A stretch of 64,000 bases of DNA from an uncultured Leifsonia sp. (GTDB taxonomy: Bacteria; Actinomycetota; Actinomycetes; Actinomycetales; Microbacteriaceae), in assembly GCF_945957465.1 (NCBI RefSeq), contig NZ_CAMFLC010000007.1:62001-126000 (forward strand), given 5' to 3'. A model generated the notes under the pieces. The model saw only the letters and a list, made by a program, of their open reading frames with translations, was not told the origin of the DNA and did no database searches. This document shows, one piece after another, positions 1 to 64,000 of this stretch (positions are counted from its first letter, which is position 1; every line of letters begins with the position of its first letter). A program made the translations under genes and the position numbers.

Positions 1-343
1 TCGGCCGTCCGCACGACGCGCACGTGCCGTAGCGTCCGAGGCGGATGCGTTCCCGAGCGGCATCGACGGCGGTGATGTCGGCCGCCGAGTCGGAGCGCAG
101 TGCGTGCAGGCGGCTCCATTCCGAGCTGAGCGTCGGGCCCTCCGGGTCGTGCTCGTCGTCGGCGGTCGACTCCGACCGCGACGACAGCAGGCTTCCCAGC
201 GCCTCGGCGTGCCGTTGAGATTCGGCGACGTCCCGGCGGCGCCGCTCGTCGAGCATCCTGTCGAAGCGTTCCAGCTCGTCGGCGGTGAGGCCGGATTCCT
301 GGATGATGTAGAGCTCTCGTGTGTCCGGTGATTCGGTGTGCAT
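1..343 (-). CDS. TraR/DksA-family C4 zinc-finger protein (3' part cut off)
   Basis: The gene runs leftward off the window edge; 114 codons are visible. The first residues read MHTESPDTRELYIIQES, followed by a charged helical stretch with DELERFDRMLDERRRRRD. The visible end, RIRLGRYGTCASCGRP, is the start of the DksA/TraR zinc ribbon, with Cys-x2-Cys. The second cysteine pair would lie beyond the edge. Proteins of this family bind RNA polymerase through the secondary channel and adjust initiation; that role is inferred here. The start ATG at 341-343 is preceded by a purine-rich GGAAGGGGG Shine-Dalgarno. A TACACT/TACGCT-like -10 (TACGCT, minus strand, 374-379) fits a short leader. It diverges from the small gene at 415. 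Confidence 0.85.
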   Translation of the reverse strand, partial: MHTESPDTRELYIIQESGLTADELERFDRMLDERRRRDVAESQRHAEALGSLLSSRSESTADDEHDPEGPTLSSEWSRLHALRSDSAADITAVDAARERIRLGRYGTCASCGRP

Positions 344-414
344 CGGCGCACCCCCTTCCGATCCCGCCGTGTCAGCGTACGACATAGTAGACCTGCCCGC
401 CGTAGGCTCGGCGC

Positions 415-705
415 GTGCCTTCGTTTCGTGTGATCATCCCGGTCGGGCGGCTGCGCAGTGACGTGCCGGCCACCTCCATCGAGCCGGCCGCCGCAGCGGC
501 CACCGCCGAACGCGCGACGGTCGAGGCGACGAGCGTCGACGTCGTGAGCCGGGAGGCGCGGCTCACGGTCCGGTTCACCGCCGACCGCGCCGATGAAGCG
601 CTGGCGGTGGCCGAGCACACCGTCGCCGCGGTCCACGCTCTTGCGGAGACGGGAGCGTGGCGGCTCACCGAGCGCGTCGGCGGCCGGTGGTTCCGCCGCG
701 CCTGA
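415..705 (+). CDS. Conserved-looking small protein of unknown function, 96 aa
   Basis: I do not recognise a family. The protein begins MPSFRVIIPVGRL, has an Ala/Glu-rich middle and a basic C-terminus ending WFRRA. No signal peptide or membrane segment is visible, and the alternation of beta-like and helical stretches suggests a small soluble alpha/beta domain. The GTG start at 415 has no Shine-Dalgarno, but TAGGCT at 403-408 ends exactly six bases before it, which fits a leaderless mRNA and supports both gene and start. Third codon positions are GC-rich, as in neighbouring real genes. The opposite-strand frame covering the same stretch looks like a shadow. It is transcribed divergently from the TraR-like gene. 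Confidence 0.7.
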   Translation: MPSFRVIIPVGRLRSDVPATSIEPAAAAATAERATVEATSVDVVSREARLTVRFTADRADEALAVAEHTVAAVHALAETGAWRLTERVGGRWFRRA

Positions 706-741
706 GCACGCCTCCGCGCCCTGCGGGCCGGGAACGGGGGA

Positions 742-1230
742 TCAGGCGACCGCCGGGAGGGATGCCTCGATCAGTCCGACGATCCGCGGATCGTCCGGCT
801 CGGTCTGCGGACGGAAGCGATGCACCTCGCCGTCGGGCGTGATGACGAACTTCTCGAAGTTCCACTTGACCTTGCCGGCTTTGCCGTCTGCGTCGGGATG
901 GGTGGTCAGCTCGGCGTAGAGCGGGTGCGCGTTGCGCCCGTTCAGCCGCACCTTCTCCATCATCGGGAAGGTGACGCCCCAGGTCGTCGAGCAGTATTCC
1001 TTGATCGCGTCCGTCGAGCTCAGCTCTTGCAGGAACTGGTTGCTCGGGAAGCCGATGACGGTGAAGCCGCGGTCGCCGTACGTCTCCTGCAGTCGCTCGA
1101 GCTTCTCGTACTGCGGTGCGAGTCCGCAGCGGGAGGCGACGTTGACGACGAGGATCACCTTGCCCGCGTACTCGGACAGGCTGCTCGGCGCCCCGTCGAT
1201 GGTGTTGAACGGAATATCCATCAGGGTCAT
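742..1230 (-). CDS. Glutathione peroxidase family thiol peroxidase (cysteine type)
   Basis: A 162-residue GPx-family enzyme that reduces hydrogen or lipid peroxides in the cytoplasm; bacterial cysteine forms usually draw electrons from thioredoxin. The peroxidatic cysteine is C35 in NVASRCGL. The second signature FPSNQF (61-66) supplies Gln65, and WNFEKF supplies Trp123 and Asn124, so the catalytic tetrad is complete. C80, in EYCST, aligns with the resolving cysteine of two-Cys forms. S63 replaces the additional cysteine often seen in FPCNQF. The ATG at 1230 lies six bases after a minus-strand TAGGCT (1237-1242) without a Shine-Dalgarno, so the transcript is probably leaderless. It is a monocistronic unit by spacing. 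Confidence 0.93.
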   Translation of the reverse strand: MTLMDIPFNTIDGAPSSLSEYAGKVILVVNVASRCGLAPQYEKLERLQETYGDRGFTVIGFPSNQFLQELSSTDAIKEYCSTTWGVTFPMMEKVRLNGRNAHPLYAELTTHPDADGKAGKVKWNFEKFVITPDGEVHRFRPQTEPDDPRIVGLIEASLPAVA

Positions 1231-1303
1231 GCTCCGAGCCTACGTCCCGCAGTGGCACCGAGTGCCCGATTGCGGTGAAGACCCAGGTCACCGCGAAGCG
1301 GGA

Positions 1304-2206
1304 TCACAGACTCGCCAGCGGAGCCTCCGGGTCGGACGCCCACTCGTTGAGCGAACCGTCGTAGACCGTGACGTCGTGGCGGCCGAGGACGGCGAGCGCG
1401 AGCGCGTCCGCGGCGGCGGCGATACCACCTCCGCAATAGGCGATGATCGGGTCGGGAGAGGCGAGCACGTCGGCGAAGAGCTCGCGCAGTTGGGCACGGG
1501 GCAGGAACGCGTTCGTCGCCCGGTCCACCAGCCGCAGAGCGGGCGCGCTCACGCTGCCCGGGATGTGCCGGGCCGCGAAGTCACGCGGGGCGGTGCCGCA
1601 GACCAGCGTTCCCCGGCGTTCGCCGGAGAGGAGGGCTGCAACGTCGTCCGTGTCGCTCCAGAAGCCGCTGAGCTCGGCGGCCGGGAAGGCGTCTGCCGCG
1701 ACCGGCGCGACCTCGCCGGTCTCGAGCGGGCGGTCCTCGCCGCTCCATTTGGTGACACCGCCGTCGAGCACGGCGACCCGGTCGTGCCCGAACGAACGGA
1801 ACAGCCACCAGAGCCGCGACGCCCACTGCCCGACGGAGGCGTCGTAGATCACGACGGTGGTGTCGGCGCCGACGCCGAGCGCGGCGGCCGCGTCCGCGAA
1901 CGCCGCGGCGGTCGGACGGGTGAACGGGAACCGCCCGGACGGGTCGCTGAAGGGGTCGAGCAGATCGGCGAAGACGGCACCGGGCAGGTGTCCCGCGCGG
2001 TGCTGCTCCGCGCCGCGGAGATAGGAGACGACTCCGTCGGCTCCCGGCGACGCCACCACCGTCGCATCGATGACGACCAGCCCTTCGGAGCCCAGATGGT
2101 CGCAGAGCCACTGCGTCGACACGAGCGGCCCGGCGAGCGCGGCGCCGAGCGGAGTGCTCCGGGGGTCGCGGGACGGAAGCGGGCGATCGTCGGTCGTGAT
2201 GCTCAT
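1304..2206 (-). CDS. Two-domain sulfurtransferase (thiosulfate/3-mercaptopyruvate type)
   Basis: A 300-residue protein with two tandem rhodanese domains. The N-terminal one contains LVVIDATVV, AGHLPGAVF and YDASVGQWASRLWW. The C-terminal one carries the active-site cysteine C258 in the loop CGGGIAA. Such enzymes move sulfur from thiosulfate or 3-mercaptopyruvate to cyanide or thiols. The loop has glycine where many thiosulfate sulfurtransferases have a basic residue, so the donor cannot be assigned. The start chosen is ATG 2206: minus-strand TAGCGT (2214-2219) ends seven bases upstream and there is no Shine-Dalgarno. A much longer same-frame reading extends to 3271 but runs through the serine dehydratase gene in another frame and is not real. 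Confidence 0.92.
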   Translation of the reverse strand: MSITTDDRPLPSRDPRSTPLGAALAGPLVSTQWLCDHLGSEGLVVIDATVVASPGADGVVSYLRGAEQHRAGHLPGAVFADLLDPFSDPSGRFPFTRPTAAAFADAAAALGVGADTTVVIYDASVGQWASRLWWLFRSFGHDRVAVLDGGVTKWSGEDRPLETGEVAPVAADAFPAAELSGFWSDTDDVAALLSGERRGTLVCGTAPRDFAARHIPGSVSAPALRLVDRATNAFLPRAQLRELFADVLASPDPIIAYCGGGIAAAADALALAVLGRHDVTVYDGSLNEWASDPEAPLASL

Positions 2207-2283
2207 GCGGACCACGCTAACGGCGGCCGCCGACGCTCCCAACGGCCTGCGCAACCGGGCGTAACGCGGCGCCCGTGCGCGGC

Positions 2284-3669
2284 TCAGCACTCGATGACGT
2301 TGACCGCGAGGCCGCCCTCGCTGGTCTCCTTGTACTTGGTCGACATGTCGAGGCCGGTCTGCCGCATCGTCTCGATCACGGTGTCGAGCGACACCAGGTG
2401 CGAACCGTCGCCGTGCAGCGCCAGGCGGGCCGCCGAGACGGCGGTGGAGGAGGCGATCGCATTGCGCTCGATGCAGGGGATCTGCACGAGGCCGCCGACC
2501 GGGTCGCAGGTCAGACCCAGGTGGTGCTCCATCGCGATCTCCGCTGCGTTCTCGACCTGCTTCGGCGTTCCGCCGAGCACGGCGCAGAGCGCGCCGGCCG
2601 CCATCGCGCAGGCCGAGCCGACCTCCGCCTGGCAGCCGCCCTCCGCTCCCGAGATCGAGGCGTTCGCCTTGAACAGCGAGCCGATGGCGGTCGCTGTGAG
2701 CAGGTACGTGCGGATGCCCTCCAGCGACGCGCCCGGCACGAAGCGCAGATAGTAGTGCGCGACGGCGGGGACGATGCCGGCGGCGCCGTTCGTCGGAGCG
2801 GTGACCACCCGCCCACCGGAGGCGTTCTCCTCGTTGACCGCCAGCGCGAACGCGTGCAGCCACTCCAGCGACGTCGCGCGTCCCGGCTCGTCCTGCACCC
2901 TCTCGAGGTGCTCTCGCATCGCGGCGGCGCGTCGCTTCACTCCGAGGCCGCCCGGGAGGGTGCCGCCGCCGGCGAGCCCGCGTGCGACGCACTCGGCCAT
3001 GGCCTCCCAGATCAGGTCGAGCCGCGCATCGGTGGCCTCGGCGCCGTGCAGGGCGACCTCGTTGCGTCGGGCCACCTCGCAGATCGGGATGTCGAGCCGC
3101 TCGCAGATCGCGAGGAGCTCTTCGGCGGAGTCGTACGGGAGGGGGTGTGCGGCTCGCGCCGCGAGGTCGGCCTCCTCGCCGTCGCGGCGGATGAACCCGC
3201 CGCCGATCGAGTAGAACGTCTCCTCGCGCAGCGGCAGCGGTTCGCGCGCGCCATCGGCGGAGCGCCCCCATGCCCGAAGCGTGAGCGCGTTCGGGTGGCC
3301 GGGGAGTCGCGTGCGCGGCTCGAAGGCGATGTCGTCCTTCGATAGCGGGATCTCGTGCAGCCCGGCCAGCGGCAGCGTCGCGCCCGGTTCGATGCCGGAC
3401 CAGGCGCCGCGCACGTCCTCCGGGCGGCAGTTCTCGGGCTCGTTGCCGCGCAGGCCTGCGACGACGGCGTCCGGGGTGCCGTGTCCGATCCCGGTGGAGC
3501 CGAGCGATCCGTAGAGCGTGCAGGTGACCTGGTCGACGCGGTCGAGGAGGCGGTCGGCGAGGAGTCGGTCGGCGAACGCCTTCGCGGCCCGCAGGGGTCC
3601 GACGGTGTGCGAACTCGAAGGACCGATGCCGATCGAGAACAGGTCGAAGGCGGAGACGTACGCTGTCAC
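2284..3669 (-). CDS. sdaA: L-serine ammonia-lyase, iron-sulfur dependent
   Basis: A 461-residue single-chain L-serine dehydratase converting L-serine to pyruvate and ammonia. The beta domain starts at FDLFSIGIGPSSSHTVGP (residues 8-25), and the alpha domain contains GGCQAEVGSACAMAAGAL and the CDPVGGLVQIPCIERNA segment with cysteines that bind the 4Fe-4S cluster. The length equals the fused single-polypeptide form of E. coli. The GTG start at 3669 sits six bases after minus-strand TACACT (3676-3681) and lacks a Shine-Dalgarno, as expected for leaderless translation. The gene ends 77 bp before the sulfurtransferase, which has its own promoter-like hexamer, so the two are probably separate transcription units. 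Confidence 0.96.
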   Translation of the reverse strand: MTAYVSAFDLFSIGIGPSSSHTVGPLRAAKAFADRLLADRLLDRVDQVTCTLYGSLGSTGIGHGTPDAVVAGLRGNEPENCRPEDVRGAWSGIEPGATLPLAGLHEIPLSKDDIAFEPRTRLPGHPNALTLRAWGRSADGAREPLPLREETFYSIGGGFIRRDGEEADLAARAAHPLPYDSAEELLAICERLDIPICEVARRNEVALHGAEATDARLDLIWEAMAECVARGLAGGGTLPGGLGVKRRAAAMREHLERVQDEPGRATSLEWLHAFALAVNEENASGGRVVTAPTNGAAGIVPAVAHYYLRFVPGASLEGIRTYLLTATAIGSLFKANASISGAEGGCQAEVGSACAMAAGALCAVLGGTPKQVENAAEIAMEHHLGLTCDPVGGLVQIPCIERNAIASSTAVSAARLALHGDGSHLVSLDTVIETMRQTGLDMSTKYKETSEGGLAVNVIEC

Positions 3670-3745
3670 TTCATCAGTGTACGTCGGTCTGTGCGCGGGA
3701 TTCCGGCGCCAGGTTGCACATCCGCGCAGCTATCGTGCGTGGGGA

Positions 3746-3916
3746 TCAGGTCTCGCGCGGATACACCCGGGCATCGCCCGGAAGGCACCATGCGCTCTCC
3801 AGCCTGCCGTCGAGCGCCGAGTACTCGATGAGGAACTGACCGCCTTCGTCCGGTCCTTCCACGACGACTCCGGGGCGATCCCCGAGCCACACGGTGCTGC
3901 CGACTCCGATGTCCAT
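3746..3916 (-). CDS. Small hypothetical protein, 56 aa
   Basis: No family recognised. The peptide starts MDIGVGSTVWLGDRPGVVVE and reads like a small all-beta (SH3-like) fold, with alternating hydrophobic strands, turns rich in Gly/Asp, one cysteine and a C-terminus ending VYPRET. No signal peptide or membrane helix. Support for coding comes from GC-rich third positions and from minus-strand TATCCT (3924-3929) ending seven bases before the ATG at 3916, the same leaderless arrangement as in neighbouring genes. A longer frame beginning near 4387 crosses the repeat-bearing gap and is rejected. Its downstream neighbour is sdaA on the same strand, 77 bp away. Confidence 0.7.
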   Translation of the reverse strand: MDIGVGSTVWLGDRPGVVVEGPDEGGQFLIEYSALDGRLESAWCLPGDARVYPRET

Positions 3917-4327
3917 GCCGGTCAGGATACGCGTGCTGGTCGCTAACGGAGGAGATCGGCGGCCGGGGCCGGGCGATTTGAGGCTACCGGAGGAGATCGC
4001 CCCCGGACGGCACCGGATCTCCTCCGTTGCCGACCCCGCGAACCTGTGCGGCTGCACCATTGATCGCGTGCCGACCGGAGGAGATCCAGCCGGGATGGCA
4101 CCGGAACTGCTCACTTGCCTGCGCCCGTCCGGCGTGGCGCGCCGAAGCTCCTCCGTTCCCGGCGCGAAGCAACTTGAGCGTCTCGTCGCGTCTCCGCGGG
4201 TCGCCCGCCCGCGCTGGGGCGCGTCCGCGAAGGCGGCCGGCGTCGCATCGGTCCGCGACCTGCGCTGACCCCGGCCGCCGCTCACGGCCTGATCTCCTAC
4301 CGTCGCTTTCACCCCGGCGGTAGCTCT
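3917..4327. other. Gene-free gap with short dispersed repeats
   Basis: No convincing coding frame lies between the small gene starting at 3916 and the exporter promoter. The stretch holds five copies of a CGGAGGAG core, described separately, and otherwise GC-rich sequence without long hairpins besides the repeat pair. Open frames here have no -10 or Shine-Dalgarno support. Confidence 0.6.
3945..4157. repeat. Five copies of AACGGAGGAG/ACCGGAGGAG, three direct and two inverted
   Basis: Direct copies begin at 3945, 3986 and 4074, and inverted copies end at 4028 and 4157. The copies at 3986-4022 and 4074-4110 extend into a 37-bp unit with about 30 of 37 identical bases. The direct copy at 3988-3998 and the inverted copy at 4016-4026 form a perfect 11-bp inverted repeat with a 17-nt loop. 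Function unknown; it may be a small intergenic repeat family or a set of protein sites. Confidence 0.75.
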
Positions 4328-4370
4328 GTAAGCACGCCGTAAGCGCCGTGTAAGCGCGCCCGGCGAGCAT
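4328..4370 (+). promoter_or_regulatory. Candidate SARP-binding direct repeats and promoter of the ABC exporter
   Basis: GTAAGCA at 4328-4334 is followed by GTAAGCG at 4339-4345 and 4350-4356. The heptamers are separated by 4-bp spacers, giving an exact 11-bp period. Eight bases after the last heptamer lies GAGCAT (4365-4370), a plausible -10 with the conserved A2 and T6. This matches the known geometry of SARP-activated promoters: heptamer repeats on one helix face, with the last one 8 bp from the -10. A SARP gene lies just beyond the exporter. Confidence 0.65.
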
Positions 4371-4401
4371 CGACGCATCCACCTCATCAGGAAGGACCAC
4401 C

Positions 4402-5439
4402 ATGACTCGCAGCACCGAGTGGGCCGTCGAGGCCCACGGGCTCGTCAAGGTCTTCGGCGACAACCGCGCGGTCGACGGCGTCGACCTCACGGTCCGCGCC
4501 GGCACCGTCTACGGTGTCCTCGGCCCGAACGGGGCCGGCAAGACCACCACCATCTCCATGCTCGCCACCCTGCTGCGGCCCGACGGCGGCGACGCGTTCG
4601 TCTTCGGCCACGACATCCGCACGGAGCAGCAGGTCGTCCGCCAGCTGCTCGGCGTCACCGCCCAGTTCGCCTCGGTGGACGAGACGCTCTCGGCCAACGA
4701 GAACCTCATGATCTTCGCCCGCCTGCTCGGCCTGAGCGGTCGCGAGGCGAAGGCCAAGACCGCCGAGCTCCTCGAGGAGTTCGGGCTGACGGACGCCGCC
4801 AAGCGGCCGCTCAAGAAGTTCTCCGGCGGCATGCGACGCCGTCTCGACCTGGCGGCCAGCCTCATCGCGCAACCGCCGCTGATCTTCCTCGACGAGCCGA
4901 CCACCGGTCTCGACCCGCGCACCAGGGCGCAGATGTGGGACACCATCCGCCGCCTGGTCGCCACCGGTTCGACTGTGCTGCTGACCACGCAGTACCTCGA
5001 CGAGGCCGACCAGCTCGCCGACCGCATCGCGGTCATCGACCGGGGCCGGGTCGTCGCCGAGGGCACCGCAGACGAGCTCAAGGCGTCCGTCGGCGAGTCC
5101 TCGCTGCAGCTGCGGCTGGCCGACTCCAGCGACATCGAGGACGCCCGCCGTGCCATCGCCGCCGTGCTGGGGGTGGAGGCCGTGGTCTCGCCGGAAGGCT
5201 CGCGGCTCACCGCGCCGATGCGCGAGGCGGACGCCGTCACCGACCTGTTCGTCACGTTCCGCGAGGCGGGCATCCACCTGCAGGAGATGTCGGTGCAGAA
5301 GCCGACGCTCGACGAGGTCTTCCTGACGCTCACCGGCCACGGCGTGGAGGACGAGGAGACCGCGGACCAGGAGTCCGCCGAGACCGGGCAGGACGCTGCA
5401 TCAGAAGGAGCCACTACATCAGAAGGAATACGGGCATGA
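4402..5439 (+). CDS. ABC-2 type exporter ATP-binding protein (DrrA family)
   Basis: A 345-residue ATPase energising an exporter with the permease encoded next. Walker A is GPNGAGKTTT (about residues 42-51), the signature is FSGGMRRRLDLA, Walker B is LIFLDEPTTGLD, and the switch region is LLTTQYLDEADQLAD. The C-terminal DUF4162-like part (from about residue 235) and the overall order match DrrA, the daunorubicin-exporter ATPase family. Substrate unknown. An acidic tail rich in Glu/Ala ends the protein. The ATG at 4402 has the Shine-Dalgarno AGGAAGGA. The stop overlaps the permease start as ATGA, so the two are co-translated. SARP-like repeats lie upstream. Confidence 0.93.
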   Translation: MTRSTEWAVEAHGLVKVFGDNRAVDGVDLTVRAGTVYGVLGPNGAGKTTTISMLATLLRPDGGDAFVFGHDIRTEQQVVRQLLGVTAQFASVDETLSANENLMIFARLLGLSGREAKAKTAELLEEFGLTDAAKRPLKKFSGGMRRRLDLAASLIAQPPLIFLDEPTTGLDPRTRAQMWDTIRRLVATGSTVLLTTQYLDEADQLADRIAVIDRGRVVAEGTADELKASVGESSLQLRLADSSDIEDARRAIAAVLGVEAVVSPEGSRLTAPMREADAVTDLFVTFREAGIHLQEMSVQKPTLDEVFLTLTGHGVEDEETADQESAETGQDAASEGATTSEGIRA

Positions 5440-6254
5440 GCGCCATCGCCACCATCACCCCGCCCGCCGAGCGGAACCTGAAGAACCACGTCGGTCTCGG
5501 CCAGACGTTCTCGAACACGCTCACCATGGCCCACCGTGGCCTCCTGAAGATCAAGCGGACGCCCGAGCAGCTGTTCGACGTGACGCTGCAGCCGATCATC
5601 TTCACGATCATGTTCGCCCTGCTGTTCGGCGGTGCGATCACCGGGAGCGTCTCCAACTATCTGCCGTACCTGATCCCCGGCATCCTGGCGCAGACGGTGA
5701 TCACGACCTCCGTGGTCACCGGTGTGCAGCTGCGGGAGGACATGGACAAGGGCGTCTTCGACCGCTTCAAGTCCATGCCGATCGCGCGGATCGCGCCCCT
5801 CTCCGGGGCACTGCTGGCGGACACGCTGCGCTACGCCATCGCCACGACGATCACGTTCATCACCGGGTTCTTCATGGGCTACCGTCCCGCGGCGGGCCTC
5901 GGCTTCGTGATCCTCGCCGGACTGCTCGTCATCGTGTGCGCGTGGGCGATCAGCTGGATCTTCGCCTTCTTCGGCGTGATCGCACGCACGGCCGGATCGG
6001 TCCAAGGCATCTCGTTCCTGGTGCTCTTCCCGCTGACGTTCTTCTCGAACGCGTTCGTGCCGGTGTCGTCGCTGCCCGACTGGCTGCAGTGGTTCGTGAA
6101 CGTCAACCCGGTCTCGCATCTGGTGACCGCGGTCCGCGACCTCGCCAACAACGGCACGTTCGGCGCCGACGGCTGGTGGGCGCTCCTGGGCGCCACGGTC
6201 ATCGTCGCGGTCTTCGCGCCCCTCACCGTGCGCGCCTACATGCGGAAGGCGTAG
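5436..6254 (+). CDS. ABC-2 type exporter permease (DrrB family)
   Basis: A 272-residue membrane protein with about six transmembrane segments, partner of the ATPase encoded immediately upstream. After a cytoplasmic N-terminus comes RTPEQLFDVTLQPIIFTIMF, the typical ABC-2/DrrB entry, then hydrophobic stretches around residues 45-75, 110-145, 150-180, 185-205 and 240-265. NVNPVSHLVTAVRDL is the conserved ABC-2 C-terminal motif. The ATG at 5436 overlaps the upstream stop (ATGA) and has an AGAAGGA Shine-Dalgarno. The 11-bp string CATCAGAAGGA occurs twice just before it (5399-5409 and 5417-5427), duplicating the Shine-Dalgarno. Confidence 0.93.
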   Translation: MSAIATITPPAERNLKNHVGLGQTFSNTLTMAHRGLLKIKRTPEQLFDVTLQPIIFTIMFALLFGGAITGSVSNYLPYLIPGILAQTVITTSVVTGVQLREDMDKGVFDRFKSMPIARIAPLSGALLADTLRYAIATTITFITGFFMGYRPAAGLGFVILAGLLVIVCAWAISWIFAFFGVIARTAGSVQGISFLVLFPLTFFSNAFVPVSSLPDWLQWFVNVNPVSHLVTAVRDLANNGTFGADGWWALLGATVIVAVFAPLTVRAYMRKA

Positions 6255-6270
6255 CCTCCGCCCCCGATCA

Positions 6271-6307
6271 GCGGCCGTCGTCTCCTGCGGAGGGAGGCGG
6301 CGGCCGC
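6271..6307. terminator. Bidirectional terminator between exporter and SARP gene
   Basis: Two 15-nt arms (6271-6285 and 6293-6307) pair with two G-U wobbles around a 7-nt loop. It lies between the convergent ends of the exporter operon (6254) and the SARP gene (6344). A second small palindrome, GACAGGAGATCCTGTC, follows at 6321-6336. There is no U-tract, as is common in actinobacteria. Confidence 0.7.
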
Positions 6308-6343
6308 TCTGCTGCTCACCGACAGGAGATCCTGTCCTGCCCC

Positions 6344-9300
6344 TCAGCCTCGGGCATCGGCCAGCACCGCCAGCCCGCGCACGGCCGCCGCATCCCGCGT
6401 CAGCCCCGCCGCCGCCGCCTGCGCCGCGGCCAGCCGCTCATCGCCCCACACGCGACGCACCCGCGCCGCGAGCGGGCCGCGCCGCAGGCTCTCGATGTCC
6501 TGCCGGGAGTTCGACCGCTCGGCCAGCGCGAACAGCTCCAGGCCGCTGTCGACCCACGGGTCGCCGTGCGCCGCTGCGACCTCGGCGTCGAGCATCCAGA
6601 TCGCGTAGCCGAGGAGCCCGGTGCCGACGACCGGCTTGTCCAGGTAGGGCGGGCTCAGGCGCCCGTTCACCAGCACGCGTGTCCGCAGCCGCCGGGCCGC
6701 CGCCTCCGTGTCCTCCCGGTCCAGCAGGTCCGGGGCCGCCTCCTGCGCACGCAGCCGGGCCGCGACCAGCGCGGCGCCGAGGATCGTGAGCCACGGGTTG
6801 GCGACCGCGTCGCGCCCCGCCGAAGTGTCGTCGAGGTAGACGCCGATGGCCTCCTCGTAGAGCCGCACGCCCGCGCTGAAGTCGCCCTCGGCCAGCGCGA
6901 TCTCCGCCATGCCGGCGAATCCGATGCCGTGGTAGTCGACGTAGTCGAAGCCGGTGCGGTCGACCTCTTCGTAGAGGTAGTTCTCGAGCAGGATCCGCCC
7001 GCGCGCGATGTCGCCCGCCGAGATGGAGTTGACCGCGATCAGCCAGTCCAGCTGCCGCAGGTCGCCGGTGGCCTGGAGCAGCGCCAGGCCGGCGTGCGCC
7101 CGCTCGGCCCACTCGAGCGCCTCGCGCGGGTGGGCCAGCTGGCTGTGCAGCTGGGCGAGCGCCTGCGCCGCCGACGCGATCGACCAGGCGTCCTCCGCCT
7201 CCCGGGCCTTGGCGTGCGCGTGGGAGGCCGTGACGAGGGCATCGTCGAGCTCGCCGGCGTTCTCCTGCAGCTGCGCCGTGAGGAGGCTGCCCATCGCCGC
7301 CAGCTCCGGGTCGTCCGAGCGGCTGAACTCGGCGAGCAGGCGCATGCCCGGTTCGACATGACCCGCCGAGAGCACCAGGCCGGCGATCGCGTCGAGGCGC
7401 GGGTCGCCGAACGGCCGTTCGCGCCGCAGCCTCCGCAGGCGCGAGATGGCGCGGACGGCGGTGCGCAGCCCGGCGTAGAGGAACGTGCCGCCGACCAGCG
7501 CGTAGCACGCCGCCGCCGCGTCGCGGTCGTCGCCGTCGGGCTCCCAGCCGTCGAGCGCATCCATCACCGCCGGCCCGAACCCCAAGACCTCGGTGTGCAT
7601 GCTCCGCAGCGACCAGTAGTAGGCCAGCAGCGCGAACACGGCGGCCGCGATCTCCGGCCGCCGCCCGTCGATCGCCGAGCGCAGCACCGCGACCAGATTG
7701 TCCTGCTCGGCTGTCACGCGCGCGAACGTCGGCACCTGCGCGGGGCCGTGCATGTGCGCGAGGGCATGGCGTGCGAAGCCGACGGCCCACGCGTCCACGC
7801 CGTCGCGGACCTCGCCGGTCTCGCCCGCCGAAGCGAGCTCCCGTTCGCCGAACTCCCGGACGGTCTCGAGCATGCGGTAGCGGAGGATGCCGGTGGCCGC
7901 GTCCTCCGACACCGTCACGAGCGATTGCGCGACGAGCGCGTCGAGGTCGTCGAGGACGGATGCGCCGCCCGTGCCGGCGACGGCCTCCGCCGCATCGGTG
8001 CTGAAGCCGTCGGGGAAGACCGAGAGCCGGCGCATCAGCGACTGCTCGGACGCTCCCAGCAGGTTCCAGCTCCAATCGATGACCGCGAACAGGGTGCGAT
8101 GACGTTCCGGGGCCGTGCGATCGCCTCCGGTCAGCAGCGCGAACCGGTTGCCCAGGCGGCGTGCGATCTCCTCCACCGACAGTGAGCGTGTCCGGGCGGC
8201 CGCGAGCTCGATGGCGAGGGGGAGGCCGTCGAGCCGTTCGCACAACCGGGCCACGGCCTCCGGAGGCAGCACGACGCCCGGCCGCGCCGCCCTCGCCCGC
8301 TCGGCGAACAGCCGAGCTGCGGGCCCGTCGTCGTCGGAGGGCAGCGGGCCGAGGGCGTAGACGCGCTCGGCGCCGATCGCGAGCGGCGCGCGACTCGTGG
8401 CGAGTACCCGCACTGTCGGGGTCGACGAGAGGATGTCCTCGATGTAGGCCGCTGCGGCATCCACGATGTGCTCGCAGTTGTCGACGATGAGCAGGGTCTC
8501 ACGCTCCGAGAGCAGCCCCAGGATCCGCGAGCGCAGATCGAGCTGGGCTCCGGGCTCGGCGAGGCGGGTGGTCCGGGCCTCGCGGATGCCGAGCGTGGAG
8601 GCGAACGCCAGCTCCACGTCGTCGCCGGTCCGCACGCTCGCCAGCTCGACCAGGATCACCGCCGGCGTGTGGATGGCGCGCTGGCCGACCTCGTTCGCCA
8701 GCCGCGTCTTGCCCAGCCCGCCGGCGCCGAGGATCGTGGTCAATCGGGAGGTCGCGACGAGGTCCTCGACGGCGTCGAGGTCGTACTCGCGGCCGACGAG
8801 CGCGTTCGGGGCCGTGCGCAGCCCGATGCGGACCCGGCGGGGCGCGGCGGCCTCGCGATCGTCCTCCTCGGCGAGGAGCTGCGCGTTCAGGGCGACCAGT
8901 TCGGGGCCGGGGCGCGTGCCCAGGCGGTCGAGGAGGGCCTCCTTCAGCTCGGCGAACGCCAGCAGGGCGTCGCTGCGCCGTCCGGCGTCGGCGAGGGCGC
9001 GCATCCGCTCGGCGTGCAGAGTCTCGTCGTACGGGCGCTCCGCGAGCAGGCGCTGGAGGTCCGCCAGCGCTGTCGCCGTGTCGCCGCTCTCGCGGGCCGC
9101 GCCGGCGCGCACCGCCAGCAGGTCGGAGCGCAGTTCGCCGGCCGCCCGCGCGAGCTCGTCGGCCAGCCGCGTTCCGCCCAACTCCAGCCCGGGCTCACCG
9201 CGCCACAGCAGGAGGCCCGTGTTCGCGACCCGTGCGGCCTCAGCCGGGTCGCCCGCCGCGCGCGCGGCACGCGCCTGCCCGAGCAGTGCGCGCGCGAGTC

Positions 9301-9610
9301 CGAGGTCGGTGCGGTCGGCCGCGACCGCGAGTGCGTAACCGGACGGCGTCGACTCCAGCAGGCCGTTCGCGGTGGCCGTCCGCACGCGGGAGACCAGCGT
9401 CTGCAGCGCGGCACGTTCCTGGCGTGGCGGGGTGTCGTCCCAGAGGTCTTCGACCAGTGTCGCGACCGACGCTGTTCCGTCGGCCAGCACCAGCGCGACG
9501 AGGAGGCTCTTGCCGCGCGTGCCCGGCGGCTCGGCGAGCGTGCCCGTGCGGTCTTCGGCGAGCACCGGGCCGAGCACGGCGACACGGAGGCTGGCGGGCG
9601 CGGATTCCAC
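6344..9610 (-). CDS. SARP/AfsR-type transcriptional regulator with ATPase and TPR-like region
   Basis: A 1088-residue regulator. Residues 8-95 form the OmpR-like winged helix (LRVAVLGPV, then LVEDLWDDTPP and ALQTLVSRVR). Residues about 100-248 form the bacterial transcriptional activator (BTAD) domain. An NB-ARC/STAND ATPase follows, with Walker A GAGGLGKT at 295-302 and Walker B LLIVDNCEH near 373-381, plus LPLAIELAAARTR. The C-terminal 450 residues are Ala/Leu-rich helical repeats, TPR-like. This is the AfsR architecture. The GTG start at 9610 lies six bases after minus-strand TAAGAT (9617-9622), without a Shine-Dalgarno. Its likely target is the exporter operon ending 90 bp away, whose promoter has heptamers at 11-bp spacing; this is inference. 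Confidence 0.9.
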   Translation of the reverse strand: MESAPASLRVAVLGPVLAEDRTGTLAEPPGTRGKSLLVALVLADGTASVATLVEDLWDDTPPRQERAALQTLVSRVRTATANGLLESTPSGYALAVAADRTDLGLARALLGQARAARAAGDPAEAARVANTGLLLWRGEPGLELGGTRLADELARAAGELRSDLLAVRAGAARESGDTATALADLQRLLAERPYDETLHAERMRALADAGRRSDALLAFAELKEALLDRLGTRPGPELVALNAQLLAEEDDREAAAPRRVRIGLRTAPNALVGREYDLDAVEDLVATSRLTTILGAGGLGKTRLANEVGQRAIHTPAVILVELASVRTGDDVELAFASTLGIREARTTRLAEPGAQLDLRSRILGLLSERETLLIVDNCEHIVDAAAAYIEDILSSTPTVRVLATSRAPLAIGAERVYALGPLPSDDDGPAARLFAERARAARPGVVLPPEAVARLCERLDGLPLAIELAAARTRSLSVEEIARRLGNRFALLTGGDRTAPERHRTLFAVIDWSWNLLGASEQSLMRRLSVFPDGFSTDAAEAVAGTGGASVLDDLDALVAQSLVTVSEDAATGILRYRMLETVREFGERELASAGETGEVRDGVDAWAVGFARHALAHMHGPAQVPTFARVTAEQDNLVAVLRSAIDGRRPEIAAAVFALLAYYWSLRSMHTEVLGFGPAVMDALDGWEPDGDDRDAAAACYALVGGTFLYAGLRTAVRAISRLRRLRRERPFGDPRLDAIAGLVLSAGHVEPGMRLLAEFSRSDDPELAAMGSLLTAQLQENAGELDDALVTASHAHAKAREAEDAWSIASAAQALAQLHSQLAHPREALEWAERAHAGLALLQATGDLRQLDWLIAVNSISAGDIARGRILLENYLYEEVDRTGFDYVDYHGIGFAGMAEIALAEGDFSAGVRLYEEAIGVYLDDTSAGRDAVANPWLTILGAALVAARLRAQEAAPDLLDREDTEAAARRLRTRVLVNGRLSPPYLDKPVVGTGLLGYAIWMLDAEVAAAHGDPWVDSGLELFALAERSNSRQDIESLRRGPLAARVRRVWGDERLAAAQAAAAGLTRDAAAVRGLAVLADARG

Positions 9611-9667
9611 TCGCCGATCTTAGCCAGCGTGGCACACCGCTCGCGGCACCGCGCGTAGGCTCAGCCC
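9611..9667. promoter_or_regulatory. Divergent leaderless promoters for SARP gene and methyltransferase
   Basis: In 57 bp there is a minus-strand TAAGAT (9617-9622), six bases before the SARP GTG, and a plus-strand TAGGCT (9656-9661), six bases before the methyltransferase ATG. Neither start has a Shine-Dalgarno. The -35 regions would face each other inside the gap. Two GCGGTG hexamers sit 12 bp apart on the minus strand, which is not the 11-bp SARP spacing. Confidence 0.7.
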
Positions 9668-10249
9668 ATGGCGTTCGACTGGTCCCGCTTCTACGAGAAG
9701 CAAGGCGGACGCGGGGTGCGCCCCACGTTCGAGGCGGCACTCGACGCGTGGGACGGCGCTCCGGGGTTCGCGGTCGATCTGGGCTGCGGTGACGGTGTGG
9801 AGACGCGCGAGCTCGCCGAGCGCGGCTGGAGCGTGCTGGCGGTCGACGCGGACCCCGGCGTCGACGACCGGGTGCGGGCGGGGCTCTCTCCGGAGGCGTC
9901 CGCGCGGGTGGAGACCCGGCGGGCAGCGTTCGAGGCGCTCGGCGAGCTGCCGCGGGCGGAGATCGTCTACGCCGGGTTCGCGCTCCCGTTCTGCGACCCC
10001 ACGCGGTTCCCCTATCTGTGGGCCGACATCCGCGACGCGATCGAGCCGGGCGGCCTGTTCGCGGGGGAGCTGTTCGGGCCGCACGACGAGTGGTTCGGGC
10101 GGCCCGGGATGAACTTCCACGACCGCAGCGGCGTGGAGGCCATGCTCACGGGGCTCGAGGTGCTCCGCCTGGTGGAGGACGACCGCCGCGGGATGTCGTT
10201 CGAGGGGCCCAAGCACTGGCACGTGTTCCACATCGTCGCGCGCGCCTGA
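9668..10249 (+). CDS. Class I SAM-dependent methyltransferase, substrate unknown
   Basis: A 193-residue soluble Rossmann methyltransferase. Motif I is FAVDLGCGDGVETRELA (about 37-53), the acidic end of strand 2 is VLAVDADPG, and the post-motif region EIVYAGFALPFCDP precedes IEPGGLFAGELFGPHDEWFG. The C-terminus, KHWHVFHIVARA, is the closing beta hairpin. The substrate cannot be inferred. The start ATG at 9668 is preceded by TAGGCT six bases upstream and no Shine-Dalgarno, hence probably leaderless. It is divergent from the SARP regulator and shares its 57-bp promoter gap, so joint regulation is possible but unproven. The following 190 bp to vapB hold nothing coding that I can support. Confidence 0.88.
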   Translation: MAFDWSRFYEKQGGRGVRPTFEAALDAWDGAPGFAVDLGCGDGVETRELAERGWSVLAVDADPGVDDRVRAGLSPEASARVETRRAAFEALGELPRAEIVYAGFALPFCDPTRFPYLWADIRDAIEPGGLFAGELFGPHDEWFGRPGMNFHDRSGVEAMLTGLEVLRLVEDDRRGMSFEGPKHWHVFHIVARA

Positions 10250-10428
10250 GCGGCGGTGGACGGTCGGCTCCTCCTCCACAAGGCGCAGGCCGTGCGACTT
10301 GTCCACGGTTTCGCGCGACGCGTCCGCAGGCCGTCGCCCGTCGGACACGATGGACGCAGTGAGCACGCGTTCGTGCTCGCGTCCCGCCTTCGACGCTCAG
10401 GAGACCTGCACAATGCCATCACTGCTGC

Positions 10429-10444
10429 TAAAGTGCATGCATGC
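10429..10444 (+). promoter_or_regulatory. vapBC -10 element and palindrome over the start codon
   Basis: TAAAGT (10429-10434) ends six bases before the antitoxin ATG. GCATGCATGC (10435-10444) is a perfect 10-bp palindrome spanning the transcription and translation start. VapB-type antitoxins repress their own operon at palindromes, so this is a candidate operator. Confidence 0.6.
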
Positions 10445-10674
10445 CCATTTCGATCACCATCCGGTCCGTTCCCGACGATGTCCGCGACGAACTCGCGGCG
10501 CGCGCGGCGCGGTCGGGACGCTCACTCCAGGAGTACCTCGTGCATGAACTCACCCGGCTGGCGGGCAAGCGACCCATCGACGACGTCCTCGACGGCATCC
10601 GCCGCCGCGCCGAGCACTTCCCTCCGATCGACAGGGAGGTCGTCCTCGACATCATCGCCGGAGGTCGCGAATGA
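10441..10674 (+). CDS. vapB: VapB/FitA-like antitoxin
   Basis: A 77-residue antitoxin. The N-terminus MPISITIRSVPDDVRDELAA continues into SGRSLQEYLVHEL, a ribbon-helix-helix DNA-binding domain of the FitA/Arc type. The C-terminal part (about 45-77, ending IIAGGRE) would wrap the toxin. The ATG at 10441 lies six bases after TAAAGT with no Shine-Dalgarno, so the antitoxin is probably read from a leaderless mRNA. Its TGA overlaps the toxin ATG (ATGA at 10671-10674), the usual coupling in type II modules. Autoregulation through the overlapping GCATGCATGC palindrome is inferred. Confidence 0.9.
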   Translation: MPISITIRSVPDDVRDELAARAARSGRSLQEYLVHELTRLAGKRPIDDVLDGIRRRAEHFPPIDREVVLDIIAGGRE

Positions 10675-11114
10675 TCGGCGTCGCACCCGGCCTACCCGAG
10701 ACGGTCGTCGTCGATACGAGTGCACTGGTCGGCCTGCTCATCGACCCCTCCGAGGCCGGCCGGGCCGTCGCGGAACGGCTGCGCGGTCGCGATCTGGCCG
10801 CCCCCGACCTGATATTCGTCGAGGCGGCGAACGTCTTGCGCAGGCTTCGCCTGCGCGGACTGCTCAGCGACGCGGAGGCATCAATGGCGTACGCCGAGCT
10901 GCTGGAGCTTCCGATCGAGGTCTGGCCGTTCGAGACGGTCGAGCATCGCGTCTGGGAGTTGCGTCACGGCATGAGCGCGTTCGACGCGACGTTCGTGGCG
11001 CTGGCCGAGCTCCTCACCGCTCCTCTCGTGACCAGCGACGGCCGGCTCGCGCGAGCGGCCGAGTCACTGCCCGCCGCCCGGGTTCGGCGAGTGGAGGTGG
11101 TCGAAACGCGCTGA
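10671..11114 (+). CDS. vapC: VapC-type PIN-domain ribonuclease toxin
   Basis: A 147-residue PIN-domain protein, expected to be a Mg-dependent endoribonuclease that stalls growth by cutting RNA when released from VapB. The acidic quartet is visible: D15 in VVVDTSALV, E51 in FVEAANVLRR, D105 in SAFDATFVALAE and D123 in VTSDGRLA. The length is normal for the family, so the toxin appears intact. It overlaps the antitoxin gene by four bases and depends on its translation. The gene ends six bases before the end of the convergent CoA-binding protein gene, leaving no room for a separate terminator. Confidence 0.93.
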   Translation: MIGVAPGLPETVVVDTSALVGLLIDPSEAGRAVAERLRGRDLAAPDLIFVEAANVLRRLRLRGLLSDAEASMAYAELLELPIEVWPFETVEHRVWELRHGMSAFDATFVALAELLTAPLVTSDGRLARAAESLPAARVRRVEVVETR

Positions 11115-11120
11115 CGCGCC

Positions 11121-11720
11121 TCAGCGGATGGTCTTGCGGGATGTGATCTGGCCGGTGTCGAAGCCCAGCAGATGCAAGCCGCCGTGGAAGCGGGCGTGCT
11201 CGATCTTGATGCAGCGATCCATCACCACGGTGAGGCCGAGCGACTCTCCGTGCTCCGCGGCCTCCTGGTTCCAGATCCCGAGCTGCACCCAGACCGTCGG
11301 GACGCCCAGCGCGGCGGCTTCGTCGATCACGCTCGGGATGTCGGCCGGACGGCGGAAGACGTCCACGATGTCCGGCACCTCCGGAAGCGAGGCCAGGTCG
11401 GGATACGCCGGGTGGCCCAGGATCGTGTCGGCGTTGGGATTGACGAAGTACACGCGGAAGTCGGTGGACTGCAGCAAGTACGTTCCCACGAAATAGCTCG
11501 AGCGGGTCGGATTGGACGACGCCCCCACGATCGCCACGGACTTCGCCGCGCGGAGGATGCGCAGTCGTTCCTTGGCGTCCGGTCCGGTCCAGGTGCGCTG
11601 CGACTTGAGCAGCTTCGCCAGCGGCGAGTCCGAGGGAAGCGAGCAGCTGAGTCCGTTCACGAGCTGCACGTCGGTCAGGTCGGTTCCCGATGTGGCTGTC
11701 GCCGCGTCCGTCGTCGTCAT
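11121..11720 (-). CDS. CoA-binding (YccU-like) protein
   Basis: A 199-residue protein. After a 55-residue Thr/Asp-rich extension, residues about 60-185 match the CoA-binding Rossmann domain: KSVAIVGASSNPTRSSYFVGTYL, FVNPNADTILGHPAYPDLASLPEVPDIVDVFRRP and the ending GVPTVWVQLGIWNQEAAEHGESLGLTVVMDRC. Family members resemble the CoA-binding domain of succinyl-CoA synthetase; the biological role is mostly unknown. The ATG at 11720 overlaps the metY stop (ATGA), and AAGGAGA lies eight bases upstream inside metY, so it is coupled to methionine synthesis. This gene pair is commonly found together in actinobacteria. Confidence 0.88.
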   Translation of the reverse strand: MTTTDAATATSGTDLTDVQLVNGLSCSLPSDSPLAKLLKSQRTWTGPDAKERLRILRAAKSVAIVGASSNPTRSSYFVGTYLLQSTDFRVYFVNPNADTILGHPAYPDLASLPEVPDIVDVFRRPADIPSVIDEAAALGVPTVWVQLGIWNQEAAEHGESLGLTVVMDRCIKIEHARFHGGLHLLGFDTGQITSRKTIR

Positions 11721-13015
11721 GCTGCCGTCTCCTTCAGCGCCGCGCTCAGCGCTTGGTCCAGATCGTAGATGATGTCGTCCACGTCTTCGATGCCGACGCT
11801 GATGCGCACGACGCCGGGGAGGACGCCCGCGTCGAGGAGCTGCTGCTCGGTCAGCTGCGCGTGCGTGGTCGAGGCCGGGTGGATGACGAGGGTCTTGGCG
11901 TCGCCGATGTTCGCCAGATGGCTCGCCAGGTTGAGCGACTCGATGAGGCGCTGGCCGACCTCCCGGCCGCCCGCCACCACGAACGAGAACACGCTGCCCG
12001 GCCCCTGAGGCAGGTACTTCCGCGCCCGGTCGTGGTGCGGGTGCTCCGGCAGCCCGGCCCAGTAGACCTTCTCGATGCGGGGGTCGGCGTCGAGCCATTC
12101 GGCGACCGCGCGCGCATTGTCCACGTGGGCCTGGATGCGGTACGGCAGCGTCTCGACTCCCTGGGCGAGCAGGAAGGCGGAGTGCGGCGCGAGCGACGGG
12201 CCGATGTCGCGCAGCTGCTCGGCGCGCAGCCGCGTGAGGAATGCGTACTCGCCGAAGTTGCCCGACCACTGCAGGCCGCCGTACGACGGGACCGGCTCGC
12301 CGAACAGCGGGAACTTGTCGGTGTGCCAGTCGAAGCGACCGCTCTCGACCACGACGCCGCCGAGGGTCGTGCCGTGGCCGCCGAGGAACTTGGTGGCGGA
12401 GTGGATGACGATGTCGGCGCCCCACTCGATCGGACGGTTGAGGTACGGCGTCGCGATGGTGGAGTCGATGATGAGCGGCAGCCCGGCGGCGTGGGCCACC
12501 TGCGCGAGGCCCTCGATGTCGGCGATCTCGCCGGACGGGTTGGCGATCGTCTCGGCGAAGACGAGCTTCGTGCGGTCGTTGATGGCCGCGGCGTAGTCGG
12601 CTGGGTCGGAGCTCTGCACGAAGGTGGTCTCCACGCCGAACCGGCGGAGCGTGACGTCCAGCTGGGTGATCGATCCGCCGTACAGGTTGGCGGACGCGAC
12701 GATGTGGTCACCCGCGCCGGCGAGCGACGCGAAGGTGATGTACTGCGCGCTCAGTCCGCTCGCGGTCGCGACGGCGCCCAAGCCGCCTTCGAGGCTCGCG
12801 ATGCGCTCCTCGAACGAGGCCACGGTCGGATTGGCGAGCCGGGAGTAGATGTTGCCGTACTTCTGCAGCGCGAAGCGCGCCGCGGCATCCGCGGTGTCGT
12901 CGAAGACGAAAGCGCTCGTCTGGTAGATCGGGAGGGCGCGTGCTCCGGTCACGGGGTCGGGGATGTTGCCCGCGTGGATCGCACGCGTCCGGAAGCCATA
13001 TTCGCGATCAGCCAT
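11717..13015 (-). CDS. metY: O-acetylhomoserine aminocarboxypropyltransferase (sulfhydrylase)
   Basis: A 432-residue PLP enzyme of the Cys/Met metabolism family that makes homocysteine from O-acetylhomoserine and sulfide. The PLP lysine is K209 in HSATKFLGGHGT. The N-terminus FRTRAIHAGNIPDPVTGARALPIYQT and the long WHTDKFPLFGEPVPSYGGLQW insertion are typical of MetY rather than MetB. The ATG at 13015 follows minus-strand TAGCGT (13022-13027) by six bases, with no Shine-Dalgarno, so the operon mRNA is probably leaderless. The stop overlaps the CoA-binding gene start. With the sulfurtransferase and methyltransferase nearby, sulfur metabolism is a loose theme only. Confidence 0.95.
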   Translation of the reverse strand: MADREYGFRTRAIHAGNIPDPVTGARALPIYQTSAFVFDDTADAAARFALQKYGNIYSRLANPTVASFEERIASLEGGLGAVATASGLSAQYITFASLAGAGDHIVASANLYGGSITQLDVTLRRFGVETTFVQSSDPADYAAAINDRTKLVFAETIANPSGEIADIEGLAQVAHAAGLPLIIDSTIATPYLNRPIEWGADIVIHSATKFLGGHGTTLGGVVVESGRFDWHTDKFPLFGEPVPSYGGLQWSGNFGEYAFLTRLRAEQLRDIGPSLAPHSAFLLAQGVETLPYRIQAHVDNARAVAEWLDADPRIEKVYWAGLPEHPHHDRARKYLPQGPGSVFSFVVAGGREVGQRLIESLNLASHLANIGDAKTLVIHPASTTHAQLTEQQLLDAGVLPGVVRISVGIEDVDDIIYDLDQALSAALKETAA

Positions 13016-13119
13016 GCGGCCACGCTACCCGAGGCCGCCGGGGCACCGGACGCGCTGCTCGTAACACGCGGACATCGACCGGCCGGCCGCGTGCACTGCG
13101 TGTGCACAGCGTGCCGCTG

Positions 13120-13125
13120 TACCGT
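13120..13125 (+). promoter_or_regulatory. -10 element (TACCGT) for the guanidinium exporter
   Basis: TACCGT would start transcription near 13131-13133, about 20 nt before the riboswitch aptamer. Two GTGCAC hexamers at 13091-13096 and 13102-13107, exactly 11 bp apart, lie where a -35 or operator would be. No clear TTGACA-like -35 is seen. Confidence 0.5.
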
Positions 13126-13150
13126 AGGGGCGATCGCGGCGACGGCGATC

Positions 13151-13192
13151 CCGGACGACGGTTCAGTACCCGGCACGCGACAAGACTGGCCA
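13151..13192 (+). promoter_or_regulatory. Guanidine-III riboswitch (ykkC-III, PreQ-unrelated pseudoknot class)
   Basis: The leader holds the three conserved blocks of the guanidine-III aptamer in order and at proper distances: CCGGACGA (13151-13158), TACCCGG (13167-13173) and GACAAGAC (13179-13186). The two CCGG strings can pair as the pseudoknot helix. GGTTCAGT and ACTGGCC form the P1 helix with compensatory differences from the actinobacterial examples I remember. The P1 3' strand touches the Shine-Dalgarno AAGGAG (13192-13197), so guanidine probably switches translation on. The gene behind it is a guanidinium exporter, the classic partner. Confidence 0.87.
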
Positions 13193-13205
13193 AGGAGTCG
13201 TCATC

Positions 13206-13520
13206 GTGTCGTGGATCGTCCTCATCCTCTCCGGCGTGCTCGAAGCCGTGTGGGCCACCGCTCTGGGGAGGTCGGCCGGCTTCACCCGGCTCTGGCCGAG
13301 CCTCGTCTTCGCCGTCGCCCTGCTGGCCTCGATGGCCGGGCTCGCCTACGCGATGCGCGAGATCTCCACCGGCACCGCCTACGCCGTGTGGGTGGGCATC
13401 GGCGCAGCACTCACCGTGGTCTACGCGATGTTCTTCGGCGGCGATGGCTTCTCGCCGGTGAAGCTGTTGCTCATCCTCGGCCTGGTCGCGTGCGTGATCG
13501 GGCTCAAGCTGGTGCACTGA
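13206..13520 (+). CDS. gdx: SMR-family guanidinium exporter (Gdx/SugE)
   Basis: A 104-residue inner-membrane protein with four transmembrane helices (about 2-20, 28-48, 57-77, 84-103). It belongs to the small multidrug resistance superfamily and exchanges guanidinium for protons as a dual-topology dimer. Glu13 in SGVLEAVWAT is the essential proton/substrate carboxylate. STGTAYAVWVGIG matches the Gdx subgroup rather than the EmrE-like exporters. The GTG start at 13206 has AAGGAG seven bases upstream, directly after the guanidine-III aptamer, which fixes the function firmly. The last 14 bases, including the TGA, are part of a 19-bp tandem duplication. Confidence 0.95.
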   Translation: MSWIVLILSGVLEAVWATALGRSAGFTRLWPSLVFAVALLASMAGLAYAMREISTGTAYAVWVGIGAALTVVYAMFFGGDGFSPVKLLLILGLVACVIGLKLVH

Positions 13521-13544
13521 CGCCGAGCTGGTGCACGGACGCCG
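13507..13544. repeat. 19-bp tandem duplication across the gdx stop codon
   Basis: The unit AGCTGGTGCACTGACGCCG (13507-13525) is repeated directly at 13526-13544 with a single T-to-G difference that falls in the TGA. Only the first copy contains the stop; the second is non-coding. The remaining 56 bp to the sedolisin stop show no clear hairpin. Confidence 0.9.
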
Positions 13545-13600
13545 AGCCGCAGTCTTCGTGTCGGGCGATTTGGTCGCGTGGATCGAGCACCCGGCTCATC

Positions 13601-15190
13601 TCACAGCGCCGCGAGCAGCCGGGCCCCCTCCGGCACCCCGAGGCCGGTGCACGCGTCCCAGCCCGCGACCGCCGTGTACGCGCCGTTGTCGCCGGAGGTG
13701 ATGTCGCGGAACCCGGCGGCCACCTGTCCGGCCCGTGTCGAGTCGTAGAGCGCGGGCTGCACGAGTCCGAAGCGCTTTCCGGTCGACTGCGCCAGTCGCG
13801 CGATCAGTGCCGCCCAGAGCGGTGCGACGGCGCTGGTCCCGCCGATGACAAGGTCCTTCCCGTCGACGCGCACCTGGTAGCCGGTCTGCGGGTCGGCCAC
13901 CGCCGAGACATCGGGTACGCCGCGGCCACCCGCGCCGTTGGCGTTGCCGCCCGCGTCCGTCCCTCCCGGTCCCGACGGCACTCCGACCGTGCGTTGCCAC
14001 GACGGGAGGGCGAACACCGCGCTGACACCGCCACCGGTGGCGCCGCCTCCTGCCCCGTTGTTCCACACGGTCTCGGAGCGGACGGTTCCGGTGGAGGTGT
14101 CCGCCTCGAGGCGCGTCCCGCCGCAGGCGAGAGCGTGCGGCGACGAGGCCGGGAAGTCGACGTGCGCCTTCCCGTCGCCGACGCGATCGCTGCTGCCGTC
14201 GTCGCCGGCGGCGACGGTGGTGGTCACACCGAGCGCCGCGGCGTCCTGCAGCGCCTGGTCGAAGGCGGTGCGTGCCTGCGACGTCCACTGATCCTCCGAC
14301 TGCCCCCAGCTGATGCTGATGGCCGCCGGGGTCGGTGTCGCGTGCGCCGCGGTGCTGACGGCGTCCAGGAAACCGGCATCGGTGTTGGGTGCGAAGTACA
14401 CGACGATCGCCGCGCCGGGCGCCAGGGCGCCGGCGACCTCGATGTCGAGCATCACCTCGCCGTCGGCGCCGTTCGGGTCCTGACCCGGCACGTTGGCGCC
14501 GCCGTCGACGCCCACCGCCGTGACGGACGGCGTGGGGACGCCGAGGCCGGAGAAGTACGTGTCGAGGTCCGACTGCTCGTAGCCTCCGCCGAGCTCGACG
14601 ATCGCGATCGTCTGGCCGGTGCCGTCGGTCCCGGCGGGGAAGTCGTAGATCGTGCCGAGCTGCGGCGGCGTGTAGCTCGTCGAGACCGCGGCCGTTCGTG
14701 CGACGCGGAACTGGGCGCGTGCCTGCGGGCGGTCGTCGAGCCCGAGAACCGCGGTCACGACCCCGTCGAGCTCGGCGGGGATGCTCAGGCCGCCGGAGCG
14801 CTGGCGGTAGCGCGGCGCGTCCGCACCGGCGTCGGCGGGGCGGGACTCGGCGAGGTCGGTTCCGAAGACACGCGCGAGGACCGACGCGGGGCCGGACACC
14901 CGCACGCGACGCTCTGCCGCGTTCTCCTCGTCGATCGTCACCCCGAGCCGGGTGAGGGTGGAGACGACGAGCTGCAGGTCCTCCGGCGATGCCCCGTAGC
15001 GCTCGCCCAGCTCCTGGGCGGTCATCGGCGACGCGAACGCGTCCTCCGGCAGCGGCGTCCTGCGTCGCAGGATCAGCGTCGCCTGGACGGGCGCTTGCGG
15101 CGCGACGGCGCCGTGCGCCTCGTAACCGGTGCGTTCCGGTCGTTCGCTGCCGGGAAGGGGGACGAGGTGTAGCGGCTCTTCGGCATCCAT
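13601..15190 (-). CDS. Sedolisin (S53, kumamolisin-like) serine-carboxyl peptidase
   Basis: A 529-residue protease precursor. Residues about 35-165 are the pro-kumamolisin domain (QATLILRRRTPLPEDAF, VFGTDLAESRP). The catalytic domain begins near YTPPQLGTIYDFPAGTDG. The catalytic Glu and Asp lie in ADGEVMLDIEVAGALAPGA, the oxyanion Asp in AAGDDGSSD, and the Ser in GGTSAVAPLWAAL. FRDITSGDNG and AGWDACTGLG form the calcium site. No Sec signal peptide is visible, as in kumamolisin itself. ATG 15190 is chosen; a GTG two codons upstream (15196) is an alternative. A TAGACC hexamer ends seven bases before the ATG, a weaker leaderless signal. The enzyme is expected to work at acidic pH outside the cell. 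Confidence 0.93.
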   Translation of the reverse strand: MDAEEPLHLVPLPGSERPERTGYEAHGAVAPQAPVQATLILRRRTPLPEDAFASPMTAQELGERYGASPEDLQLVVSTLTRLGVTIDEENAAERRVRVSGPASVLARVFGTDLAESRPADAGADAPRYRQRSGGLSIPAELDGVVTAVLGLDDRPQARAQFRVARTAAVSTSYTPPQLGTIYDFPAGTDGTGQTIAIVELGGGYEQSDLDTYFSGLGVPTPSVTAVGVDGGANVPGQDPNGADGEVMLDIEVAGALAPGAAIVVYFAPNTDAGFLDAVSTAAHATPTPAAISISWGQSEDQWTSQARTAFDQALQDAAALGVTTTVAAGDDGSSDRVGDGKAHVDFPASSPHALACGGTRLEADTSTGTVRSETVWNNGAGGGATGGGVSAVFALPSWQRTVGVPSGPGGTDAGGNANGAGGRGVPDVSAVADPQTGYQVRVDGKDLVIGGTSAVAPLWAALIARLAQSTGKRFGLVQPALYDSTRAGQVAAGFRDITSGDNGAYTAVAGWDACTGLGVPEGARLLAAL

Positions 15191-15248
15191 ACCCACCGGT
15201 CTACCACCGGGGGCCGACAGCCGGAACGGCTCGAGGCGCCGGAAGCGT

Positions 15249-16886
15249 TCACACCCAGCTGGGCAGCCACATGTGGATCTGCCAGTACCAGAACGGCACC
15301 TGCTGCGCCGTCCAGAGCGGCCAGAAGAAGACGCTCACGGCGGTGACGACCGCGAGGAAGACCGCCGTCCAGGCGATGCCGCGCCGCCGTCGATGCTCCG
15401 GGTCGGTCCGTCTCCCGAGCACGATGCCGATGACCGCGGCCAGGCCGAGGATCAGGTAGGGCTCGAAGGCGATCGCGTAGAACTGGAAGATCGTCCGGTT
15501 GATGTAGAGCAGCCACGGCAGGTAGCCGGCGGCGAGCCCGGTGAGGATGAGGCCGGCCTGCCACTCGCGATAGCGCGCCAGCCGGTAGACGAGATAGAAC
15601 GCCGCTGCGGCGGCGGCCCACCAGATGATCGGGTTGCCGAGCGAGGTGATCGCCGCCGAGCAGCCGCCCGGGGCGGTGCAGCCGGCCTGCCCGAACGCGT
15701 TGCCGGTGTAGTACATGCTCGTCGGCCGGATCATGAACAGCCAGGTCAACGGATTCGCCTGGTACGGGTGGGGCACGTGCAGGTTGATGCTGTAGTTGTA
15801 CATCTCGGTCTGGTAGTGCCAGAGGTTCTGGAACCAGAGCGGCACCCACGAGAGCGCGCCGGTCCACTGCCCGTGCGCCGACTCCGCCCAGTCGCGGTAG
15901 TAGCCGCCGCTGGTGACGAGCCAGCCGGTCCAGGTGGCGATGTACGAGACCAGGGCGATCGGCACCATCAGCACGAAGGTCGCAGGGGCCTGCTTGAGCA
16001 GCGAGCCGCTGACGTAGAAGGCGATGCCCTCCCGCCGACGGGCCACCGCATCCACCACGACGGTGTAGACGGCGAAGAACGCGAGGAAGTAGAAACCGCT
16101 CCACTTGACTCCGGCGCACAGCCCGGCGAGGATGCCGGCCGCGATCAGCCACGGGCGCCACCAGAGCACCGGCCCCCAAGCGGGGTCGCGCCCGGCCGAC
16201 CGTTCCGCGGCGACGCGCGCCGCGAGCCGGGTCGCGTGCCAGCGGCGGTCGAGCAGGATGCAGCCGAACGCGAGGAGCGCGAAGAACATCACGATGTCGT
16301 CCAGGAGGGCCACCCGGCTCATCACGATGGCGTGCCCGTCGATCGCCATCAGGAAGCCCGCGATGGTCGCCAGGATGGTCGAGGAGAACAGCATCCGCGC
16401 GATCAGGAAGACCAGCAGCACCGCGAGGGTCCCGACGACCGCCGTCGAGACACGCCAGCCGAACGAGTTCCCCGCGCCGGTCGCGGCCATCCCGAGCGCG
16501 ATGATCCATTTGCCGAGCGGGGGATGGGCGACGAACGACGGCGAGGAGGAGAACACGTCGGTGTTCCCTGCGGCGAACGACTGGTCCGCCTTGTCGGGCC
16601 AGCTGCCCTCGTAGCCGAGGTGGAAGAGGCTCCAGGCGTCCTTGACGTAGAAGGTCTCGTCGAAGACCAGCACGTGCGGCGAGCCGAGGTCCCACAGGCG
16701 CAGCACGGCCGCGAGCAGGGTCACGCCGATCGGGGCTCCCCAGTACCAGAGCTTCAGCCGCAGCGGAGTGCGCAGGACCCGGGCCCACCAGTCGTCGAGC
16801 CGGCTCCCGGTGCGCTCGGGTGCGACGTGGGCTGCGGGCGCCGACGAGTGCGCGGTGTCGCCCGCGAGAGGGGAAGGGGAGCTCAC
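15249..16886 (-). CDS. pmt: Protein O-mannosyltransferase (Dol-P-Man type, GT39)
   Basis: A 545-residue polytopic membrane enzyme moving mannose from polyprenyl-phosphomannose onto Ser/Thr of exported proteins, the M. tuberculosis Rv1002c family. The catalytic acidic pair lies in LVFDETFYVKDAW, followed by FVAHPPLGKWII, VALLDDIVMFFALL and about ten to eleven hydrophobic spans. PHPYQANPLTWLFMIRPTSMYY is the conserved C-terminal domain segment. The N-terminus to about residue 35 is a hydrophilic tail. The GTG at 16886 lies six bases after minus-strand CAGGAT (16893-16898) with no Shine-Dalgarno. Longer frames reaching 17690 run over rsmI and are rejected. Next to rsmI, divergently, as in mycobacteria. 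Confidence 0.94.
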   Translation of the reverse strand: MSSPSPLAGDTAHSSAPAAHVAPERTGSRLDDWWARVLRTPLRLKLWYWGAPIGVTLLAAVLRLWDLGSPHVLVFDETFYVKDAWSLFHLGYEGSWPDKADQSFAAGNTDVFSSSPSFVAHPPLGKWIIALGMAATGAGNSFGWRVSTAVVGTLAVLLVFLIARMLFSSTILATIAGFLMAIDGHAIVMSRVALLDDIVMFFALLAFGCILLDRRWHATRLAARVAAERSAGRDPAWGPVLWWRPWLIAAGILAGLCAGVKWSGFYFLAFFAVYTVVVDAVARRREGIAFYVSGSLLKQAPATFVLMVPIALVSYIATWTGWLVTSGGYYRDWAESAHGQWTGALSWVPLWFQNLWHYQTEMYNYSINLHVPHPYQANPLTWLFMIRPTSMYYTGNAFGQAGCTAPGGCSAAITSLGNPIIWWAAAAAAFYLVYRLARYREWQAGLILTGLAAGYLPWLLYINRTIFQFYAIAFEPYLILGLAAVIGIVLGRRTDPEHRRRRGIAWTAVFLAVVTAVSVFFWPLWTAQQVPFWYWQIHMWLPSWV

Positions 16887-16911
16887 CAGGACATCCTGAC
16901 AGACTGGACCT
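16887..16911. promoter_or_regulatory. 25-bp divergent gap with two back-to-back -10 elements
   Basis: Minus-strand CAGGAT (16893-16898) and plus-strand CAGACT (16900-16905) sit one base apart and each ends six bases before a start codon (GTG of pmt, ATG of rsmI). The -35 regions must therefore lie inside the opposite gene's coding sequence. Confidence 0.55.
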
Positions 16912-17733
16912 ATGATCATCCTCGCCGCGACGCCGATCGGTAACCTCGGCGACGCCTCCGCCCGGTTGACCGAGGTGCTCGGCTCCGCGACGATCGTCGC
17001 AGCCGAGGACACCCGCGTCACCCAGCGGCTCCTGACCGGTCTCGGAATCGACAACCGGCCCCGCCTCATCGCGCTCCACGAGCACAACGAGCGCGAACGC
17101 GCGGCGGAACTCGTCGAGCTGGCCCGCGACCAGGACGTGGTCGTGCTCTCCGACGCGGGCATGCCGACCGTCTCCGACCCGGGATTCCCGCTGGTGGAGG
17201 CCGCGGCGGCTGCCGGCGTCGACGTCACCGTGATCCCGGGGCCGAGCGCCGTGCTCACCGCGCTCGCCGTCTCCGGTCTCCCGACCGACCGCTTCACCTT
17301 CGAGGGGTTCCTGCCCCGCAAGCAGGGCGAGCGGCTCTCGGCGCTCAACGCGCTCGCTGCCGAGCAGCGCACGATGGTCTTCTTCGAGTCCCCGAACCGG
17401 CTCGCGGCCTCCCTCGCCGATCTCGCCGCGGTGTTCGGCGCGGACCGCCGGGCCGTGGTCTGCCGCGAGTTGACCAAGCTGCACGAGGAGGTGCGCCGCG
17501 CTCCGCTCGCCGAGCTGGCCGAGTGGGCGGCCGACGGGGTGCGCGGCGAGATCGTGGTCGTCGTCGCGGGTGCGCCCGCACGGGAGGCCGACCCGGCGAC
17601 GGCGCTCGACCAGGTGCTCGCCCTCGTCGCCGACGGCGTGCGCCTCAAGGACGCCGCAGCCGAGGTCGCGGAGGCCACTGGTCTGTCCAAGCGCGACCTC
17701 TATCAGGCCGCGCTCGACTCCCGCCACCGCTAG
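16912..17733 (+). CDS. rsmI: 16S rRNA 2'-O-ribose C1402 methyltransferase
   Basis: A 273-residue SAM-dependent methyltransferase of the tetrapyrrole-methylase fold that modifies C1402 of 16S rRNA in the decoding centre. Signatures: MIILAATPIGNLGDAS (N-terminal loop), VAAEDTRVTQRLL, LSDAGMPTVSDPG and VIPGPSAVLTALAVSGLPTDRFTFEGFLPRK, then FFESPNRL. The C-terminal 40 residues form the small RsmI HTH-like domain (DGVRLKDAAAEVAEATGLSKRDLYQ). The ATG at 16912 follows CAGACT by six bases and has no Shine-Dalgarno. Divergent from pmt with only 25 bp between; metG follows 78 bp downstream from its own -10. Confidence 0.96.
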   Translation: MIILAATPIGNLGDASARLTEVLGSATIVAAEDTRVTQRLLTGLGIDNRPRLIALHEHNERERAAELVELARDQDVVVLSDAGMPTVSDPGFPLVEAAAAAGVDVTVIPGPSAVLTALAVSGLPTDRFTFEGFLPRKQGERLSALNALAAEQRTMVFFESPNRLAASLADLAAVFGADRRAVVCRELTKLHEEVRRAPLAELAEWAADGVRGEIVVVVAGAPAREADPATALDQVLALVADGVRLKDAAAEVAEATGLSKRDLYQAALDSRHR

Positions 17734-17811
17734 CGCCCAGGAACGTGCCCCTCGGCGGCGGCCTCGGTAACATCGCCGGCCCATCCCGCGCGCGCCCGTA
17801 GGATAGTCAGC

Positions 17812-19401
17812 ATGTCCGACGGCTCCGCGTTCTACATCACCACGCCGATCTTCTACGTCAACGACGTCCCGCACATCGGGCACGCCTACACGGAGGTCGC
17901 CGCGGACGTGCTCGCGCGCTGGCACCGCCAGGCCGGCGACGACACCTGGCTGCTCACCGGCACGGATGAGCACGGGCAGAAGATCCTGCGCACCGCGACC
18001 GCGAACGGCACCACACCGAAGGAGTGGGCCGACCGGCTGGTGACGAACGAGTGGCTGCCGCTGCTGAAGACGATCGACATCGCCAACGACGACTTCATCC
18101 GCACCACCGACGAGCGGCACGAGAAGAACGTCCAGAAGTTCCTGCAGAAGCTCTACGACGACGGCTTCATCTACGCCGGCGAGTACGAGGCGCTGTACTG
18201 CGTCGGCTGCGAGGAGTTCAAGCCGCAGAGCGAGATCGTCGACGGCACGGGGGAGTACGAGGGCCAGAAGGTCTGTGCCATCCACTCCAAGCCGCTGGAG
18301 CTGCTGCAGGAGAAGAACTACTTCTTCCGCATGAGCGAGTTCGCCGACCGGCTGCTCGCGCTCTACGAGGAGCGGCCGGACTTCGTCCAGCCGGAGTCGG
18401 CGCGCAACGAGGTGGTGTCGTTCGTGCGGCAGGGTCTCAGCGACCTGTCGATCTCGCGTTCGAGCTTCGACTGGGGCATCAAGGTGCCGTGGGACGAGTC
18501 CCACGTCGTCTACGTGTGGTTCGACGCCCTCCTCAACTATGTGACCGCGGTCGGCTACGGCCAGGACGACGAGACCTTCGAGCGCCGCTGGCCCGCCACC
18601 CACCTCGTGGGCAAAGACATCCTCCGCTTCCACGCCGTGATCTGGCCGGCGATGCTGCTGGCCGCCGGCCTGGAGGTGCCGCACCAGGTCTTCGGGCACG
18701 GCTGGCTGCTGGTCGGCGGCGAGAAGATGTCCAAGTCGAAGCTCACCGGCATCGCCCCGACCCAGATCACCGACACGTTCGGCTCCGACGCGTTCCGGTA
18801 CTACTTCCTGCGCGCCATCAACTTCGGCCAGGACGGCTCGTTCAGCTGGGAGGACCTCGCCGCGCGCTACCAGGCCGAGCTGGCGAACGGCTTCGGCAAC
18901 CTCGCGTCGCGCGTCATCGCCATGCTGACCCGGTACTTCGAGGGCATCGTGCCGCCGGCGGCGTCCTACGAGGAGGCCGACCTCCACGTGCAGGAGATCG
19001 TCGCGAAGGCGACGGCCGACGCCGACGCCGCGATGGGCAAGCTGGCGATCCACGACGCCCTCGCGGCCGTCTGGACGGTGGTCGACGAGCTGAACGGCTA
19101 CATCACGCTGCAGGAGCCGTGGAGCCTGGCGAAGGACGATGCGAAGCGCGAGCGTCTCCAGACCGTGCTGTACACGGCGGCGGAGGGCCTCCGCGCCCTC
19201 GCGGTACTGCTGTCGCCGGTCATCCCCCAGGCGACCGCCAAGCTGTGGACGGCGCTCGGGGCGACGGACGAGCTGGGACCGCTGGAGGCGCAGCCGCTGC
19301 GTCGCGCGGGCGACTGGGGCCGGCTGCCGGCCGGCACCGAGGTCAACGGCCTCGAGGCGCTGTTCCCCCGGATCGACGCGGACGCGGTGCCCGCGGCATG
19401 A
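17812..19401 (+). CDS. metG: Methionyl-tRNA synthetase
   Basis: A 529-residue class I synthetase charging initiator and elongator tRNA-Met. HIGH signature at 21-24 (HIGHAYTEVA) and KMSKS at 305-309 (GGEKMSKSKLTG). The cysteine-containing insert YCVGCEEFKPQSE followed by CAIHSKPLE is the shorter knuckle form. There is no C-terminal EMAP/Trbp domain, so this is the short type found in most actinobacteria. The ATG at 17812 lies seven bases after TAGGAT (17799-17804) with no Shine-Dalgarno, so the operon transcript is probably leaderless. The TGA overlaps the tatD ATG, starting a metG-tatD-rsmA run of coupled genes. Confidence 0.97.
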   Translation: MSDGSAFYITTPIFYVNDVPHIGHAYTEVAADVLARWHRQAGDDTWLLTGTDEHGQKILRTATANGTTPKEWADRLVTNEWLPLLKTIDIANDDFIRTTDERHEKNVQKFLQKLYDDGFIYAGEYEALYCVGCEEFKPQSEIVDGTGEYEGQKVCAIHSKPLELLQEKNYFFRMSEFADRLLALYEERPDFVQPESARNEVVSFVRQGLSDLSISRSSFDWGIKVPWDESHVVYVWFDALLNYVTAVGYGQDDETFERRWPATHLVGKDILRFHAVIWPAMLLAAGLEVPHQVFGHGWLLVGGEKMSKSKLTGIAPTQITDTFGSDAFRYYFLRAINFGQDGSFSWEDLAARYQAELANGFGNLASRVIAMLTRYFEGIVPPAASYEEADLHVQEIVAKATADADAAMGKLAIHDALAAVWTVVDELNGYITLQEPWSLAKDDAKRERLQTVLYTAAEGLRALAVLLSPVIPQATAKLWTALGATDELGPLEAQPLRRAGDWGRLPAGTEVNGLEALFPRIDADAVPAA

Positions 19402-20327
19402 CCGACCCGGCGTTCATCCGCCAGCGGCATGTCACCGACGGCCGCGACCTCGCGTACCCTCCGCTGCCGGAGGCGCTGGTCGTGCCGGTGTACGACAACC
19501 ACACGCACCTGGAGATCGCCGACGGGGATGACCCGCTCGACTATCGCGAGCACCTCGACCGGGCGTCGAGCGTCGGCGTGCGCGGCGTCGTGCAGGTCGG
19601 CAACGACGTGGAGACCTCGCGGTGGTCGGCCGAGACCGCGGCCGTCGAGCCGCGCATGCTCGCGGCCGTGGCGCTCCACCCCAACGACGCACCCGACTAT
19701 GCCGAGCGCGGGGAGCTCGGCGACGCTCTCGCGGTGATCGCCGAACTGGCCGGCCGCCCGCGCGTGCGGGCCGTCGGAGAGACGGGACTCGACTTCTTCC
19801 GGACCGAGGAGGGCCCGCGGCGCGACGCCCAGTTCGCGTCGTTCGAGGCGCACATCGAGATCGCGAAGCAGAACGACATCGCGCTGCAGATCCACGACCG
19901 GGATGCGCACGCGGCCGTCGTGGCGACGCTGAAGCGGGTGGGCGCCCCGGAACGCACCGTCTTCCACTGCTTCTCCGGCGACGTGGAGCTCGCGCGGATC
20001 TGCGCGGAGAACGGCTGGTTCATGTCGTTCGCCGGCAACGTGACCTTCAAGAACGCGCCCGGCCTGCGCGAGGCGCTCCGCGTGGCGCCGCGGAACCTGA
20101 TCATGGTCGAGACCGATGCGCCGTTCCTGACGCCCACCCCGTTCCGCGGGCGGCCGAATGCGCCCTACCTCATCCCGCTCACCGTGCGCGCGATGGCGGA
20201 GACGATCGGCACCGACGCATCCACGCTCGCGGCGCAGATCAACTCCAACACCGAGCTGGTCTACGGCCGGTGGGACAGCGAGCCGGTCGGGTCGCCGCCG
20301 ACGGAGCCGATCGGGACGATCGCGTGA
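19398..20327 (+). CDS. tatD: TatD-family Mg-dependent 3'-5' exonuclease
   Basis: A 309-residue metal-dependent hydrolase with a TIM barrel. Metal ligands appear in [10 protein letters not shown] (H-x-H), [13 protein letters not shown] (Glu), IHDRDAH (His), [11 protein letters not shown] (His) and [10 protein letters not shown] (Asp). E. coli TatD acts as a 3'-5' DNA/RNA exonuclease; the in vivo role here is not known. There is an N-terminal extension of about 30 residues ahead of the barrel. The ATG at 19398 overlaps the metG stop (ATGA), and the TGA overlaps the GTG of rsmA (GTGA). In mycobacteria rpfB stands between tatD and rsmA; here it is missing. Confidence 0.95.
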
Positions 20328-21169
20328 GCGAGCTGCGCCTGCTCGGACCGGCCGAGATCCGCGATCTCGCGGAGCTCCTCGACGTGACGCCCACCAAGAA
20401 GCTCGGCCAGAACTTCGTCATCGACGCCAACACGGTGCGCCGCATCGTGCGGGTGGCGGAGGTGGCCGAGGGTGACATCGTGGTCGAAGTCGGGCCCGGT
20501 CTCGGCTCGCTCACGCTCGGGCTGCTGGAGGCCGGAGCACGGGTCGTCGCCGTCGAGATCGACGGTCGGCTGGCCGCGCAGCTCCCGGTCACGGTCGGGC
20601 AGCTCGCGCCGTCCGTCGCTGACCGGCTGACGGTCGTGCACCAGGACGCGCTCGCCGTGTCCGCCCTCCCGGAGAGCCCGGTGCGCCTGGTCGCCAACCT
20701 CCCCTACAACGTGTCCGTGCCGGTGCTGCTGCATTTTCTCGAGACCTTCCCGACGCTGCGATCGGGCGTGGTGATGGTGCAGGCCGAGGTCGGCCACCGC
20801 ATCGCAGCCGGCCCCGGGTCCAAGGTGTACGGCGCACCCAGCGTCAAGGCCGCCTGGTACGGCGCGTGGCGCACGGCGGGCACGGTGAGCAGGCAGATCT
20901 TCTGGCCCGTGCCCAACGTCGACTCGGTGCTCGTCGCCTTCGATCGCCGGCCGGAACCGCGGGGGGACGAGGCACTGCGGAAGCGCACGTTCGCCCTGGT
21001 GGACGCCGCCTTCCAGCAGCGCAGGAAGACCCTCCGTCAGTCGCTCTCGACGGTGTTCGGCGACCCGACCGCGGCTGCGACGGCGCTGGAGGCCGCGGGC
21101 ATCGCTCCGTCGCTGCGCGGCGAGCAGCTGGAGCTCGACGACTTCGTGAGACTCGCCGCCACCACCTGA
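20324..21169 (+). CDS. rsmA: 16S rRNA dimethyladenosine transferase (KsgA)
   Basis: A 281-residue SAM-dependent enzyme dimethylating A1518 and A1519 of 16S rRNA late in 30S assembly. Signatures: [11 protein letters not shown] (binding N-terminus), [12 protein letters not shown] (motif I), [10 protein letters not shown] (motif II), VHQDAL (motif III) and the catalytic [11 protein letters not shown] (motif IV). [17 protein letters not shown] and [13 protein letters not shown] are typical of the C-terminal half. The GTG at 20324 overlaps the tatD stop, so translation is coupled. A short ACCACC/GGTGGT hairpin overlaps the stop codon and is too weak to call a terminator. ispE starts 44 bp downstream from its own -10. 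Confidence 0.96.
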
Positions 21170-21213
21170 TCGGGTGGTCCGCGCAGCACCCCCGCGGTGT
21201 GTAGGTTTGAGGC

Positions 21214-22158
21214 ATGGTCGAGGCGGGTACGGGGTGGGACGTGGATGCCGTCCACGTGCGCGCTCCGGGCAAGGTCAACGTGTTCATGCGCGTCGGCGCC
21301 GTCCGCGAAGACGGCTATCACGACGTCGCGACGGCCTACCAGGCCGTGTCGCTGTATGAGGATGTGCGAGCTCACCGTGCCGATGACTTCTCGGTGAGTT
21401 TCGCGGGCAGCATCGACACCAGCGGCCTGGCGACCGACGACTCCAATCTCGCCATCAAAGCCGCGCGGCTGCTCGCCAAGAAGACCGGGTACACCGGCGG
21501 CGTCCGGCTCGAGATCGACAAGCACGTACCGATCGCCGGAGGAATGGGCGGCGGCTCGGCCGACGCCGCCGCCACCCTGGTGGCCTGCGATGCACTGTGG
21601 GGCACCGAGCTCGGCCGCGACGAGCTGCTCGCGCTGGCGGCACGACTGGGCGCGGACGTGCCGTTCGCGCTGATCGGCGGCACCGCCATCGGCACCGGCC
21701 GGGGCGACCGGCTCAGCCCGGCCCTGGCGACGGGGCAGTTCCACTGGGTGCTCGCGTTGCCGGAGGGTGAGCTCAGCACACCGGCCGTCTACAGCGAGCT
21801 CGACCGGCACCGTCAGCGTCACGCGGGCGAGATCGCACCGGCTGAACGCAGCCCGAGCGTCGACGCGCCCGTGTTGCACGCGCTGCGCGCAGGGGACCCG
21901 GCGATGCTGGCCGAGGCGCTCAGCAACGACCTCCAGGCGCCCGCCATCCATCTCGTGCCGAGGATCGCCGAGGTGCTCGAGCTCGGCGAGTTGAACGGCG
22001 CGCTGGCCGGCATCGTCTCGGGCTCGGGGCCGACCGTCGCGTTCCTCGCCGCCGACCTCGACAATGCGCTCGATCTGCAGATCGCGCTGAGCGCCGCCCG
22101 CATCCACGCGGTGCGTGCGACCGGTCCGGTGCACGGCGCGCGGATCATGGGCGACTGA
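21214..22158 (+). CDS. ispE: 4-diphosphocytidyl-2-C-methyl-D-erythritol kinase
   Basis: A 314-residue GHMP kinase performing the ATP-dependent phosphorylation step of the MEP isoprenoid pathway. Motif 1 is [13 protein letters not shown], motif 2 (the ATP loop) is [17 protein letters not shown], and motif 3 is [13 protein letters not shown]. The length matches the family. The ATG at 21214 is six bases after TAGGTT (21202-21207) without a Shine-Dalgarno, a clean leaderless arrangement, though it also lies just behind rsmA. In many actinobacteria an ABC-F gene follows directly; here a LuxR-type regulator on the other strand separates them. The 170 bp behind it hold only a weak GACCG/CGGTC hairpin. 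Confidence 0.96.
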
Positions 22159-22328
22159 GCTGCCGACCGTTGCCGGTCTTGCCCGAGGATGCCCGAGCCC
22201 GCGTCGCACGTCGGGTTGAGACGATTCGTCGGTGGAGTCGTATCCGCGCGGTGCGGGTCGGGCATCCCAGGTGATTTCCACGGTAGCGCCGCGGTGCCGT
22301 GTCCTCATAGTGGGGGACCCGGAAACCG

Positions 22329-25262
22329 TCAATTCTTGACGGGTCGGTCGCTCCGGGCGGGTCGGCGCCGGGGAAGCGCGAGGGCACGGAGCTCACGGCG
22401 GGAACGCATCCCGAGCTTCGCGAGGATGTTGCGCACGTGGAAGTTGACCGTCGTCACCGAGACGTAGAGCCGCTCGGCGATCTCCTTGTTCGTCATCCCC
22501 GCGGCCAGGGCGTGCGCGACCTGACGCTCCCGCGTGGTCAACGAGGCGAGCGGGTCGGCCGCCGACGCCTGTCGGGCGTCCGCGGCGTCGCCGGCGGTGC
22601 GCATCGCGTCCAGCAGGTGGGCGGTGCGGGCGAGGTAGGTGCTGGCGCCGAGCCGGCAGAAGGTGGCGGCGGCCTGCTCCAGCAGCGCGATCCCGGCGGC
22701 GCGTTCCGCGTCGCCGTCGGCCGGGGTCGCCCTGCTTGCGTCGACGGTTCCGGCCGCCAGCAGGCGGCCGGCGTCGAGCGCCGCGATCGCGGCGGGGAAC
22801 GGGAAGCGGGGTGACGCCGCGGCCTCCCGGTACGCGTCGAGCGCCTCTGCGCGGCTGCCCTCCGCCTCCAGCACGCGTCCCTCCAGCCAGCGCAGAGAGC
22901 CGTAGTACGGCCGCCAGGGCCCGGGGGCGGCGCACTGCAGGTACGCTGCCCGGGCCTCGGTGGCGCGGCCGAGTGCCGCCAGTGCGTCCACCCGGTAGGT
23001 CAGCCAGCCCTGTGTCGAGGAGCGGCTCGCCGCCTCCTCGGCGTCGAGGGTGGCGCGGTGCTGGTCCTCCGGCCGCCCGAGTGCGCGTGCCAGTTCGGCG
23101 CGGGCCAGGAACGGCAGGTCGCCGTCGTACGATCCGGTGATCCGCGGGTCGGCCTTCGCGGCGGAGCGCAGGCGCTCGTTCACCGGTTCGGTCTCGCCTC
23201 GGCCGGCGCGTACGAGCGTCGACGTCCAGAGCGCGATCGGCCAGCACGACAGGTCGGTCTCGTCGAGGGCCAGCGCGACCGCGGTGTCGGCCAGGGTGAC
23301 CGACTCCTCCCACTCGCCCGACAGGAAGAGCAGGTGCGCGTACATCGTCCGCACGAAGCCCGCCGTCCAGCTGCTCGGGAAGCGGCGGACCAGGTCGTTG
23401 GCGCGCGCGAGGTCGGCGTGCGCGCCCTCGATGTCGCCGCTGATGATGAGCACTCGGGACCGGGCCACGAGCGCGTCCACGGCGGCCGGGGACTCGTGAT
23501 GCGCGAGCAATGCGTCGAGCTCCGCCGTGAGCGGCGCGAACAGGTCAGGGCGCCGCGCGTGCGCGGCCGAGATGAGCGCCCAGCCGACCAGCCGGACGAG
23601 GTGCTCCTCCGGTTCGGCGAGCCAGCGCAGCGCGGGATCTGCGACGTCTTCGGGGCGCGGGCAGGCGGCGATGTGCTCGCGTGCCGTGTCCAGGTGGTCC
23701 AGCACGCCGGCGAAGTCTCCCATCGCCATCAGCACCTTGGGCAGCGCCTCGGCCACGTGGGTGCGGATGGCGCGCTCGTCGGGAGTGCGCGCCGGGGCGG
23801 CCTCCAGCTGGAGGGCGAGCTGGAGCGCCCCCGGCACGTCGCGCGAGAGCGTGCGCAGCTCCAGGAGCACGGCATCGCGGGCGGGCGACGCCGGAAGCGC
23901 CTCGATCGCCGGGCGCAGGTCGAGGATCTGCTCGTGCAGCCGGAAGCGCAGCGCGAGCAGCCCCAGCTCGACCAGCGGACGCTCCCGCTCGCCCTCCGTG
24001 GCCAGGTGCATGGCCGAGCGGGCGTAGCTCATCGCCTGCTCCGCCCTGCCCAGCTCGGCCGCAGCCAGGGCGGCCGTGAGCAGCTCGTCGACGAGGCGGG
24101 GGTCGGCCGTGTCGGCGGCCTCCACCCGGTGCCGCAGGGCGCGGTGCCCGTCGAGCACGTCGGCGGCGACCCGGTGGATCTGCACCCGCCGTTCCACGGT
24201 GAGCCCGGCGGCCAGGGCATCGGCGAGGAGGGCGTGCGCAGGCTCCACCCACAGCACGCCGTCGCGCGGCGTTCCGAGCACGAGGCCCCGCGTCACGGCC
24301 CCCGGCACGTCGAGCCGCTCGCCCAGGCGGGCGGCGATGGAGCCGACCACGGGGGCCGGGAGCGGGTCGCGCAGCACGGCGATGAACTCGGCAGCAGTGC
24401 GAACTGACCGGTCGGCGCCCTCCAGGGCCGCCGAGATCGCCGACGCGAGCGGCATGATCGCGGTGTCGGGCAGGTCCCAGCCGGCCGGATGCAGGGCCTG
24501 CGTGAAGGTGTCGCGCAGCTGCCCGAGGAGCACGCTGAGCAGCAGCGGAGAGCCCTGGGTGGCCTCGGTCAGCCGGGTCGCGGTGCGTCGCGAGATCGCG
24601 TGCCCCAGAATGTGCTCCGCGAGTTCCTGCGTGTCGGAGACCGTGAGGGGCGACAGGTCGATACGGGCGTGGTTGACCGACGACGCCGCGAGGTCCTCGA
24701 ACAGCGAAGACACGCTGTTCGGCTGCGGCCGCGTCGCGGCGGTGAAGAGGAAGCCGCGATCCGACATCCGGCGGACGACGAATCGCAGCGCTCGCGCCGA
24801 CGGCTCGTCCACCCACTGCGCGTCGTCCACGATCAGGCACACCGGTCCGGAGAGCGCGTCGACGGCGTCGAGAAGCAGCCGCCCGACCGTCAGCGCGTCG
24901 TCGTCGGGGGCGGGAGGCCGGATCGGCCGGCCGCCGAGCGCGGCGAGGCCACGGACGAGGGTCTCGACGGTGGCGTAGGCGAGGTCGGACTCGAACGAGT
25001 CGGCGCTCGCCCGCAGCACCGTCCAGCCGTCCAGCCGCTGGGCGACATCGGCGAGCAGCGCCGTCTTGCCGAGGCCGGCCTCGCCGGTGATCAGCACGGC
25101 GCCGCCGCGGTCGAGCGCACGATGCGCGACGAGGAGGATGGTCTCGCGGGAGCGGTCCCGGCCGATGAGCGGCCGCGCCGTCGAGTCCACGTCGGTCACG
25201 GTCGCCCCCATCCACCCGCGCGGGTCGGGTAACGGGAGTGCGCGGTCCGGTTCGTCGATCAT
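22329..25262 (-). CDS. LAL-type LuxR-family regulator with AAA ATPase domain
   Basis: A 977-residue regulator of the large ATP-binding LuxR (LAL, MalT-like) class. Residues 33-67 hold LIGRDRSRETI and Walker A GEAGLGKT (60-67); Walker B is LIVDDAQWVDEPS near 143-155. The central 500 residues are helical repeat-like. The C-terminal 60 residues are the LuxR helix-turn-helix: LTTRERQVAHALAAGMTNKEIAERL then VNFHVRNILAKLG. The ligand and targets are unknown. The chosen start is ATG 25262; ATG 25209 (MGATVTDVDS) is possible. No convincing -10 or Shine-Dalgarno decides between them. It reads against ispE and away from the ABC-F gene, which looks like insertion into a conserved pair. Confidence 0.88.
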   Translation of the reverse strand: MIDEPDRALPLPDPRGWMGATVTDVDSTARPLIGRDRSRETILLVAHRALDRGGAVLITGEAGLGKTALLADVAQRLDGWTVLRASADSFESDLAYATVETLVRGLAALGGRPIRPPAPDDDALTVGRLLLDAVDALSGPVCLIVDDAQWVDEPSARALRFVVRRMSDRGFLFTAATRPQPNSVSSLFEDLAASSVNHARIDLSPLTVSDTQELAEHILGHAISRRTATRLTEATQGSPLLLSVLLGQLRDTFTQALHPAGWDLPDTAIMPLASAISAALEGADRSVRTAAEFIAVLRDPLPAPVVGSIAARLGERLDVPGAVTRGLVLGTPRDGVLWVEPAHALLADALAAGLTVERRVQIHRVAADVLDGHRALRHRVEAADTADPRLVDELLTAALAAAELGRAEQAMSYARSAMHLATEGERERPLVELGLLALRFRLHEQILDLRPAIEALPASPARDAVLLELRTLSRDVPGALQLALQLEAAPARTPDERAIRTHVAEALPKVLMAMGDFAGVLDHLDTAREHIAACPRPEDVADPALRWLAEPEEHLVRLVGWALISAAHARRPDLFAPLTAELDALLAHHESPAAVDALVARSRVLIISGDIEGAHADLARANDLVRRFPSSWTAGFVRTMYAHLLFLSGEWEESVTLADTAVALALDETDLSCWPIALWTSTLVRAGRGETEPVNERLRSAAKADPRITGSYDGDLPFLARAELARALGRPEDQHRATLDAEEAASRSSTQGWLTYRVDALAALGRATEARAAYLQCAAPGPWRPYYGSLRWLEGRVLEAEGSRAEALDAYREAAASPRFPFPAAIAALDAGRLLAAGTVDASRATPADGDAERAAGIALLEQAAATFCRLGASTYLARTAHLLDAMRTAGDAADARQASAADPLASLTTRERQVAHALAAGMTNKEIAERLYVSVTTVNFHVRNILAKLGMRSRRELRALALPRRRPARSDRPVKN

Positions 25263-25358
25263 CGCACACCCGGGCGTATGGTCGGTTTCCCCCAAGGAGG
25301 GGGAGTGATCCGCCTCCGGCGTCCGGGCGGACGGCGCGACGGTAGGCTGGAGGACCGT

Positions 25359-27164
25359 ATGGCTCATCTCCTCGGCGCCGAATCGCTGCATCTCGAATAC
25401 CCGACGCGGGTCGTCTTCGACTCGGTGACCATCGGCGTCTCCGAAGGCGACCGCATCGGCGTCGTCGGACGCAACGGCGACGGCAAGTCGACCCTCCTCT
25501 CCCTCCTCGCCGGGCGGCTCGAACCCGACTCCGGCCGCGTCACCCGGCGCCGGGACGCGACGGTCGGGATGCTCGACCAGCGCGACGACCTCCCGGACGC
25601 ACTGACCGTCGGCCGGGCCATCGTCGGCGATCGCGAGGAGCACCTGTGGGCGGGCGACCCGCGCGTGCGCGACGTGCTCGCCGGTCTCGTCGCCGACATC
25701 CGCTGGGAGGCGACCATCGGCGAGCTCTCGGGCGGCCAGCGCCGCCGGGTGGCGCTCGCGGCGCTGCTGGTGCACGACCACGACCTGCTCTTCCTCGACG
25801 AGCCGACCAACCACCTCGACATCGAGGGCGTCGCCTGGCTGGCGTCGCACCTCAAGCAGCGCTGGGCAGCCGGATCGGGCGCCCTCGTGGTGGTCACCCA
25901 CGACCGCTGGTTCCTGGACGAAGTGTCGACCTCGACCTGGGAGGTCCACGACGGGATCGTCGAGCCCTTCGAAGGGGGCTACGCGGCATATGTCCTGCAA
26001 CGGGTCGAGCGCGACCGCATGGCTGCCGTCGCCGAGACCAAGCGCCAGAACCTCATGCGCAAGGAGCTCGCCTGGCTGCGCCGCGGAGCCCCTGCGCGCA
26101 CCTCCAAACCGAAGTTCCGGATGGACGCCGCCGCGGCGCTGATCGCCGACGAGCCGGCACCGCGCGACGCGGTCGAGCTGACCAAGCTCGCGACGGCCCG
26201 GCTCGGCAAAGACGTCGTCGACCTCCTCGACGTCACCGTGGAGTTCCCGCCGAAGACCGTGCTGCGCGACGTGGAGTGGCGCATCGCTCCCGGTGAGCGC
26301 ACCGGCATCCTCGGCGTCAACGGCGCGGGCAAGTCCACCCTGCTCGGCCTCGTCGCCGGCAGCGTCGAGCCGACCTCCGGACGCGTCAAGCGCGGCAAGA
26401 CGGTCAAGATCGCCACGCTCACGCAGCAGCTCGACGAGCTCGACGCCGTGCGCGACCAGCGCGTCAGCGCCGTCGTCGCCGACAAGCGCACCACCTACCT
26501 CGCGGGCGGCAAAGAGGTCACGCCCGGCCAGATGCTCGAGCGCCTGGGCTTCACGAACGCGCAGCTGTCGACTCCGGTGAAAGACCTGTCGGGTGGTCAG
26601 AAGCGCCGCCTCCAGCTGTTGCTGATCCTGCTGGACGAGCCGAACGTGCTCATCCTGGACGAACCGACGAACGACCTCGACACCGACATGCTCGCTGCGA
26701 TGGAGGACCTGCTCGACGGCTGGCCCGGCACGCTGCTGGTGGTCTCGCACGACCGTTACCTCGTCGAGCGCGTGACCGACCAGCAGTACGCGGTGATCGA
26801 CGGCGCCTTCCGGCACCTGCCCGGCGGCATCGACGAATATCTGCGGCTGCGACGGGAGCGGAGCGCTTCGCCGAGCGCAGCGGCCGGCACTGCCGCGACC
26901 CCGGCGGCCGGGGCCACCGCTGCCGCGTCACCGGTTCTCTCCGGCGCGGCCCTGCGCGCGGCGGAGAAGGAGCTGGCGTCGATCGACCGGCGGCTCGCGA
27001 AGCTGGCCGGTCAGGTCGCCGAGCACCACGAGTCGATCGCACGCCACGATCAGTCCGACTACGTCGGCCTCGGGCGCCTCACCGAAGAGCTGCGCGCGCT
27101 GGAGGGCGAGATCGCCGACCAGGAGACCCGCTGGCTGGAACTCTCGGAGCAGCTCGAGGGCTGA
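25359..27164 (+). CDS. ABC-F family ATPase (Uup-like)
   Basis: A 601-residue soluble protein with two ABC ATPase domains and no membrane segment. Domain 1: Walker A GRNGDGKST, signature LSGGQRRRVALA, Walker B LLFLDEPTNHLD. Domain 2: GVNGAGKST, LSGGQKRRLQLL and VLILDEPTNDLD. The linker (about 225-265) is Arg/Lys-rich, and the last 75 residues form a Uup-type coiled coil after an Ala/Pro linker. ABC-F proteins bind the ribosomal E site and aid translation or resist antibiotics; which applies here is open. ATG 25359 follows TAGGCT (25343-25348) and a GGAGG. An in-frame GTG at 25305 behind AAGGAGGGGG is an alternative start adding 18 residues. Confidence 0.93.
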   Translation: MAHLLGAESLHLEYPTRVVFDSVTIGVSEGDRIGVVGRNGDGKSTLLSLLAGRLEPDSGRVTRRRDATVGMLDQRDDLPDALTVGRAIVGDREEHLWAGDPRVRDVLAGLVADIRWEATIGELSGGQRRRVALAALLVHDHDLLFLDEPTNHLDIEGVAWLASHLKQRWAAGSGALVVVTHDRWFLDEVSTSTWEVHDGIVEPFEGGYAAYVLQRVERDRMAAVAETKRQNLMRKELAWLRRGAPARTSKPKFRMDAAAALIADEPAPRDAVELTKLATARLGKDVVDLLDVTVEFPPKTVLRDVEWRIAPGERTGILGVNGAGKSTLLGLVAGSVEPTSGRVKRGKTVKIATLTQQLDELDAVRDQRVSAVVADKRTTYLAGGKEVTPGQMLERLGFTNAQLSTPVKDLSGGQKRRLQLLLILLDEPNVLILDEPTNDLDTDMLAAMEDLLDGWPGTLLVVSHDRYLVERVTDQQYAVIDGAFRHLPGGIDEYLRLRRERSASPSAAAGTAATPAAGATAAASPVLSGAALRAAEKELASIDRRLAKLAGQVAEHHESIARHDQSDYVGLGRLTEELRALEGEIADQETRWLELSEQLEG

Positions 27165-27189
27165 CCGCGCTGCGGATGCCGGACCGATC

Positions 27190-27211
27190 GGCGCCGGAGG
27201 ACTCCCGCGCC
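27190..27211. terminator. Candidate terminator between ABC-F and acetyltransferase
   Basis: GGCGC (27190-27194) and GCGCC (27207-27211) enclose further pairing GGAG/CTCC with one C-C mismatch. It lies in the 60-bp gap between convergent genes. No U-tract. Confidence 0.45.
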
Positions 27212-27224
27212 GCCCGGGCTCGAA

Positions 27225-27803
27225 TCACCTCCGCTGACTGCGGGCCGCCGGCGTGTCGCCGTGCGGCTCCTCCGTTGCCGTCACGAACAGTTCCATCCGC
27301 ACGTTGTAGTAGGCGTCCGTCGGGCCGACGCGGCGCATGCCGATGCGCTCGCACACCCGCTGCGACGCCGCGTTCTCGGGATAGGTGACGGCGACGACGC
27401 GATCCAGGTCGCGCAGGGCCGCCGCGAGGAGCGCGCCGGCCGCCTCCGCCGCATAGCCGCGCCCCCAGTGGTCCGGGTGGAAGTGCCAGCCGATCTCGGT
27501 GTCGCCGGACGGCCGCAACGGCTCAGGGCCCGACGCGGGGATCGGCTGCAGCATCACGGTTCCGACCGGTTCGCCGGTGGCGGCCACCGAGACGACGCGG
27601 AACGCGCGCAGGTCGTCCTCGAGCGCCCGCAGCCGGGCGATGCGCCGCACGGCGTCCGCCGGGTCGGTCAGCACGGCCGGCGCGCGGCCGAGGAACCGCG
27701 CGACCTCCCACCGCGAGTAGAGGTCGAACGCGAAGGCGGCATCGTCGTCGCGCCAGGGCCGCAGCTCGAGGCGCTCGGTGGTGAGCTCGATCGGGATGTG
27801 CAC
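27225..27803 (-). CDS. GNAT-family N-acetyltransferase (RimJ/RimL-like)
   Basis: A 192-residue acetyltransferase. ELTTERLELRPWRDDDA at the N-terminus is the RimJ/RimL opening. GDTEIGWHFHPDHWGRGYAAEAAGALLAAAL is motif A with the acetyl-CoA pyrophosphate loop (about 110-135), and VVAVTYPENAASQRVCERIGM is motif B. The acceptor is unknown. The start GTG 27803 is preceded by minus-strand TAGGGT (27811-27816) seven bases away and no Shine-Dalgarno. The divergent acyl-CoA dehydrogenase starts 44 bp away with its own leaderless -10. The hydrophilic C-terminal tail (EEPHGDTPAARSQRR) lies outside the fold. Confidence 0.88.
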   Translation of the reverse strand: MHIPIELTTERLELRPWRDDDAAFAFDLYSRWEVARFLGRAPAVLTDPADAVRRIARLRALEDDLRAFRVVSVAATGEPVGTVMLQPIPASGPEPLRPSGDTEIGWHFHPDHWGRGYAAEAAGALLAAALRDLDRVVAVTYPENAASQRVCERIGMRRVGPTDAYYNVRMELFVTATEEPHGDTPAARSQRR

Positions 27804-27847
27804 CCGGTCCACCCTAGCCCGCGGCGCGCCCGCACTAGACTCGCCGC
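27804..27847. promoter_or_regulatory. Divergent leaderless promoters, acetyltransferase and acyl-CoA dehydrogenase
   Basis: Minus-strand TAGGGT (27811-27816) ends seven bases before the GTG of the acetyltransferase. Plus-strand TAGACT (27836-27841) ends six bases before the ATG of the dehydrogenase. Both lack Shine-Dalgarno sequences. Confidence 0.65.
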
Positions 27848-29449
27848 ATGCCCACTCACACCGTCGTGAACCAGGCCCCGCCGCGCGTCGACCTCGACGA
27901 GTTCGCCGCCGACATCCCCCTGCGCGAGGCGGTCGAACGGTACGACGCCGACTGGGCGATCGCCGACCTCGGCGCCGTCGGGCGGCTGGTCGGGTCCGCC
28001 GGTTTCCAGGCCGACGCCGAGCGCGCGAACGTGCGCGAGCCGCAGTTGCGCGCGTTCGACCGGTGGGGCGACCGCGTCGACGAGGTCGACTACGACGAGA
28101 GCTACCATCGCGTGCTCCGGCAGGCCGTCGCCGCCGGAGCGCACACCTCCGCGTGGGCCGATCCACGGCCGGGCGCGAACGTCGCCCGGGCCGCGACGTT
28201 CATGCTGTTCGCGCAGGTGGAGCCCGGGCACGCCTGCCCGGTCTCGATGTCGCACGCGGCCGTGCCGGCCCTCGCCGCCGCCCCGCGCCTCGCCGACGAG
28301 TGGATCCCGCGGCTGCTCTCTCGCGAGTACGACGGCCGCCTCGGCCCGGCCAAGCCGTCCGCCCTGTTCGGGATGGCGATGACCGAGAAGCAGGGCGGCT
28401 CCGACGTGCGCGCCAACACGACCCGCGCGCTCGCCGACGGCGACGGGCGCTGGCTGCTGACCGGCCACAAGTGGTTCTGCTCGGCCCCGATGTCGGACGC
28501 CTTCCTGGTGCTCGCCCAGACGGCGGGAGGCCTGAGCTGCTTCGTGGTGCCCCGCGTGCTGGAGGACGGCGCGCGCAACGTCTTCCTCATCCAGCGGTTG
28601 AAGGACAAGCTCGGCAACCGCTCCAACGCCTCCGCCGAGGTCGAGTTCGACGGCACGGTCGGCTATCTGCTCGGCGAGGAGGGCCGCGGCGTCCGGACCA
28701 TCCTGGAGATGGTCGACCGCACCAGGCTCGACTGCGTGCTCGGCACCGCGGCCGGCATGCGGCAGGGCGTCGCCGAGGCCGCGTGGCACGCGCGTCACCG
28801 GTCGGCGTTCGGCCGGCGGCTCGTCGACCAGCCGGCGATGACGGCGGTGCTGGCCGATCTGGCCCTCGAGTCGGAGGCGGCGACCGCCGTCGCGCTGCGA
28901 CTGGCGCGTGCGCACGACGACGACGCCTCGGAGACCGATGTCGCGTTCCGGCGGCTCGCGACCGCCGTGAGCAAGTACTGGGTGTGCAAGCGCGGACCCG
29001 GCCATGCCTACGAGGCGATGGAGTGCCTCGGCGGCAACGGGTACACCGAGGCTTTCCCGCTGGCCCGGCGGTATCGCGAGCAGCCGGTGATGGCGATCTG
29101 GGAGGGGTCCGGAAACGTGATCGCGCTCGACGTGCTGCGCGCGCTGGCCCGCGAGCCCGCGAGCGCGGAGGCGTTCGATGCCGAGCTCGCCGCCGCCCGG
29201 GGCGCGAACGCGGTCTTCGACGCCCACCACGACAGGGTGCGACGAGCTGTCGCCGCCGCAGACGAGTCGACGGTCCGCAGCCTGGTCGCCGCGCTCGCCG
29301 TCGGCCTCCAGGCCTCGCTGCTCCTGCGCCACGCCCCGGCGGCGGTCGCCGACGCGTTCGTCGCCTCCCGCCTCGGCCCGGATCGCGGAGCCCTCTACGG
29401 GGAACTGCCCGCGGGCCTGGACCTCTCGGCCCTGGTCGCGCGCGCCTGA
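27848..29449 (+). CDS. AidB-like acyl-CoA dehydrogenase
   Basis: A 533-residue flavoprotein of the acyl-CoA dehydrogenase superfamily. AMTEKQGGSDVRANTTRA is the flavin-contacting motif, RTRLDCVLGTAAGMRQGVAEA and FGRRLVDQPAM the middle region, and YEAMECLGGNGYTEAFPLARRYREQPVMAIWEGSGNV the C-terminal signature, the GNGY..E..RRYREQPV..IWEG pattern of AidB. AidB of E. coli belongs to the Ada alkylation response and binds DNA; isovaleryl-CoA dehydrogenase activity is weak. No other beta-oxidation gene is near, which favours the AidB-like assignment over catabolism. The ATG at 27848 is leaderless-type (TAGACT six bases upstream). Confidence 0.88.
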   Translation: MPTHTVVNQAPPRVDLDEFAADIPLREAVERYDADWAIADLGAVGRLVGSAGFQADAERANVREPQLRAFDRWGDRVDEVDYDESYHRVLRQAVAAGAHTSAWADPRPGANVARAATFMLFAQVEPGHACPVSMSHAAVPALAAAPRLADEWIPRLLSREYDGRLGPAKPSALFGMAMTEKQGGSDVRANTTRALADGDGRWLLTGHKWFCSAPMSDAFLVLAQTAGGLSCFVVPRVLEDGARNVFLIQRLKDKLGNRSNASAEVEFDGTVGYLLGEEGRGVRTILEMVDRTRLDCVLGTAAGMRQGVAEAAWHARHRSAFGRRLVDQPAMTAVLADLALESEAATAVALRLARAHDDDASETDVAFRRLATAVSKYWVCKRGPGHAYEAMECLGGNGYTEAFPLARRYREQPVMAIWEGSGNVIALDVLRALAREPASAEAFDAELAAARGANAVFDAHHDRVRRAVAAADESTVRSLVAALAVGLQASLLLRHAPAAVADAFVASRLGPDRGALYGELPAGLDLSALVARA

Positions 29450-29470
29450 CCCGCACACGCCGAGGTGGCG

Positions 29471-29496
29471 GAGAATCCGCCTCCTGGGCGGTTCTC
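29471..29496. terminator. Bidirectional terminator between acyl-CoA dehydrogenase and glycosyltransferase
   Basis: An 11-nt arm (29471-29481) and a 10-nt arm (29487-29496) pair with one bulged T around the loop TCCTG. The 3' arm overlaps the stop codon of the minus-strand glycosyltransferase. Confidence 0.65.
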
Positions 29497-32074
29497 AGCC
29501 GATCTTCTGCCGCTTCGCGGGCGTGCCGGGTGCGGCTTCGGGAGCCGCGGCTTCGGGAGCCGCGGCGGGCGCGGGGTCGGGGGCGGCTCCGATCGCTCGG
29601 TAGAACTCGGCGACCGCTTTGCGGTTGTACGCAGCCCAGTCGAAGCCGCCGTCGGGCACGTCGCCGCGCAGGAACGCGCGCAGCCCATCGGCAACCCCCT
29701 CGACCGACTGCGGGACCACCAGGCCGCTGCCCTGCGGCAGCGCGTTCTTGGCCGAGGCGAACTCGACCGTGACGATCGGGAGCTGCAGGACGAGGGCCTC
29801 GAGGATGACCATCGGCTGGCCCTCGTAGTCGCTGGACAGCACGAAGCAGTCCGCCTTCGCCATGATGGCGTGCGGATTGCGCTGCATGCCGGTGAGGAAC
29901 ACCGAACCCTCCAGCCCGAGTTCCGCGACCACGGACTCCAGGTGGCCCGCGAGCGGACCCGAGCCGACGATCAGCAGTCGCGTCTTGGCGCTCTCGGCGT
30001 GCACCTGCGCGAAGGCGCGGATGAGACGCTCCTGGTTCTTCTCCGGAGAGAGCCGGCCCACGTTCACGAACGTCGTGACGTCGTCGTCGGCCGCCAGCAG
30101 CTGCTCCGCCCAGTCGGGGATGCTGCCCGTCTCCTCGTCGAAGGCGAGTGCGTGGAGGTCGGCCGCGGCGTTCTCGAGGATGTGCTCGGCATCGACCGTG
30201 TTGAGCGCGGAGCGGAACTTCGCCGGCTCCGCGTACTCGGCGAGCGACGCGCGGTTCACCTCGGACAGCGTCGGCGAGACCGAGACCAGGTGGTCGTACT
30301 GCGCGTACAGCGTGAACAGCTGGGTGAGCGAGTGCAGCATGCGCTTCTCGCCGTTGACCTCGCGGTGCGCATCGGCGGCGAGGTCGTTGTGCATCCAGAT
30401 CGACCGCTGCGCCTCGGGGGAGTGCAGGAGCAGGATCGCCCAGAACGGGCCGTAGCCGGAGAAGTCCACGACATAGTCGAACCGGCTGTCGCCGAAGCAG
30501 CGGTACCACTCGTCGTCCCAGAGCAAGTTCTGCGCCTCGGTCTGCGCGTGCTGGGCCGTACGACCCCGCCGGAAGTCGAGGTGCCGGGCCAGGTGCCGCA
30601 GCTTGGCGCCGTTCATCCCGCCGACACGGGGGAACTGTCGCACGGCCGGGTGGATCCGACGCTGCTTGGCGATGATCGTCTGCGAGCCGCTCTGCGCGAA
30701 GAACGCGGACACGTCGTAGCGCTCGTGATCGAGGTTGTTGAGCAGGTTGAGGGCGGAGGTCGTGATCCCGTTGGGGCGCATACCGCCCAGATACAGCAGG
30801 ATCTTCTCCCGGCCGTCGTCGTCGAGCGACGTGCGCAGGCGGTACCCGTCGCGCACGCCGCGGAACACGATGTCGATGACGCGGTCGGAGGCCGCGCCGT
30901 CTTCGTAGGGCGTGAACCGGCGCTGCATGTCGAGATACCGGTCCCGGTACTCGGCCGGCACCTGGTCGCCGTCGGCCGCGACGGCTGCGAGCGCGTCGCC
31001 GAGTTCGCGCGCCGACATGAGCGTGGGCCCCGGCCACTCGTCCGGCTCGAAGTAGAGTCCGCGCGTTCCCGCGTACTCGGCGAGGTCGGGTGTGAAGAAC
31101 AGGATCGGCCGGCCCGTGCGGAGGTAGTCGAAGAAGATGCTGGAGTAGTCGCCGACCAGGATGTCGGTGGCGCCGAGGACGAGGTTGGTCGGCATCTCGT
31201 TGGGCACGAGCATCCGAGCGAGCTCCGGGCGGTCGGCGGCGAGCGCGTGCACCGTCTGGTGCGTCTTGACCAGCACCGCGTAGCGGCTGGAGTCGATGCG
31301 CTCCTCCACCTCGCGGAGATGCGCGAGCAGCGCGTCGAGGTCGTCCTCCGGTCGTCCGAACGTCTGGCCCTTCCACGTGGGAGCGTAGAGGATGACCTTA
31401 CGGTCGCCGAGCGGGATGCCGGAGGCGATGAGTCGACGGCGCACGTCGTCGCGCTGCGCGTCGTCGAGGAACTGCCGGTCCACACGCGGGTAGCCCTCTT
31501 CGATGATCGTGCCGCGGTAGATGCCGTCGAGTTTGTACGCGCTCCGGTACATCTGGTCGGCCATGAACGGGTTGGCGGCCAGCAGGTAGTCGGTCTGCAC
31601 GAAGTTGCGCACGATGTTCGCGGTGGCCAGCGCCCCGTCTTCGATGTCGTAGCCCATGCGCTTGAGCGGCGTGCCGTGCCAGGTGTTCAGATAGACCTGG
31701 CCGGGGCGCTTGGAGAAGTCGAACGGGAACGTCGCGTTGTTGACCAGGTACTGGCTCGTGGCCAGGGCCCGGTAGTAGGCCGCGGACCCGTAGCGCACGA
31801 ACGTCACGCGGGGGTCGTCGGCGAACTCCTCCACGGCGGCGCGGTACCGGTGGAGGTCGGAGAGCGCCCAGATGTGGGTGAGGTGCTTCAGATCGGGTGC
31901 GGCCAGCAGCCGGCGGAACAGCGCCTCCGGGTTGTCGAGCATCCCGTTGCCCGAGAAGGACTCGTAGAACACCGAGCCGAGGACGAGCGGCTGCCGGCGC
32001 CAGTGCGCATGGATCTCGAAGCGAGCGGCGCGCTTCACTCGGGACGGGAGGCGCTTCAGGCGGGAAAGTCTCAT
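29495..32074 (-). CDS. Fused glycerophosphotransferase (TagB/TagF-like) and GT4 glycosyltransferase
   Basis: An 859-residue cytoplasmic or membrane-associated two-domain enzyme. Residues about 30-400 match the CDP-glycerol glycerophosphotransferase family: YLVNNATFPFDF, LNTWHGTPLKRMG (TWHGTP at 131-136), EGYPRVDR, ILYAPTWKGQ and LVGDYSSIFFDYL. Residues about 410-830 are a GT4 glycosyltransferase: ILLYLGGMRPNGI, NVGRLSPEKNQERLIRAF, LLIVGSGPL and SSDYEGQPMVILEAL. This points to assembly of a teichoic-acid-like cell-wall polymer, substrate inferred only. The tail is Pro/Ala-rich and ends with the basic KRQKIG. ATG 32074 follows minus-strand TAAACT (32082-32087) by seven bases and has no Shine-Dalgarno. 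Confidence 0.9.
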   Translation of the reverse strand: MRLSRLKRLPSRVKRAARFEIHAHWRRQPLVLGSVFYESFSGNGMLDNPEALFRRLLAAPDLKHLTHIWALSDLHRYRAAVEEFADDPRVTFVRYGSAAYYRALATSQYLVNNATFPFDFSKRPGQVYLNTWHGTPLKRMGYDIEDGALATANIVRNFVQTDYLLAANPFMADQMYRSAYKLDGIYRGTIIEEGYPRVDRQFLDDAQRDDVRRRLIASGIPLGDRKVILYAPTWKGQTFGRPEDDLDALLAHLREVEERIDSSRYAVLVKTHQTVHALAADRPELARMLVPNEMPTNLVLGATDILVGDYSSIFFDYLRTGRPILFFTPDLAEYAGTRGLYFEPDEWPGPTLMSARELGDALAAVAADGDQVPAEYRDRYLDMQRRFTPYEDGAASDRVIDIVFRGVRDGYRLRTSLDDDGREKILLYLGGMRPNGITTSALNLLNNLDHERYDVSAFFAQSGSQTIIAKQRRIHPAVRQFPRVGGMNGAKLRHLARHLDFRRGRTAQHAQTEAQNLLWDDEWYRCFGDSRFDYVVDFSGYGPFWAILLLHSPEAQRSIWMHNDLAADAHREVNGEKRMLHSLTQLFTLYAQYDHLVSVSPTLSEVNRASLAEYAEPAKFRSALNTVDAEHILENAAADLHALAFDEETGSIPDWAEQLLAADDDVTTFVNVGRLSPEKNQERLIRAFAQVHAESAKTRLLIVGSGPLAGHLESVVAELGLEGSVFLTGMQRNPHAIMAKADCFVLSSDYEGQPMVILEALVLQLPIVTVEFASAKNALPQGSGLVVPQSVEGVADGLRAFLRGDVPDGGFDWAAYNRKAVAEFYRAIGAAPDPAPAAAPEAAAPEAAPGTPAKRQKIG

Positions 32075-32134
32075 CGCGGCGAGTTTATGAGAGCGGGATA
32101 ACAGTCTGCTGGGAACCCGCGTTGCAAGGGCTGG

Positions 32135-32665
32135 TCAGACTCCGGTGTCGAATCCCAGGCTCAGCTTGCGCAGCAGCGCCGCCAAGCGCTCCTGATCGCC
32201 CGGCGAGAGCGAGTCGAGCAGATCGGCCTCGGCGTCGACCAGCCGGGTGATGGCGGCGTCCACCCTGGCGAGGCCCTGGGCGGTCATCTGCACCAGGATG
32301 CCGCGGCCGTCGTTGGGGTCCGTGCGGCGCTCGACGAGGCCGCGCGCCACGAGACGGTCGATGCGGTTGGTCATCGTGCCGGACGACACCAGCGTCTGCT
32401 GCAGGAGCGACTTGGGGCTCAGCTGGAACGGCGATCCCGCCCGCCGCAGCGCCGAGAGCACGTCGAACTCCCAGGAGTCGAGATCGGAGCGCTCGAACGC
32501 GCTGCGGCGCGCCCGGTCGAGATGCCGGGAGAGCCGGTCGACCCGCGAGAGCACCTGCAGCGGCGAGAAGTCGAGGTCGGGACGCTCGCGGAGCCAGGCC
32601 CCGACGATGCGGTCCACCTCGTCGCGCGCACCACCGCGCGCGGTCCCGTCGTGTGCCTCGGCCAT
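32135..32665 (-). CDS. MarR-family transcriptional regulator
   Basis: A 176-residue winged-helix repressor. The DNA-binding region runs WEFDVLSALRRAGSPFQLSPKSLLQQTLVSSGTMTNRIDRLVARGLVERRTDPNDGRGI in the genome order of helices 2-4 and the wing (about residues 67-125); the rest forms dimerisation helices. The ligand is unknown. ATG 32665 lies six bases after minus-strand TAGCAT (32672-32677); the six bases between, GGAGGG, also resemble a Shine-Dalgarno, so the mode of initiation is ambiguous. The fused transferase gene starts 60 bp downstream on the same strand and could be its target, though that gene has its own -10. Confidence 0.92.
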   Translation of the reverse strand: MAEAHDGTARGGARDEVDRIVGAWLRERPDLDFSPLQVLSRVDRLSRHLDRARRSAFERSDLDSWEFDVLSALRRAGSPFQLSPKSLLQQTLVSSGTMTNRIDRLVARGLVERRTDPNDGRGILVQMTAQGLARVDAAITRLVDAEADLLDSLSPGDQERLAALLRKLSLGFDTGV

Positions 32666-32746
32666 CCCTCCATGCTATTCGGCTGCTGCGCCGGCTCGGC
32701 GGCACGCGCGGCCGAGTCTGGCAGACTGTGTGTGCGCGTTGCGCGG

Positions 32747-32818
32747 TCCGCCTTGGTGTAATGGCAGCACGACAGCCTTTGGAGCTGTGAGGTCTAGGTT
32801 CGAGTCCTGGAGGCGGAG
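32747..32818 (+). tRNA. tRNA-Gln, anticodon TTG
   Basis: The 72-nt cloverleaf has a 7-bp acceptor stem TCCGCCT/AGGCGGA, an anticodon stem ACAGC/GCTGT with loop CTTTGGA (anticodon TTG at 32779-32781, reading CAA) and a T loop TTCGAGT between CTAGG and CCTGG. The discriminator base is G; CCA is not encoded. CAGACT at 32722-32727 is a plausible -10. glmU starts 47 bp downstream. Confidence 0.95.
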
Positions 32819-32865
32819 CGACGTCTGCAGCCCCACCGACCCGTCAGATCGCACCCGGGAGCATC

Positions 32866-34308
32866 ATGACCGACCAGAATCTCGCCATCGTCGTTCTCGC
32901 GGCCGGCCAGGGCACGCGGATGAAGTCCGCGACGCCCAAGCTGCTGCACCCGCTGGGCGGCCTCCCGGTCGTCGGGCACGTGCTGGCGACCGCACGCGAG
33001 CTCGACGCCGCGCGCGTCATCGCCGTCGTGCGGCACGAACGCGACCGGCTCGCCGAGGTGATCACAGCCGACCTGCCCGGGGCCGTCATCGTCGACCAGG
33101 ACGAGGTCCCCGGTACCGGGCGCGCCGTGGAGCAGGCCGTCGCCGCGCTCCCGGAGGACTTCAGCGGAGACGTCCTCGTGGTCAACGGCGATGTGCCGCT
33201 GCTCGACGCGGCGACGCTGCGCGAGCTCGTGGCGACCCACCGCGCGGGCGGCGCGGCAGCGACCATCCTGTCGTCCTTCCCGGCCGACCCGACCGGCTAC
33301 GGCCGCATCGTCCGCACCGCCGAAGGCCACCTCGACCGCATCGTCGAGCACAAGGACGCCAGCGACGACGAGCGCGCCATCGGCGAGATCAACGCCGGCA
33401 TCTACGTCTTCGGCGCCGCGGCGCTGCGCGACATGCTCGCGAACGTGACCACCGACAACGCCCAGGGCGAGAAGTACCTGACCGATGTCATCGGCCTGCT
33501 GCGCGAGGCCGGTTTCGACGTCGACGCGCTGCCGGTGTCCGAGTCGTGGCTCGTGGAGGGAATCAACGACCGGGCGCAGCTGAGCGAGGCCGCGGCGCGG
33601 CTCAACGCCCTCGTCGTGCGCACCTGGCAGCTCGCCGGCGTGACCGTGCAGGACCCCGCCACCACCTGGATCGACGTCACGGCGACCCTGGAGCCGGACG
33701 TCACCATCCTTCCCGGGACCCAGCTGCGCGGGGCCACGGCCGTGCGCACCGGCGCCACCGTCGGTCCCGACACCACGCTCCTCGACACGGAGGTGGGCGC
33801 GGGCGCGACCGTGACCCGCACGGACGCCACCCTCGCGGTGATCGGCGACGGCGCCACCGTCGGGCCCTTCGCCTACCTGCGCCCCGGCACGGTCCTCGGC
33901 GAGAACGGCAAGATCGGCACGTTCACCGAGACCAAGAACGCCGTCATCGGCGCGGGGACGAAGCTGGCCCACTTCAACTACGTGGGCGACGCGGAGGTGG
34001 GCGAGAAGGGCAACCTCGGCGCCGGCGTGATCACCGCCAACTACGACGGCGTGAACAAACACCGCACGGTCATCGGCTCCCACGTCCGGATCAGCACGAA
34101 CACGGTGCTCGTCGCGCCCGTTAGGATGGGTGACGGAGCGTACACCGGAGCGGGAACCGTCGTCCGGAAGGACGTTCCACCCGGCGCGCTCGCCATCACG
34201 GTCGCGCCTCAGCGCAACATCGAAGGCTGGGTCGCCGACAAGCGGCCGGGCACTGACGCCGCACGTGCCGCCGAACAGGCCACGGCCGCGGAAGAGAGCG
34301 GAGAGTAA
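32866..34308 (+). CDS. glmU: Bifunctional GlmU: glucosamine-1-phosphate acetyltransferase / UDP-GlcNAc pyrophosphorylase
   Basis: A 480-residue enzyme making UDP-GlcNAc for peptidoglycan. The N-terminal uridyltransferase carries VVLAAGQGTRMKS (about 8-20), the substrate loop DEVPGTGRAVEQA and VVNGDVPLL. From about residue 260 the left-handed beta helix repeats appear (hexapeptides such as VTILPGTQLRGATAV), followed by the acetyl-CoA site KLAHFNYVGDAEVGEKGNLGAGVITANYDG. The C-terminal tail is Ala/Glu-rich. ATG 32866 has a weak GGGAG seven bases upstream. TAA at 34306-34308 abuts the GTG of prs directly, so the two form an operon, as in mycobacteria. Confidence 0.97.
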   Translation: MTDQNLAIVVLAAGQGTRMKSATPKLLHPLGGLPVVGHVLATARELDAARVIAVVRHERDRLAEVITADLPGAVIVDQDEVPGTGRAVEQAVAALPEDFSGDVLVVNGDVPLLDAATLRELVATHRAGGAAATILSSFPADPTGYGRIVRTAEGHLDRIVEHKDASDDERAIGEINAGIYVFGAAALRDMLANVTTDNAQGEKYLTDVIGLLREAGFDVDALPVSESWLVEGINDRAQLSEAAARLNALVVRTWQLAGVTVQDPATTWIDVTATLEPDVTILPGTQLRGATAVRTGATVGPDTTLLDTEVGAGATVTRTDATLAVIGDGATVGPFAYLRPGTVLGENGKIGTFTETKNAVIGAGTKLAHFNYVGDAEVGEKGNLGAGVITANYDGVNKHRTVIGSHVRISTNTVLVAPVRMGDGAYTGAGTVVRKDVPPGALAITVAPQRNIEGWVADKRPGTDAARAAEQATAAEESGE

Positions 34309-35286
34309 GTGTCAGGGATCACTGCCACCGGCCAGAAACGACTCGTTCTGATCTCGGGGCGTGCGCATCCCGAACTCGCGGAGCAGATCGCCGAGTGCCT
34401 CGGCAGCGAGCTGGTGCCGACCGACTCCCGCACTTTCGCCAACGGTGAGATCTACGCGCGGTTCGACGAGAGCGTGCGCGGCTCCGACGCTTTCGTCATC
34501 CAGTCGCACACCTCGCCGATCAACGAGTGGCTCATGGAGCAGCTGATCATGGTCGACGCGCTCAAGCGCGCCTCCGCCAAGCGGATCACCGTGGTCGCCC
34601 CGTTCTATCCCTACGCCCGGCAAGACAAGAAGGGCCGCGGCCGCGAGCCGATCTCCGCCCGCCTGGTCGCCGATCTCTTCAAGGCCGCAGGCGCCGACCG
34701 CATCATGTCGGTCGACCTGCACGCCGCCCAGATCCAGGGCTTCTTCGACGGCCCTGTCGATCACCTGTTCGCCATGCCGGTGCTCCTGGAGCACATGCAG
34801 CGCGAGCTCGACCCGTCGACGCTCACGGTCGTGTCACCCGACATGGGCCGCGTCCGCGTGGCCGACATCTGGAGCGACAAGCTCGGCGCACCGCTCGCGA
34901 TCATCCACAAGCGCCGCGACCCGCTCGTCCCCAACCAGGTCTCGGTGCATGAGATCGTCGGTGAGGTGGAGGGCCGCGTCTGCCTCCTCGTCGACGACCT
35001 GATCGACACCGGGCGCACCATCGTCAAGGCGGCGGAGGCGCTCAAGGCCAGCGGCGCGATCGGCGTCGTCGTCGCTGCGACCCACGCCGTCTTCAGCGAC
35101 CCGGCCGTGGAGCTCCTCCAGTCGGAGGCGATCGACTCGGTCGTCGTCACCGACACGCTCCCGCTTCCGGCGCACAAGCGCTGGGACGGCCTCACCGTGC
35201 TGCCGATCGCGCCGCTCCTGGCCAACGCCATCCGCGAGGTCTTCACCGACGGCTCGGTGACCTCCATGTTCGACGGCGCCGCCTGA
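34309..35286 (+). CDS. prs: Ribose-phosphate pyrophosphokinase
   Basis: A 325-residue enzyme transferring pyrophosphate from ATP to ribose 5-phosphate, giving PRPP for nucleotide, His and Trp synthesis. The flexible ATP loop PFYPYARQDKKGRGREPIS, the metal site VDLHAAQIQGFFDGPVDHL and the PRPP loop VCLLVDDLIDTGRTI are all present. The GTG start follows the glmU stop without a gap; the GGAGAG Shine-Dalgarno lies within the end of glmU. The gene is class I by its conserved regulatory residues. A small CCCTC/GAGGG hairpin (35291-35303) just behind the stop may end the transcript. Confidence 0.97.
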   Translation: MSGITATGQKRLVLISGRAHPELAEQIAECLGSELVPTDSRTFANGEIYARFDESVRGSDAFVIQSHTSPINEWLMEQLIMVDALKRASAKRITVVAPFYPYARQDKKGRGREPISARLVADLFKAAGADRIMSVDLHAAQIQGFFDGPVDHLFAMPVLLEHMQRELDPSTLTVVSPDMGRVRVADIWSDKLGAPLAIIHKRRDPLVPNQVSVHEIVGEVEGRVCLLVDDLIDTGRTIVKAAEALKASGAIGVVVAATHAVFSDPAVELLQSEAIDSVVVTDTLPLPAHKRWDGLTVLPIAPLLANAIREVFTDGSVTSMFDGAA

Positions 35287-35290
35287 GCGA

Positions 35291-35303
35291 CCCTCTTCGA
35301 GGG
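35291..35303 (+). terminator. Weak hairpin after prs
   Basis: CCCTC and GAGGG pair around TTC four bases after the prs stop, followed by GCGCGCCCTT. It is short and lacks a U-tract; it is the only candidate before the convergent gene ending at 35342. Confidence 0.35.
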
Positions 35304-35341
35304 GCGCGCCCTTCGGCGAACGGCGGCTGGAGCTTTCCTCG

Positions 35342-35689
35342 TCACCGGAGGGCGTGCGGCGTCGACGGGATGAGGCCGAGCGGCGCGATGAACGTGGCGT
35401 CGCCCTCGGTGTTGAGCGCGTAGCACTGCCAGCCCGGCCCGGCCGGGGCGAACAGCTCGAAGCGCGCCGACGAGCCCACCGAGTCGGGCGCGTAGTGGCG
35501 GGCGTAGACCGCGCAGGTGCCGGTCGCGGTGTCCGTCTGGATGCTGATCGTCAGCATGATGCCGGGCAGGACGAGGGCGGTGAGCGCGACGACGACGAAG
35601 ACGCGGGTGGCGATCATCCGGCGCCTCCCGTGCAGCGGACGGTCCGACGGCTCGTACTCCGCCAGTTCCGGGTGGTCCTCGAACGTCAC
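35342..35689 (-). CDS. Small single-pass membrane protein of unknown function
   Basis: A 115-residue protein I cannot assign. Residues 1-27 are cytoplasmic and charged (VTFEDHPELAEYEPSD, then RRRM), residues about 30-50 form one transmembrane helix (TRVFVVVALTALVLPGIMLTI), and the remaining 65 residues would be outside, with two cysteines (GTCAVYA and GWQCYAL) that could form a disulfide. The positive-inside rule supports N-in topology. GTG 35689 is six bases after minus-strand CAGACT (35696-35701) and has no Shine-Dalgarno, the same hexamer as at rsmI. It lies downstream of gnd but is separated from it by a very strong hairpin. Confidence 0.75.
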   Translation of the reverse strand: MTFEDHPELAEYEPSDRPLHGRRRMIATRVFVVVALTALVLPGIMLTISIQTDTATGTCAVYARHYAPDSVGSSARFELFAPAGPGWQCYALNTEGDATFIAPLGLIPSTPHALR

Positions 35690-35728
35690 GTTACGAGTCT
35701 GAGCCGCACGACCCGCTATTGCAAACGC

Positions 35729-35785
35729 CGAAGGGCACGTCGTTGTCGCGTTCCGAACCCGGAAGCGACAACGACGTGCCCTTCG
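35729..35785. terminator. Exceptionally long perfect hairpin behind gnd
   Basis: Arms 35729-35749 and 35765-35785 are perfectly complementary over 21 bp. Inside the 15-nt loop a further 5-bp helix (35751-35755 with 35760-35764) forms after a single bulged G. The hairpin starts 11 bp after the gnd stop and lies between gnd and the small membrane-protein gene. It is followed on the minus strand by GTTT only. Confidence 0.85.
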
Positions 35786-35795
35786 ACGGTGGTCG

Positions 35796-37256
35796 CTAGT
35801 GCGAGGAGCCCTCGGTCTCGATCTCGGTGCGGTCACCCGACCACAGCGTGTGGAAGACCCCGTCCTTGTCGACGCGCTTGTAGGTGTGCGCGCCGAAGAA
35901 GTCGCGCTGCCCCTGCACGAGCGCGGCCGGGAGACGGGTGGACGCGAGCGAGTCGTAGTACGACAGCGCCGAGCCGAACCCCGGCACCGGCACGCCGTTC
36001 AGGGCGGCGGTGGCGACGATGCGGCGCCAGGCGGCCTCGCCCTCGCGCACGGCGTCGGCGAAGTACGGCGCCTCCAGGAGGGTCGCGATGTCCGGGTTCT
36101 CGTCGTAGGCGTCGGCGATGCGGTTGAGGAACTGTGCCCGGATGATGCAGCCGCCGCGCCAGATCTTGGCGATCTTGTCCTTGTTGATGTGCCAGCCGTA
36201 CTTCTCGGCGCCGGCGATGATCGCGTCGAAGCCCTGCGCGTAGGCGACGACCTTGGAGGCGTAGAGCGCCTTCGACACGTCGTCGGCGAACGCGGCCACG
36301 TCGTCGGCCTTCTGCACCTCGGGACGCGACCGGATGGTCGCCTGCACCGCGGCACGCTGCGCGGGCTTGGAGGACACGGCGCGGGCGAACACGGCCTCCG
36401 CGATGCCGCCGACCGGGATGCCCAGGTCGAGTGCGTTCTGCACCGTCCACACGCCGGTGCCCTTCGAACCGGCCTGGTCGAGCACGATGTCCACGAAGGG
36501 CTTGCCGGTCTCGGCGTCGACCTGGCGCAGCACCTCGGCCGTGATCTCGATCAGGTACGACTCGAGGTAGCCCTTGTTCCACTCGGCGAACACGTCCGCG
36601 ATCTGCGCCGGCTCCAGCCCGCCGACCGTGCGCAGCAGGTCGTACGCCTCGGCGATGAGCTGCATGTCGGCGTACTCGATGCCGTTGTGGATCATCTTGA
36701 CGAAGTGGCCGGCGCCGTCGGTGCCGACGTGGGTCACGCAGGGCTCGCCCTCGGCGACCGCGGCGATCGACTCCAGGATCGGGCCGAGGGTCTCGTACGA
36801 CTCCGCCGAGCCGCCGGGCATGATCGAGGGGCCGTGCAGGGCGCCCTCCTCACCACCCGAGATGCCGGCACCGACGAAGTGGATGCCGGTCGGCGCGATG
36901 CGCTTCTCGCGCTCGATGGTGTCGTGGAAGTTCGCGTTGCCGCCGTCGACGATGATGTCGCCCGGCTCGAACCGCTCCACCAGCTGGTCGATCACGGCGT
37001 CGGTGCCGCGGCCGGCCTGCACCATGATGATCGCGGTGCGCGGCTTCGACAGCGAGGCGACGAAGTCGTCGATCTGCTCGGAGGACACGAACCCGGCCTC
37101 CGGGTGGGCGTTCACGAGCTCCTCGGTGCGTGCGTAGGTCCGGTTGAAGACGGCGACGGTGTTGCCCTCGCGCGACGCGAGGTTGCGGGCCAGGTTCGAC
37201 CCCATCACCGCCAGACCGACGACTCCGATGTTGGCCGTTGCGTGGTTCTCGGGCAC
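35796..37256 (-). CDS. gnd: 6-phosphogluconate dehydrogenase, decarboxylating
   Basis: A 486-residue enzyme oxidising 6-phosphogluconate to ribulose 5-phosphate, CO2 and NADPH. The N-terminal Rossmann fold has IGVVGLAVMGSNLARNLA and VFNRTYARTEELV (an NRT element typical of NADP use). The signature GAGISGGEEGALHGPSIMPGG and catalytic KMIHNGIEYADMQLIAEAYDLL follow, then KGTGVWTVQNALDLGIP. The length is the long homodimeric type. GTG 37256 has AAGGAG nine bases upstream, and TACGCT (minus strand, 37288-37293) gives its own promoter, although uxaC ends only 81 bp upstream on the same strand. Together with gntK at the far side it flanks the hexuronate genes. Confidence 0.97.
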   Translation of the reverse strand: MPENHATANIGVVGLAVMGSNLARNLASREGNTVAVFNRTYARTEELVNAHPEAGFVSSEQIDDFVASLSKPRTAIIMVQAGRGTDAVIDQLVERFEPGDIIVDGGNANFHDTIEREKRIAPTGIHFVGAGISGGEEGALHGPSIMPGGSAESYETLGPILESIAAVAEGEPCVTHVGTDGAGHFVKMIHNGIEYADMQLIAEAYDLLRTVGGLEPAQIADVFAEWNKGYLESYLIEITAEVLRQVDAETGKPFVDIVLDQAGSKGTGVWTVQNALDLGIPVGGIAEAVFARAVSSKPAQRAAVQATIRSRPEVQKADDVAAFADDVSKALYASKVVAYAQGFDAIIAGAEKYGWHINKDKIAKIWRGGCIIRAQFLNRIADAYDENPDIATLLEAPYFADAVREGEAAWRRIVATAALNGVPVPGFGSALSYYDSLASTRLPAALVQGQRDFFGAHTYKRVDKDGVFHTLWSGDRTEIETEGSSH

Positions 37257-37287
37257 GGAGGACTCCTTCGTTGAGTGGTTTGCGTCC

Positions 37288-37293
37288 AGCGTA
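37288..37293 (-). promoter_or_regulatory. -10 element (TACGCT) for gnd
   Basis: TACGCT on the minus strand would start transcription about 24 nt before the gnd GTG, leaving room for the AAGGAG Shine-Dalgarno. No clear -35 is visible. Confidence 0.4.
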
Positions 37294-37337
37294 GTCGCGC
37301 GGCAGCGCTGTGGTCTCCTGTGTGACGAGAGGCGGCT

Positions 37338-38753
37338 TCAACCGAGCCGGAACGTCGCACGCGGGATGTCGTCGACCAGCCGCCGCGCGATCGCGAAGGC
37401 GTCTTCCTCGGCGAGCTGGTGGGTCACCACGAGCGAGGCCAGGAACGACGCGTCCACCCGGCGCGACATGTCGTGGCGGGCCGGAATCGAGCAGAAGGCA
37501 CGGGTGTCGTCGATGAAGCCGCTGGTCTTCGTGAAGCCGGCGCTGTCGGTGATGGCGCGGCGGTAGCGGAGGATCGCGGAGGGGGTGTCGAGGAACCACC
37601 AGGGGGCGCCGGCGTAGACCGACGGATAGAAGCCGGCGAGCGGGGCGATCTCGCGTGAGAACGTGGTCTCGTCGACCGTGAACAGCACGAGCCGGAAGGT
37701 CGCGTTCGTGCCGAAGTCGCGCAGGATCGGCGTGAGCGGCTCGGTGAACGACCCCACGGCGGGCAGGTCGTGGCCGGTGTCGGGCCCGTAGGCCTCGAAC
37801 GTCGGACGGTGGTGGTTGCGGTGCACGCCGGGGTGCAGCTGCATCACGAGCCCGTCGGACGCGGCCATCTCGGCCAGGCGGTAGAGCATGTTGCGGCGGT
37901 AGGCCACGGCCTCCGCCGGCGTGAGCGAACCGTCGAGCGCGGCGCGGTGGATGCGGGAGGCCTCCGCGTCGTCGAGCGGCTCGCTGCCGGCATCGATGAC
38001 GCCGGTGTCCGTCGCCGTGCCGCCTGCGGCCGCGAACGCCGCACGGCGCACGCGCAGCGCCTCCAGCAGGCCGGCGTACCCGGAGGTGTCGACGTCGGCG
38101 CGCTCGGCGAGCGTCTGCAAGCGGCCCGCCCAGCCGGGCTCGTCCGGGTGCATGTAGCGGTCGGCGCGGAAGGTCGGGATGACGCGGCCGGTGAAGCTCG
38201 GGTCGGCCGCCAGCCGCGCGTGCGCCTCGAGGTCGTCGGCGGGGTCGTCCGTCGTGGCGAGCACGGCGATGTTGAAGCGGTCGAACAGGGCGCGCGGCCG
38301 GAACTCGGGGGCGGCCAGAGTGGCCTCCAACCGGTCGTAGAGCGCGTCGGCGTTGGCGGCGGACGGCTGCTCGGTGAGCCCGAACACCTCGCTGAACTCC
38401 GATTCGAACCAGAACCGCACCGGGGTGCCGAGGAACGCGTCCCAGTGCTCGCACAACGTGCGCCAGATCTCACGGCCGGAGGCGGAGGAGGGGACGCCGT
38501 CGCGCGCCAGGCCGAGCGCGTCGAGGGGCACTCCGACGGCGTGCAGCATCCGCGTCACGTAGTGGTCGGGCGTGATGAGCAGAGCCGCCGGGTCGGGGAA
38601 CGGCTGGTCGTCGGCCAGCATCGCCGCCGGCACATGCCCGTGCGGGGAGTAGATCGGAGCATCGGCGACCGTGGCGTGCAGCCGACGCGCAAGCTCGCGC
38701 TCTGCCGGGTCGGCGGGGAGGAGGCGGTCCGGATGCGGGGCGAGCGCGGTCAT
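37338..38753 (-). CDS. uxaC: Glucuronate isomerase
   Basis: A 471-residue amidohydrolase-superfamily enzyme isomerising D-glucuronate to D-fructuronate (and galacturonate to tagaturonate). YSPHGHVPAAMLADDQPFPDPAALLITPDHYVTRML, near the N-terminus in pieces, carries the H-x-H metal motif. FWFESEFSEVFG, DRFNIAVLATTDDP, VMQLHPGVHRNHH and GAPWWFLDTPSAILRYRR are further UxaC signatures. ATG 38753 overlaps the lacI stop (ATGA), so repressor and isomerase are co-translated. It supplies the first step for the facing UxuB/ManD genes. Probably regulated by the same LacI protein. Confidence 0.94.
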   Translation of the reverse strand: MTALAPHPDRLLPADPAERELARRLHATVADAPIYSPHGHVPAAMLADDQPFPDPAALLITPDHYVTRMLHAVGVPLDALGLARDGVPSSASGREIWRTLCEHWDAFLGTPVRFWFESEFSEVFGLTEQPSAANADALYDRLEATLAAPEFRPRALFDRFNIAVLATTDDPADDLEAHARLAADPSFTGRVIPTFRADRYMHPDEPGWAGRLQTLAERADVDTSGYAGLLEALRVRRAAFAAAGGTATDTGVIDAGSEPLDDAEASRIHRAALDGSLTPAEAVAYRRNMLYRLAEMAASDGLVMQLHPGVHRNHHRPTFEAYGPDTGHDLPAVGSFTEPLTPILRDFGTNATFRLVLFTVDETTFSREIAPLAGFYPSVYAGAPWWFLDTPSAILRYRRAITDSAGFTKTSGFIDDTRAFCSIPARHDMSRRVDASFLASLVVTHQLAEEDAFAIARRLVDDIPRATFRLG

Positions 38754-39826
38754 CCGCGTCCTTTCGTCGGAGTGGTCTCGGTGGAGGGGGCGGGAGCCGC
38801 GCCCGTGGAGGCGCGGACCGTCAGATGGGTGGGCAGCGTCGCGGCCTGCCTGCTGACCGGAGCCGCGCTGTCGTCGAGTCGTGCGAGCAGCATCGCCACA
38901 GCCGTTCGGCCCGCCTGCTCGATGGGAGCGGTGAGCGTGGTCAAGGGAGGGTTGCAGAAGTCGGCGCCGAAGATGTCGTCGCAGCCCACGAGCGACACGT
39001 CGCCGGGGACGTCGACGCCGCGCTCGCGGAACCGGGCGAGCATGCCGATCGCGAGCAGGTCGTTGAACGCGATGCAGGCGGTCGACCCGGCGTGCATCAC
39101 GGCGTCGGCGGCGGCCGCTCCGGCGTACTGGCGCGGAGCGAACGGTCCGACCCGGAGCGATTTCACGCCGTACGAGTCCGCGGCCCGCACCAGGGCACGC
39201 CAACGGCGCTCGTTCGACCACGACGTCTCCGGCCCCGCCGCATACACGATCTCGCGGTGGCCCAAGGAGACCAGGTGACCGACCGCCTGCTCGACGCCGT
39301 TCGGCGTGTCGATGAAGACGTTGGCCACTCCGCGGGTCTGGCGGTTGATGGCGACGAGCGGGACCTCCTCCGCGAGGGCGGTCAGCCGGCGGTCGGTGAG
39401 CCGGGAGGCCGCCAGGATCGCTCCGTCGAATGATGGCCGCAGCTTGTGCAGCATCCCGTCCTCCAGCTCGTCCGACTCCTCGGTGTCCACCAGGAGCTGC
39501 GTGTAGCCGGCGGCCTTGAGCTGCTGCTGGGTGCCACGGATGATGCCGAAGTAGAACGGGTTCGTGACGTCGGACACGAGGACGGCGATGCACCGGGTCC
39601 GGCCGCTGGTGAGTGCCCTGGCCTGCGAGTTCGGGATGTAGTTGAGCTCCCGTGCGGCACGCTCGATCCGCTCGCGGGTGACGGCGTTGACCCGCCCCGG
39701 ATTGGACAGCGCGCGCGAGACGGTGGAGGTCGCCACGCCGCTCGCCGCAGCGACGTCCGCCAGGGTGGCGGGACGGTCCAGGGTGGCGGGACGATCCGGA
39801 GTGGACCCGCGAAGCTGAGGGCTCAT
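38750..39826 (-). CDS. LacI-family repressor of the hexuronate genes
   Basis: A 358-residue repressor. The helix-turn-helix TLADVAAASGVATSTVSRAL and the hinge helix NSQARALTSGRT precede a periplasmic-binding-like effector domain (from about residue 80: CIAVLVSDVTNPFYFGIIRG). The effector is probably a hexuronate or a pathway intermediate. Two tandem copies of DRPATL before the HTH come from an exact-frame 18-bp duplication. ATG 39826 is chosen; minus-strand TGTGAT ends six bases upstream with TTGCCA 18 bp further, so it may be leaderless. Its operator candidate lies in the 146-bp divergent gap. The stop overlaps the uxaC start. Confidence 0.93.
   Translation of the reverse strand: MSPQLRGSTPDRPATLDRPATLADVAAASGVATSTVSRALSNPGRVNAVTRERIERAARELNYIPNSQARALTSGRTRCIAVLVSDVTNPFYFGIIRGTQQQLKAAGYTQLLVDTEESDELEDGMLHKLRPSFDGAILAASRLTDRRLTALAEEVPLVAINRQTRGVANVFIDTPNGVEQAVGHLVSLGHREIVYAAGPETSWSNERRWRALVRAADSYGVKSLRVGPFAPRQYAGAAAADAVMHAGSTACIAFNDLLAIGMLARFRERGVDVPGDVSLVGCDDIFGADFCNPPLTTLTAPIEQAGRTAVAMLLARLDDSAAPVSRQAATLPTHLTVRASTGAAPAPSTETTPTKGRG
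39761..39796. repeat. 18-bp tandem duplication inside the LacI gene
   Basis: CAGGGTGGCGGGACGGTC at 39761-39778 is repeated at 39779-39796 with one difference. It adds six residues (DRPATL) in frame before the DNA-binding helix-turn-helix. Confidence 0.9.
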
Positions 39827-39856
39827 GTGCCCATCACAGCACACGATGGCAAATTT

Positions 39857-39895
39857 TGGCAATCGGTTGCACTCGTGTTGCCACCTCCCTAGGCT
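39857..39895. promoter_or_regulatory. LacI-type operator between divergent hexuronate promoters
   Basis: The plus-strand promoter is TTGCAC (39867-39872), a 17-bp spacer, then TAGGCT (39890-39895), giving a leader of about 70 nt to the binding-protein ATG. The minus-strand lacI promoter has its -35 TTGCCA at 39857-39862. GCAATCGGTTGC (39859-39870), a near-palindrome with the central CG typical of LacI operators, overlaps both -35 elements. TGGCAA also occurs at 39847-39852. Confidence 0.75.
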
Positions 39896-39972
39896 CGGCC
39901 CCAGTCCTCCGGGGTGCACCGCATCCGGGGGCCACGATCCGCACATCACCGTCCTCAAGGGAGAGTCACACG

Positions 39973-41334
39973 ATGAGATCACGTTTCGCGCTGGCAGCAG
40001 TCGCGGGCATCGCCGCGGCAGGCCTGGTCCTGACCGGGTGCTCGGGCACCAGCGGCAGCAGCAGCACCTCCTCCAGCGGCAAGGTCGACGGCACCGGCAA
40101 GACCCTCGACGTCATGATCGCCGCCAACGCGCTCTATCCCACCGAGCAGCAGCAGTGGTTCAAGGACGTCTCGGCACAGTTCCAGAAGGAGACCGGCGCC
40201 ACAGTCAAGTTCGAGACGTTCGCCTCCGCCAACGACGAGCTGACCAAGATCCAGACCTCGGTGCTCAGCGGCCAGGGTCCGGACATCTACGACCTCGGCA
40301 CGACGTTCACACCGACCGCCTACTCCACCGGAGCCTTCGTCAAGCTGACCGACGCCGACTGGGCGAAAGTCGGCGGCCGCGACCGGTTCGTCCCCGCCAC
40401 CCTCGGCATCTCCGGGCCGGACGCGAAGAACGAGGTCGGCATCCCCTTCCTCAGCCGTCCGTTCGTGATGGCCTACAACAAAGACCTCCTGGCGGCCGCC
40501 GGGATCGACAAGCCGGCGACGACCTGGGACGGCCTCGCCGAGCAGGCGAAGAAACTCACCTCCGGCGATGTCCACGGCATGGCGATCGCGTACGCCGACG
40601 GTTACGACCCGTGGAAGTTCGTCTGGGCGATGGCGATGCAGCAGGGCAACACCATCCTCGACATCCCGAGCAAGAAGGCGATGATCGACGACGCCGCGGT
40701 CAAGAAGGCCTACGAGACCTACTTCGGCTGGCTGACCGACGACAAGGTGGTCGACCCGGCCGCCATCGGCTGGAAGAACGCGCAGGCGGTCGCCGCCTTC
40801 GCGAACGGCAAGGCCGCGTTCCTGCCGATGGTCTCCTCCTCGTCGCAGGTGTCGCTCGACAAGTCGCCGATGGCGGGCAAGTACGCGTACGCGGTCATGC
40901 CGACCGTTCCTCCGGGGGCGACGAAGCTGCCGAGCGACGGCAAGGCCGCCGCGACGATCATCTCGGGCGACAACATCGTGGTCGCCAAGTACTCCAAGAA
41001 CCAGGATCTCGCCTTCGCCCTGGTGAAGATGCTCACGAGCGCCGACAACCAGGTGAAGTACACCAAGACCTTCGGCGACCTGCCGACGAACGCCGACGCG
41101 GCCAAGCAGGTCGAGCAGGGCAACCAGCTCATCGCGCCGATCCTCGACGCGGGGACCAAGGCCTACGGCACCCCCTTCACGGGCGCCTGGGGCGACACCC
41201 AGCTCGCGCTCGTGAACGTCGTGGTCCAGTCCATCCCGGCGTTGTCCTCCGGCACGGTTTCGTCGTCGGACCTCGAAGCGAAGCTCAAGGCCGCGCAGAG
41301 CACCGCGCAGAACGCGCTCGACAAGGCGAAGTGA
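39973..41334 (+). CDS. ABC sugar-importer substrate-binding lipoprotein
   Basis: A 453-residue extracellular solute-binding protein of family 1. The signal peptide ends in the lipobox LVLTGC with the lipidated Cys23, followed by a Ser/Thr/Gly linker. The mature part has the sugar-binding features ANDELTKIQTSVLSGQGPDIYDLG and GIPFLSRPFVMAYNKDLLAAAGI. Substrate inferred from context: a hexuronate or uronate-containing saccharide. ATG 39973 has GGGAGAG eight bases upstream. First gene of the operon under the LacI-type operator. Two permeases follow but no ATPase is encoded in the cluster. Confidence 0.93.
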   Translation: MRSRFALAAVAGIAAAGLVLTGCSGTSGSSSTSSSGKVDGTGKTLDVMIAANALYPTEQQQWFKDVSAQFQKETGATVKFETFASANDELTKIQTSVLSGQGPDIYDLGTTFTPTAYSTGAFVKLTDADWAKVGGRDRFVPATLGISGPDAKNEVGIPFLSRPFVMAYNKDLLAAAGIDKPATTWDGLAEQAKKLTSGDVHGMAIAYADGYDPWKFVWAMAMQQGNTILDIPSKKAMIDDAAVKKAYETYFGWLTDDKVVDPAAIGWKNAQAVAAFANGKAAFLPMVSSSSQVSLDKSPMAGKYAYAVMPTVPPGATKLPSDGKAAATIISGDNIVVAKYSKNQDLAFALVKMLTSADNQVKYTKTFGDLPTNADAAKQVEQGNQLIAPILDAGTKAYGTPFTGAWGDTQLALVNVVVQSIPALSSGTVSSSDLEAKLKAAQSTAQNALDKAK

Positions 41335-41347
41335 CGCGAGGCCGCTG

Positions 41348-42331
41348 ATGTCGAACTCCACGCTGACCCCGCCCCCGGGTGCGGTCGTGACCGGCGCGTC
41401 GCCCGCGGGGACCACCCCCGCGGGCGGCCGCCCGGCCAGGCGCCGCCGGCACGGCGAGCGCAACCGGCCGCTCTGGATGCTGCTGCCCGGCGGCGTCCTG
41501 ATGCTCCTCATCATCGTGGTGCCGCTGATCGTCGCCGTGGTGATGTCGACCCTCGACCTCGACCAGTACACGCTGCAGAGCTGGCTGCAGGCCCCGTTCA
41601 TCGGACTCGGCAACTATGTGGAGGCCGTCACGGCCTCCCCGCTGCTGCGCTCGATCGGGATCAGCGTCTCGTTCGCGGTGATCGCGGCGGTGGTGACCAT
41701 GCCGATCGGGCTGGCCGCCGCGCTCGCGACCCAGAACCGCTTCCGCGGCCGCGCGCTGGTGCGGTCGCTGTTCCTCATCCCCTACGTGCTGCCCGCGTTC
41801 GTGGTCGGCACGCTGTGGCGCACCATGCTGCAGCCGGGAGGTGTCGTCGACGCCACTCTCGGCGCGGTCGGCATCCACAGCGGGCTCTGGCTCAACGGAC
41901 CGCTCAGCTTCTGGGCGCTGATCATCGTGCAGATCTGGACGTCGTGGCCGTTCTTCTACCTGCTCGTGCTCGCCGGCCTCCAGTCGGTCGACCACGAGGT
42001 GCACGAAGCCGCGGCGATCGACGGCGCGACCTGGGGGATCAAGCTGCGTTACGTGGTGCTGCCGTACCTGCGCGGGCCGATCTTCCTGGCGCTGATCATC
42101 GCGCTTCTGCACAACATCAACGCGTTCTCGCTGCCGTTCGTGCTGTTCGGCGTTCCCGCTCCGCAGGACGTGGACGTCCTGCCGGTGCTCACCTACGTGA
42201 CCAGCTTCCAGAGCTTCCGGTTCGGGCTCAGCGCGGCGATGGCGATCTGCTCGCTCGTGCTCATCGCAATCCCGTTGTTCATCTATCTTCGAGCGGTCAA
42301 GCTCGACTCCGGAGAGGAGGAGCAGCGATGA
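41348..42331 (+). CDS. ABC sugar-importer permease 1 (MalF type)
   Basis: A 327-residue permease of the binding-protein-dependent family. A Pro/Arg-rich cytoplasmic N-terminus of about 40 residues leads into six transmembrane helices beginning WMLLPGGVLMLLIIVVPLIV. The EAA loop that contacts the ATPase is EAAAIDGATWGIKLRYVVLP, near residues 218-237. The start ATG 41348 has little Shine-Dalgarno and lies 13 bp after the binding-protein stop, so it probably relies on coupling. Its TGA overlaps the ATG of permease 2. Confidence 0.92.
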   Translation: MSNSTLTPPPGAVVTGASPAGTTPAGGRPARRRRHGERNRPLWMLLPGGVLMLLIIVVPLIVAVVMSTLDLDQYTLQSWLQAPFIGLGNYVEAVTASPLLRSIGISVSFAVIAAVVTMPIGLAAALATQNRFRGRALVRSLFLIPYVLPAFVVGTLWRTMLQPGGVVDATLGAVGIHSGLWLNGPLSFWALIIVQIWTSWPFFYLLVLAGLQSVDHEVHEAAAIDGATWGIKLRYVVLPYLRGPIFLALIIALLHNINAFSLPFVLFGVPAPQDVDVLPVLTYVTSFQSFRFGLSAAMAICSLVLIAIPLFIYLRAVKLDSGEEEQR

Positions 42332-43260
42332 CCACCGCCACCCGCTCCCTGCACGCCGTGTCGCCCCGCGACGCCCGCCGTGCCGCACGACCCGGTCGCG
42401 GGCCCTCCGCCGACGTCACCCGGCTGCTGCCGCGCCCGCTCCTGGTCGCGATCATCACCGTCCTGCTGGTCATCGTGCTCGGCCCGGTGCTGTACATGCT
42501 GTTCGCGTCCGTCAACTCCGACGTGTCGGTGGCGGCCGGGGCGTTCTTCCCGACCGAGCTGCACTTCGACAACTACCTCAAGGTGTGGAGCACGGTCGAC
42601 CTCGGCACCGGCCTCATGAACAGCGTCATCATCTGCGGCGCGGTCGCGATCGTCTGCGCGTTCCTCGCGGTCGCCACCGCGTACGTGCTCGTGCGGTACG
42701 AGTTCCGCGGCCGGCTGACCTTCCTGCGCGGCCTGCTCGGTCTCCAGTCGATCCCCGGCACGCTCATGCTGCTGCCGGTGTTCGTGCTGTTCTCGTCGAC
42801 CGCGTCGCTCCTCGGCGTCCAGATCATCGGGACCCGATGGGCGGTGTTCATCACCTACCTGACCTTCGCGTTGCCGTTCTCGACCTGGGTGATGGTGACC
42901 TACCTGCGCGGCCTGCCCAAGGCGCTGGAGGAGGCCGCGCGCATCGACGGTGCCTCGTCGTGGCGCATCCTGACGCAGATCGTCATGCCGCTGAGCTGGC
43001 CGGGGATCGTCGTGTCGGGCATCTTCGCCTTCCTGCTCGGCTGGAACGATGTGCTGTTCGCGTCGGTCCTGACCAACCCCGAGTCGCGCACCGCCGCCGT
43101 CGCGCTGCAGGTGTTCGGCGCCACGCAGGAGGGCGGAGCGATCCCGCTCTACGGGCAGATGATGGCGGCGTCGCTGATCTGCGCCGTGCCCGTCGTGGTC
43201 CTGTATCTCGTTTTCCAGCGCTACCTGATCGGTGGCCTCACCAGCGGAGGAGTGAAGTAA
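42328..43260 (+). CDS. ABC sugar-importer permease 2 (MalG type)
   Basis: A 310-residue inner-membrane permease with six predicted helices after an Arg-rich N-terminus. The EAA loop reads LEEAARIDGASSWRILTQIVMPLSWPGI (in two parts), the MalG-type coupling helix. It pairs with permease 1 and the lipoprotein; the ATPase must come from elsewhere, as with shared MsmK/UgpC-type ATPases. ATG 42328 overlaps the upstream stop and has GGAGAGGAGGAG upstream. The TAA is followed with no gap by the GTG of the next gene. Confidence 0.92.
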   Translation: MTTATRSLHAVSPRDARRAARPGRGPSADVTRLLPRPLLVAIITVLLVIVLGPVLYMLFASVNSDVSVAAGAFFPTELHFDNYLKVWSTVDLGTGLMNSVIICGAVAIVCAFLAVATAYVLVRYEFRGRLTFLRGLLGLQSIPGTLMLLPVFVLFSSTASLLGVQIIGTRWAVFITYLTFALPFSTWVMVTYLRGLPKALEEAARIDGASSWRILTQIVMPLSWPGIVVSGIFAFLLGWNDVLFASVLTNPESRTAAVALQVFGATQEGGAIPLYGQMMAASLICAVPVVVLYLVFQRYLIGGLTSGGVK

Positions 43261-44103
43261 GTGTCAGAAACAACCTGGGCCCTCTCCGGGTTCGGCGACG
43301 AGATCGACCCCGACCCGGCCGTGCAGGTCGCGGTGCTGCAGGCGCTCGGCGCGAACCACATCGAGGTGCGCAGCGCCTGGGGCGTCAACATCGTCGACCT
43401 CGACGACGAGCAGCTCGACCGCCTGGCCGAGGTCTTCGCCGAGCGGGGAATGCAGGTATCGGCCATCGCGTCGCCGATCGGCAAGGTCGACGTCGCGCTC
43501 CCCGTGCAGCACGAGGTCGACCGGCTGGGCCGCGCGATCGCGGCGGCGAAGCGGCTCGACACCCGCTACATCCGCCTGTTCTCGTTCTACCGCGCCGAGG
43601 GCGTCCCGGTCGAGAGCATCCGCGACGACGTGATCGAGCGCATGCGCGCCCTCGCCGCGGCGGCCGAGGAAGCCGGAGTGGTGCTGCTGCACGAGAACGA
43701 GAAGGACATCTACGGCGACACCCCGGAGCGCTGCCTCGACATCGTCGAGTCGGTCGGCTCGCCGGCCCTGCGGCTCGCCTGGGACAGCGCCAACTTCGTG
43801 CAGGTGGGCGTGGCCGCACCGTTCGACGACGGGTACGCGATGCTGCGCCCGCACCTGGAGTACCTGCAGGTGAAGGACGCGCTGGCGGCGACCTCCGAGG
43901 TCACCCCGGCCGGCGAGGGCGACGGCCAGCTGCTGCAGACCCTCACCGCCCTGCGCGACGACGGCTACACCGGTTTCGCCTCGCTCGAACCGCACCTCAC
44001 CGACGTGAACGCCCTCGGCGGCTTCTCCGGGCCCGCGGCGTTCGGCGTCGCCGGCCGCGCCTTCCGCCGCCTGACCGACCAGATCGGAGTCACCCTCGCA
44101 TGA
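43261..44103 (+). CDS. Sugar-phosphate isomerase/epimerase-like TIM barrel protein
   Basis: A 280-residue protein of the xylose-isomerase-like (AP endonuclease 2) TIM-barrel family. Metal-ligand positions are suggested by LLHENEKDIYGDT (Glu), LRLAWDSANFVQVG (Asp) and YLQVKDAL (Lys/Asp), with the last ligand in FASLEPHL. The reaction is unknown; in sugar operons such proteins act as epimerases or isomerases. The GTG start follows the permease stop directly, and AGCGGAGGAG lies 9-18 bases upstream. Its stop overlaps the ATG of the oxidoreductase. Confidence 0.88.
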   Translation: MSETTWALSGFGDEIDPDPAVQVAVLQALGANHIEVRSAWGVNIVDLDDEQLDRLAEVFAERGMQVSAIASPIGKVDVALPVQHEVDRLGRAIAAAKRLDTRYIRLFSFYRAEGVPVESIRDDVIERMRALAAAAEEAGVVLLHENEKDIYGDTPERCLDIVESVGSPALRLAWDSANFVQVGVAAPFDDGYAMLRPHLEYLQVKDALAATSEVTPAGEGDGQLLQTLTALRDDGYTGFASLEPHLTDVNALGGFSGPAAFGVAGRAFRRLTDQIGVTLA

Positions 44104-45233
44104 CCGCTTCCTCCACCCTGCCCCTGCGCGTGGCCATCGTCGGCTGCGGCATCATCGGCCTCAACCACGCCCGCGCGATCCTGAAGCACCCCGACCTGGC
44201 GATCACCGCGCTCGTGGATGCCGTGCCCGCCGCAGCCACCGGCCTCGCCGACCAGCTGGTCTCCGAGCACGGCGCCGAGCGTCCCGCCGAGTTCGCGTCG
44301 CTCACGGCCGCGCTCGCCGGAGCGCCGATCGACGTCGTCGTCATCTGCACACCGAGCGGCCTGCACGTCGTGCTCGCCGAGGAGGCGCTCGCCGCGGGCA
44401 AGCACGTCGTCATCGAGAAGCCGCTCGACGTCTCGCTGCCGCGCGCGCGGAAGATCCTCGCGCTGTCGCGCCGGGCCGAGGCCGACGGGCTCGTGGTCTC
44501 CGTGATCAGCCAGCACCGCTTCGACCCGGCCTCCCGTGTCGTCGCGGACGCCGCGCACTCCGGGGCGTTCGGCCGGCTGACCAGCGGCATCGCCTCCGTC
44601 GCCTGGTGGCGCAGCCAGGAGTACTACGACTCGGGCCAGTGGCGCGGCACCTGGGAGCTCGACGGCGGGGGAGCCGTGATGAACCAGGGCGTGCACACGG
44701 TCGACCTCCTGGTCTGGTTCCTCGGCACGCCGGTCGAGATCGACGCCCGCACCGCACTCCTCGCGCACGAGCGGGTCGAGATCGAGGATGTCGCGGTCGC
44801 GACCATCCGGTTCGAGTCGGGCGCCCTCGCCGTCCTGCACGCCACGACCGCCGCCTATCCCGGACTGTCGGTGCGGGTGCAGGTGCACGGCGACCGCGGG
44901 TCGGCGATCATCGACGACGACCAGCTCGAATACTTCGCGACCGCCGAGACCGACGGCGATCGCGCCGCCGACATGGTGCCGGCGAGCGAGCTGCGCGGCG
45001 CCGACCGCGGCCCCGAGCAGTTCGTGATCGGCCACCTCCGGCAGTACGAGGACATCGTCGACGCCATCCGCGAAAACCGTGCCCCCGGTGTCACCGTCGC
45101 CGACGCATTCCTCTCGCTCGCCGTCGTGCGGGCCGTGTATCTCTCGGCGACGCTCGGCCGGCCGGTGCTGCTGGACGACGTGCTCGACGGCTCCCTCGAC
45201 GACGTCGTCGTCACGACGGGGGTGAACGCATGA
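44100..45233 (+). CDS. Gfo/Idh/MocA-family oxidoreductase
   Basis: A 377-residue NAD(P)-dependent sugar oxidoreductase. The Rossmann fold begins VAIVGCGIIGLNHARAIL, the substrate-side signature is HVVIEKPLDVSLPRARKIL (catalytic Lys in EKPLD), and WELDGGGAVMNQGVHTVDLL supplies the His/Asp of the C-terminal sheet domain. It could open a modified uronate or act with the two TIM-barrel proteins in a keto-intermediate epimerisation or glycoside cleavage; this is inference. It overlaps both neighbours by four bases. Confidence 0.92.
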   Translation: MTASSTLPLRVAIVGCGIIGLNHARAILKHPDLAITALVDAVPAAATGLADQLVSEHGAERPAEFASLTAALAGAPIDVVVICTPSGLHVVLAEEALAAGKHVVIEKPLDVSLPRARKILALSRRAEADGLVVSVISQHRFDPASRVVADAAHSGAFGRLTSGIASVAWWRSQEYYDSGQWRGTWELDGGGAVMNQGVHTVDLLVWFLGTPVEIDARTALLAHERVEIEDVAVATIRFESGALAVLHATTAAYPGLSVRVQVHGDRGSAIIDDDQLEYFATAETDGDRAADMVPASELRGADRGPEQFVIGHLRQYEDIVDAIRENRAPGVTVADAFLSLAVVRAVYLSATLGRPVLLDDVLDGSLDDVVVTTGVNA

Positions 45234-46093
45234 AGTTCTCCGTCTTCACCGCCTCGACCCCCGACTGGGCTCCCGACGAGGCCGTGCGGAACATCGCGGC
45301 CCAGGGCTGGGACGGCATCGAGTGGCGCATCGTCGACCAGGAGGCCGTCGCCGAGCCGGGCTTCTGGGCGGGCAATCGCGCGACCTGGCCGCTCACCGGG
45401 CTGGAGGAGTCGCTCCCCGAGATCGCCCGGCTGACCCGGGAGGCCGGACTCGAGTTCTCGGGCATCGGCGGCTATGCGCGCTGCGACGACCACGAGAACG
45501 TCGACCGGATGCTCGCGGCGACAGCGACGCTCGGGGCACGGCAGGTGCGGGTCACAATGCCGCGCACCGACGCCGGCGACTACCGCGAGCTCTTCGCCGG
45601 GGCCCGACGCGACCTGGAGCGCGCGGCGACCGTCGCGGCCTCCCTCGGCGTGAAGGCGCTCGTCGAGCTGCACCACGAGACGATCACGGCGTCCGCGTCC
45701 GCCGCGTTCCGCCTGCTCGACGGGCTCGACCCGGCGGCCGTCGGCGTCATCCACGACCTCGGCAACCTGGTGATCGAAGGACAGGAGCGCACGCTTTCGG
45801 CCCTCCAGCTGCTCGGGCCGTACCTCGCGCACGTCCACGTGAAGAACGTCGCCTGGCTGCCGGGGGAGCCCGAGGCCGACGGCACGGTCCGCTGGCGTCA
45901 CGAGTGGGCGCCGCTGCGCACCGGCACCGGCGACGTGGACGGTTACTTCCGCGCCCTGCACGAGTTCGGCTATGACGGGTGGGTGACCAGCGAGGACTTC
46001 TCGACCGAGCTGCCGCTCGTCGATCGCACCGCGGACGACCTCGCGTACCTGCGGGCGGTCGAGTCCCGGACCCGCGCCGCGGTGGCGGCATGA
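45230..46093 (+). CDS. Second sugar-phosphate isomerase/epimerase-like TIM barrel protein
   Basis: A 287-residue xylose-isomerase-like barrel, clearly different from the first. It begins MKFSVFTASTPDWAPDEAVRNIAAQGWDGIEWRI. Candidate metal ligands are in LVELHHETIT (Glu), VIHDLGNLVIEG (Asp) and HVHVKNVAW (His), with SEDFS near the C-terminus. Function unknown. The pairing of two such barrels with a MocA-type dehydrogenase in one operon is seen in pathways for oxidised or alkylated sugars. Overlaps both neighbours by ATGA. Confidence 0.88.
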   Translation: MKFSVFTASTPDWAPDEAVRNIAAQGWDGIEWRIVDQEAVAEPGFWAGNRATWPLTGLEESLPEIARLTREAGLEFSGIGGYARCDDHENVDRMLAATATLGARQVRVTMPRTDAGDYRELFAGARRDLERAATVAASLGVKALVELHHETITASASAAFRLLDGLDPAAVGVIHDLGNLVIEGQERTLSALQLLGPYLAHVHVKNVAWLPGEPEADGTVRWRHEWAPLRTGTGDVDGYFRALHEFGYDGWVTSEDFSTELPLVDRTADDLAYLRAVESRTRAAVAA

Positions 46094-47379
46094 CCGTTCC
46101 TTCCCGGTCGGTGCGTCGCCCGGTACGGGCGGCACACCTCGGTCTCGGGGCGTTCCACCGCGCCCATCAGGCGTGGTTCACGCAGCTCGCCGGCGACGGC
46201 TCCGGCATCGCGGCCTTCACCGGGCGCAGTGCGGAGGCTGCGCGAGTGCTCGCGGCACAGGACGCGGTCTACACACTCCTCGAGCGCGGGCCGGAGGGGG
46301 ACAGCGCCACGCTCATCGAGTCGCTGAGCGAGGTCCACGACGGCGCCGACCTCGACGCCTGGCGACGGGTGCTCGCCGACCCGGAGGTCGGCGTGCTGAC
46401 CCTCACGGTCACGGAGGCCGGTTACCGTCCCGGCTCGTCGGCCCCCGCGCGCGTGCTCGACGGGCTCCGGGCGCGCCGGGCGGCGGGCGCCGGCGGCATC
46501 GCGGTCATCAGCTGCGACAACCTCCCGGACAACGGTCGCGTCATCCGTGACGCGGTGCTCGCGCTCGTCGAGCCGGGCTCCGACCTGGAGGGCTGGATCC
46601 GCACCGAGGTGTCGTTCGTGTCATCGATGGTCGACCGGATCACCCCGGCGACCACGGACGCCGACCGCGACGCCGTCCTCCGCCTCACCGGCTGGGACGA
46701 CGCGGCGCCGGTGGTGACCGAGCCGTTCGCCGAATGGGTGCTCGCCGGTGCGTTCCCCGCGGGCCGGCCCGCCTGGGAGGCGGCGGGCGCGCAGTTCGTC
46801 GACGATATCGCTCCCTACGAGCGCCGAAAGCTCTGGCTGCTCAACGCCGGACACTCGCTGCTCGCCTACCACGGACTCGCCGCCGGGCATCAAACCGTCG
46901 CCGAGGCGGTCGCCGACCCGGCGCTCGCCGCGGAGCTCGAGCGTCTCTGGGAGGAGCAGCGCACCGAGCTGCCGTTCGACGCCGCGACGGTGGACGAAGC
47001 GCTCGCCGCCCTCCGTGCCCGGTTCGGCAACGCGCGCATCGAGCACCGGCTCGCCCAGATCGGCACCGACGGCTCGCAGAAGCTCGGACCGCGCATCCTC
47101 GACCCGCTGCGCAGCAGACTCGCCTCCGGACGTGCGCCGGGCGATGCCCAGCTCGGCGTCCTCGCCGCCTGGGCCGGCCACCTCGTCGGACCGGACGTCC
47201 GCGACCCCGGCGCCGCCGCGCTGGTCGAGCGGCTGCGGGAGGCGACCGCGCCGCGCGAGCGCGCCGCCGCCGTCCTCGAGTCACTCGCCGCGCTGTCCCC
47301 CGACAAGCCCGACCTCACCGACCTCACCGACCCTCTCGCCGAACGGATCGCCGCCCGGCAGCAAGGAGCACACGCATGA
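46090..47379 (+). CDS. uxuB: Fructuronate reductase (long-chain mannitol dehydrogenase family)
   Basis: A 429-residue enzyme of the polyol-specific long-chain dehydrogenase family. [17 protein letters not shown] is the N-terminal nucleotide-binding start, [20 protein letters not shown] the middle signature, and [17 protein letters not shown] carries the catalytic K-x4-N-x2-H. Family members include mannitol dehydrogenase and fructuronate reductase. The neighbours uxaC and mannonate dehydratase favour D-fructuronate to D-mannonate. Coupled by ATGA to the upstream gene; the next gene also starts at its stop. Confidence 0.9.
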
Positions 47380-48626
47380 GAATCACCGCAGCGGACGTCC
47401 TCGTCTCGAGCCCCGGCCGCAACTTCGTCACCCTGCGCATCACGACGGACGACGGGGTCACCGGGCTCGGCGACGCCACGCTCAACGGCCGTGAGCTCGC
47501 CGTCGCCGCCTACCTGAGCGAGCACGTCGTGCCGCTTCTGATCGGGCGGGACGCGCACGCCATCGAGGACACCTGGCAGTACCTGTACCGGGGCGCGTAC
47601 TGGCGGCGCGGACCGGTCACCATGGCCTCCATCGCCGCCGTCGACACCGCGCTCTGGGACATCAAGGCGAAGGTCGCCGGCCTCCCGCTCTACCAGCTGC
47701 TGGGCGGCCGCAGCCGCGAGGGCCTGCTGGTCTACGGACACGCCTCCGGCGCCGAGCTCCCGGAGCTGTTCGACTCCATCAACGAGCACCTGGAGGAGGG
47801 GTATCGGGCGGTGCGCGTGCAGACCGGCATCCCCGGTCTGCCGTCGGTGTACGGGGTGGCGTCGAGCAAGAACGCCGCCGCGGGAGCGGGGACGGGCTCC
47901 GACGCCCGCTACGACTACGAACCCGCTCGTCGCAGCGCCGTACCGGTGGAGGAGACCTGGGACACCCGGGCCTACCTGCGGCACGCCCCGACCGTCTTCG
48001 AAGCCGTGCGCAACGAGTTCGGCCCGGAGCTGCCGCTGCTGCACGACGCGCACCACCGGCTGACGCCGATCCAGGCGGCGAAGCTCGGCAAGTCTCTGGA
48101 GCCGTACGACCTGTTCTGGCTCGAAGACGTCACTCCGGCCGAGAACCAGGCCGTGCTGCGCCGCGTGCGCGAACACACGACGACGCCGCTCGCGATCGGC
48201 GAGGTGTTCAACACAATCTGGGATTACCGCGAGCTGTTCGAGGAGCAGCTGATCGACTACGTGCGTTCTCCCGTCACCCACGCCGGAGGCATCACCGGGC
48301 TGCGCCGGATCTTCGACTACGCCGCCGTGTATCAGATCAAGTCCGGCGTGCACGGGCCGACCGATGTCTCTCCCGTCGGACTGGCGGCGGCCGTCCACCT
48401 GGGAATCGCCATCCCGAACTTCGGCATCCAGGAGTACATGCAGCACAGCCCGGCCACGCACGAGGTCTTCCGGACGACCTACACGTTCGAGGACGGCATG
48501 CTCAAGCCCGGCGAGGCCCCCGGCCTCGGCGTCGACTACGACGACGTCGTCGCCGGCTCCTTCCCCTACGAGGCCGCCTACCTTCCCGTCAACCGCCTGC
48601 TCGACGGCTCGATGCACGACTGGTGA
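47376..48626 (+). CDS. manD: D-mannonate dehydratase (enolase superfamily, ManD/RspA)
   Basis: A 416-residue Mg-dependent dehydratase giving 2-keto-3-deoxy-D-gluconate. [22 protein letters not shown] opens the capping domain. [31 protein letters not shown] and LAIGEVFN hold the three metal-binding acids with the ManD-specific His after the first Asp. [18 protein letters not shown] and the C-terminus ending LLDGSMHDW match ManD. It replaces the unrelated UxuA here. ATG 47376 has AAGGAG six bases upstream and overlaps the uxuB stop. It is the last gene of the operon by spacing; gntK follows 46 bp on. Confidence 0.94.
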
Positions 48627-48672
48627 GCGTCGCCGGGCCGCAGAATAGAGCACGGGAACGGGAGGTGTGCGC

Positions 48673-49173
48673 GTGGGCGTGCGAGTGGTCGTGATGGGAG
48701 TGTCGGGTTCCGGCAAATCGACGGTCGGGCGGGTGGTGGCCGACGCGCTCGGTGCGTCGTTCGTCGACGGCGACGACCTCCACCCGGCGGCCAACGTCGC
48801 GAAGATGGCCGCCGGGATCCCGCTCACCGACGCCGACCGTGAGCCCTGGCTCCGAGCGGTGGGCCGCACTCTCGCCGATGGCGATGATACGGGCGTGGTC
48901 GTCGCCTGCTCCGCGCTCAAGCGCTCCTACCGCGACCTGATCCGCGCCGAGGCTCCCGGAACGGTGTTCGCGGAGCTCGACGGGCCTCGCGAGCTCCTTC
49001 AGGAGCGGATGATCCGGCCCGGCCACTTCATGCCGGCCTCCCTGCTCGACTCGCAGCTCGCAACCCTGGAGCCGCTGCAGGCCGACGAGGCCGGCCTCCG
49101 TCTCGACATCGCGGAATCGCCTGCCGAGCTCGCCGCCGCCATCGTGGATCGCGTCGGCCGCCGCGTCGGGTAG
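48673..49173 (+). CDS. gntK: Gluconokinase
   Basis: A 166-residue P-loop kinase phosphorylating D-gluconate to 6-phosphogluconate, which gnd then oxidises. VVVMGVSGSGKSTVGRVVADAL is the N-terminal Walker A; DGDDLHPAANVAKMAAGIPLTDADREPWL is the substrate region; VVACSALKRSYRDLI and RPGHFMPASLLDSQLATLE complete the GntK pattern. GTG 48673 is preferred over GTG 48667 because GGAGG lies seven bases upstream of it. It could be the tail of the hexuronate operon. The TAG stop is also the first three bases of the TAGACT -10 for rplY. Confidence 0.94.
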   Translation: MGVRVVVMGVSGSGKSTVGRVVADALGASFVDGDDLHPAANVAKMAAGIPLTDADREPWLRAVGRTLADGDDTGVVVACSALKRSYRDLIRAEAPGTVFAELDGPRELLQERMIRPGHFMPASLLDSQLATLEPLQADEAGLRLDIAESPAELAAAIVDRVGRRVG

Positions 49174-49340
49174 ACTGGGCCACTGAACTTCGGCGAGGGA
49201 TGCGCCACGCATCCGTTATCGACGCGGTGGAGCAGGCTACGCAGTCTTTCCTCGCGCACTTCGATGCGCTCGAGTCGAACACCCAACACTGCGAGCCCCT
49301 CGGCTCGCCTGACAGCCGGCACCGCCGGCGAGGAGGCATC
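49171..49340 (+). promoter_or_regulatory. Promoter and structured 5' leader of rplY
   Basis: TAGACT (49171-49176) predicts a leader of about 158 nt. It contains three perfect small hairpins: GGATGCG/CGCATCC (49198-49214, loop CCA), GCGAGCC/GGCTCGC (49291-49308, loop CCTC) and GCCGGC/GCCGGC (49315-49329, loop ACC). The last hairpin directly abuts the Shine-Dalgarno GAGGAGG (49330-49336). An in-frame ATG at 49200 without a Shine-Dalgarno is considered non-initiating. Confidence 0.55.
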
Positions 49341-49967
49341 ATGGCTGACGAGTCCAACACGGTCGCCGCGGAAGTCCGCGACAGCTTCGGCAAGGGCGCT
49401 GCCCGCAAGATCCGCGCCGCGGGCAAGATCCCCGCGGTCATCTACGGCCACGGCACCGACCCCGTCCACATCACCGTCCCGGCGCACCAGGTGGGCCTGC
49501 TGCTCCGCAAGGCGAACGCCGTCCTCGACCTCGACATCGAGGGCACGAGCCAGCTCGCCCTGGTCAAGGACGTCCAGAAGGACCCGGTGCTCCAGATCAT
49601 CGAGCACCTCGACCTGCTGGTCGTGCGCCGCGGCGAGAAGGTCCAGGTCGAGGTGCCCGTGCACGTCGAGGGCGAGCCGTTCTCCGGCACCATCGCCGTG
49701 CTCGACATCCCGACCATCAAGTTCGAGGTCGAGGCCACCCACATCCCCGAGCGCATCGTCATCGACGTCACCGACGCCGAGGAGGGCACGCAGTACCACG
49801 CCAAGGACTTCGTGCTTCCGACCGGCGCGGTGCTCGCCGAGGACGAGGACCTCCTGATCCTCAACATCGTCGTTCCCGCCGCCGCGCGCGCCGACGAGGA
49901 GGAGGCTGCTGGGGAGGCCGCCGCCGAGGAGGCCGCCGAGGGCGCCGCCGCCGAGTCCGCGGAGTAA
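49341..49967 (+). CDS. rplY: 50S ribosomal protein L25, Ctc type
   Basis: A 208-residue L25/TL5/Ctc protein binding 5S rRNA. Residues 1-95 are the L25 domain (VRDSFGKGAARKIRAAGKIPAVIYG, HQVGLLLRK) and 96-185 the C-terminal beta domain (GEKVQVEVPVHVEGEPFSG). The tail is almost only Glu and Ala (EEEAAGEAAAEEAAEG), as in other actinobacterial Ctc proteins. ATG 49341 has GAGGAGG five bases upstream. An upstream in-frame extension to 49200 would add 47 residues unlike the family. pth follows nine bases after the stop, the usual order. Confidence 0.97.
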   Translation: MADESNTVAAEVRDSFGKGAARKIRAAGKIPAVIYGHGTDPVHITVPAHQVGLLLRKANAVLDLDIEGTSQLALVKDVQKDPVLQIIEHLDLLVVRRGEKVQVEVPVHVEGEPFSGTIAVLDIPTIKFEVEATHIPERIVIDVTDAEEGTQYHAKDFVLPTGAVLAEDEDLLILNIVVPAAARADEEEAAGEAAAEEAAEGAAAESAE

Positions 49968-49976
49968 GCATCTCCC

Positions 49977-50576
49977 ATGGCCGATCCTCAGCAGCAGGAG
50001 GGCCCTTGGCTCGTGGTCGGGCTCGGGAACCCCGGGCCCGGCTACGCCGCCACACGTCACAACGTGGGCCAGCTGGTGCTCGACGAGCTCGCCTCGCGCG
50101 GACGTCTGACCTTCAAGACGCACAAGACGAACGCCACGGTCGCCGAGGGGCGTCTCGCCCCCGGCGGGCCGCGGTTCATCCTGGCCAAGCCCAACACGTA
50201 CATGAACGTGTCGGGGGGGCCGGTGTCGCAGCTGCTCCGGTTCTACTCGCTCGAACCGTCGCAGCTGATCGTCGTGCAGGATGAGCTGGACATCCCGTTC
50301 GACACCCTCAAGCTCAAGTTCGGCGGGGGTCACGGCGGACACAACGGCGTGCGCGACGTCATCGCCGCGACCGGCACCGGCGACTTCACGCGGGTGCGCG
50401 TCGGCGTCGGCCGGCCTCCCGGTTCGCGTGCGGCAGCCGACCATGTGCTCGCCGGCTTCAGCGCGACCGAGCGTAAGACCCTGCCCATCCTGGTGGCCGA
50501 TGCGGCCGATGCCGTCGAGCAGATCGCGGCCGAGGGCCTCACGGCCGCCCAGAACCGGTTCCACACCGAGCGCTGA
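49977..50576 (+). CDS. pth: Peptidyl-tRNA hydrolase
   Basis: A 199-residue enzyme recycling tRNA from dropped-off peptidyl-tRNA. LVVGLGNPGPGYAATRHNVGQ contains the N-terminal Asn and catalytic His. ILAKPNTYMNVSGGPV, VVQDELDIPFDTLKLKFGGGHGGHNGVRDV and RVRVGVGRPPG are the other signatures, with the catalytic Asp in QDELD. GGAGTAAG lies ahead of the ATG at 49977. Co-transcribed with rplY and ended by a strong hairpin. Confidence 0.97.
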   Translation: MADPQQQEGPWLVVGLGNPGPGYAATRHNVGQLVLDELASRGRLTFKTHKTNATVAEGRLAPGGPRFILAKPNTYMNVSGGPVSQLLRFYSLEPSQLIVVQDELDIPFDTLKLKFGGGHGGHNGVRDVIAATGTGDFTRVRVGVGRPPGSRAAADHVLAGFSATERKTLPILVADAADAVEQIAAEGLTAAQNRFHTER

Positions 50577-50607
50577 CGCGTCACGGTCGACCGCCGAGGG
50601 GTGCCTG

Positions 50608-50638
50608 AAGGCCCCTGAAACCCCGTTTTAGGGGCCTT
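50608..50638 (+). terminator. Terminator of rplY-pth
   Basis: A 14-bp stem (50608-50621 with 50625-50638) with one G-U pair around a CCC loop, whose 3' arm ends GGGGCCTTTG. It starts 32 bp after the pth stop. The rest of the gap to 50801 shows nothing else except a promoter. Confidence 0.85.
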
Positions 50639-50801
50639 TGCGCCCCCCCTCGATCGGGTTCTGCGGGCGACGGGTGCGAGCGTGTCCGGCCGTTCGGGGT
50701 GAGATGCGAGGTGTCCTCACCGTCGACTCACGTCGGACACTCAGCCGGAGCGAGGCGGACGTACTGCGCCGCCCCAGTTCCACGGGGTACCGTCTCGGTC
50801 C

Positions 50802-51506
50802 ATGAAGTTGTACACGCGCGAGTGGGGCACCGGCGACCGCTACGCGGTCCTGGTCCACGGCGTCATGTCGGACTCGCGCAACTGGCGGCGGGTCGGGCCG
50901 GTGCTCGCCGAGCGCGGCTACCACGTCGTCGCCGTCGATCTGCGCGGTCACGGTCACAGCCCGCGCGCGGCGGAGTACACGGCCGAGCTGATGGCGGAGG
51001 ACATCCTCGACACCGTTCCGTATGCTCCCGAACTGGTGATGGGGCACTCGCTCGGCGGCCTCACGGTGAGCCTCGCGGTCGACCGGCTCCATCCCGAACG
51101 CGCCGTCTACGTCGATCCCGCCTTCTCCTGCCCGGCCGCGAACTGGCTCCAGCTCAAGCTCGCACCCGCGTTCCTCCGCACGCTCGCGCGGCAGTCGGCG
51201 GCGAAGATCGCCAAGCGCAACCCGCGCTGGGATCCGGTCGATGTCGCGATCGAGCGCGAGACGTTCGAGTCCTTCCACCGTGCGGCGATCCCCGCGGTGC
51301 TCGCCCCGAGCGTGATGCGGGCGCCGGAGCACATGGCGGTACCGTCACTGGTGATCCTGGCCGACAACTCCTACCTGGTGAAGCCGCAGGTCGCCGACCG
51401 CCTGCGCGCGACCGGCTTCGACGTGCGCGTTGTCGCGGGCAGCGGTCACGTCATCAACCGCGACGACCACGACGGGTTCATGCGGGCGCTGGAGGGGTGG
51501 ATCTGA
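50802..51506 (+). CDS. Alpha/beta-hydrolase
   Basis: A 234-residue alpha/beta-hydrolase-fold enzyme. VLVHGVMSDSRNWRRVGPVL is the oxyanion HG motif, VVAVDLRGHGHSPRA follows, the nucleophile elbow is VMGHSLGGLTVS (Ser in GHSLGG), the acid is in LVILADNSYLV, and the His is in VVAGSGHVINRDD. The substrate is unknown; esterase or thioesterase chemistry is possible. ATG 50802 lies eight bases after TACCGT (50788-50793) with no Shine-Dalgarno. It overlaps the phosphopantetheinyl transferase gene by ten bases, so the two are probably made together. Confidence 0.9.
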   Translation: MKLYTREWGTGDRYAVLVHGVMSDSRNWRRVGPVLAERGYHVVAVDLRGHGHSPRAAEYTAELMAEDILDTVPYAPELVMGHSLGGLTVSLAVDRLHPERAVYVDPAFSCPAANWLQLKLAPAFLRTLARQSAAKIAKRNPRWDPVDVAIERETFESFHRAAIPAVLAPSVMRAPEHMAVPSLVILADNSYLVKPQVADRLRATGFDVRVVAGSGHVINRDDHDGFMRALEGWI

Positions 51507-52204
51507 GCACTGTCGTCGTCGCGACGACCCGGGAGGTCCTCGCGCAGCTGCCGCCAGGCCCGCTGAGCGCGCCGGCGGAGGCGCGGCGTCGCACCCTGCG
51601 GTCGCCGTCCGACCGTGACGACTTCGTGGCCGCCCGGCTCCTCGCGGCGCGGCTGCTGCGGGAGGCAGGGGTGGGCGACGTCGCGCCGGCCGATCTGGGT
51701 CAGAGCTGCGACGTGTGCGGAGGGGAGCACGGCCGCCCGGTCCCGCTGTCCGGACTCCACGTGAGCTGGTCCCATTCGCACGGCTGGGTCGCGGCCGGTG
51801 TCTCGGCCGCTCGCCTCGGCGTCGATGTGGAGGCGGAGGTGGGCGCAGGCGTCGCGGCTGACGCGGGCGGCGGCCTCCCGAAAGAGGCTCTGACCGGCAC
51901 CGAGCGGGCGTTCGTCGCGCAGGCGCCCGACGCCGCGCGCACCTTCCGACTGGCGTGGACGGCGAAGGAGGCCTGCGTCAAGGCCGGGGCGGCGCAGCTC
52001 GACCGCATCGGGGAGTTCGACGTGCTCGCCGGGCCGGATCGGCTGCTGCCTTCGACCGGGGCGCTGCTGTTGAGCGCCCACCGGTTGCGCGGGGCGACGG
52101 CGGCGGCCGCCTCTGCGTCGCGGCCGACCTGGCACACGCTGGGGCGCGATGGAGCGCTCGTTCCGCTGCCCGGCTCCGGTCGCGCTGTCGGAACCCCCGC
52201 GTAG
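51497..52204 (+). CDS. 4'-phosphopantetheinyl transferase (Sfp-like)
   Basis: A 235-residue enzyme that would attach phosphopantetheine to carrier proteins. The core motifs are LGVDVEAEVG (first Asp/Glu pair) and WTAKEACVKAGAAQL (the WxxKEA signature). LHVSWSHSHGWVAAGVS is the upstream SHS-type motif, and SCDVCGGEHGRP the linker found in Sfp/Gsp-type enzymes. No PKS or NRPS gene is in the window, so the carrier-protein target is unknown. GTG 51497 is the only standard start ahead of the conserved part, overlapping the hydrolase by ten bases, although a CTG at 51503 is better placed to the GGAGG. The TAG stop is also part of the mfd -10. Confidence 0.87.
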   Translation: MDLSTVVVATTREVLAQLPPGPLSAPAEARRRTLRSPSDRDDFVAARLLAARLLREAGVGDVAPADLGQSCDVCGGEHGRPVPLSGLHVSWSHSHGWVAAGVSAARLGVDVEAEVGAGVAADAGGGLPKEALTGTERAFVAQAPDAARTFRLAWTAKEACVKAGAAQLDRIGEFDVLAGPDRLLPSTGALLLSAHRLRGATAAAASASRPTWHTLGRDGALVPLPGSGRAVGTPA

Positions 52205-52207
52205 ACT
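52202..52207 (+). promoter_or_regulatory. -10 element of mfd overlapping the upstream stop codon
   Basis: TAGACT at 52202-52207 begins with the TAG stop of the phosphopantetheinyl transferase gene and ends seven bases before the mfd GTG. No Shine-Dalgarno is present. Confidence 0.6.
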
Positions 52208-52214
52208 TGCCCGA

Positions 52215-55200
52215 GTGATACTGCAGGGCTTGATCGCGGCGCTCGAGCGCGCCTCCACGTTCTCCGACGCACTGGCCTACGCAGCGCGCGATGCCGACTT
52301 CTCGCTGACCGACGGCCTGCGCGTTCCGCTGCTGGCCGGGCTCGTCGGCAGACGCGCCGCCGCGGGCGCCTCGCAGGCGGTGCTCGTCATCACGGCGACC
52401 GGCCGCGAGTCCGAGTCCGTGCGCGCCGCCCTGCCGTGCGTTCTCCCCGACGCCGAGGTCGTCGAGTTCCCCGCCTGGGAGACGTTGCCGCACGAGCGGC
52501 TCAGCCCGAGCGCCGAGATCGTCGGCAAGCGCCTCACCGCTCTGCGCCGGCTCGCCGACTGGTCCGCCGCGCGCGAGGCGGGGGCGCCCGCGCGTTTCTG
52601 TGTCCTGGTGGCCTCGGTCCGCGCCGCGCTGCAGCCGCTCGCCGACAACCTCACCGACTACGCGACGATCGAGCTGACAGCCGGAGGCCGCGGCTTCGAC
52701 CTCGGCGGCCTCGCCCTCCAGCTCGTCGATCTGGCCTACGCGCGCGTCGACATGGTGACCCGGCGCGGCGAGTTCGCGGTGCGCGGCGGCATCCTCGACG
52801 TCTTCCCGCCGACCGCCGAGCACCCGTACCGGGTCGACTTCTTCGGTGACGAGGTCGAACAGATCCGGGCGTTCTCGGTCGCCGACCAGCGCTCGCTTCC
52901 CGAGCCGATCCCGGCGGTTTCGCTGCCGCCGAGCCGGGAGATGCTGCTCAGCGAGCCCGTGCGTCAGCGCGCGAGGGAGATGGAGCACGAGTTCCCCAGC
53001 CTGTCGGCGATGCTCGCCAAGATCGGCGAGGGCATCCCGGTGGAGGGCATGGAATCGCTCGCCCCGGCCCTGGTCGACCGGCTGGTGCCGCTCACCCATT
53101 ACCTCCCCGACGGCGCGGCCATCGCCGTGCTCTCGCCCGAGCGGGTCGCCTCGCGCGCGGTAAGTCTGGCCGAGACGAACCGCGAGTTCCTCTCTGCGGC
53201 CTGGAGTGCCGCCACGGTGGGCGCCGCGGCCCCGATCGATCTCGCCGCGGGCGATTTCCTCACTCTGCAGAAACTGCGCGACTCGGTGAAGTTCAGCCGC
53301 CCCGGGCAGCAGAACCCGGACCACCCGTGGTGGACGTTCTCCGGCTTCCAGGCCGACGCGGTGGACGACCTGCCGCTCGAACGCGAGGTGGAGGAGTACC
53401 TCCAGGTGCGCGTCGACGCGGAGGCCGTGCCGAGCTTCCAGGGCAACGTCACGGGTGCGGTCGAGCACGTGGCCCAGCGCCTCCGCGACGGCTGGCGGGT
53501 CGCCGTCGTCGCCGAGGGCGCCGGCCTGGTGGAGCGCGCCGCCCAGGTGCTGGCCGACGCCGAGCTGCCCGCACGCCCGGTCGATGCGTTCCCCGAGAAC
53601 CCCGAGGCCGGGGTGGCGTACCTGCTGCGGGCGAACGTCGAGCACGGCTTCGAGATGCCGGACGACAAGCTGGCGCTGATCGGCGAGAGCGAGTTCTACG
53701 GCCGCTCGGTCGGCTACGAGTCGCGACAGGTCAAGAAGCTCGCCACCCGGCGCAAGAACGTCGTCGACCCGCTCGCGCTGAAGCCCGGCGACTACGTGGT
53801 GCACGAGACGCACGGCATCGGCAAGTTCCTCGAGCTGACCCAGCGCGAGGTGTCCAGCGGCGGACGCAACGCGGTCAAGTCCAAGCGCGAGTACCTGGTG
53901 CTCGAGTACGCGCCCTCCAAGCGCGGCTACCCGGGCGACAAGCTGTACGTGCCGACCGACCAGCTCGACCTGCTGACCCGCTACGTGGGAGGCGAGGCGC
54001 CGCAGCTGTCCAAGATGGGCGGCAGCGACTGGTCGGCCGCCAAGGGCCGCGCGCGGCGGGCCGTGCGCGACATCGCCGTCGAGCTCGTCAAGCTGTACTC
54101 GGCGCGCATGGCGAGCAAGGGCCATTCCTTCGGGCCCGACACGCCGTGGCAGCGCGAGCTCGAGGAGGCCTTCCCGTTCGCGGAGACCCACGACCAGCTG
54201 CAGACGATCGACGAGGTGAAGGCCGACATGGAGCGGCCCATCCCGATGGACCGTCTCATCTCGGGCGACGTGGGCTTCGGCAAGACGGAGATCGCCGTCC
54301 GCGCTGCGTTCAAGGCCATCCAGGACGGCAAGCAGGTGGCCATGCTGGTGCCGACGACGCTGCTGGTCAAGCAGCACGCCGAGACCTTCCTGGAGCGCTT
54401 CGCGGGCTTCCCGATCCACCTGCGCCAGCTCAGCCGGTTCCAGACCGACAAGGAGGCCCGCGAGACCCTGCGGGGGCTCGCCGACGGCACCGTGGACATG
54501 GTGATCGGCACGCACCGCATCCTGGCCGACGGCGTGACGTTCAAAGACCTCGGGCTCGTCATCATCGACGAGGAGCAGCGGTTCGGCGTCGAGCACAAGG
54601 ACGCACTGAAGAAACTGAAGACCAACGTCGACATCCTCGCGATGAGCGCGACGCCGATCCCGCGCACGCTCGAGATGGCGGTCACCGGCATCCGCGAGAT
54701 GTCGACGCTCGCCACCCCGCCGGAGGACCGGCACCCGATCCTGACGTTCGTGGGGCCGTATTCCGAGCGGCAGGTCGCCGCGGCGATCCGGCGCGAGCTG
54801 CTGCGCGAAGGGCAGGTGTTCTTCGTGCACAACCGGGTCGGTTCGATCTCGGCGACGGCCGCCAAGCTCGCCGAACTCGTGCCGGAGGCGCGCATCGCGG
54901 TCGCGCACGGCCGGATGAACGAGCACGCCCTCGAACAGGTCGTCGTGGACTTCTGGGAGCGCAAGTTCGACGTGCTGGTCTCGACCACCATCATCGAGAC
55001 CGGACTCGACATCTCCAACGCCAACACGATCATCATCGACCGCGCCGACAAGTACGGCCTGAGCCAGCTCCACCAGCTCCGCGGTCGCGTCGGCCGTGGT
55101 CGCGAGCGGGCGTACGCCTACTTCCTGTGGGACGAGGACAAGCCGTTGAGCGAGACGGCCCACGACCGGTTGTCGACGATCGCGGCCAACAACGACCTCG

Positions 55201-55850
55201 GCAGCGGAATGCAGGTCGCGCTCAAAGACCTCGAGATCCGCGGAGCGGGCAACCTCCTGGGCGGGGAGCAGTCCGGCCACATCGCGGGAGTGGGCTTCGA
55301 CCTGTACCTGAGGATGATCGGGGAGGCCGTCTCGACCTTCCGCGGCGAGGTGGCGGAGGGGCAGACCGAGTTGCGCCTGGAGCTGCCCGTCGACGCCCAC
55401 ATCCCCGAGGAGTACGTCGACAGCGAGCGGCTGAGGCTGGAGGCCTATCAGAAGCTGTCGACCGCGAGCTCGCCGGCGGCGAAGGACGGCCAGATCGACC
55501 TGGTGCTGGAGGAGCTGACCGACCGCTACGGCGAGCCGCCCGAGCCGGTGGTGAACCTCATCGCGGTCTCGCGGTTGCGGCGGGCGGCGCAGCGGGCGGG
55601 ATTGGGCGAGGTCGTCGCGATGGGCTCGAACCTGCGCCTCGCTCCTGCTCAGCTGCCGGACTCGCTGCAGGTGCGCCTGCAGCGGATGTACCCCGGGTCG
55701 AAGTACCACGCCGCTCCGAAGGTGGCGACCGTGCCCCTGCCGCGTGTCAACGGCGAAGCGCCCGACGACGCGGCACTGATCGAGTGGGTCGCGACCCTGC
55801 TCGGCGCGCTGTTCCCGATTCCCGAGCCGGCGTCCGAGCCGGCCGCCTGA
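52215..55850 (+). CDS. mfd: Transcription-repair coupling factor
   Basis: A 1211-residue DNA translocase that removes RNA polymerase stalled at lesions and recruits UvrA. The N-terminal UvrB-like module (about 1-350) contains VLVITATGRESESV and EFPAWETLPHERLSP. The RNAP-interacting domain has LKPGDYVVHETHGIGKFLEL and KLYVPTDQLDLLTRYVG. The helicase core has Walker A SGDVGFGKTEIAVRAAF, the DEEQ box IIDEEQRFGVEHK and SATPIPRTLEMA, then TIIETGLDISNANTIIIDRAD and QLRGRVGRG. The C-terminal TRCF domain follows. GTG 52215 is leaderless-type. The antisense frame, open for over 1700 codons, is a high-GC artefact. Confidence 0.97.
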   Translation: MILQGLIAALERASTFSDALAYAARDADFSLTDGLRVPLLAGLVGRRAAAGASQAVLVITATGRESESVRAALPCVLPDAEVVEFPAWETLPHERLSPSAEIVGKRLTALRRLADWSAAREAGAPARFCVLVASVRAALQPLADNLTDYATIELTAGGRGFDLGGLALQLVDLAYARVDMVTRRGEFAVRGGILDVFPPTAEHPYRVDFFGDEVEQIRAFSVADQRSLPEPIPAVSLPPSREMLLSEPVRQRAREMEHEFPSLSAMLAKIGEGIPVEGMESLAPALVDRLVPLTHYLPDGAAIAVLSPERVASRAVSLAETNREFLSAAWSAATVGAAAPIDLAAGDFLTLQKLRDSVKFSRPGQQNPDHPWWTFSGFQADAVDDLPLEREVEEYLQVRVDAEAVPSFQGNVTGAVEHVAQRLRDGWRVAVVAEGAGLVERAAQVLADAELPARPVDAFPENPEAGVAYLLRANVEHGFEMPDDKLALIGESEFYGRSVGYESRQVKKLATRRKNVVDPLALKPGDYVVHETHGIGKFLELTQREVSSGGRNAVKSKREYLVLEYAPSKRGYPGDKLYVPTDQLDLLTRYVGGEAPQLSKMGGSDWSAAKGRARRAVRDIAVELVKLYSARMASKGHSFGPDTPWQRELEEAFPFAETHDQLQTIDEVKADMERPIPMDRLISGDVGFGKTEIAVRAAFKAIQDGKQVAMLVPTTLLVKQHAETFLERFAGFPIHLRQLSRFQTDKEARETLRGLADGTVDMVIGTHRILADGVTFKDLGLVIIDEEQRFGVEHKDALKKLKTNVDILAMSATPIPRTLEMAVTGIREMSTLATPPEDRHPILTFVGPYSERQVAAAIRRELLREGQVFFVHNRVGSISATAAKLAELVPEARIAVAHGRMNEHALEQVVVDFWERKFDVLVSTTIIETGLDISNANTIIIDRADKYGLSQLHQLRGRVGRGRERAYAYFLWDEDKPLSETAHDRLSTIAANNDLGSGMQVALKDLEIRGAGNLLGGEQSGHIAGVGFDLYLRMIGEAVSTFRGEVAEGQTELRLELPVDAHIPEEYVDSERLRLEAYQKLSTASSPAAKDGQIDLVLEELTDRYGEPPEPVVNLIAVSRLRRAAQRAGLGEVVAMGSNLRLAPAQLPDSLQVRLQRMYPGSKYHAAPKVATVPLPRVNGEAPDDAALIEWVATLLGALFPIPEPASEPAA

Positions 55851-55876
55851 CGAGCCGGTCCGTTCGTCCGGAGATC

Positions 55877-57082
<1,206 letters not shown>

Positions 57083-57150
57083 GGGGAAGCCTCTCGTGCG
57101 CGGTCGGCAAGGACATTCGCCGACCAGACTTCCCGGCACACCAGTCGTTC

Positions 57151-57156
57151 AGTCTA
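57151..57156 (-). promoter_or_regulatory. -10 element (TAGACT) for nhaA
   Basis: Minus-strand TAGACT predicts a start near 57144 and a leader of about 60 nt before the nhaA ATG at 57082, which has its own Shine-Dalgarno. The -35 region would lie close to the mazG upstream sequence. Confidence 0.5.
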
Positions 57157-57207
57157 GCGGGCGGCCGCGGTGAGAGGATGAACACATCCCGACGTCAGGA
57201 GCATCCC

Positions 57208-57867
57208 ATGACCGACACGGCGCCCACCAGACTCGACGAGCTCGTCGCCGTGATGGCACGGCTCCGAGCGCCAGGGGGGTGCCCGTGGGATGCCGATCAG
57301 ACGCACGAGTCGCTCGTGCAGTACCTGATCGAGGAGTCGTACGAGCTCATCGAGGCGATCGAGACCGGCGACCGAGACGCGATGCTCGAAGAGCTCGGGG
57401 ATGTGCTCTACCAGGTGCTGTTCCACGCCGACATCGCCGCGCACACGCCGGGGGAGGACTTCGACATCCAGGACGTCGCCGAGCACATGACGCGCAAGAT
57501 GGTCGGCCGGCATCCGCACGTCTTCGGCGGCGATCGCACGGCTGAGACGGCCGAGGACGTGGTGGGGTTCTGGGACGACCTGAAGAAGGCCGAGAAGCCG
57601 GGGCGGACGAGCGTGCTGGACGGCATCCCGCAGGCGATGCCCTCGCTCGCCCTCGCGGACAAGCTGCTCGGCCGGGCCGAGAAGGTCGGCCTGCTCGACC
57701 TGAGCGAGTCGGGCGGCGTGCAGGTGTCGGGGGAGGACGAACTGGGTCCGCTGCTGCTGGCGATCGTGGCGTCGGCCAAGGCGCAGGGCCTCGACGCGGA
57801 GCGCGCTCTCCGCGCCACTCTGCGCGAGCTGCAGGACGAGATCCGGGAGCAGGAAACAGCGGTTTAG
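57208..57867 (+). CDS. mazG: MazG-family nucleoside triphosphate pyrophosphohydrolase
   Basis: A 219-residue Mg-dependent NTP/dNTP pyrophosphatase that cleans nucleotide pools. The signature GGCPWDADQTHESLVQYLIEES is at the N-terminus (about 25-46), followed by EESYELIEAIE and LEELGDVLYQVLFHADIA, giving the E-x2-E and E-x2-D metal sites. RHPHVFGG and WDDLKKAEK are further family motifs. ATG 57208 with AGGAG six bases upstream is chosen; ATG 57178 would add ten residues. The TAG stop lies inside the iron box of the next operon. Confidence 0.95.
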   Translation: MTDTAPTRLDELVAVMARLRAPGGCPWDADQTHESLVQYLIEESYELIEAIETGDRDAMLEELGDVLYQVLFHADIAAHTPGEDFDIQDVAEHMTRKMVGRHPHVFGGDRTAETAEDVVGFWDDLKKAEKPGRTSVLDGIPQAMPSLALADKLLGRAEKVGLLDLSESGGVQVSGEDELGPLLLAIVASAKAQGLDAERALRATLRELQDEIREQETAV

Positions 57868-57882
57868 GTTAGGCTTACCTAA
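57864..57882 (+). promoter_or_regulatory. DtxR/IdeR iron box
   Basis: TTAGGTTAGGCTTACCTAA differs at one position from the consensus TTAGGTTAGSCTAACCTAA. It overlaps the mazG stop codon and contains TAGGCT (57870-57875), a plausible -10 for the iron-uptake operon, so iron-loaded DtxR/IdeR would block RNA polymerase. The start codon lies 55 bp downstream with its own Shine-Dalgarno. Confidence 0.93.
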
Positions 57883-57936
57883 TGTGCCGCTCGGCACGCT
57901 TCCCATTCGTGCTCCGGCACCCTCGTGAGGAGAGTC

Positions 57937-58992
57937 ATGCCTGAAATCGCGCGCCCCGGCCCCCGCCGGTTGCGTCTCGCCCTGTCGCTCACCGCCGTCG
58001 TCTCGGCGGCGGCCCTCGCCCTGACCGGGTGCTCGGCCAGCAGCTCGGGGGAGGAGAGCCCGTCCTCCGCCGGCGCCGGAAGCTTCCCCGTGACCATCGA
58101 CAGCGCGCTCGGCAAGGCCACCATCGAGTCCGCGCCCAAGCGGGTCGCCACCTGGGGCTGGGGCGCGCAAGACATCGCGCTCGCGCTCGGGATCGTGCCG
58201 GTCGCGATGCCGAAGTTCAGCTATGGAGGCGACGCGAACGGCGTGCTGCCCTGGGACGCTGAGAAGATCGGGCAGCTGAAGGGCACCACACCCGCCCTCC
58301 TCGACGCCGACTCGGGCGAGGTGCCGTTCGAGCAGTTCGTGAAGGCGAAGCCGGATGTCATCCTCGCGCCGTACTCGGGCCTGACGCAGACCGAGTTCGA
58401 CACCCTCAGCAAGATCGCGCCGGTCGTCGCCTACCCCGAGAAGCCCTGGGCGACGAGCTGGCGCGATCAGACGGCGATCGTCGGCAAGGCGCTCGGGCTG
58501 TCGTCGGAGGCCTCCGCGCTCGTGGAGAAAACCGAGGACACGGTGGCCGCGCTCGCCGCGAAGTACCCGGTGATCAAGGGCAAGACGTTCTTCTACGCAG
58601 CGGCCAACGAGCCGGGTGTTCTCAACGTCTACCGCGCGGAGGACCCCCGCGTGCAGCTGCTGGGCGACCTGGGGATGAAGAACTCGCCGAGCATCGCAGC
58701 CCTCGACTCGTCGAAGGGCGACGGCAGCTTCTTCTACCAGCTCAGCTACGAGAACCTGTCGAAGATCGACACCGACCTGCTGGTGATGTACTTCGACAAG
58801 CAGTCATCCGTCGACGCTTTCACCGCCGACCCGCTGGTCGCCGCGATGCCCACGATCAAGGAGGGCCGATTCGCGCCGATCGTCGGGGAGTCGTTCGTCG
58901 CCGCCACGAGCGCGCCGAGCGTGCTGAGCATCCCGTGGATGCTCGACCGGTACGTCCCCCAGCTGGCGGCCGCTGCCGAGAAGGTCAAGTAG
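57937..58992 (+). CDS. Siderophore-binding lipoprotein of an iron ABC importer
   Basis: A 351-residue FepB/FhuD-type binding protein. A basic start and hydrophobic core lead to the lipobox LALTGC with the lipidated Cys32. The mature domain has KRVATWGWGAQDIALALGIVPVA, FVKAKPDVILAPYSGLTQTEFDTLSKIAPVVAYPEKPW and the closing IPWMLDRYVPQLAAA, typical of class III binding proteins for ferric siderophores. The exact siderophore is unknown and no biosynthesis genes are nearby. ATG 57937 has GAGGAGAG ahead. The operon is governed by the iron box at 57864-57882. Confidence 0.94.
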   Translation: MPEIARPGPRRLRLALSLTAVVSAAALALTGCSASSSGEESPSSAGAGSFPVTIDSALGKATIESAPKRVATWGWGAQDIALALGIVPVAMPKFSYGGDANGVLPWDAEKIGQLKGTTPALLDADSGEVPFEQFVKAKPDVILAPYSGLTQTEFDTLSKIAPVVAYPEKPWATSWRDQTAIVGKALGLSSEASALVEKTEDTVAALAAKYPVIKGKTFFYAAANEPGVLNVYRAEDPRVQLLGDLGMKNSPSIAALDSSKGDGSFFYQLSYENLSKIDTDLLVMYFDKQSSVDAFTADPLVAAMPTIKEGRFAPIVGESFVAATSAPSVLSIPWMLDRYVPQLAAAAEKVK

Positions 58993-58999
58993 CCGCTCG

Positions 59000-60061
59000 A
59001 TGCCCACAGGTCTCGCCACCGCCGGCGCCGGCCGCACCGGGGATGCCCCGGCGCGCGCCCGGCGCCGTCGGCGTGCCCTGACCGGCTTCGTCGCCGCCGT
59101 CGTCGTGCTGCTGGCGGTGTGCGTGCTGAGCCTCATGGTCGGCGCGCGCACCATCGCGCCCGGCGACCTCCTCCACGCGCTGACGCACTACTCGCCGACG
59201 GACGACGATGCGCTGGTCGTGGTCGGCAGCCGCCTCCCGCGCACGCTGCTCGGTCTCGCAGCCGGCCTCGCACTCGGGCTCGCGGGCACCGTCATGCAGG
59301 GCCTCTCACGCAACCCCCTGGCGGACCCCGGCATCCTCGGCGTGAACTTCGGCGCCTCCTTGGCCGTCGTCGTCGCCATCGCGTTCTTCGGCGTGACCGC
59401 GGTCGCGGGGTACGTGTGGTTCGCGTTCGCCGGTGCGGCGCTCGCGGCGGGCGTCGTCTACGCCGTCTCCGCGGTCGGCCGGGAGGGCGCGACACCGGTC
59501 AAGCTCGCGCTGGCGGGCGCGGCGGTGTCGGCTGCACTCGGCTCGCTGATCACGGCGGTCATGCTGACCAGCCGGGTGTCGCTCGACCAGATGCGCTTCT
59601 GGCAGGTCGGGTCGCTTGCCGGGCGCGGCTTCGGCGTGCTCTGGCAGGTGCTGCCGACGCTGGTGGTCGGAGCCCTCCTGGCGCTCGCGCTCGGGAGGCT
59701 GCTCAACGGTCTCGCGCTCGGCGACGACGTCGCACGCGGTCTCGGGCAGCGCGTCGGCCCCGCCCGCGCGCTGTCCGCCGTGGCGATCGTGCTGCTCTGC
59801 GGGTCGGCGACCGCCGCGGTCGGCCCGATCGCGTTCGTGGGTCTCGTCGTTCCGCACGTGGCGCGCTGGGTCGTCGGGGCCGACTACCGGCGCATCCTCG
59901 CCTACTCGGCCGTGATCGCCCCCGCCCTGCTGATCGCGTGCGACGTCATCGGACGCGTCGTCGCGCCTCCCGGCGAGTTGCAGGTCGGCATCGTCATGGC
60001 GTTCGTCGGTGCGCCGCTGTTCGTCGCGCTGGTGCGCCGCCGAAGGCTGGTGGGACTGTGA
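59000..60061 (+). CDS. Iron-siderophore ABC permease 1 (FecCD family)
   Basis: A 353-residue inner-membrane permease with about nine to ten helices. ALVVVGSRLPRTLLGLAAGLALGLAGTVMQGLSRNPLADPGILGVNFGAS, given here in its motif parts RLPR, MQGLSRNPLADPGILG and GASLA, is the FecCD N-terminal signature. FVGLVVPHVARWVVGADYR is the region contacting the ATPase. A hydrophilic N-terminus of about 25 residues is Arg-rich. The gene starts seven bases after the lipoprotein stop with little Shine-Dalgarno, and its TGA overlaps the GTG of permease 2. Confidence 0.94.
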   Translation: MPTGLATAGAGRTGDAPARARRRRRALTGFVAAVVVLLAVCVLSLMVGARTIAPGDLLHALTHYSPTDDDALVVVGSRLPRTLLGLAAGLALGLAGTVMQGLSRNPLADPGILGVNFGASLAVVVAIAFFGVTAVAGYVWFAFAGAALAAGVVYAVSAVGREGATPVKLALAGAAVSAALGSLITAVMLTSRVSLDQMRFWQVGSLAGRGFGVLWQVLPTLVVGALLALALGRLLNGLALGDDVARGLGQRVGPARALSAVAIVLLCGSATAAVGPIAFVGLVVPHVARWVVGADYRRILAYSAVIAPALLIACDVIGRVVAPPGELQVGIVMAFVGAPLFVALVRRRRLVGL

Positions 60062-61122
60062 GCGCGCCTGTCACGACCCGGCGAACGGGCGCACGAGTCA
60101 CCTCGCGTGTCGCGCTCGACCGCCGCCTCGGGCGGTCCCGCGCAGCTCGGGTGTCGATCGTCCTCGCCGTGCTGGTCTTCGTCGTCTCAGCCGTCTCGCT
60201 CACGTTCGGAGCCGCGGGGGTCGCTCCACTCGACGTGCTCGCAGCACTGGTCGGCCGCGCCGACCGGCTCACGTCGTTCGTGATCCTCGACCTGCGGCTG
60301 CCGCGGCTGCTGGCAGCGGTGCTCGTCGGCGCCTGCCTCGGGCTCTCGGGCGGCCTCTTCCAGTCGGTCGCGCGCAATCCGCTCGCGAGCCCCGACATCA
60401 TCGGCATCACCACCGCCGCCAGCGCGACCGGCGCCGTCGCCCTGGTGTGGTTCGGCATCACCGGCCTCGCGCTGTCGGGCGTCGTACTGGCCGGAACGCT
60501 GGTGGCCGCCGTGATCGTCTATCTGCTGGCGTGGCGCGACGGTGTCAGCGGGTACCGCTTCGTCCTGGTCGGGATCGGCTTCGCAGCGGTCTGCGCAGGG
60601 GTGGTGTCGTACGTCCTCACGCGCGCGGACCTGCGCGACGTGCAGCAGGCGCTGGTGTGGATCACCGGGAGTCTCAACAGCATCGACGACGTGTCGCTCG
60701 TCGTCCTCGCCGTCGGCGCCCTGGTGCTGGTCCCCGCGGCGCTGCTCGTCGCACGTCCGCTCGCGGCGCTCGGGCTGGGTGACGACGTGGCGGCCGGAAT
60801 CGGCGTGCGTCCCGAGCGCACGCGCATCCTGAGCATCGCGGTCGGGGTCGCGCTGGCGGCCATCGCGGTGTCGGTCGCGGGGCCGATCGCGTTCGTGGCC
60901 CTCCTCGCCGCGCCGGTGGCGCGCCGGCTCGTCGGGCGCGGCTCGCTCGCGCTCGTCCCGGCCGCGCTCGTCGGCGCGCTGGTGCTCGTCGTCTCCGACG
61001 TCGTGGCGCAGTTCTCGGTGCCCGGCGTGGTCTTCCCGGTGGGTGTCGTGACGGGGATCGTCGGAGCGCCCTACCTTCTCTGGCAGCTCGCCAGGACCAA
61101 CCGCATCGGCCGAGGAGGCTGA
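60058..61122 (+). CDS. Iron-siderophore ABC permease 2 (FecCD family)
   Basis: A 354-residue FecCD permease forming a heterodimer with permease 1. Motifs: LRLPRLLAAVLVGACLGLSG, QSVARNPLASPDIIGITTAAS, and GPIAFVALLAAPVARRLVGRG near the C-terminus, the ATPase-coupling region. The N-terminal 30 residues are basic and cytoplasmic. GTG 60058 overlaps the preceding stop (GTGA). The ATPase gene follows with a one-base gap, so the four genes form a tight transport operon. Confidence 0.94.
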   Translation: MSAPVTTRRTGARVTSRVALDRRLGRSRAARVSIVLAVLVFVVSAVSLTFGAAGVAPLDVLAALVGRADRLTSFVILDLRLPRLLAAVLVGACLGLSGGLFQSVARNPLASPDIIGITTAASATGAVALVWFGITGLALSGVVLAGTLVAAVIVYLLAWRDGVSGYRFVLVGIGFAAVCAGVVSYVLTRADLRDVQQALVWITGSLNSIDDVSLVVLAVGALVLVPAALLVARPLAALGLGDDVAAGIGVRPERTRILSIAVGVALAAIAVSVAGPIAFVALLAAPVARRLVGRGSLALVPAALVGALVLVVSDVVAQFSVPGVVFPVGVVTGIVGAPYLLWQLARTNRIGRGG

Positions 61123-61123
61123 C

Positions 61124-61924
61124 ATGACCACCGAGCCCACTCTCGCCGCGCGCGACCTGACCCTGGCCTACGAGGGCCGGGTGGTCGTCGACGGCCTCGA
61201 CCTCGACGTGCCGCCGGGCCGGGTGACGGCCATCGTCGGACCGAACGCGTGCGGCAAGTCCACACTGCTGCGCGGTCTGTCCCGATTGCTCGCCCCGGCA
61301 TCCGGCAGCGTGCTGCTCGACGGCGCCGACATCCGCGCGCTGCCGACGAAGGAGGTCGCGACCCGGCTGGGGCTGCTGCCGCAGACACCGTCCGCACCCG
61401 ACGGGATCACCGTCGCTGACCTCGTGTCGCGCGGCCGCTACCCGCACCAGGGCTGGTTCCGGCGCTGGACCGCCGCGGACGACGACGCGGTGCAGGAGGC
61501 GATGACCGCGACCGGCGTGGCCGACCTCGCGGAGCGCGCGATCGACGAGCTCTCCGGAGGCCAGCGCCAGCGCGTCTGGATCGCCATGGCGCTTGCGCAG
61601 CAGACCGGGATCCTGCTGCTCGACGAACCGACGACGTTCCTCGACATCAGCCACCAGCTGGACGTGCTCGACCTGCTGCTCGACCTGAACGCGGCGCGGG
61701 GGAGCACGATCGTGATGGTCCTCCACGACCTCAACCTGGCCGCCCGGTACGCCGATCGGCTGGTCGCGATGCGCGCCGGCTCGATCGTGGCCTCCGGCGA
61801 TCCGGCGGAGGTCGTGACGGCCGACCTCGTGCGCGACGTCTTCGGCGTGGAGTGCGTCATCGCGACCGATCCGGTCGCCGGGACGCCCCTGGTCGTGCCG
61901 CTCGGGCGGCACCACACGCTCTAG
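61124..61924 (+). CDS. Iron-siderophore ABC importer ATP-binding protein (FecE/FepC type)
   Basis: A 266-residue ATPase completing the importer. Walker A GPNACGKSTLLRGL has Ala-Cys where many relatives have Gly-Ala/Ser-Gly. The Q-loop region is LGLLPQTPSAPDGITVADLVSRGRYPHQ, the ABC signature ELSGGQRQRVWIAMALAQQT, Walker B LLLDEPTTFLDISHQ, and the switch His VLHDLNLAARYADR. ATG 61124 has CGAGGAGG upstream, within permease 2. The 347 bp behind it hold a tandem repeat and no secure gene. Confidence 0.95.
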   Translation: MTTEPTLAARDLTLAYEGRVVVDGLDLDVPPGRVTAIVGPNACGKSTLLRGLSRLLAPASGSVLLDGADIRALPTKEVATRLGLLPQTPSAPDGITVADLVSRGRYPHQGWFRRWTAADDDAVQEAMTATGVADLAERAIDELSGGQRQRVWIAMALAQQTGILLLDEPTTFLDISHQLDVLDLLLDLNAARGSTIVMVLHDLNLAARYADRLVAMRAGSIVASGDPAEVVTADLVRDVFGVECVIATDPVAGTPLVVPLGRHHTL

Positions 61925-62178
61925 CCTCGATCGGTCGCCGGCTCGTGCTCGGCCGGTGGCTCGTGCTCGGCCAGTGGCTCGTGCTCGGCCGGCAGCGCGT
62001 CCGCCGGTGGTCCGGATCGCCGCTCGGGTGAGATCTCCGCCTCGCGACGGCGCATTCCTCCTGGCCACGGCGGGCGCGTTGTCGTGTGTCTGGCAACGCG
62101 GCCGTCGTGGTCGGACGGCTGCGGTTCATGCCAGGTCCTCACTGGGACACCACCGCATCGCGCGGGTCGGCACGACAT
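61921..62178 (-). CDS. Doubtful 85-aa frame with three AEHEP repeats at its C-terminus
   Basis: An open frame on the minus strand starts at ATG 62178 and ends on the CTAG shared with the iron ATPase stop. Its C-terminus carries three copies of AEHEP spaced six residues apart, encoded by the 18-bp tandem repeats at 61940-61993. For: the repeat period is a multiple of three, and a minus-strand TAGACT (62197-62202) lies upstream. Against: third codon positions are noticeably less GC-rich than in neighbouring genes, no family is recognisable, and no Shine-Dalgarno precedes the ATG. A shorter start at ATG 62055 follows AGGAGGA too closely. It may be a decayed gene or chance. Confidence 0.3.
   Translation of the reverse strand: MSCRPARCGGVPVRTWHEPQPSDHDGRVARHTTTRPPWPGGMRRREAEISPERRSGPPADALPAEHEPLAEHEPPAEHEPATDRG
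61940..61993. repeat. Three tandem 18-bp repeats
   Basis: GGCTCGTGCTCGGCC plus three variable bases repeats at 61940-61957, 61958-61975 and 61976-61993, with one or two differences per unit. It lies in the 347-bp gap between the iron ATPase and hisS. Confidence 0.92.
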
Positions 62179-62271
62179 CAGGGTGGCAACGTGGGCAGTC
62201 TACGACCCACGCCGTCCCCGCCGCGATACCCCCGGAGGGCGCCGGGCGCGCCCATCTGGAAGAATCGACGC

Positions 62272-63564
62272 ATGGCTTCCCCGATCACACCGCCCCGCGG
62301 CATGCGCGACTTCCTCCCCGCAGAGAAGGCCCGCCGGGAGCATGCGCTCGGTGTGATCCGCCGGAGCTTCGCCGCGCACGGTTTCGACGAGATCGAGACT
62401 CCGGTCGTCGAAGACGTCGCCCGGCTGCACTCCGGGCTCGGCGGCGACAACGAGAAGCTCGCGTTCAGCGTGCTCAAGCGCGGCCTCGGCGGTGACGACC
62501 TGCGCGAGGCGATCGAGTCGGGGGACACGCTGGCCCTGTGCGATCTGGGGCTGCGCTTCGATCTCACCGTGCCGCTGGCGCGCTTCTACGCGAGCCACCG
62601 CGCCGAACTGCCTCCGGTGTTCCGCAGCATCCAGATCGCCCCGGTCTGGCGGGCCGAGCGACCGCAGAAGGGCCGCTACCGGCAGTTCGTGCAGTGCGAC
62701 ATCGACATCATCGGCGAGGGATCGCAGCTGGCGGAGGTCGAGCTCATCACGGCCACGGCCGCGGCGCTGGAGGCGCTCGGGCTGACCGGCTGCACCATCC
62801 GCATCAACGACCGCCGTATCCTGAACGGCCTTCTGGAGTACTGCGGCTTCGACGAGTCCCGCTGGCCTCAGGTGCTGATCTCGATCGACAAGCTGGACAA
62901 GATCGGCGCAGAGGGGGTGGTCGCCGAGCTCAGTGAGGGCGGCGCCGACTCCGCCGCGGTGCTCGGAGGCATTCTCGCGGCGCTCGAGCCGCACCTCGCC
63001 GCGGGGGGAGTGGAGCTCACCGTCGAGGCGATCTCCGCCATCCTCCCGGCCGGCATGGACACCGACGCCATCGCGGATCTCGAAACGCTCGCCCACGCGC
63101 TCGACACGCTTCCCGAGGGCGTCGCCCTGCGGTTCGATCCCACGCTGGTGCGCGGCATGGGCTACTACACCGGCACGATCTTCGAGATCGCCCATCCCGG
63201 ATCGGGCAGCTCGGTCGGCGGCGGCGGTCGCTACGACGGGATGATCGGCCGCTTCCTCGGCACCGACGTGCCGGCGGCGGGATTCTCGATCGGGTTCGAG
63301 CGCGTCGTCGACCTGATCGACGTGCCGGACGACTCCGCGGCCGACGCCGTCGTGCTCGTCCACGACGCCGACGTCCCGCTCGACCGGCTGATGGCGATCA
63401 AGTCGTCGCTGGTGGCCTCGGGTCGCCGGGTGCGGCTCGACCGCCGGGCGAAGAACCTCAAGGCGGTGCTCGACCGGGCCGCGGCGAGCGGGTACCGGTC
63501 GTTCGCGTTCGTCGGGCCGGGCACCGCCGACGCCTCGGCTCTCGAGTTCAAGCCGCTGTCCTGA
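62272..63564 (+). CDS. hisS: Histidyl-tRNA synthetase
   Basis: A 430-residue class II synthetase. PPRGMRDFLPAEKARREHAL opens the protein; motif 2 is FRSIQIAPVWRAERPQKGRYRQFVQCDIDIIG in consecutive parts; the histidine motif is LVRGMGYYTGTIFEI (His A-type), and motif 3 GGGGRYDGMIGRFLG with AAGFSIGFERV. The C-terminal 90 residues are the anticodon domain (VVLVHDADVPLDR). It has the form seen in mycobacteria and some other actinobacteria with a long insertion LKRGLGGDDLREAI. ATG 62272 is six bases after AAGAAT (62260-62265), a weaker leaderless-type -10; longer in-frame extensions are not supported. It is placed between mazG and eno here. Confidence 0.95.
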   Translation: MASPITPPRGMRDFLPAEKARREHALGVIRRSFAAHGFDEIETPVVEDVARLHSGLGGDNEKLAFSVLKRGLGGDDLREAIESGDTLALCDLGLRFDLTVPLARFYASHRAELPPVFRSIQIAPVWRAERPQKGRYRQFVQCDIDIIGEGSQLAEVELITATAAALEALGLTGCTIRINDRRILNGLLEYCGFDESRWPQVLISIDKLDKIGAEGVVAELSEGGADSAAVLGGILAALEPHLAAGGVELTVEAISAILPAGMDTDAIADLETLAHALDTLPEGVALRFDPTLVRGMGYYTGTIFEIAHPGSGSSVGGGGRYDGMIGRFLGTDVPAAGFSIGFERVVDLIDVPDDSAADAVVLVHDADVPLDRLMAIKSSLVASGRRVRLDRRAKNLKAVLDRAAASGYRSFAFVGPGTADASALEFKPLS

Positions 63565-63571
63565 CCGGTGA

Positions 63572-64000
<429 letters not shown>

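What the first reader, a model, noticed from the sequence alone, without database searches (positions are those of the whole stretch)
4328..9610. SARP regulator with a matching 11-bp heptamer array at the adjacent ABC exporter promoter
GTAAGC heptamers start at 4328, 4339 and 4350, that is exactly one helical turn apart, and the last ends 8 bp before a possible -10. This is the established geometry for SARP activators. The only SARP-type protein in the window lies directly beyond the exporter genes it would control. Together they suggest a self-contained regulated export unit outside any biosynthetic cluster, with an AfsR-like ATPase/TPR sensor.
Basis: partly seen in the sequence, partly recalled or inferred. 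Interest (0 to 1): 0.72.

Follow-up and report, generated by a model that had tools for sequence, protein, structure and literature searches.

The report
SARP-controlled drug-type exporter module
A gene switch of the kind known from antibiotic production sits beside a drug-type export pump, and the DNA sites it would grip are kept in front of that pump, in fixed geometry, in many distantly related actinobacteria, while they are missing in nearly all the related pumps that have no such switch beside them.

Summary
GTAAGC stands at 4328, 4339 and 4350, exactly 11 bp apart, before a DrrA-type ABC ATPase (4402-5439) and permease (5436-6254); a 1088-aa AfsR-like SARP (6344-9610, minus) converges on them. 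In this 4.06-Mb genome the triple array is unique even with 3 mismatches, and the SARP is the only BTAD protein found.

Of 122 unique SARP-linked loci, 121 carry an in-phase repeat array before DrrA (56 of 57 training, 65 of 65 held out), against 1 of 31 DrrA homologues without a linked SARP. A NANNNT lies exactly 17 bp from the start of the last repeat in 104 of 121. Three close orthologues (70-74%) in genomes without a SARP match lack the array. One likely exception: L146 has the array but no SARP was found in its genome.

I add an inverted copy of the repeat (4304-4312, minus), two helical turns upstream, conserved in most Leifsonia-clade promoters.

Most likely a STAND-type SARP binds the array and recruits RNA polymerase to a weak promoter, switching on export. 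Binding, activation, signal and substrate are untested. No such module appeared in my literature searches.

The parts
4304..4312 (-). inverted half-site CGCTTTCAC (GTGAAAGCG on the minus strand), 22 bp start-to-start before the first direct repeat
   Evidence: PWM score 14.2, second only to the last direct repeat in this promoter; same spacing in 11 of 15 Leifsonia-clade promoters, 21-23 bp in 4 others
4326..4334 (+). direct repeat 1, CTGTAAGCA (GTAAGC at 4328)
4337..4345 (+). direct repeat 2, CCGTAAGCG (GTAAGC at 4339)
4348..4356 (+). direct repeat 3, GTGTAAGCG (GTAAGC at 4350)
4365..4370 (+). -10-like hexamer GAGCAT (NANNNT), start 17 bp after start of repeat 3
   Evidence: NANNNT at exactly +17 in 104 of 121 loci with an array (45 of 56 and 59 of 65), 118 of 121 if +28 is also allowed
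4389..4396 (+). probable ribosome binding site AGGAAGGA
   Evidence: sequence
4402..5439 (+). DrrA-type ABC exporter ATPase, 345 aa
   Evidence: TIGR01188 drrA 360 bits against cut-off 312; ABC_tran, DrrA1-3_C
5436..6254 (+). ABC-2 type permease, 272 aa, overlapping the ATPase gene by 4 bases
   Evidence: PF01061 ABC2_membrane 8e-32; DrrB models below cut-off
6270..6308 (.). 16-bp inverted repeat between the convergent genes, possible two-way terminator (no T run)
   Evidence: I1; terminator scan finds none
6344..9610 (-). large SARP regulator, 1088 aa
   Evidence: BTAD 8e-26, AAA_22 4e-7; AfsR chains 8hvr, 8k60, 8jke and EmbR 2fez by phmmer
9317..9610 (-). OmpR-type winged-helix DNA-binding part (about residues 1-98), recognition helix ALQTLVSRVR
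   Evidence: alignment to AfsR: Thr88, Ser91, Arg92, Arg94 of AfsR are T, S, R, R here
8873..9310 (-). BTAD domain, residues 101-246
   Evidence: PF03704, full model 1-146
8405..8749 (-). nucleotide-binding (NOD/STAND) core, residues 288-402, Walker A GAGGLGKT
   Evidence: PF13401, alignment to AfsR, translation

Best explanation
This is a dedicated one-regulator, one-operator export module. The large SARP (winged helix + BTAD + STAND ATPase + long C-terminal region) binds the three 11-bp direct repeats before the DrrA-type exporter operon side by side on one face of the helix, with the last repeat 17 bp (start to start) from a poor -10 hexamer, and recruits RNA polymerase as AfsR does at afsS, replacing the missing -35 element. 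The inverted half-site two turns upstream probably takes a further protomer in opposite orientation and strengthens or shapes the complex. The STAND and C-terminal part probably keeps the protein off until a signal (possibly the exported compound or a membrane stress) and ATP switch it on. Shown here: gene identities, array, phase, promoter geometry, coupling of array to SARP across several families, joint absence in some genomes, shared contact residues. Inferred: binding, activation rather than repression, role of the inverted site, signal, substrate.
For: Arrays before DrrA in 56 of 57 training and 65 of 65 held-out SARP-linked loci, 1 of 31 without linked SARP (matrix fitted on the training set). 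Before any motif was fitted, lag-11 self-match was significant in 44 of 56 SARP-linked loci and 4 of 30 others; mean 13.3 at lag 11 and 11.5 at lag 22 against 8.8-9.9 at the other lags, and 9.4 at lag 11 in the others; of those 4, L125 proved to have the SARP just outside the fetched stretch and L121's genome has one at the end of another contig. NANNNT at +17 in 104 of 121. This matches the published SARP rule: repeats 11 or 22 bp apart, last one 8 bp from the -10 (PMC10936776, passages). Only one BTAD protein and one triple array found in the genome. Joint absence: G018, G127, G032 keep a DrrA of 70-74% identity, have no SARP match at 1e-30 and no array (L244, L247, L248: p 0.38-0.84, 0.52-0.95); Leifsonia genome G055 has neither a DrrA match at 1e-112 nor a full-length SARP. 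The link survives rearrangement: SARP co-directional and upstream in L006, L007, L009, convergent in the other linked loci. The residue matching AfsR Thr88 goes with the repeat type in the 80 loci with a readable helix and a paired repeat class: V with GAA 32 of 33, A/S with CAG 16 of 16, T with AAG 23, CAG 8, GAA 0 of 31.
Against: No binding, footprint or expression data. L146 (G703) has a 22-bp-spaced array, but no SARP match at 1e-30 in its genome and none in the 2.4 kb left on the contig: a likely exception, unless the SARP is missing from the assembly. The residue-repeat match leaves out 39 of 119 loci without a paired class or readable helix, among them L119 (T, unpaired GAA-type cores); it rests on few independent events (5 residue-class changes on the DrrA tree, 2 on the same branch as a repeat-class change), and my first rule (T with AAG only) failed on held-out loci (6 AAG, 8 CAG). 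No direct repeats at the SARP's own promoter (9560-9720), so no sign of autoregulation. No TPR model matched. 27 of the 31 no-SARP loci were judged only within the fetched 5-6 kb; whole-genome absence was checked for 4. The module is patchy: 93 of 398 genomes of the family have a DrrA match at 1e-112.
Confidence: 0.85

Rival explanations
1. The array is bound by another winged-helix regulator with 11-bp direct repeats, such as a PhoP/OmpR-type response regulator, and the SARP is a bystander.
For: PhoP and AfsR share sites in Streptomyces (PMC10972967 passages), so repeat geometry alone does not name the protein. L146 has an array without a SARP found in its genome.
Against: Array presence follows the SARP: 121 of 122 with, 1 of 31 without, and three genomes with a close DrrA but no SARP match lack the array. 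One array site in the genome does not suit a global regulator.
Confidence: 0.07
2. The SARP binds the array but represses the exporter, with ligand binding relieving repression, as in TetR-exporter pairs.
For: Many exporters beside a regulator are repressed (recalled); at least one SARP, Atr32, acts negatively (PMC10972967, passages). Joint absence of SARP and array fits repression as well as activation.
Against: The repeats end 8 bp before the -10 and take the place of the -35 element, the position from which AfsR activates (PMC10936776, passages); the -10 is poor (CAGAGT, CACCAT, GAGCAT), which fits an activator-dependent promoter.
Confidence: 0.08
3. The array is conserved for another reason (mRNA leader structure, chance carry-over by synteny), without a bound protein.
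For: Leifsonia-clade promoters share ancestry and would look alike for a time.
Against: Repeat letters change between lineages (GTAAGC, GTCAGC, GTGAAAC, GTGATACC) while the 11-bp phase and the +17 distance stay; the number of in-phase copies varies from 2 (L003) to 6 (L008); the repeats lie upstream of the presumed start site.
Confidence: 0.03

Closest known systems
AfsR of Streptomyces coelicolor acting at the afsS promoter (structures 8hvr, 8jke, 8k60)
   Same: Winged helix + BTAD + STAND ATPase; 11-bp direct repeats next to a poor -10; recognition-helix Thr88, Ser91, Arg92, Arg94 kept. If the afsS -10 begins at -12 (assumed), its repeat-to--10 distance is also 17.
   Different: Target is an exporter, not afsS; repeat GTGTAAGCGnn against CGTT(T/C)ATCGnn; three repeats plus an inverted one against two; Arg87 and Lys95 of AfsR are Q and T here; 113 bits against the AfsR equivalog cut-off of 1430.
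Cluster-situated SARPs with three heptamers (DnrI at dnrD, ActII-ORF4, PimR)
   Same: Repeat number and 11-bp spacing (PMC10972967 passages).
   Different: Those serve biosynthetic clusters; here the only array found in the genome is at a stand-alone exporter and the scanned neighbours are not biosynthetic.
DrrAB daunorubicin exporter
   Same: ATPase passes TIGR01188.
   Different: Permease falls below the DrrB cut-off (77 against 223); no anthracycline genes among the ORFs scanned; substrate unknown.
EmbR of mycobacteria (2fez)
   Same: Winged helix + BTAD, aligned over residues 11-250.
   Different: EmbR has no STAND ATPase of this kind and another target (recalled).

Membership tests
SARP regulators | BTAD domain | tested here: met
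   PF03704 8e-26, 91.5 bits against 22.1, full model
SARP regulators | N-terminal OmpR-type winged helix | tested here: met
   aligned with the AfsR SARP domain from residue 5 on, DNA-contact residues T, S, R, R kept; but no Pfam winged-helix model was among the hits at 0.001
SARP regulators | direct repeats 11 or 22 bp apart, last one 8 bp from the -10 | tested here: met
   window sequence and 104 of 121 loci at +17
SARP regulators | binds the repeats and activates transcription | not testable with these tools
   needs gel shift and in vitro transcription
large (AfsR-type) SARP | STAND/NOD ATPase | tested here: met
   AAA_22 residues 288-402, Walker A GAGGLGKT, aligned to AfsR to residue 588
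large (AfsR-type) SARP | C-terminal TPR | tested here: inconclusive
AfsR equivalog | NF053617 cut-off | tested here: not met
   113 bits against 1430
DrrA subfamily | TIGR01188 cut-off | tested here: met
   360 against 312.45
DrrB subfamily | TIGR01247 cut-off | tested here: not met
   77.1 against 223.05
cluster-situated SARP | lies in a biosynthetic gene cluster | tested here: not met
   scanned neighbours and large ORFs show no PKS/NRPS domain; not every ORF was scanned

The most novel reading that the evidence does not exclude
SARPs have a widespread role that is not antibiotic biosynthesis: a signal-gated exporter switch found, though patchily, in several families of Actinomycetia, with its own operator architecture (in Leifsonia and kin an inverted half-site two turns upstream of the direct repeats) on which a STAND regulator assembles as a larger, mixed-orientation complex, and with a readable recognition code at one helix residue.
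Probability: 0.35. Interest if true: 0.72.

Novelty: new variant of a known kind. Interest (0 to 1): 0.58.

Why it matters
SARPs are known as switches of antibiotic clusters, mostly in Streptomyces. Here a genome has one SARP found, one operator and one target operon, so cause and effect can be read cleanly. The roughly 120 natural SARP-operator pairs collected here give a data set for the SARP recognition code and for the open question of what large STAND-type SARPs sense. If the module answers to drugs or membrane stress, it would be an intrinsic export response shared by several actinobacterial families.

Tried and rejected
Consensus promoter and terminator scans found nothing in 3800-9800. 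Reading the conserved CGCTTTCAC as a -35 box was rejected: 17 bp on there is AAGCAC, no TANNNT, and it is a near-perfect inverted repeat unit. My first repeat-class rule (Thr with AAG only) was made after looking at the first loci and failed in part on new loci; I report only the weaker rule. The permutation result (0 of 100,000) ignores ancestry and is not used as a probability. The apparent exceptions 'array without SARP' L217, L225 and L125, and the SARP-less L221, proved to have the SARP just beyond the fetched stretch; L121's genome has a SARP at the end of another contig. I relabelled the first four by hand and set L121, L146 and L206 aside because their contigs end nearby (3 of 3 have arrays); a later check finds no SARP match in the parts that remain, and for L146 none in its genome either, so counting L146 as SARP-less would give 2 of 32. 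Rows dropped: L055 and L056 (same promoters as L012 and L009); one duplicate promoter (157 to 156); 8 loci with too short an upstream part; 39 of 119 loci in the residue count. Selection: 60 and then 31 of the matches listed, 40 of those listed (Leifsonia-genus matches and many same-genus duplicates left out). The starting matrix for the motif fit was set by hand after the held-out promoters had been printed, though it was then fitted on the training loci only; many held-out loci are from the same families as training loci. Literature: SARP + DrrA + ABC transporter + convergent (0 papers), BTAD + DrrA (4), SARP + Leifsonia (3), wider searches (8, 5, 1 and 1 papers; listings only, save for PMC10972967, of which I saw passages, and PMC10936776, of which I saw abstract, passages and section 9): no SARP-exporter module seen. 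The library lacks most subscription journals.
Full report
What was checked. The hexamer by itself is at background frequency in the window, but two copies 11 bp apart occur at a single place in the whole genome, and the triple array stays unique with 3 mismatches allowed. A Pfam BTAD search of the genome, 40 candidates scored, finds one protein, this SARP. The operon is a DrrA-type ATPase (TIGR01188 above cut-off) with an ABC-2 permease overlapping by 4 bases.

Relatives. A scan of genome contigs with the SARP gave 52 loci. Those with the exporter beside it include Leifsonia (SARP identity 62-89%), Diaminobutyricibacter, Subtercola, Herbiconiux, Frigoribacterium, Nocardioides, Catellatospora, Hamadaea, Amycolatopsis and one Streptomyces; about half of the 52, mostly matching over the ATPase part, have no such exporter beside them. 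The promoters show 11-bp arrays whose letters change with lineage. An exact search for triple GTAAGC in 299 genomes of the family hit 3, each before the DrrA orthologue.

Test with and without SARP. From the DrrA search over 394 genomes of the class I fetched 60 of the listed matches. In that set, loci above about 60% identity to P0002 are SARP-linked, apart from three near contig or stretch ends, and those below are not; among the loci four with 50-55% identity are SARP-linked too. With no motif assumed, the self-match at lag 11 was significant in 44 of 56 SARP-linked and 4 of 30 other loci; the lag profile of the SARP-linked set peaks at 11 and 22 only, and that of the others is flat.

Held-out test. 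71 further loci were fetched (31 from the class list, 40 from matches in 398 genomes of the family). A 9-position matrix fitted on 57 training promoters (consensus GTG[A/T][A/C]A[G/C]CG) found an array in 56 of 57 training, 65 of 65 held-out, 1 of 31 no-SARP and 3 of 3 contig-end loci, each against 100 dinucleotide shuffles. The position of NANNNT was not used in the fit; it falls at +17 from the start of the last repeat in 45 of 56 and 59 of 65; allowing +28, as when one further repeat was missed, 118 of 121 have it. Common hexamers are CAGAGT, CACCAT, TAGCGT. Some lineages use the 22-bp spacing (L138, L140, L143, L145), which the SARP literature also allows (PMC10936776, passages).

Joint absence and an exception. 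Loci that looked SARP-less were checked in 10 genomes: in G057, G1055, G004 and G1005 the SARP lies just beyond the fetched stretch, in G194 at the end of another contig. G018, G127, G032, G216 and G703 have no SARP match at 1e-30. The DrrA promoters of the first four have no array (p 0.38-0.84; 0.52-0.95 with the fitted matrix); three of them keep a DrrA with 70-74% identity. G703 (L146) does have a 22-bp-spaced array, and the 2.4 kb left on its contig after the permease show no SARP match: a likely exception, or a SARP missing from the assembly. In the genus, 8 of 9 further genomes have a SARP matched over nearly its whole length (in G178 in two overlapping frames) and one, G055, has neither that nor a DrrA match at 1e-112. 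In the family, 93 of 398 genomes have a DrrA match at 1e-112, so the module is patchy.

Protein side. The SARP aligns with AfsR over residues 5-588. In the AfsR structure Arg92 and Thr88 of the recognition helix touch bases and Arg87, Ser91, Arg94 and Lys95 touch phosphates (PMC10936776, passages); here these are R, T, Q, S, R and T. Of 119 SARP-linked loci (56, 63), 80 have a readable helix and a paired repeat class: the Thr88 position is V with GAA-type repeats (32 of 33 V loci), A or S with CAG-type (16 of 16), T with AAG (23) or CAG (8) and never GAA (0 of 31). On a DrrA tree of these 80 tips there are only 5 changes of residue class, 2 on the same branch as a change of repeat class, so this supports but does not prove direct reading.

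Inverted half-site. The minus strand at 4304-4312 reads GTGAAAGCG, score 14.2, against 14.8, 10.7 and 10.6 for the three direct repeats. Of 113 loci with enough upstream sequence, 20 have such a site at score 8 or more that does not overlap a direct repeat (3.9 expected from shuffles); 15 of these 20 lie 21-23 bp from the first repeat (4% of shuffled sites do), 11 of 15 Leifsonia-clade loci and 4 others of the family. It is not general beyond these.

Mechanism. AfsR's SARP domain binds two 11-bp repeats side by side, holds sigma region 4 on top of itself and contacts beta, beta' and alpha; its NOD and TPR parts inhibit until ATP binds (PMC10936776, abstract, passages and section 9). The same layout here (repeats in place of a -35 box, weak -10 at fixed distance) makes activation the likely mode. 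Signal and substrate are open. Scanned neighbours are a rhodanese-type sulfurtransferase, a methyltransferase and a CoA-binding protein; eight other large ORFs of the window give ordinary functions or no hit, and no PKS or NRPS domain.

Verdict. Observation confirmed, interpretation supported and widened: not a local curiosity but a module found in several families of the class. It is a new variant of a known kind (SARP control), notable for its non-biosynthetic target, its one-to-one simplicity in this genome and the extra inverted half-site.

Noticed in passing
window 3938-4161: Imperfect palindromic repeats with CCGGAGGAGATC / GATCTCCTCCG arms, 2-3 copies, just upstream of the promoter; the 12-mer occurs 8 times in the genome, 0 in the reversed control. 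Possibly a dispersed intergenic repeat element.
   Followed up: partly
L018, L129, L132, L134 (upstream of DrrA): An ATG lies only about 6-7 bases after the -10-like hexamer, suggesting leaderless mRNA in these lineages, whereas Leifsonia has a leader with a ribosome binding site (read from the sequences).
   Followed up: no
L006, L007, L009: SARP gene is co-directional and upstream of the exporter instead of convergent, so the link survived a rearrangement.
   Followed up: no
L008 upstream of DrrA: Array expanded to 7 AAG-type cores, 6 of them in phase.
   Followed up: no
L146 (genome G703): Array before DrrA, but no SARP match at 1e-30 in the genome and none in the rest of the contig.
   Followed up: partly
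L003, L008, L010 between permease and SARP: About 2 kb of other sequence lies between exporter and SARP: in L003 ORFs that look like a methyltransferase and an ArsR-like regulator, in L008 and L010 ORFs that look like membrane proteins (reading of translations; no family search).
   Followed up: no
G178 (same genus), C1:1027326-1030606: The SARP gene is read in two overlapping frames (residues 1-598 and 594-1087), a frameshift or sequencing error.
   Followed up: no
window 22329-26816: LuxR-type protein with AAA ATPase (LAL-like) on the minus strand.
   Followed up: no
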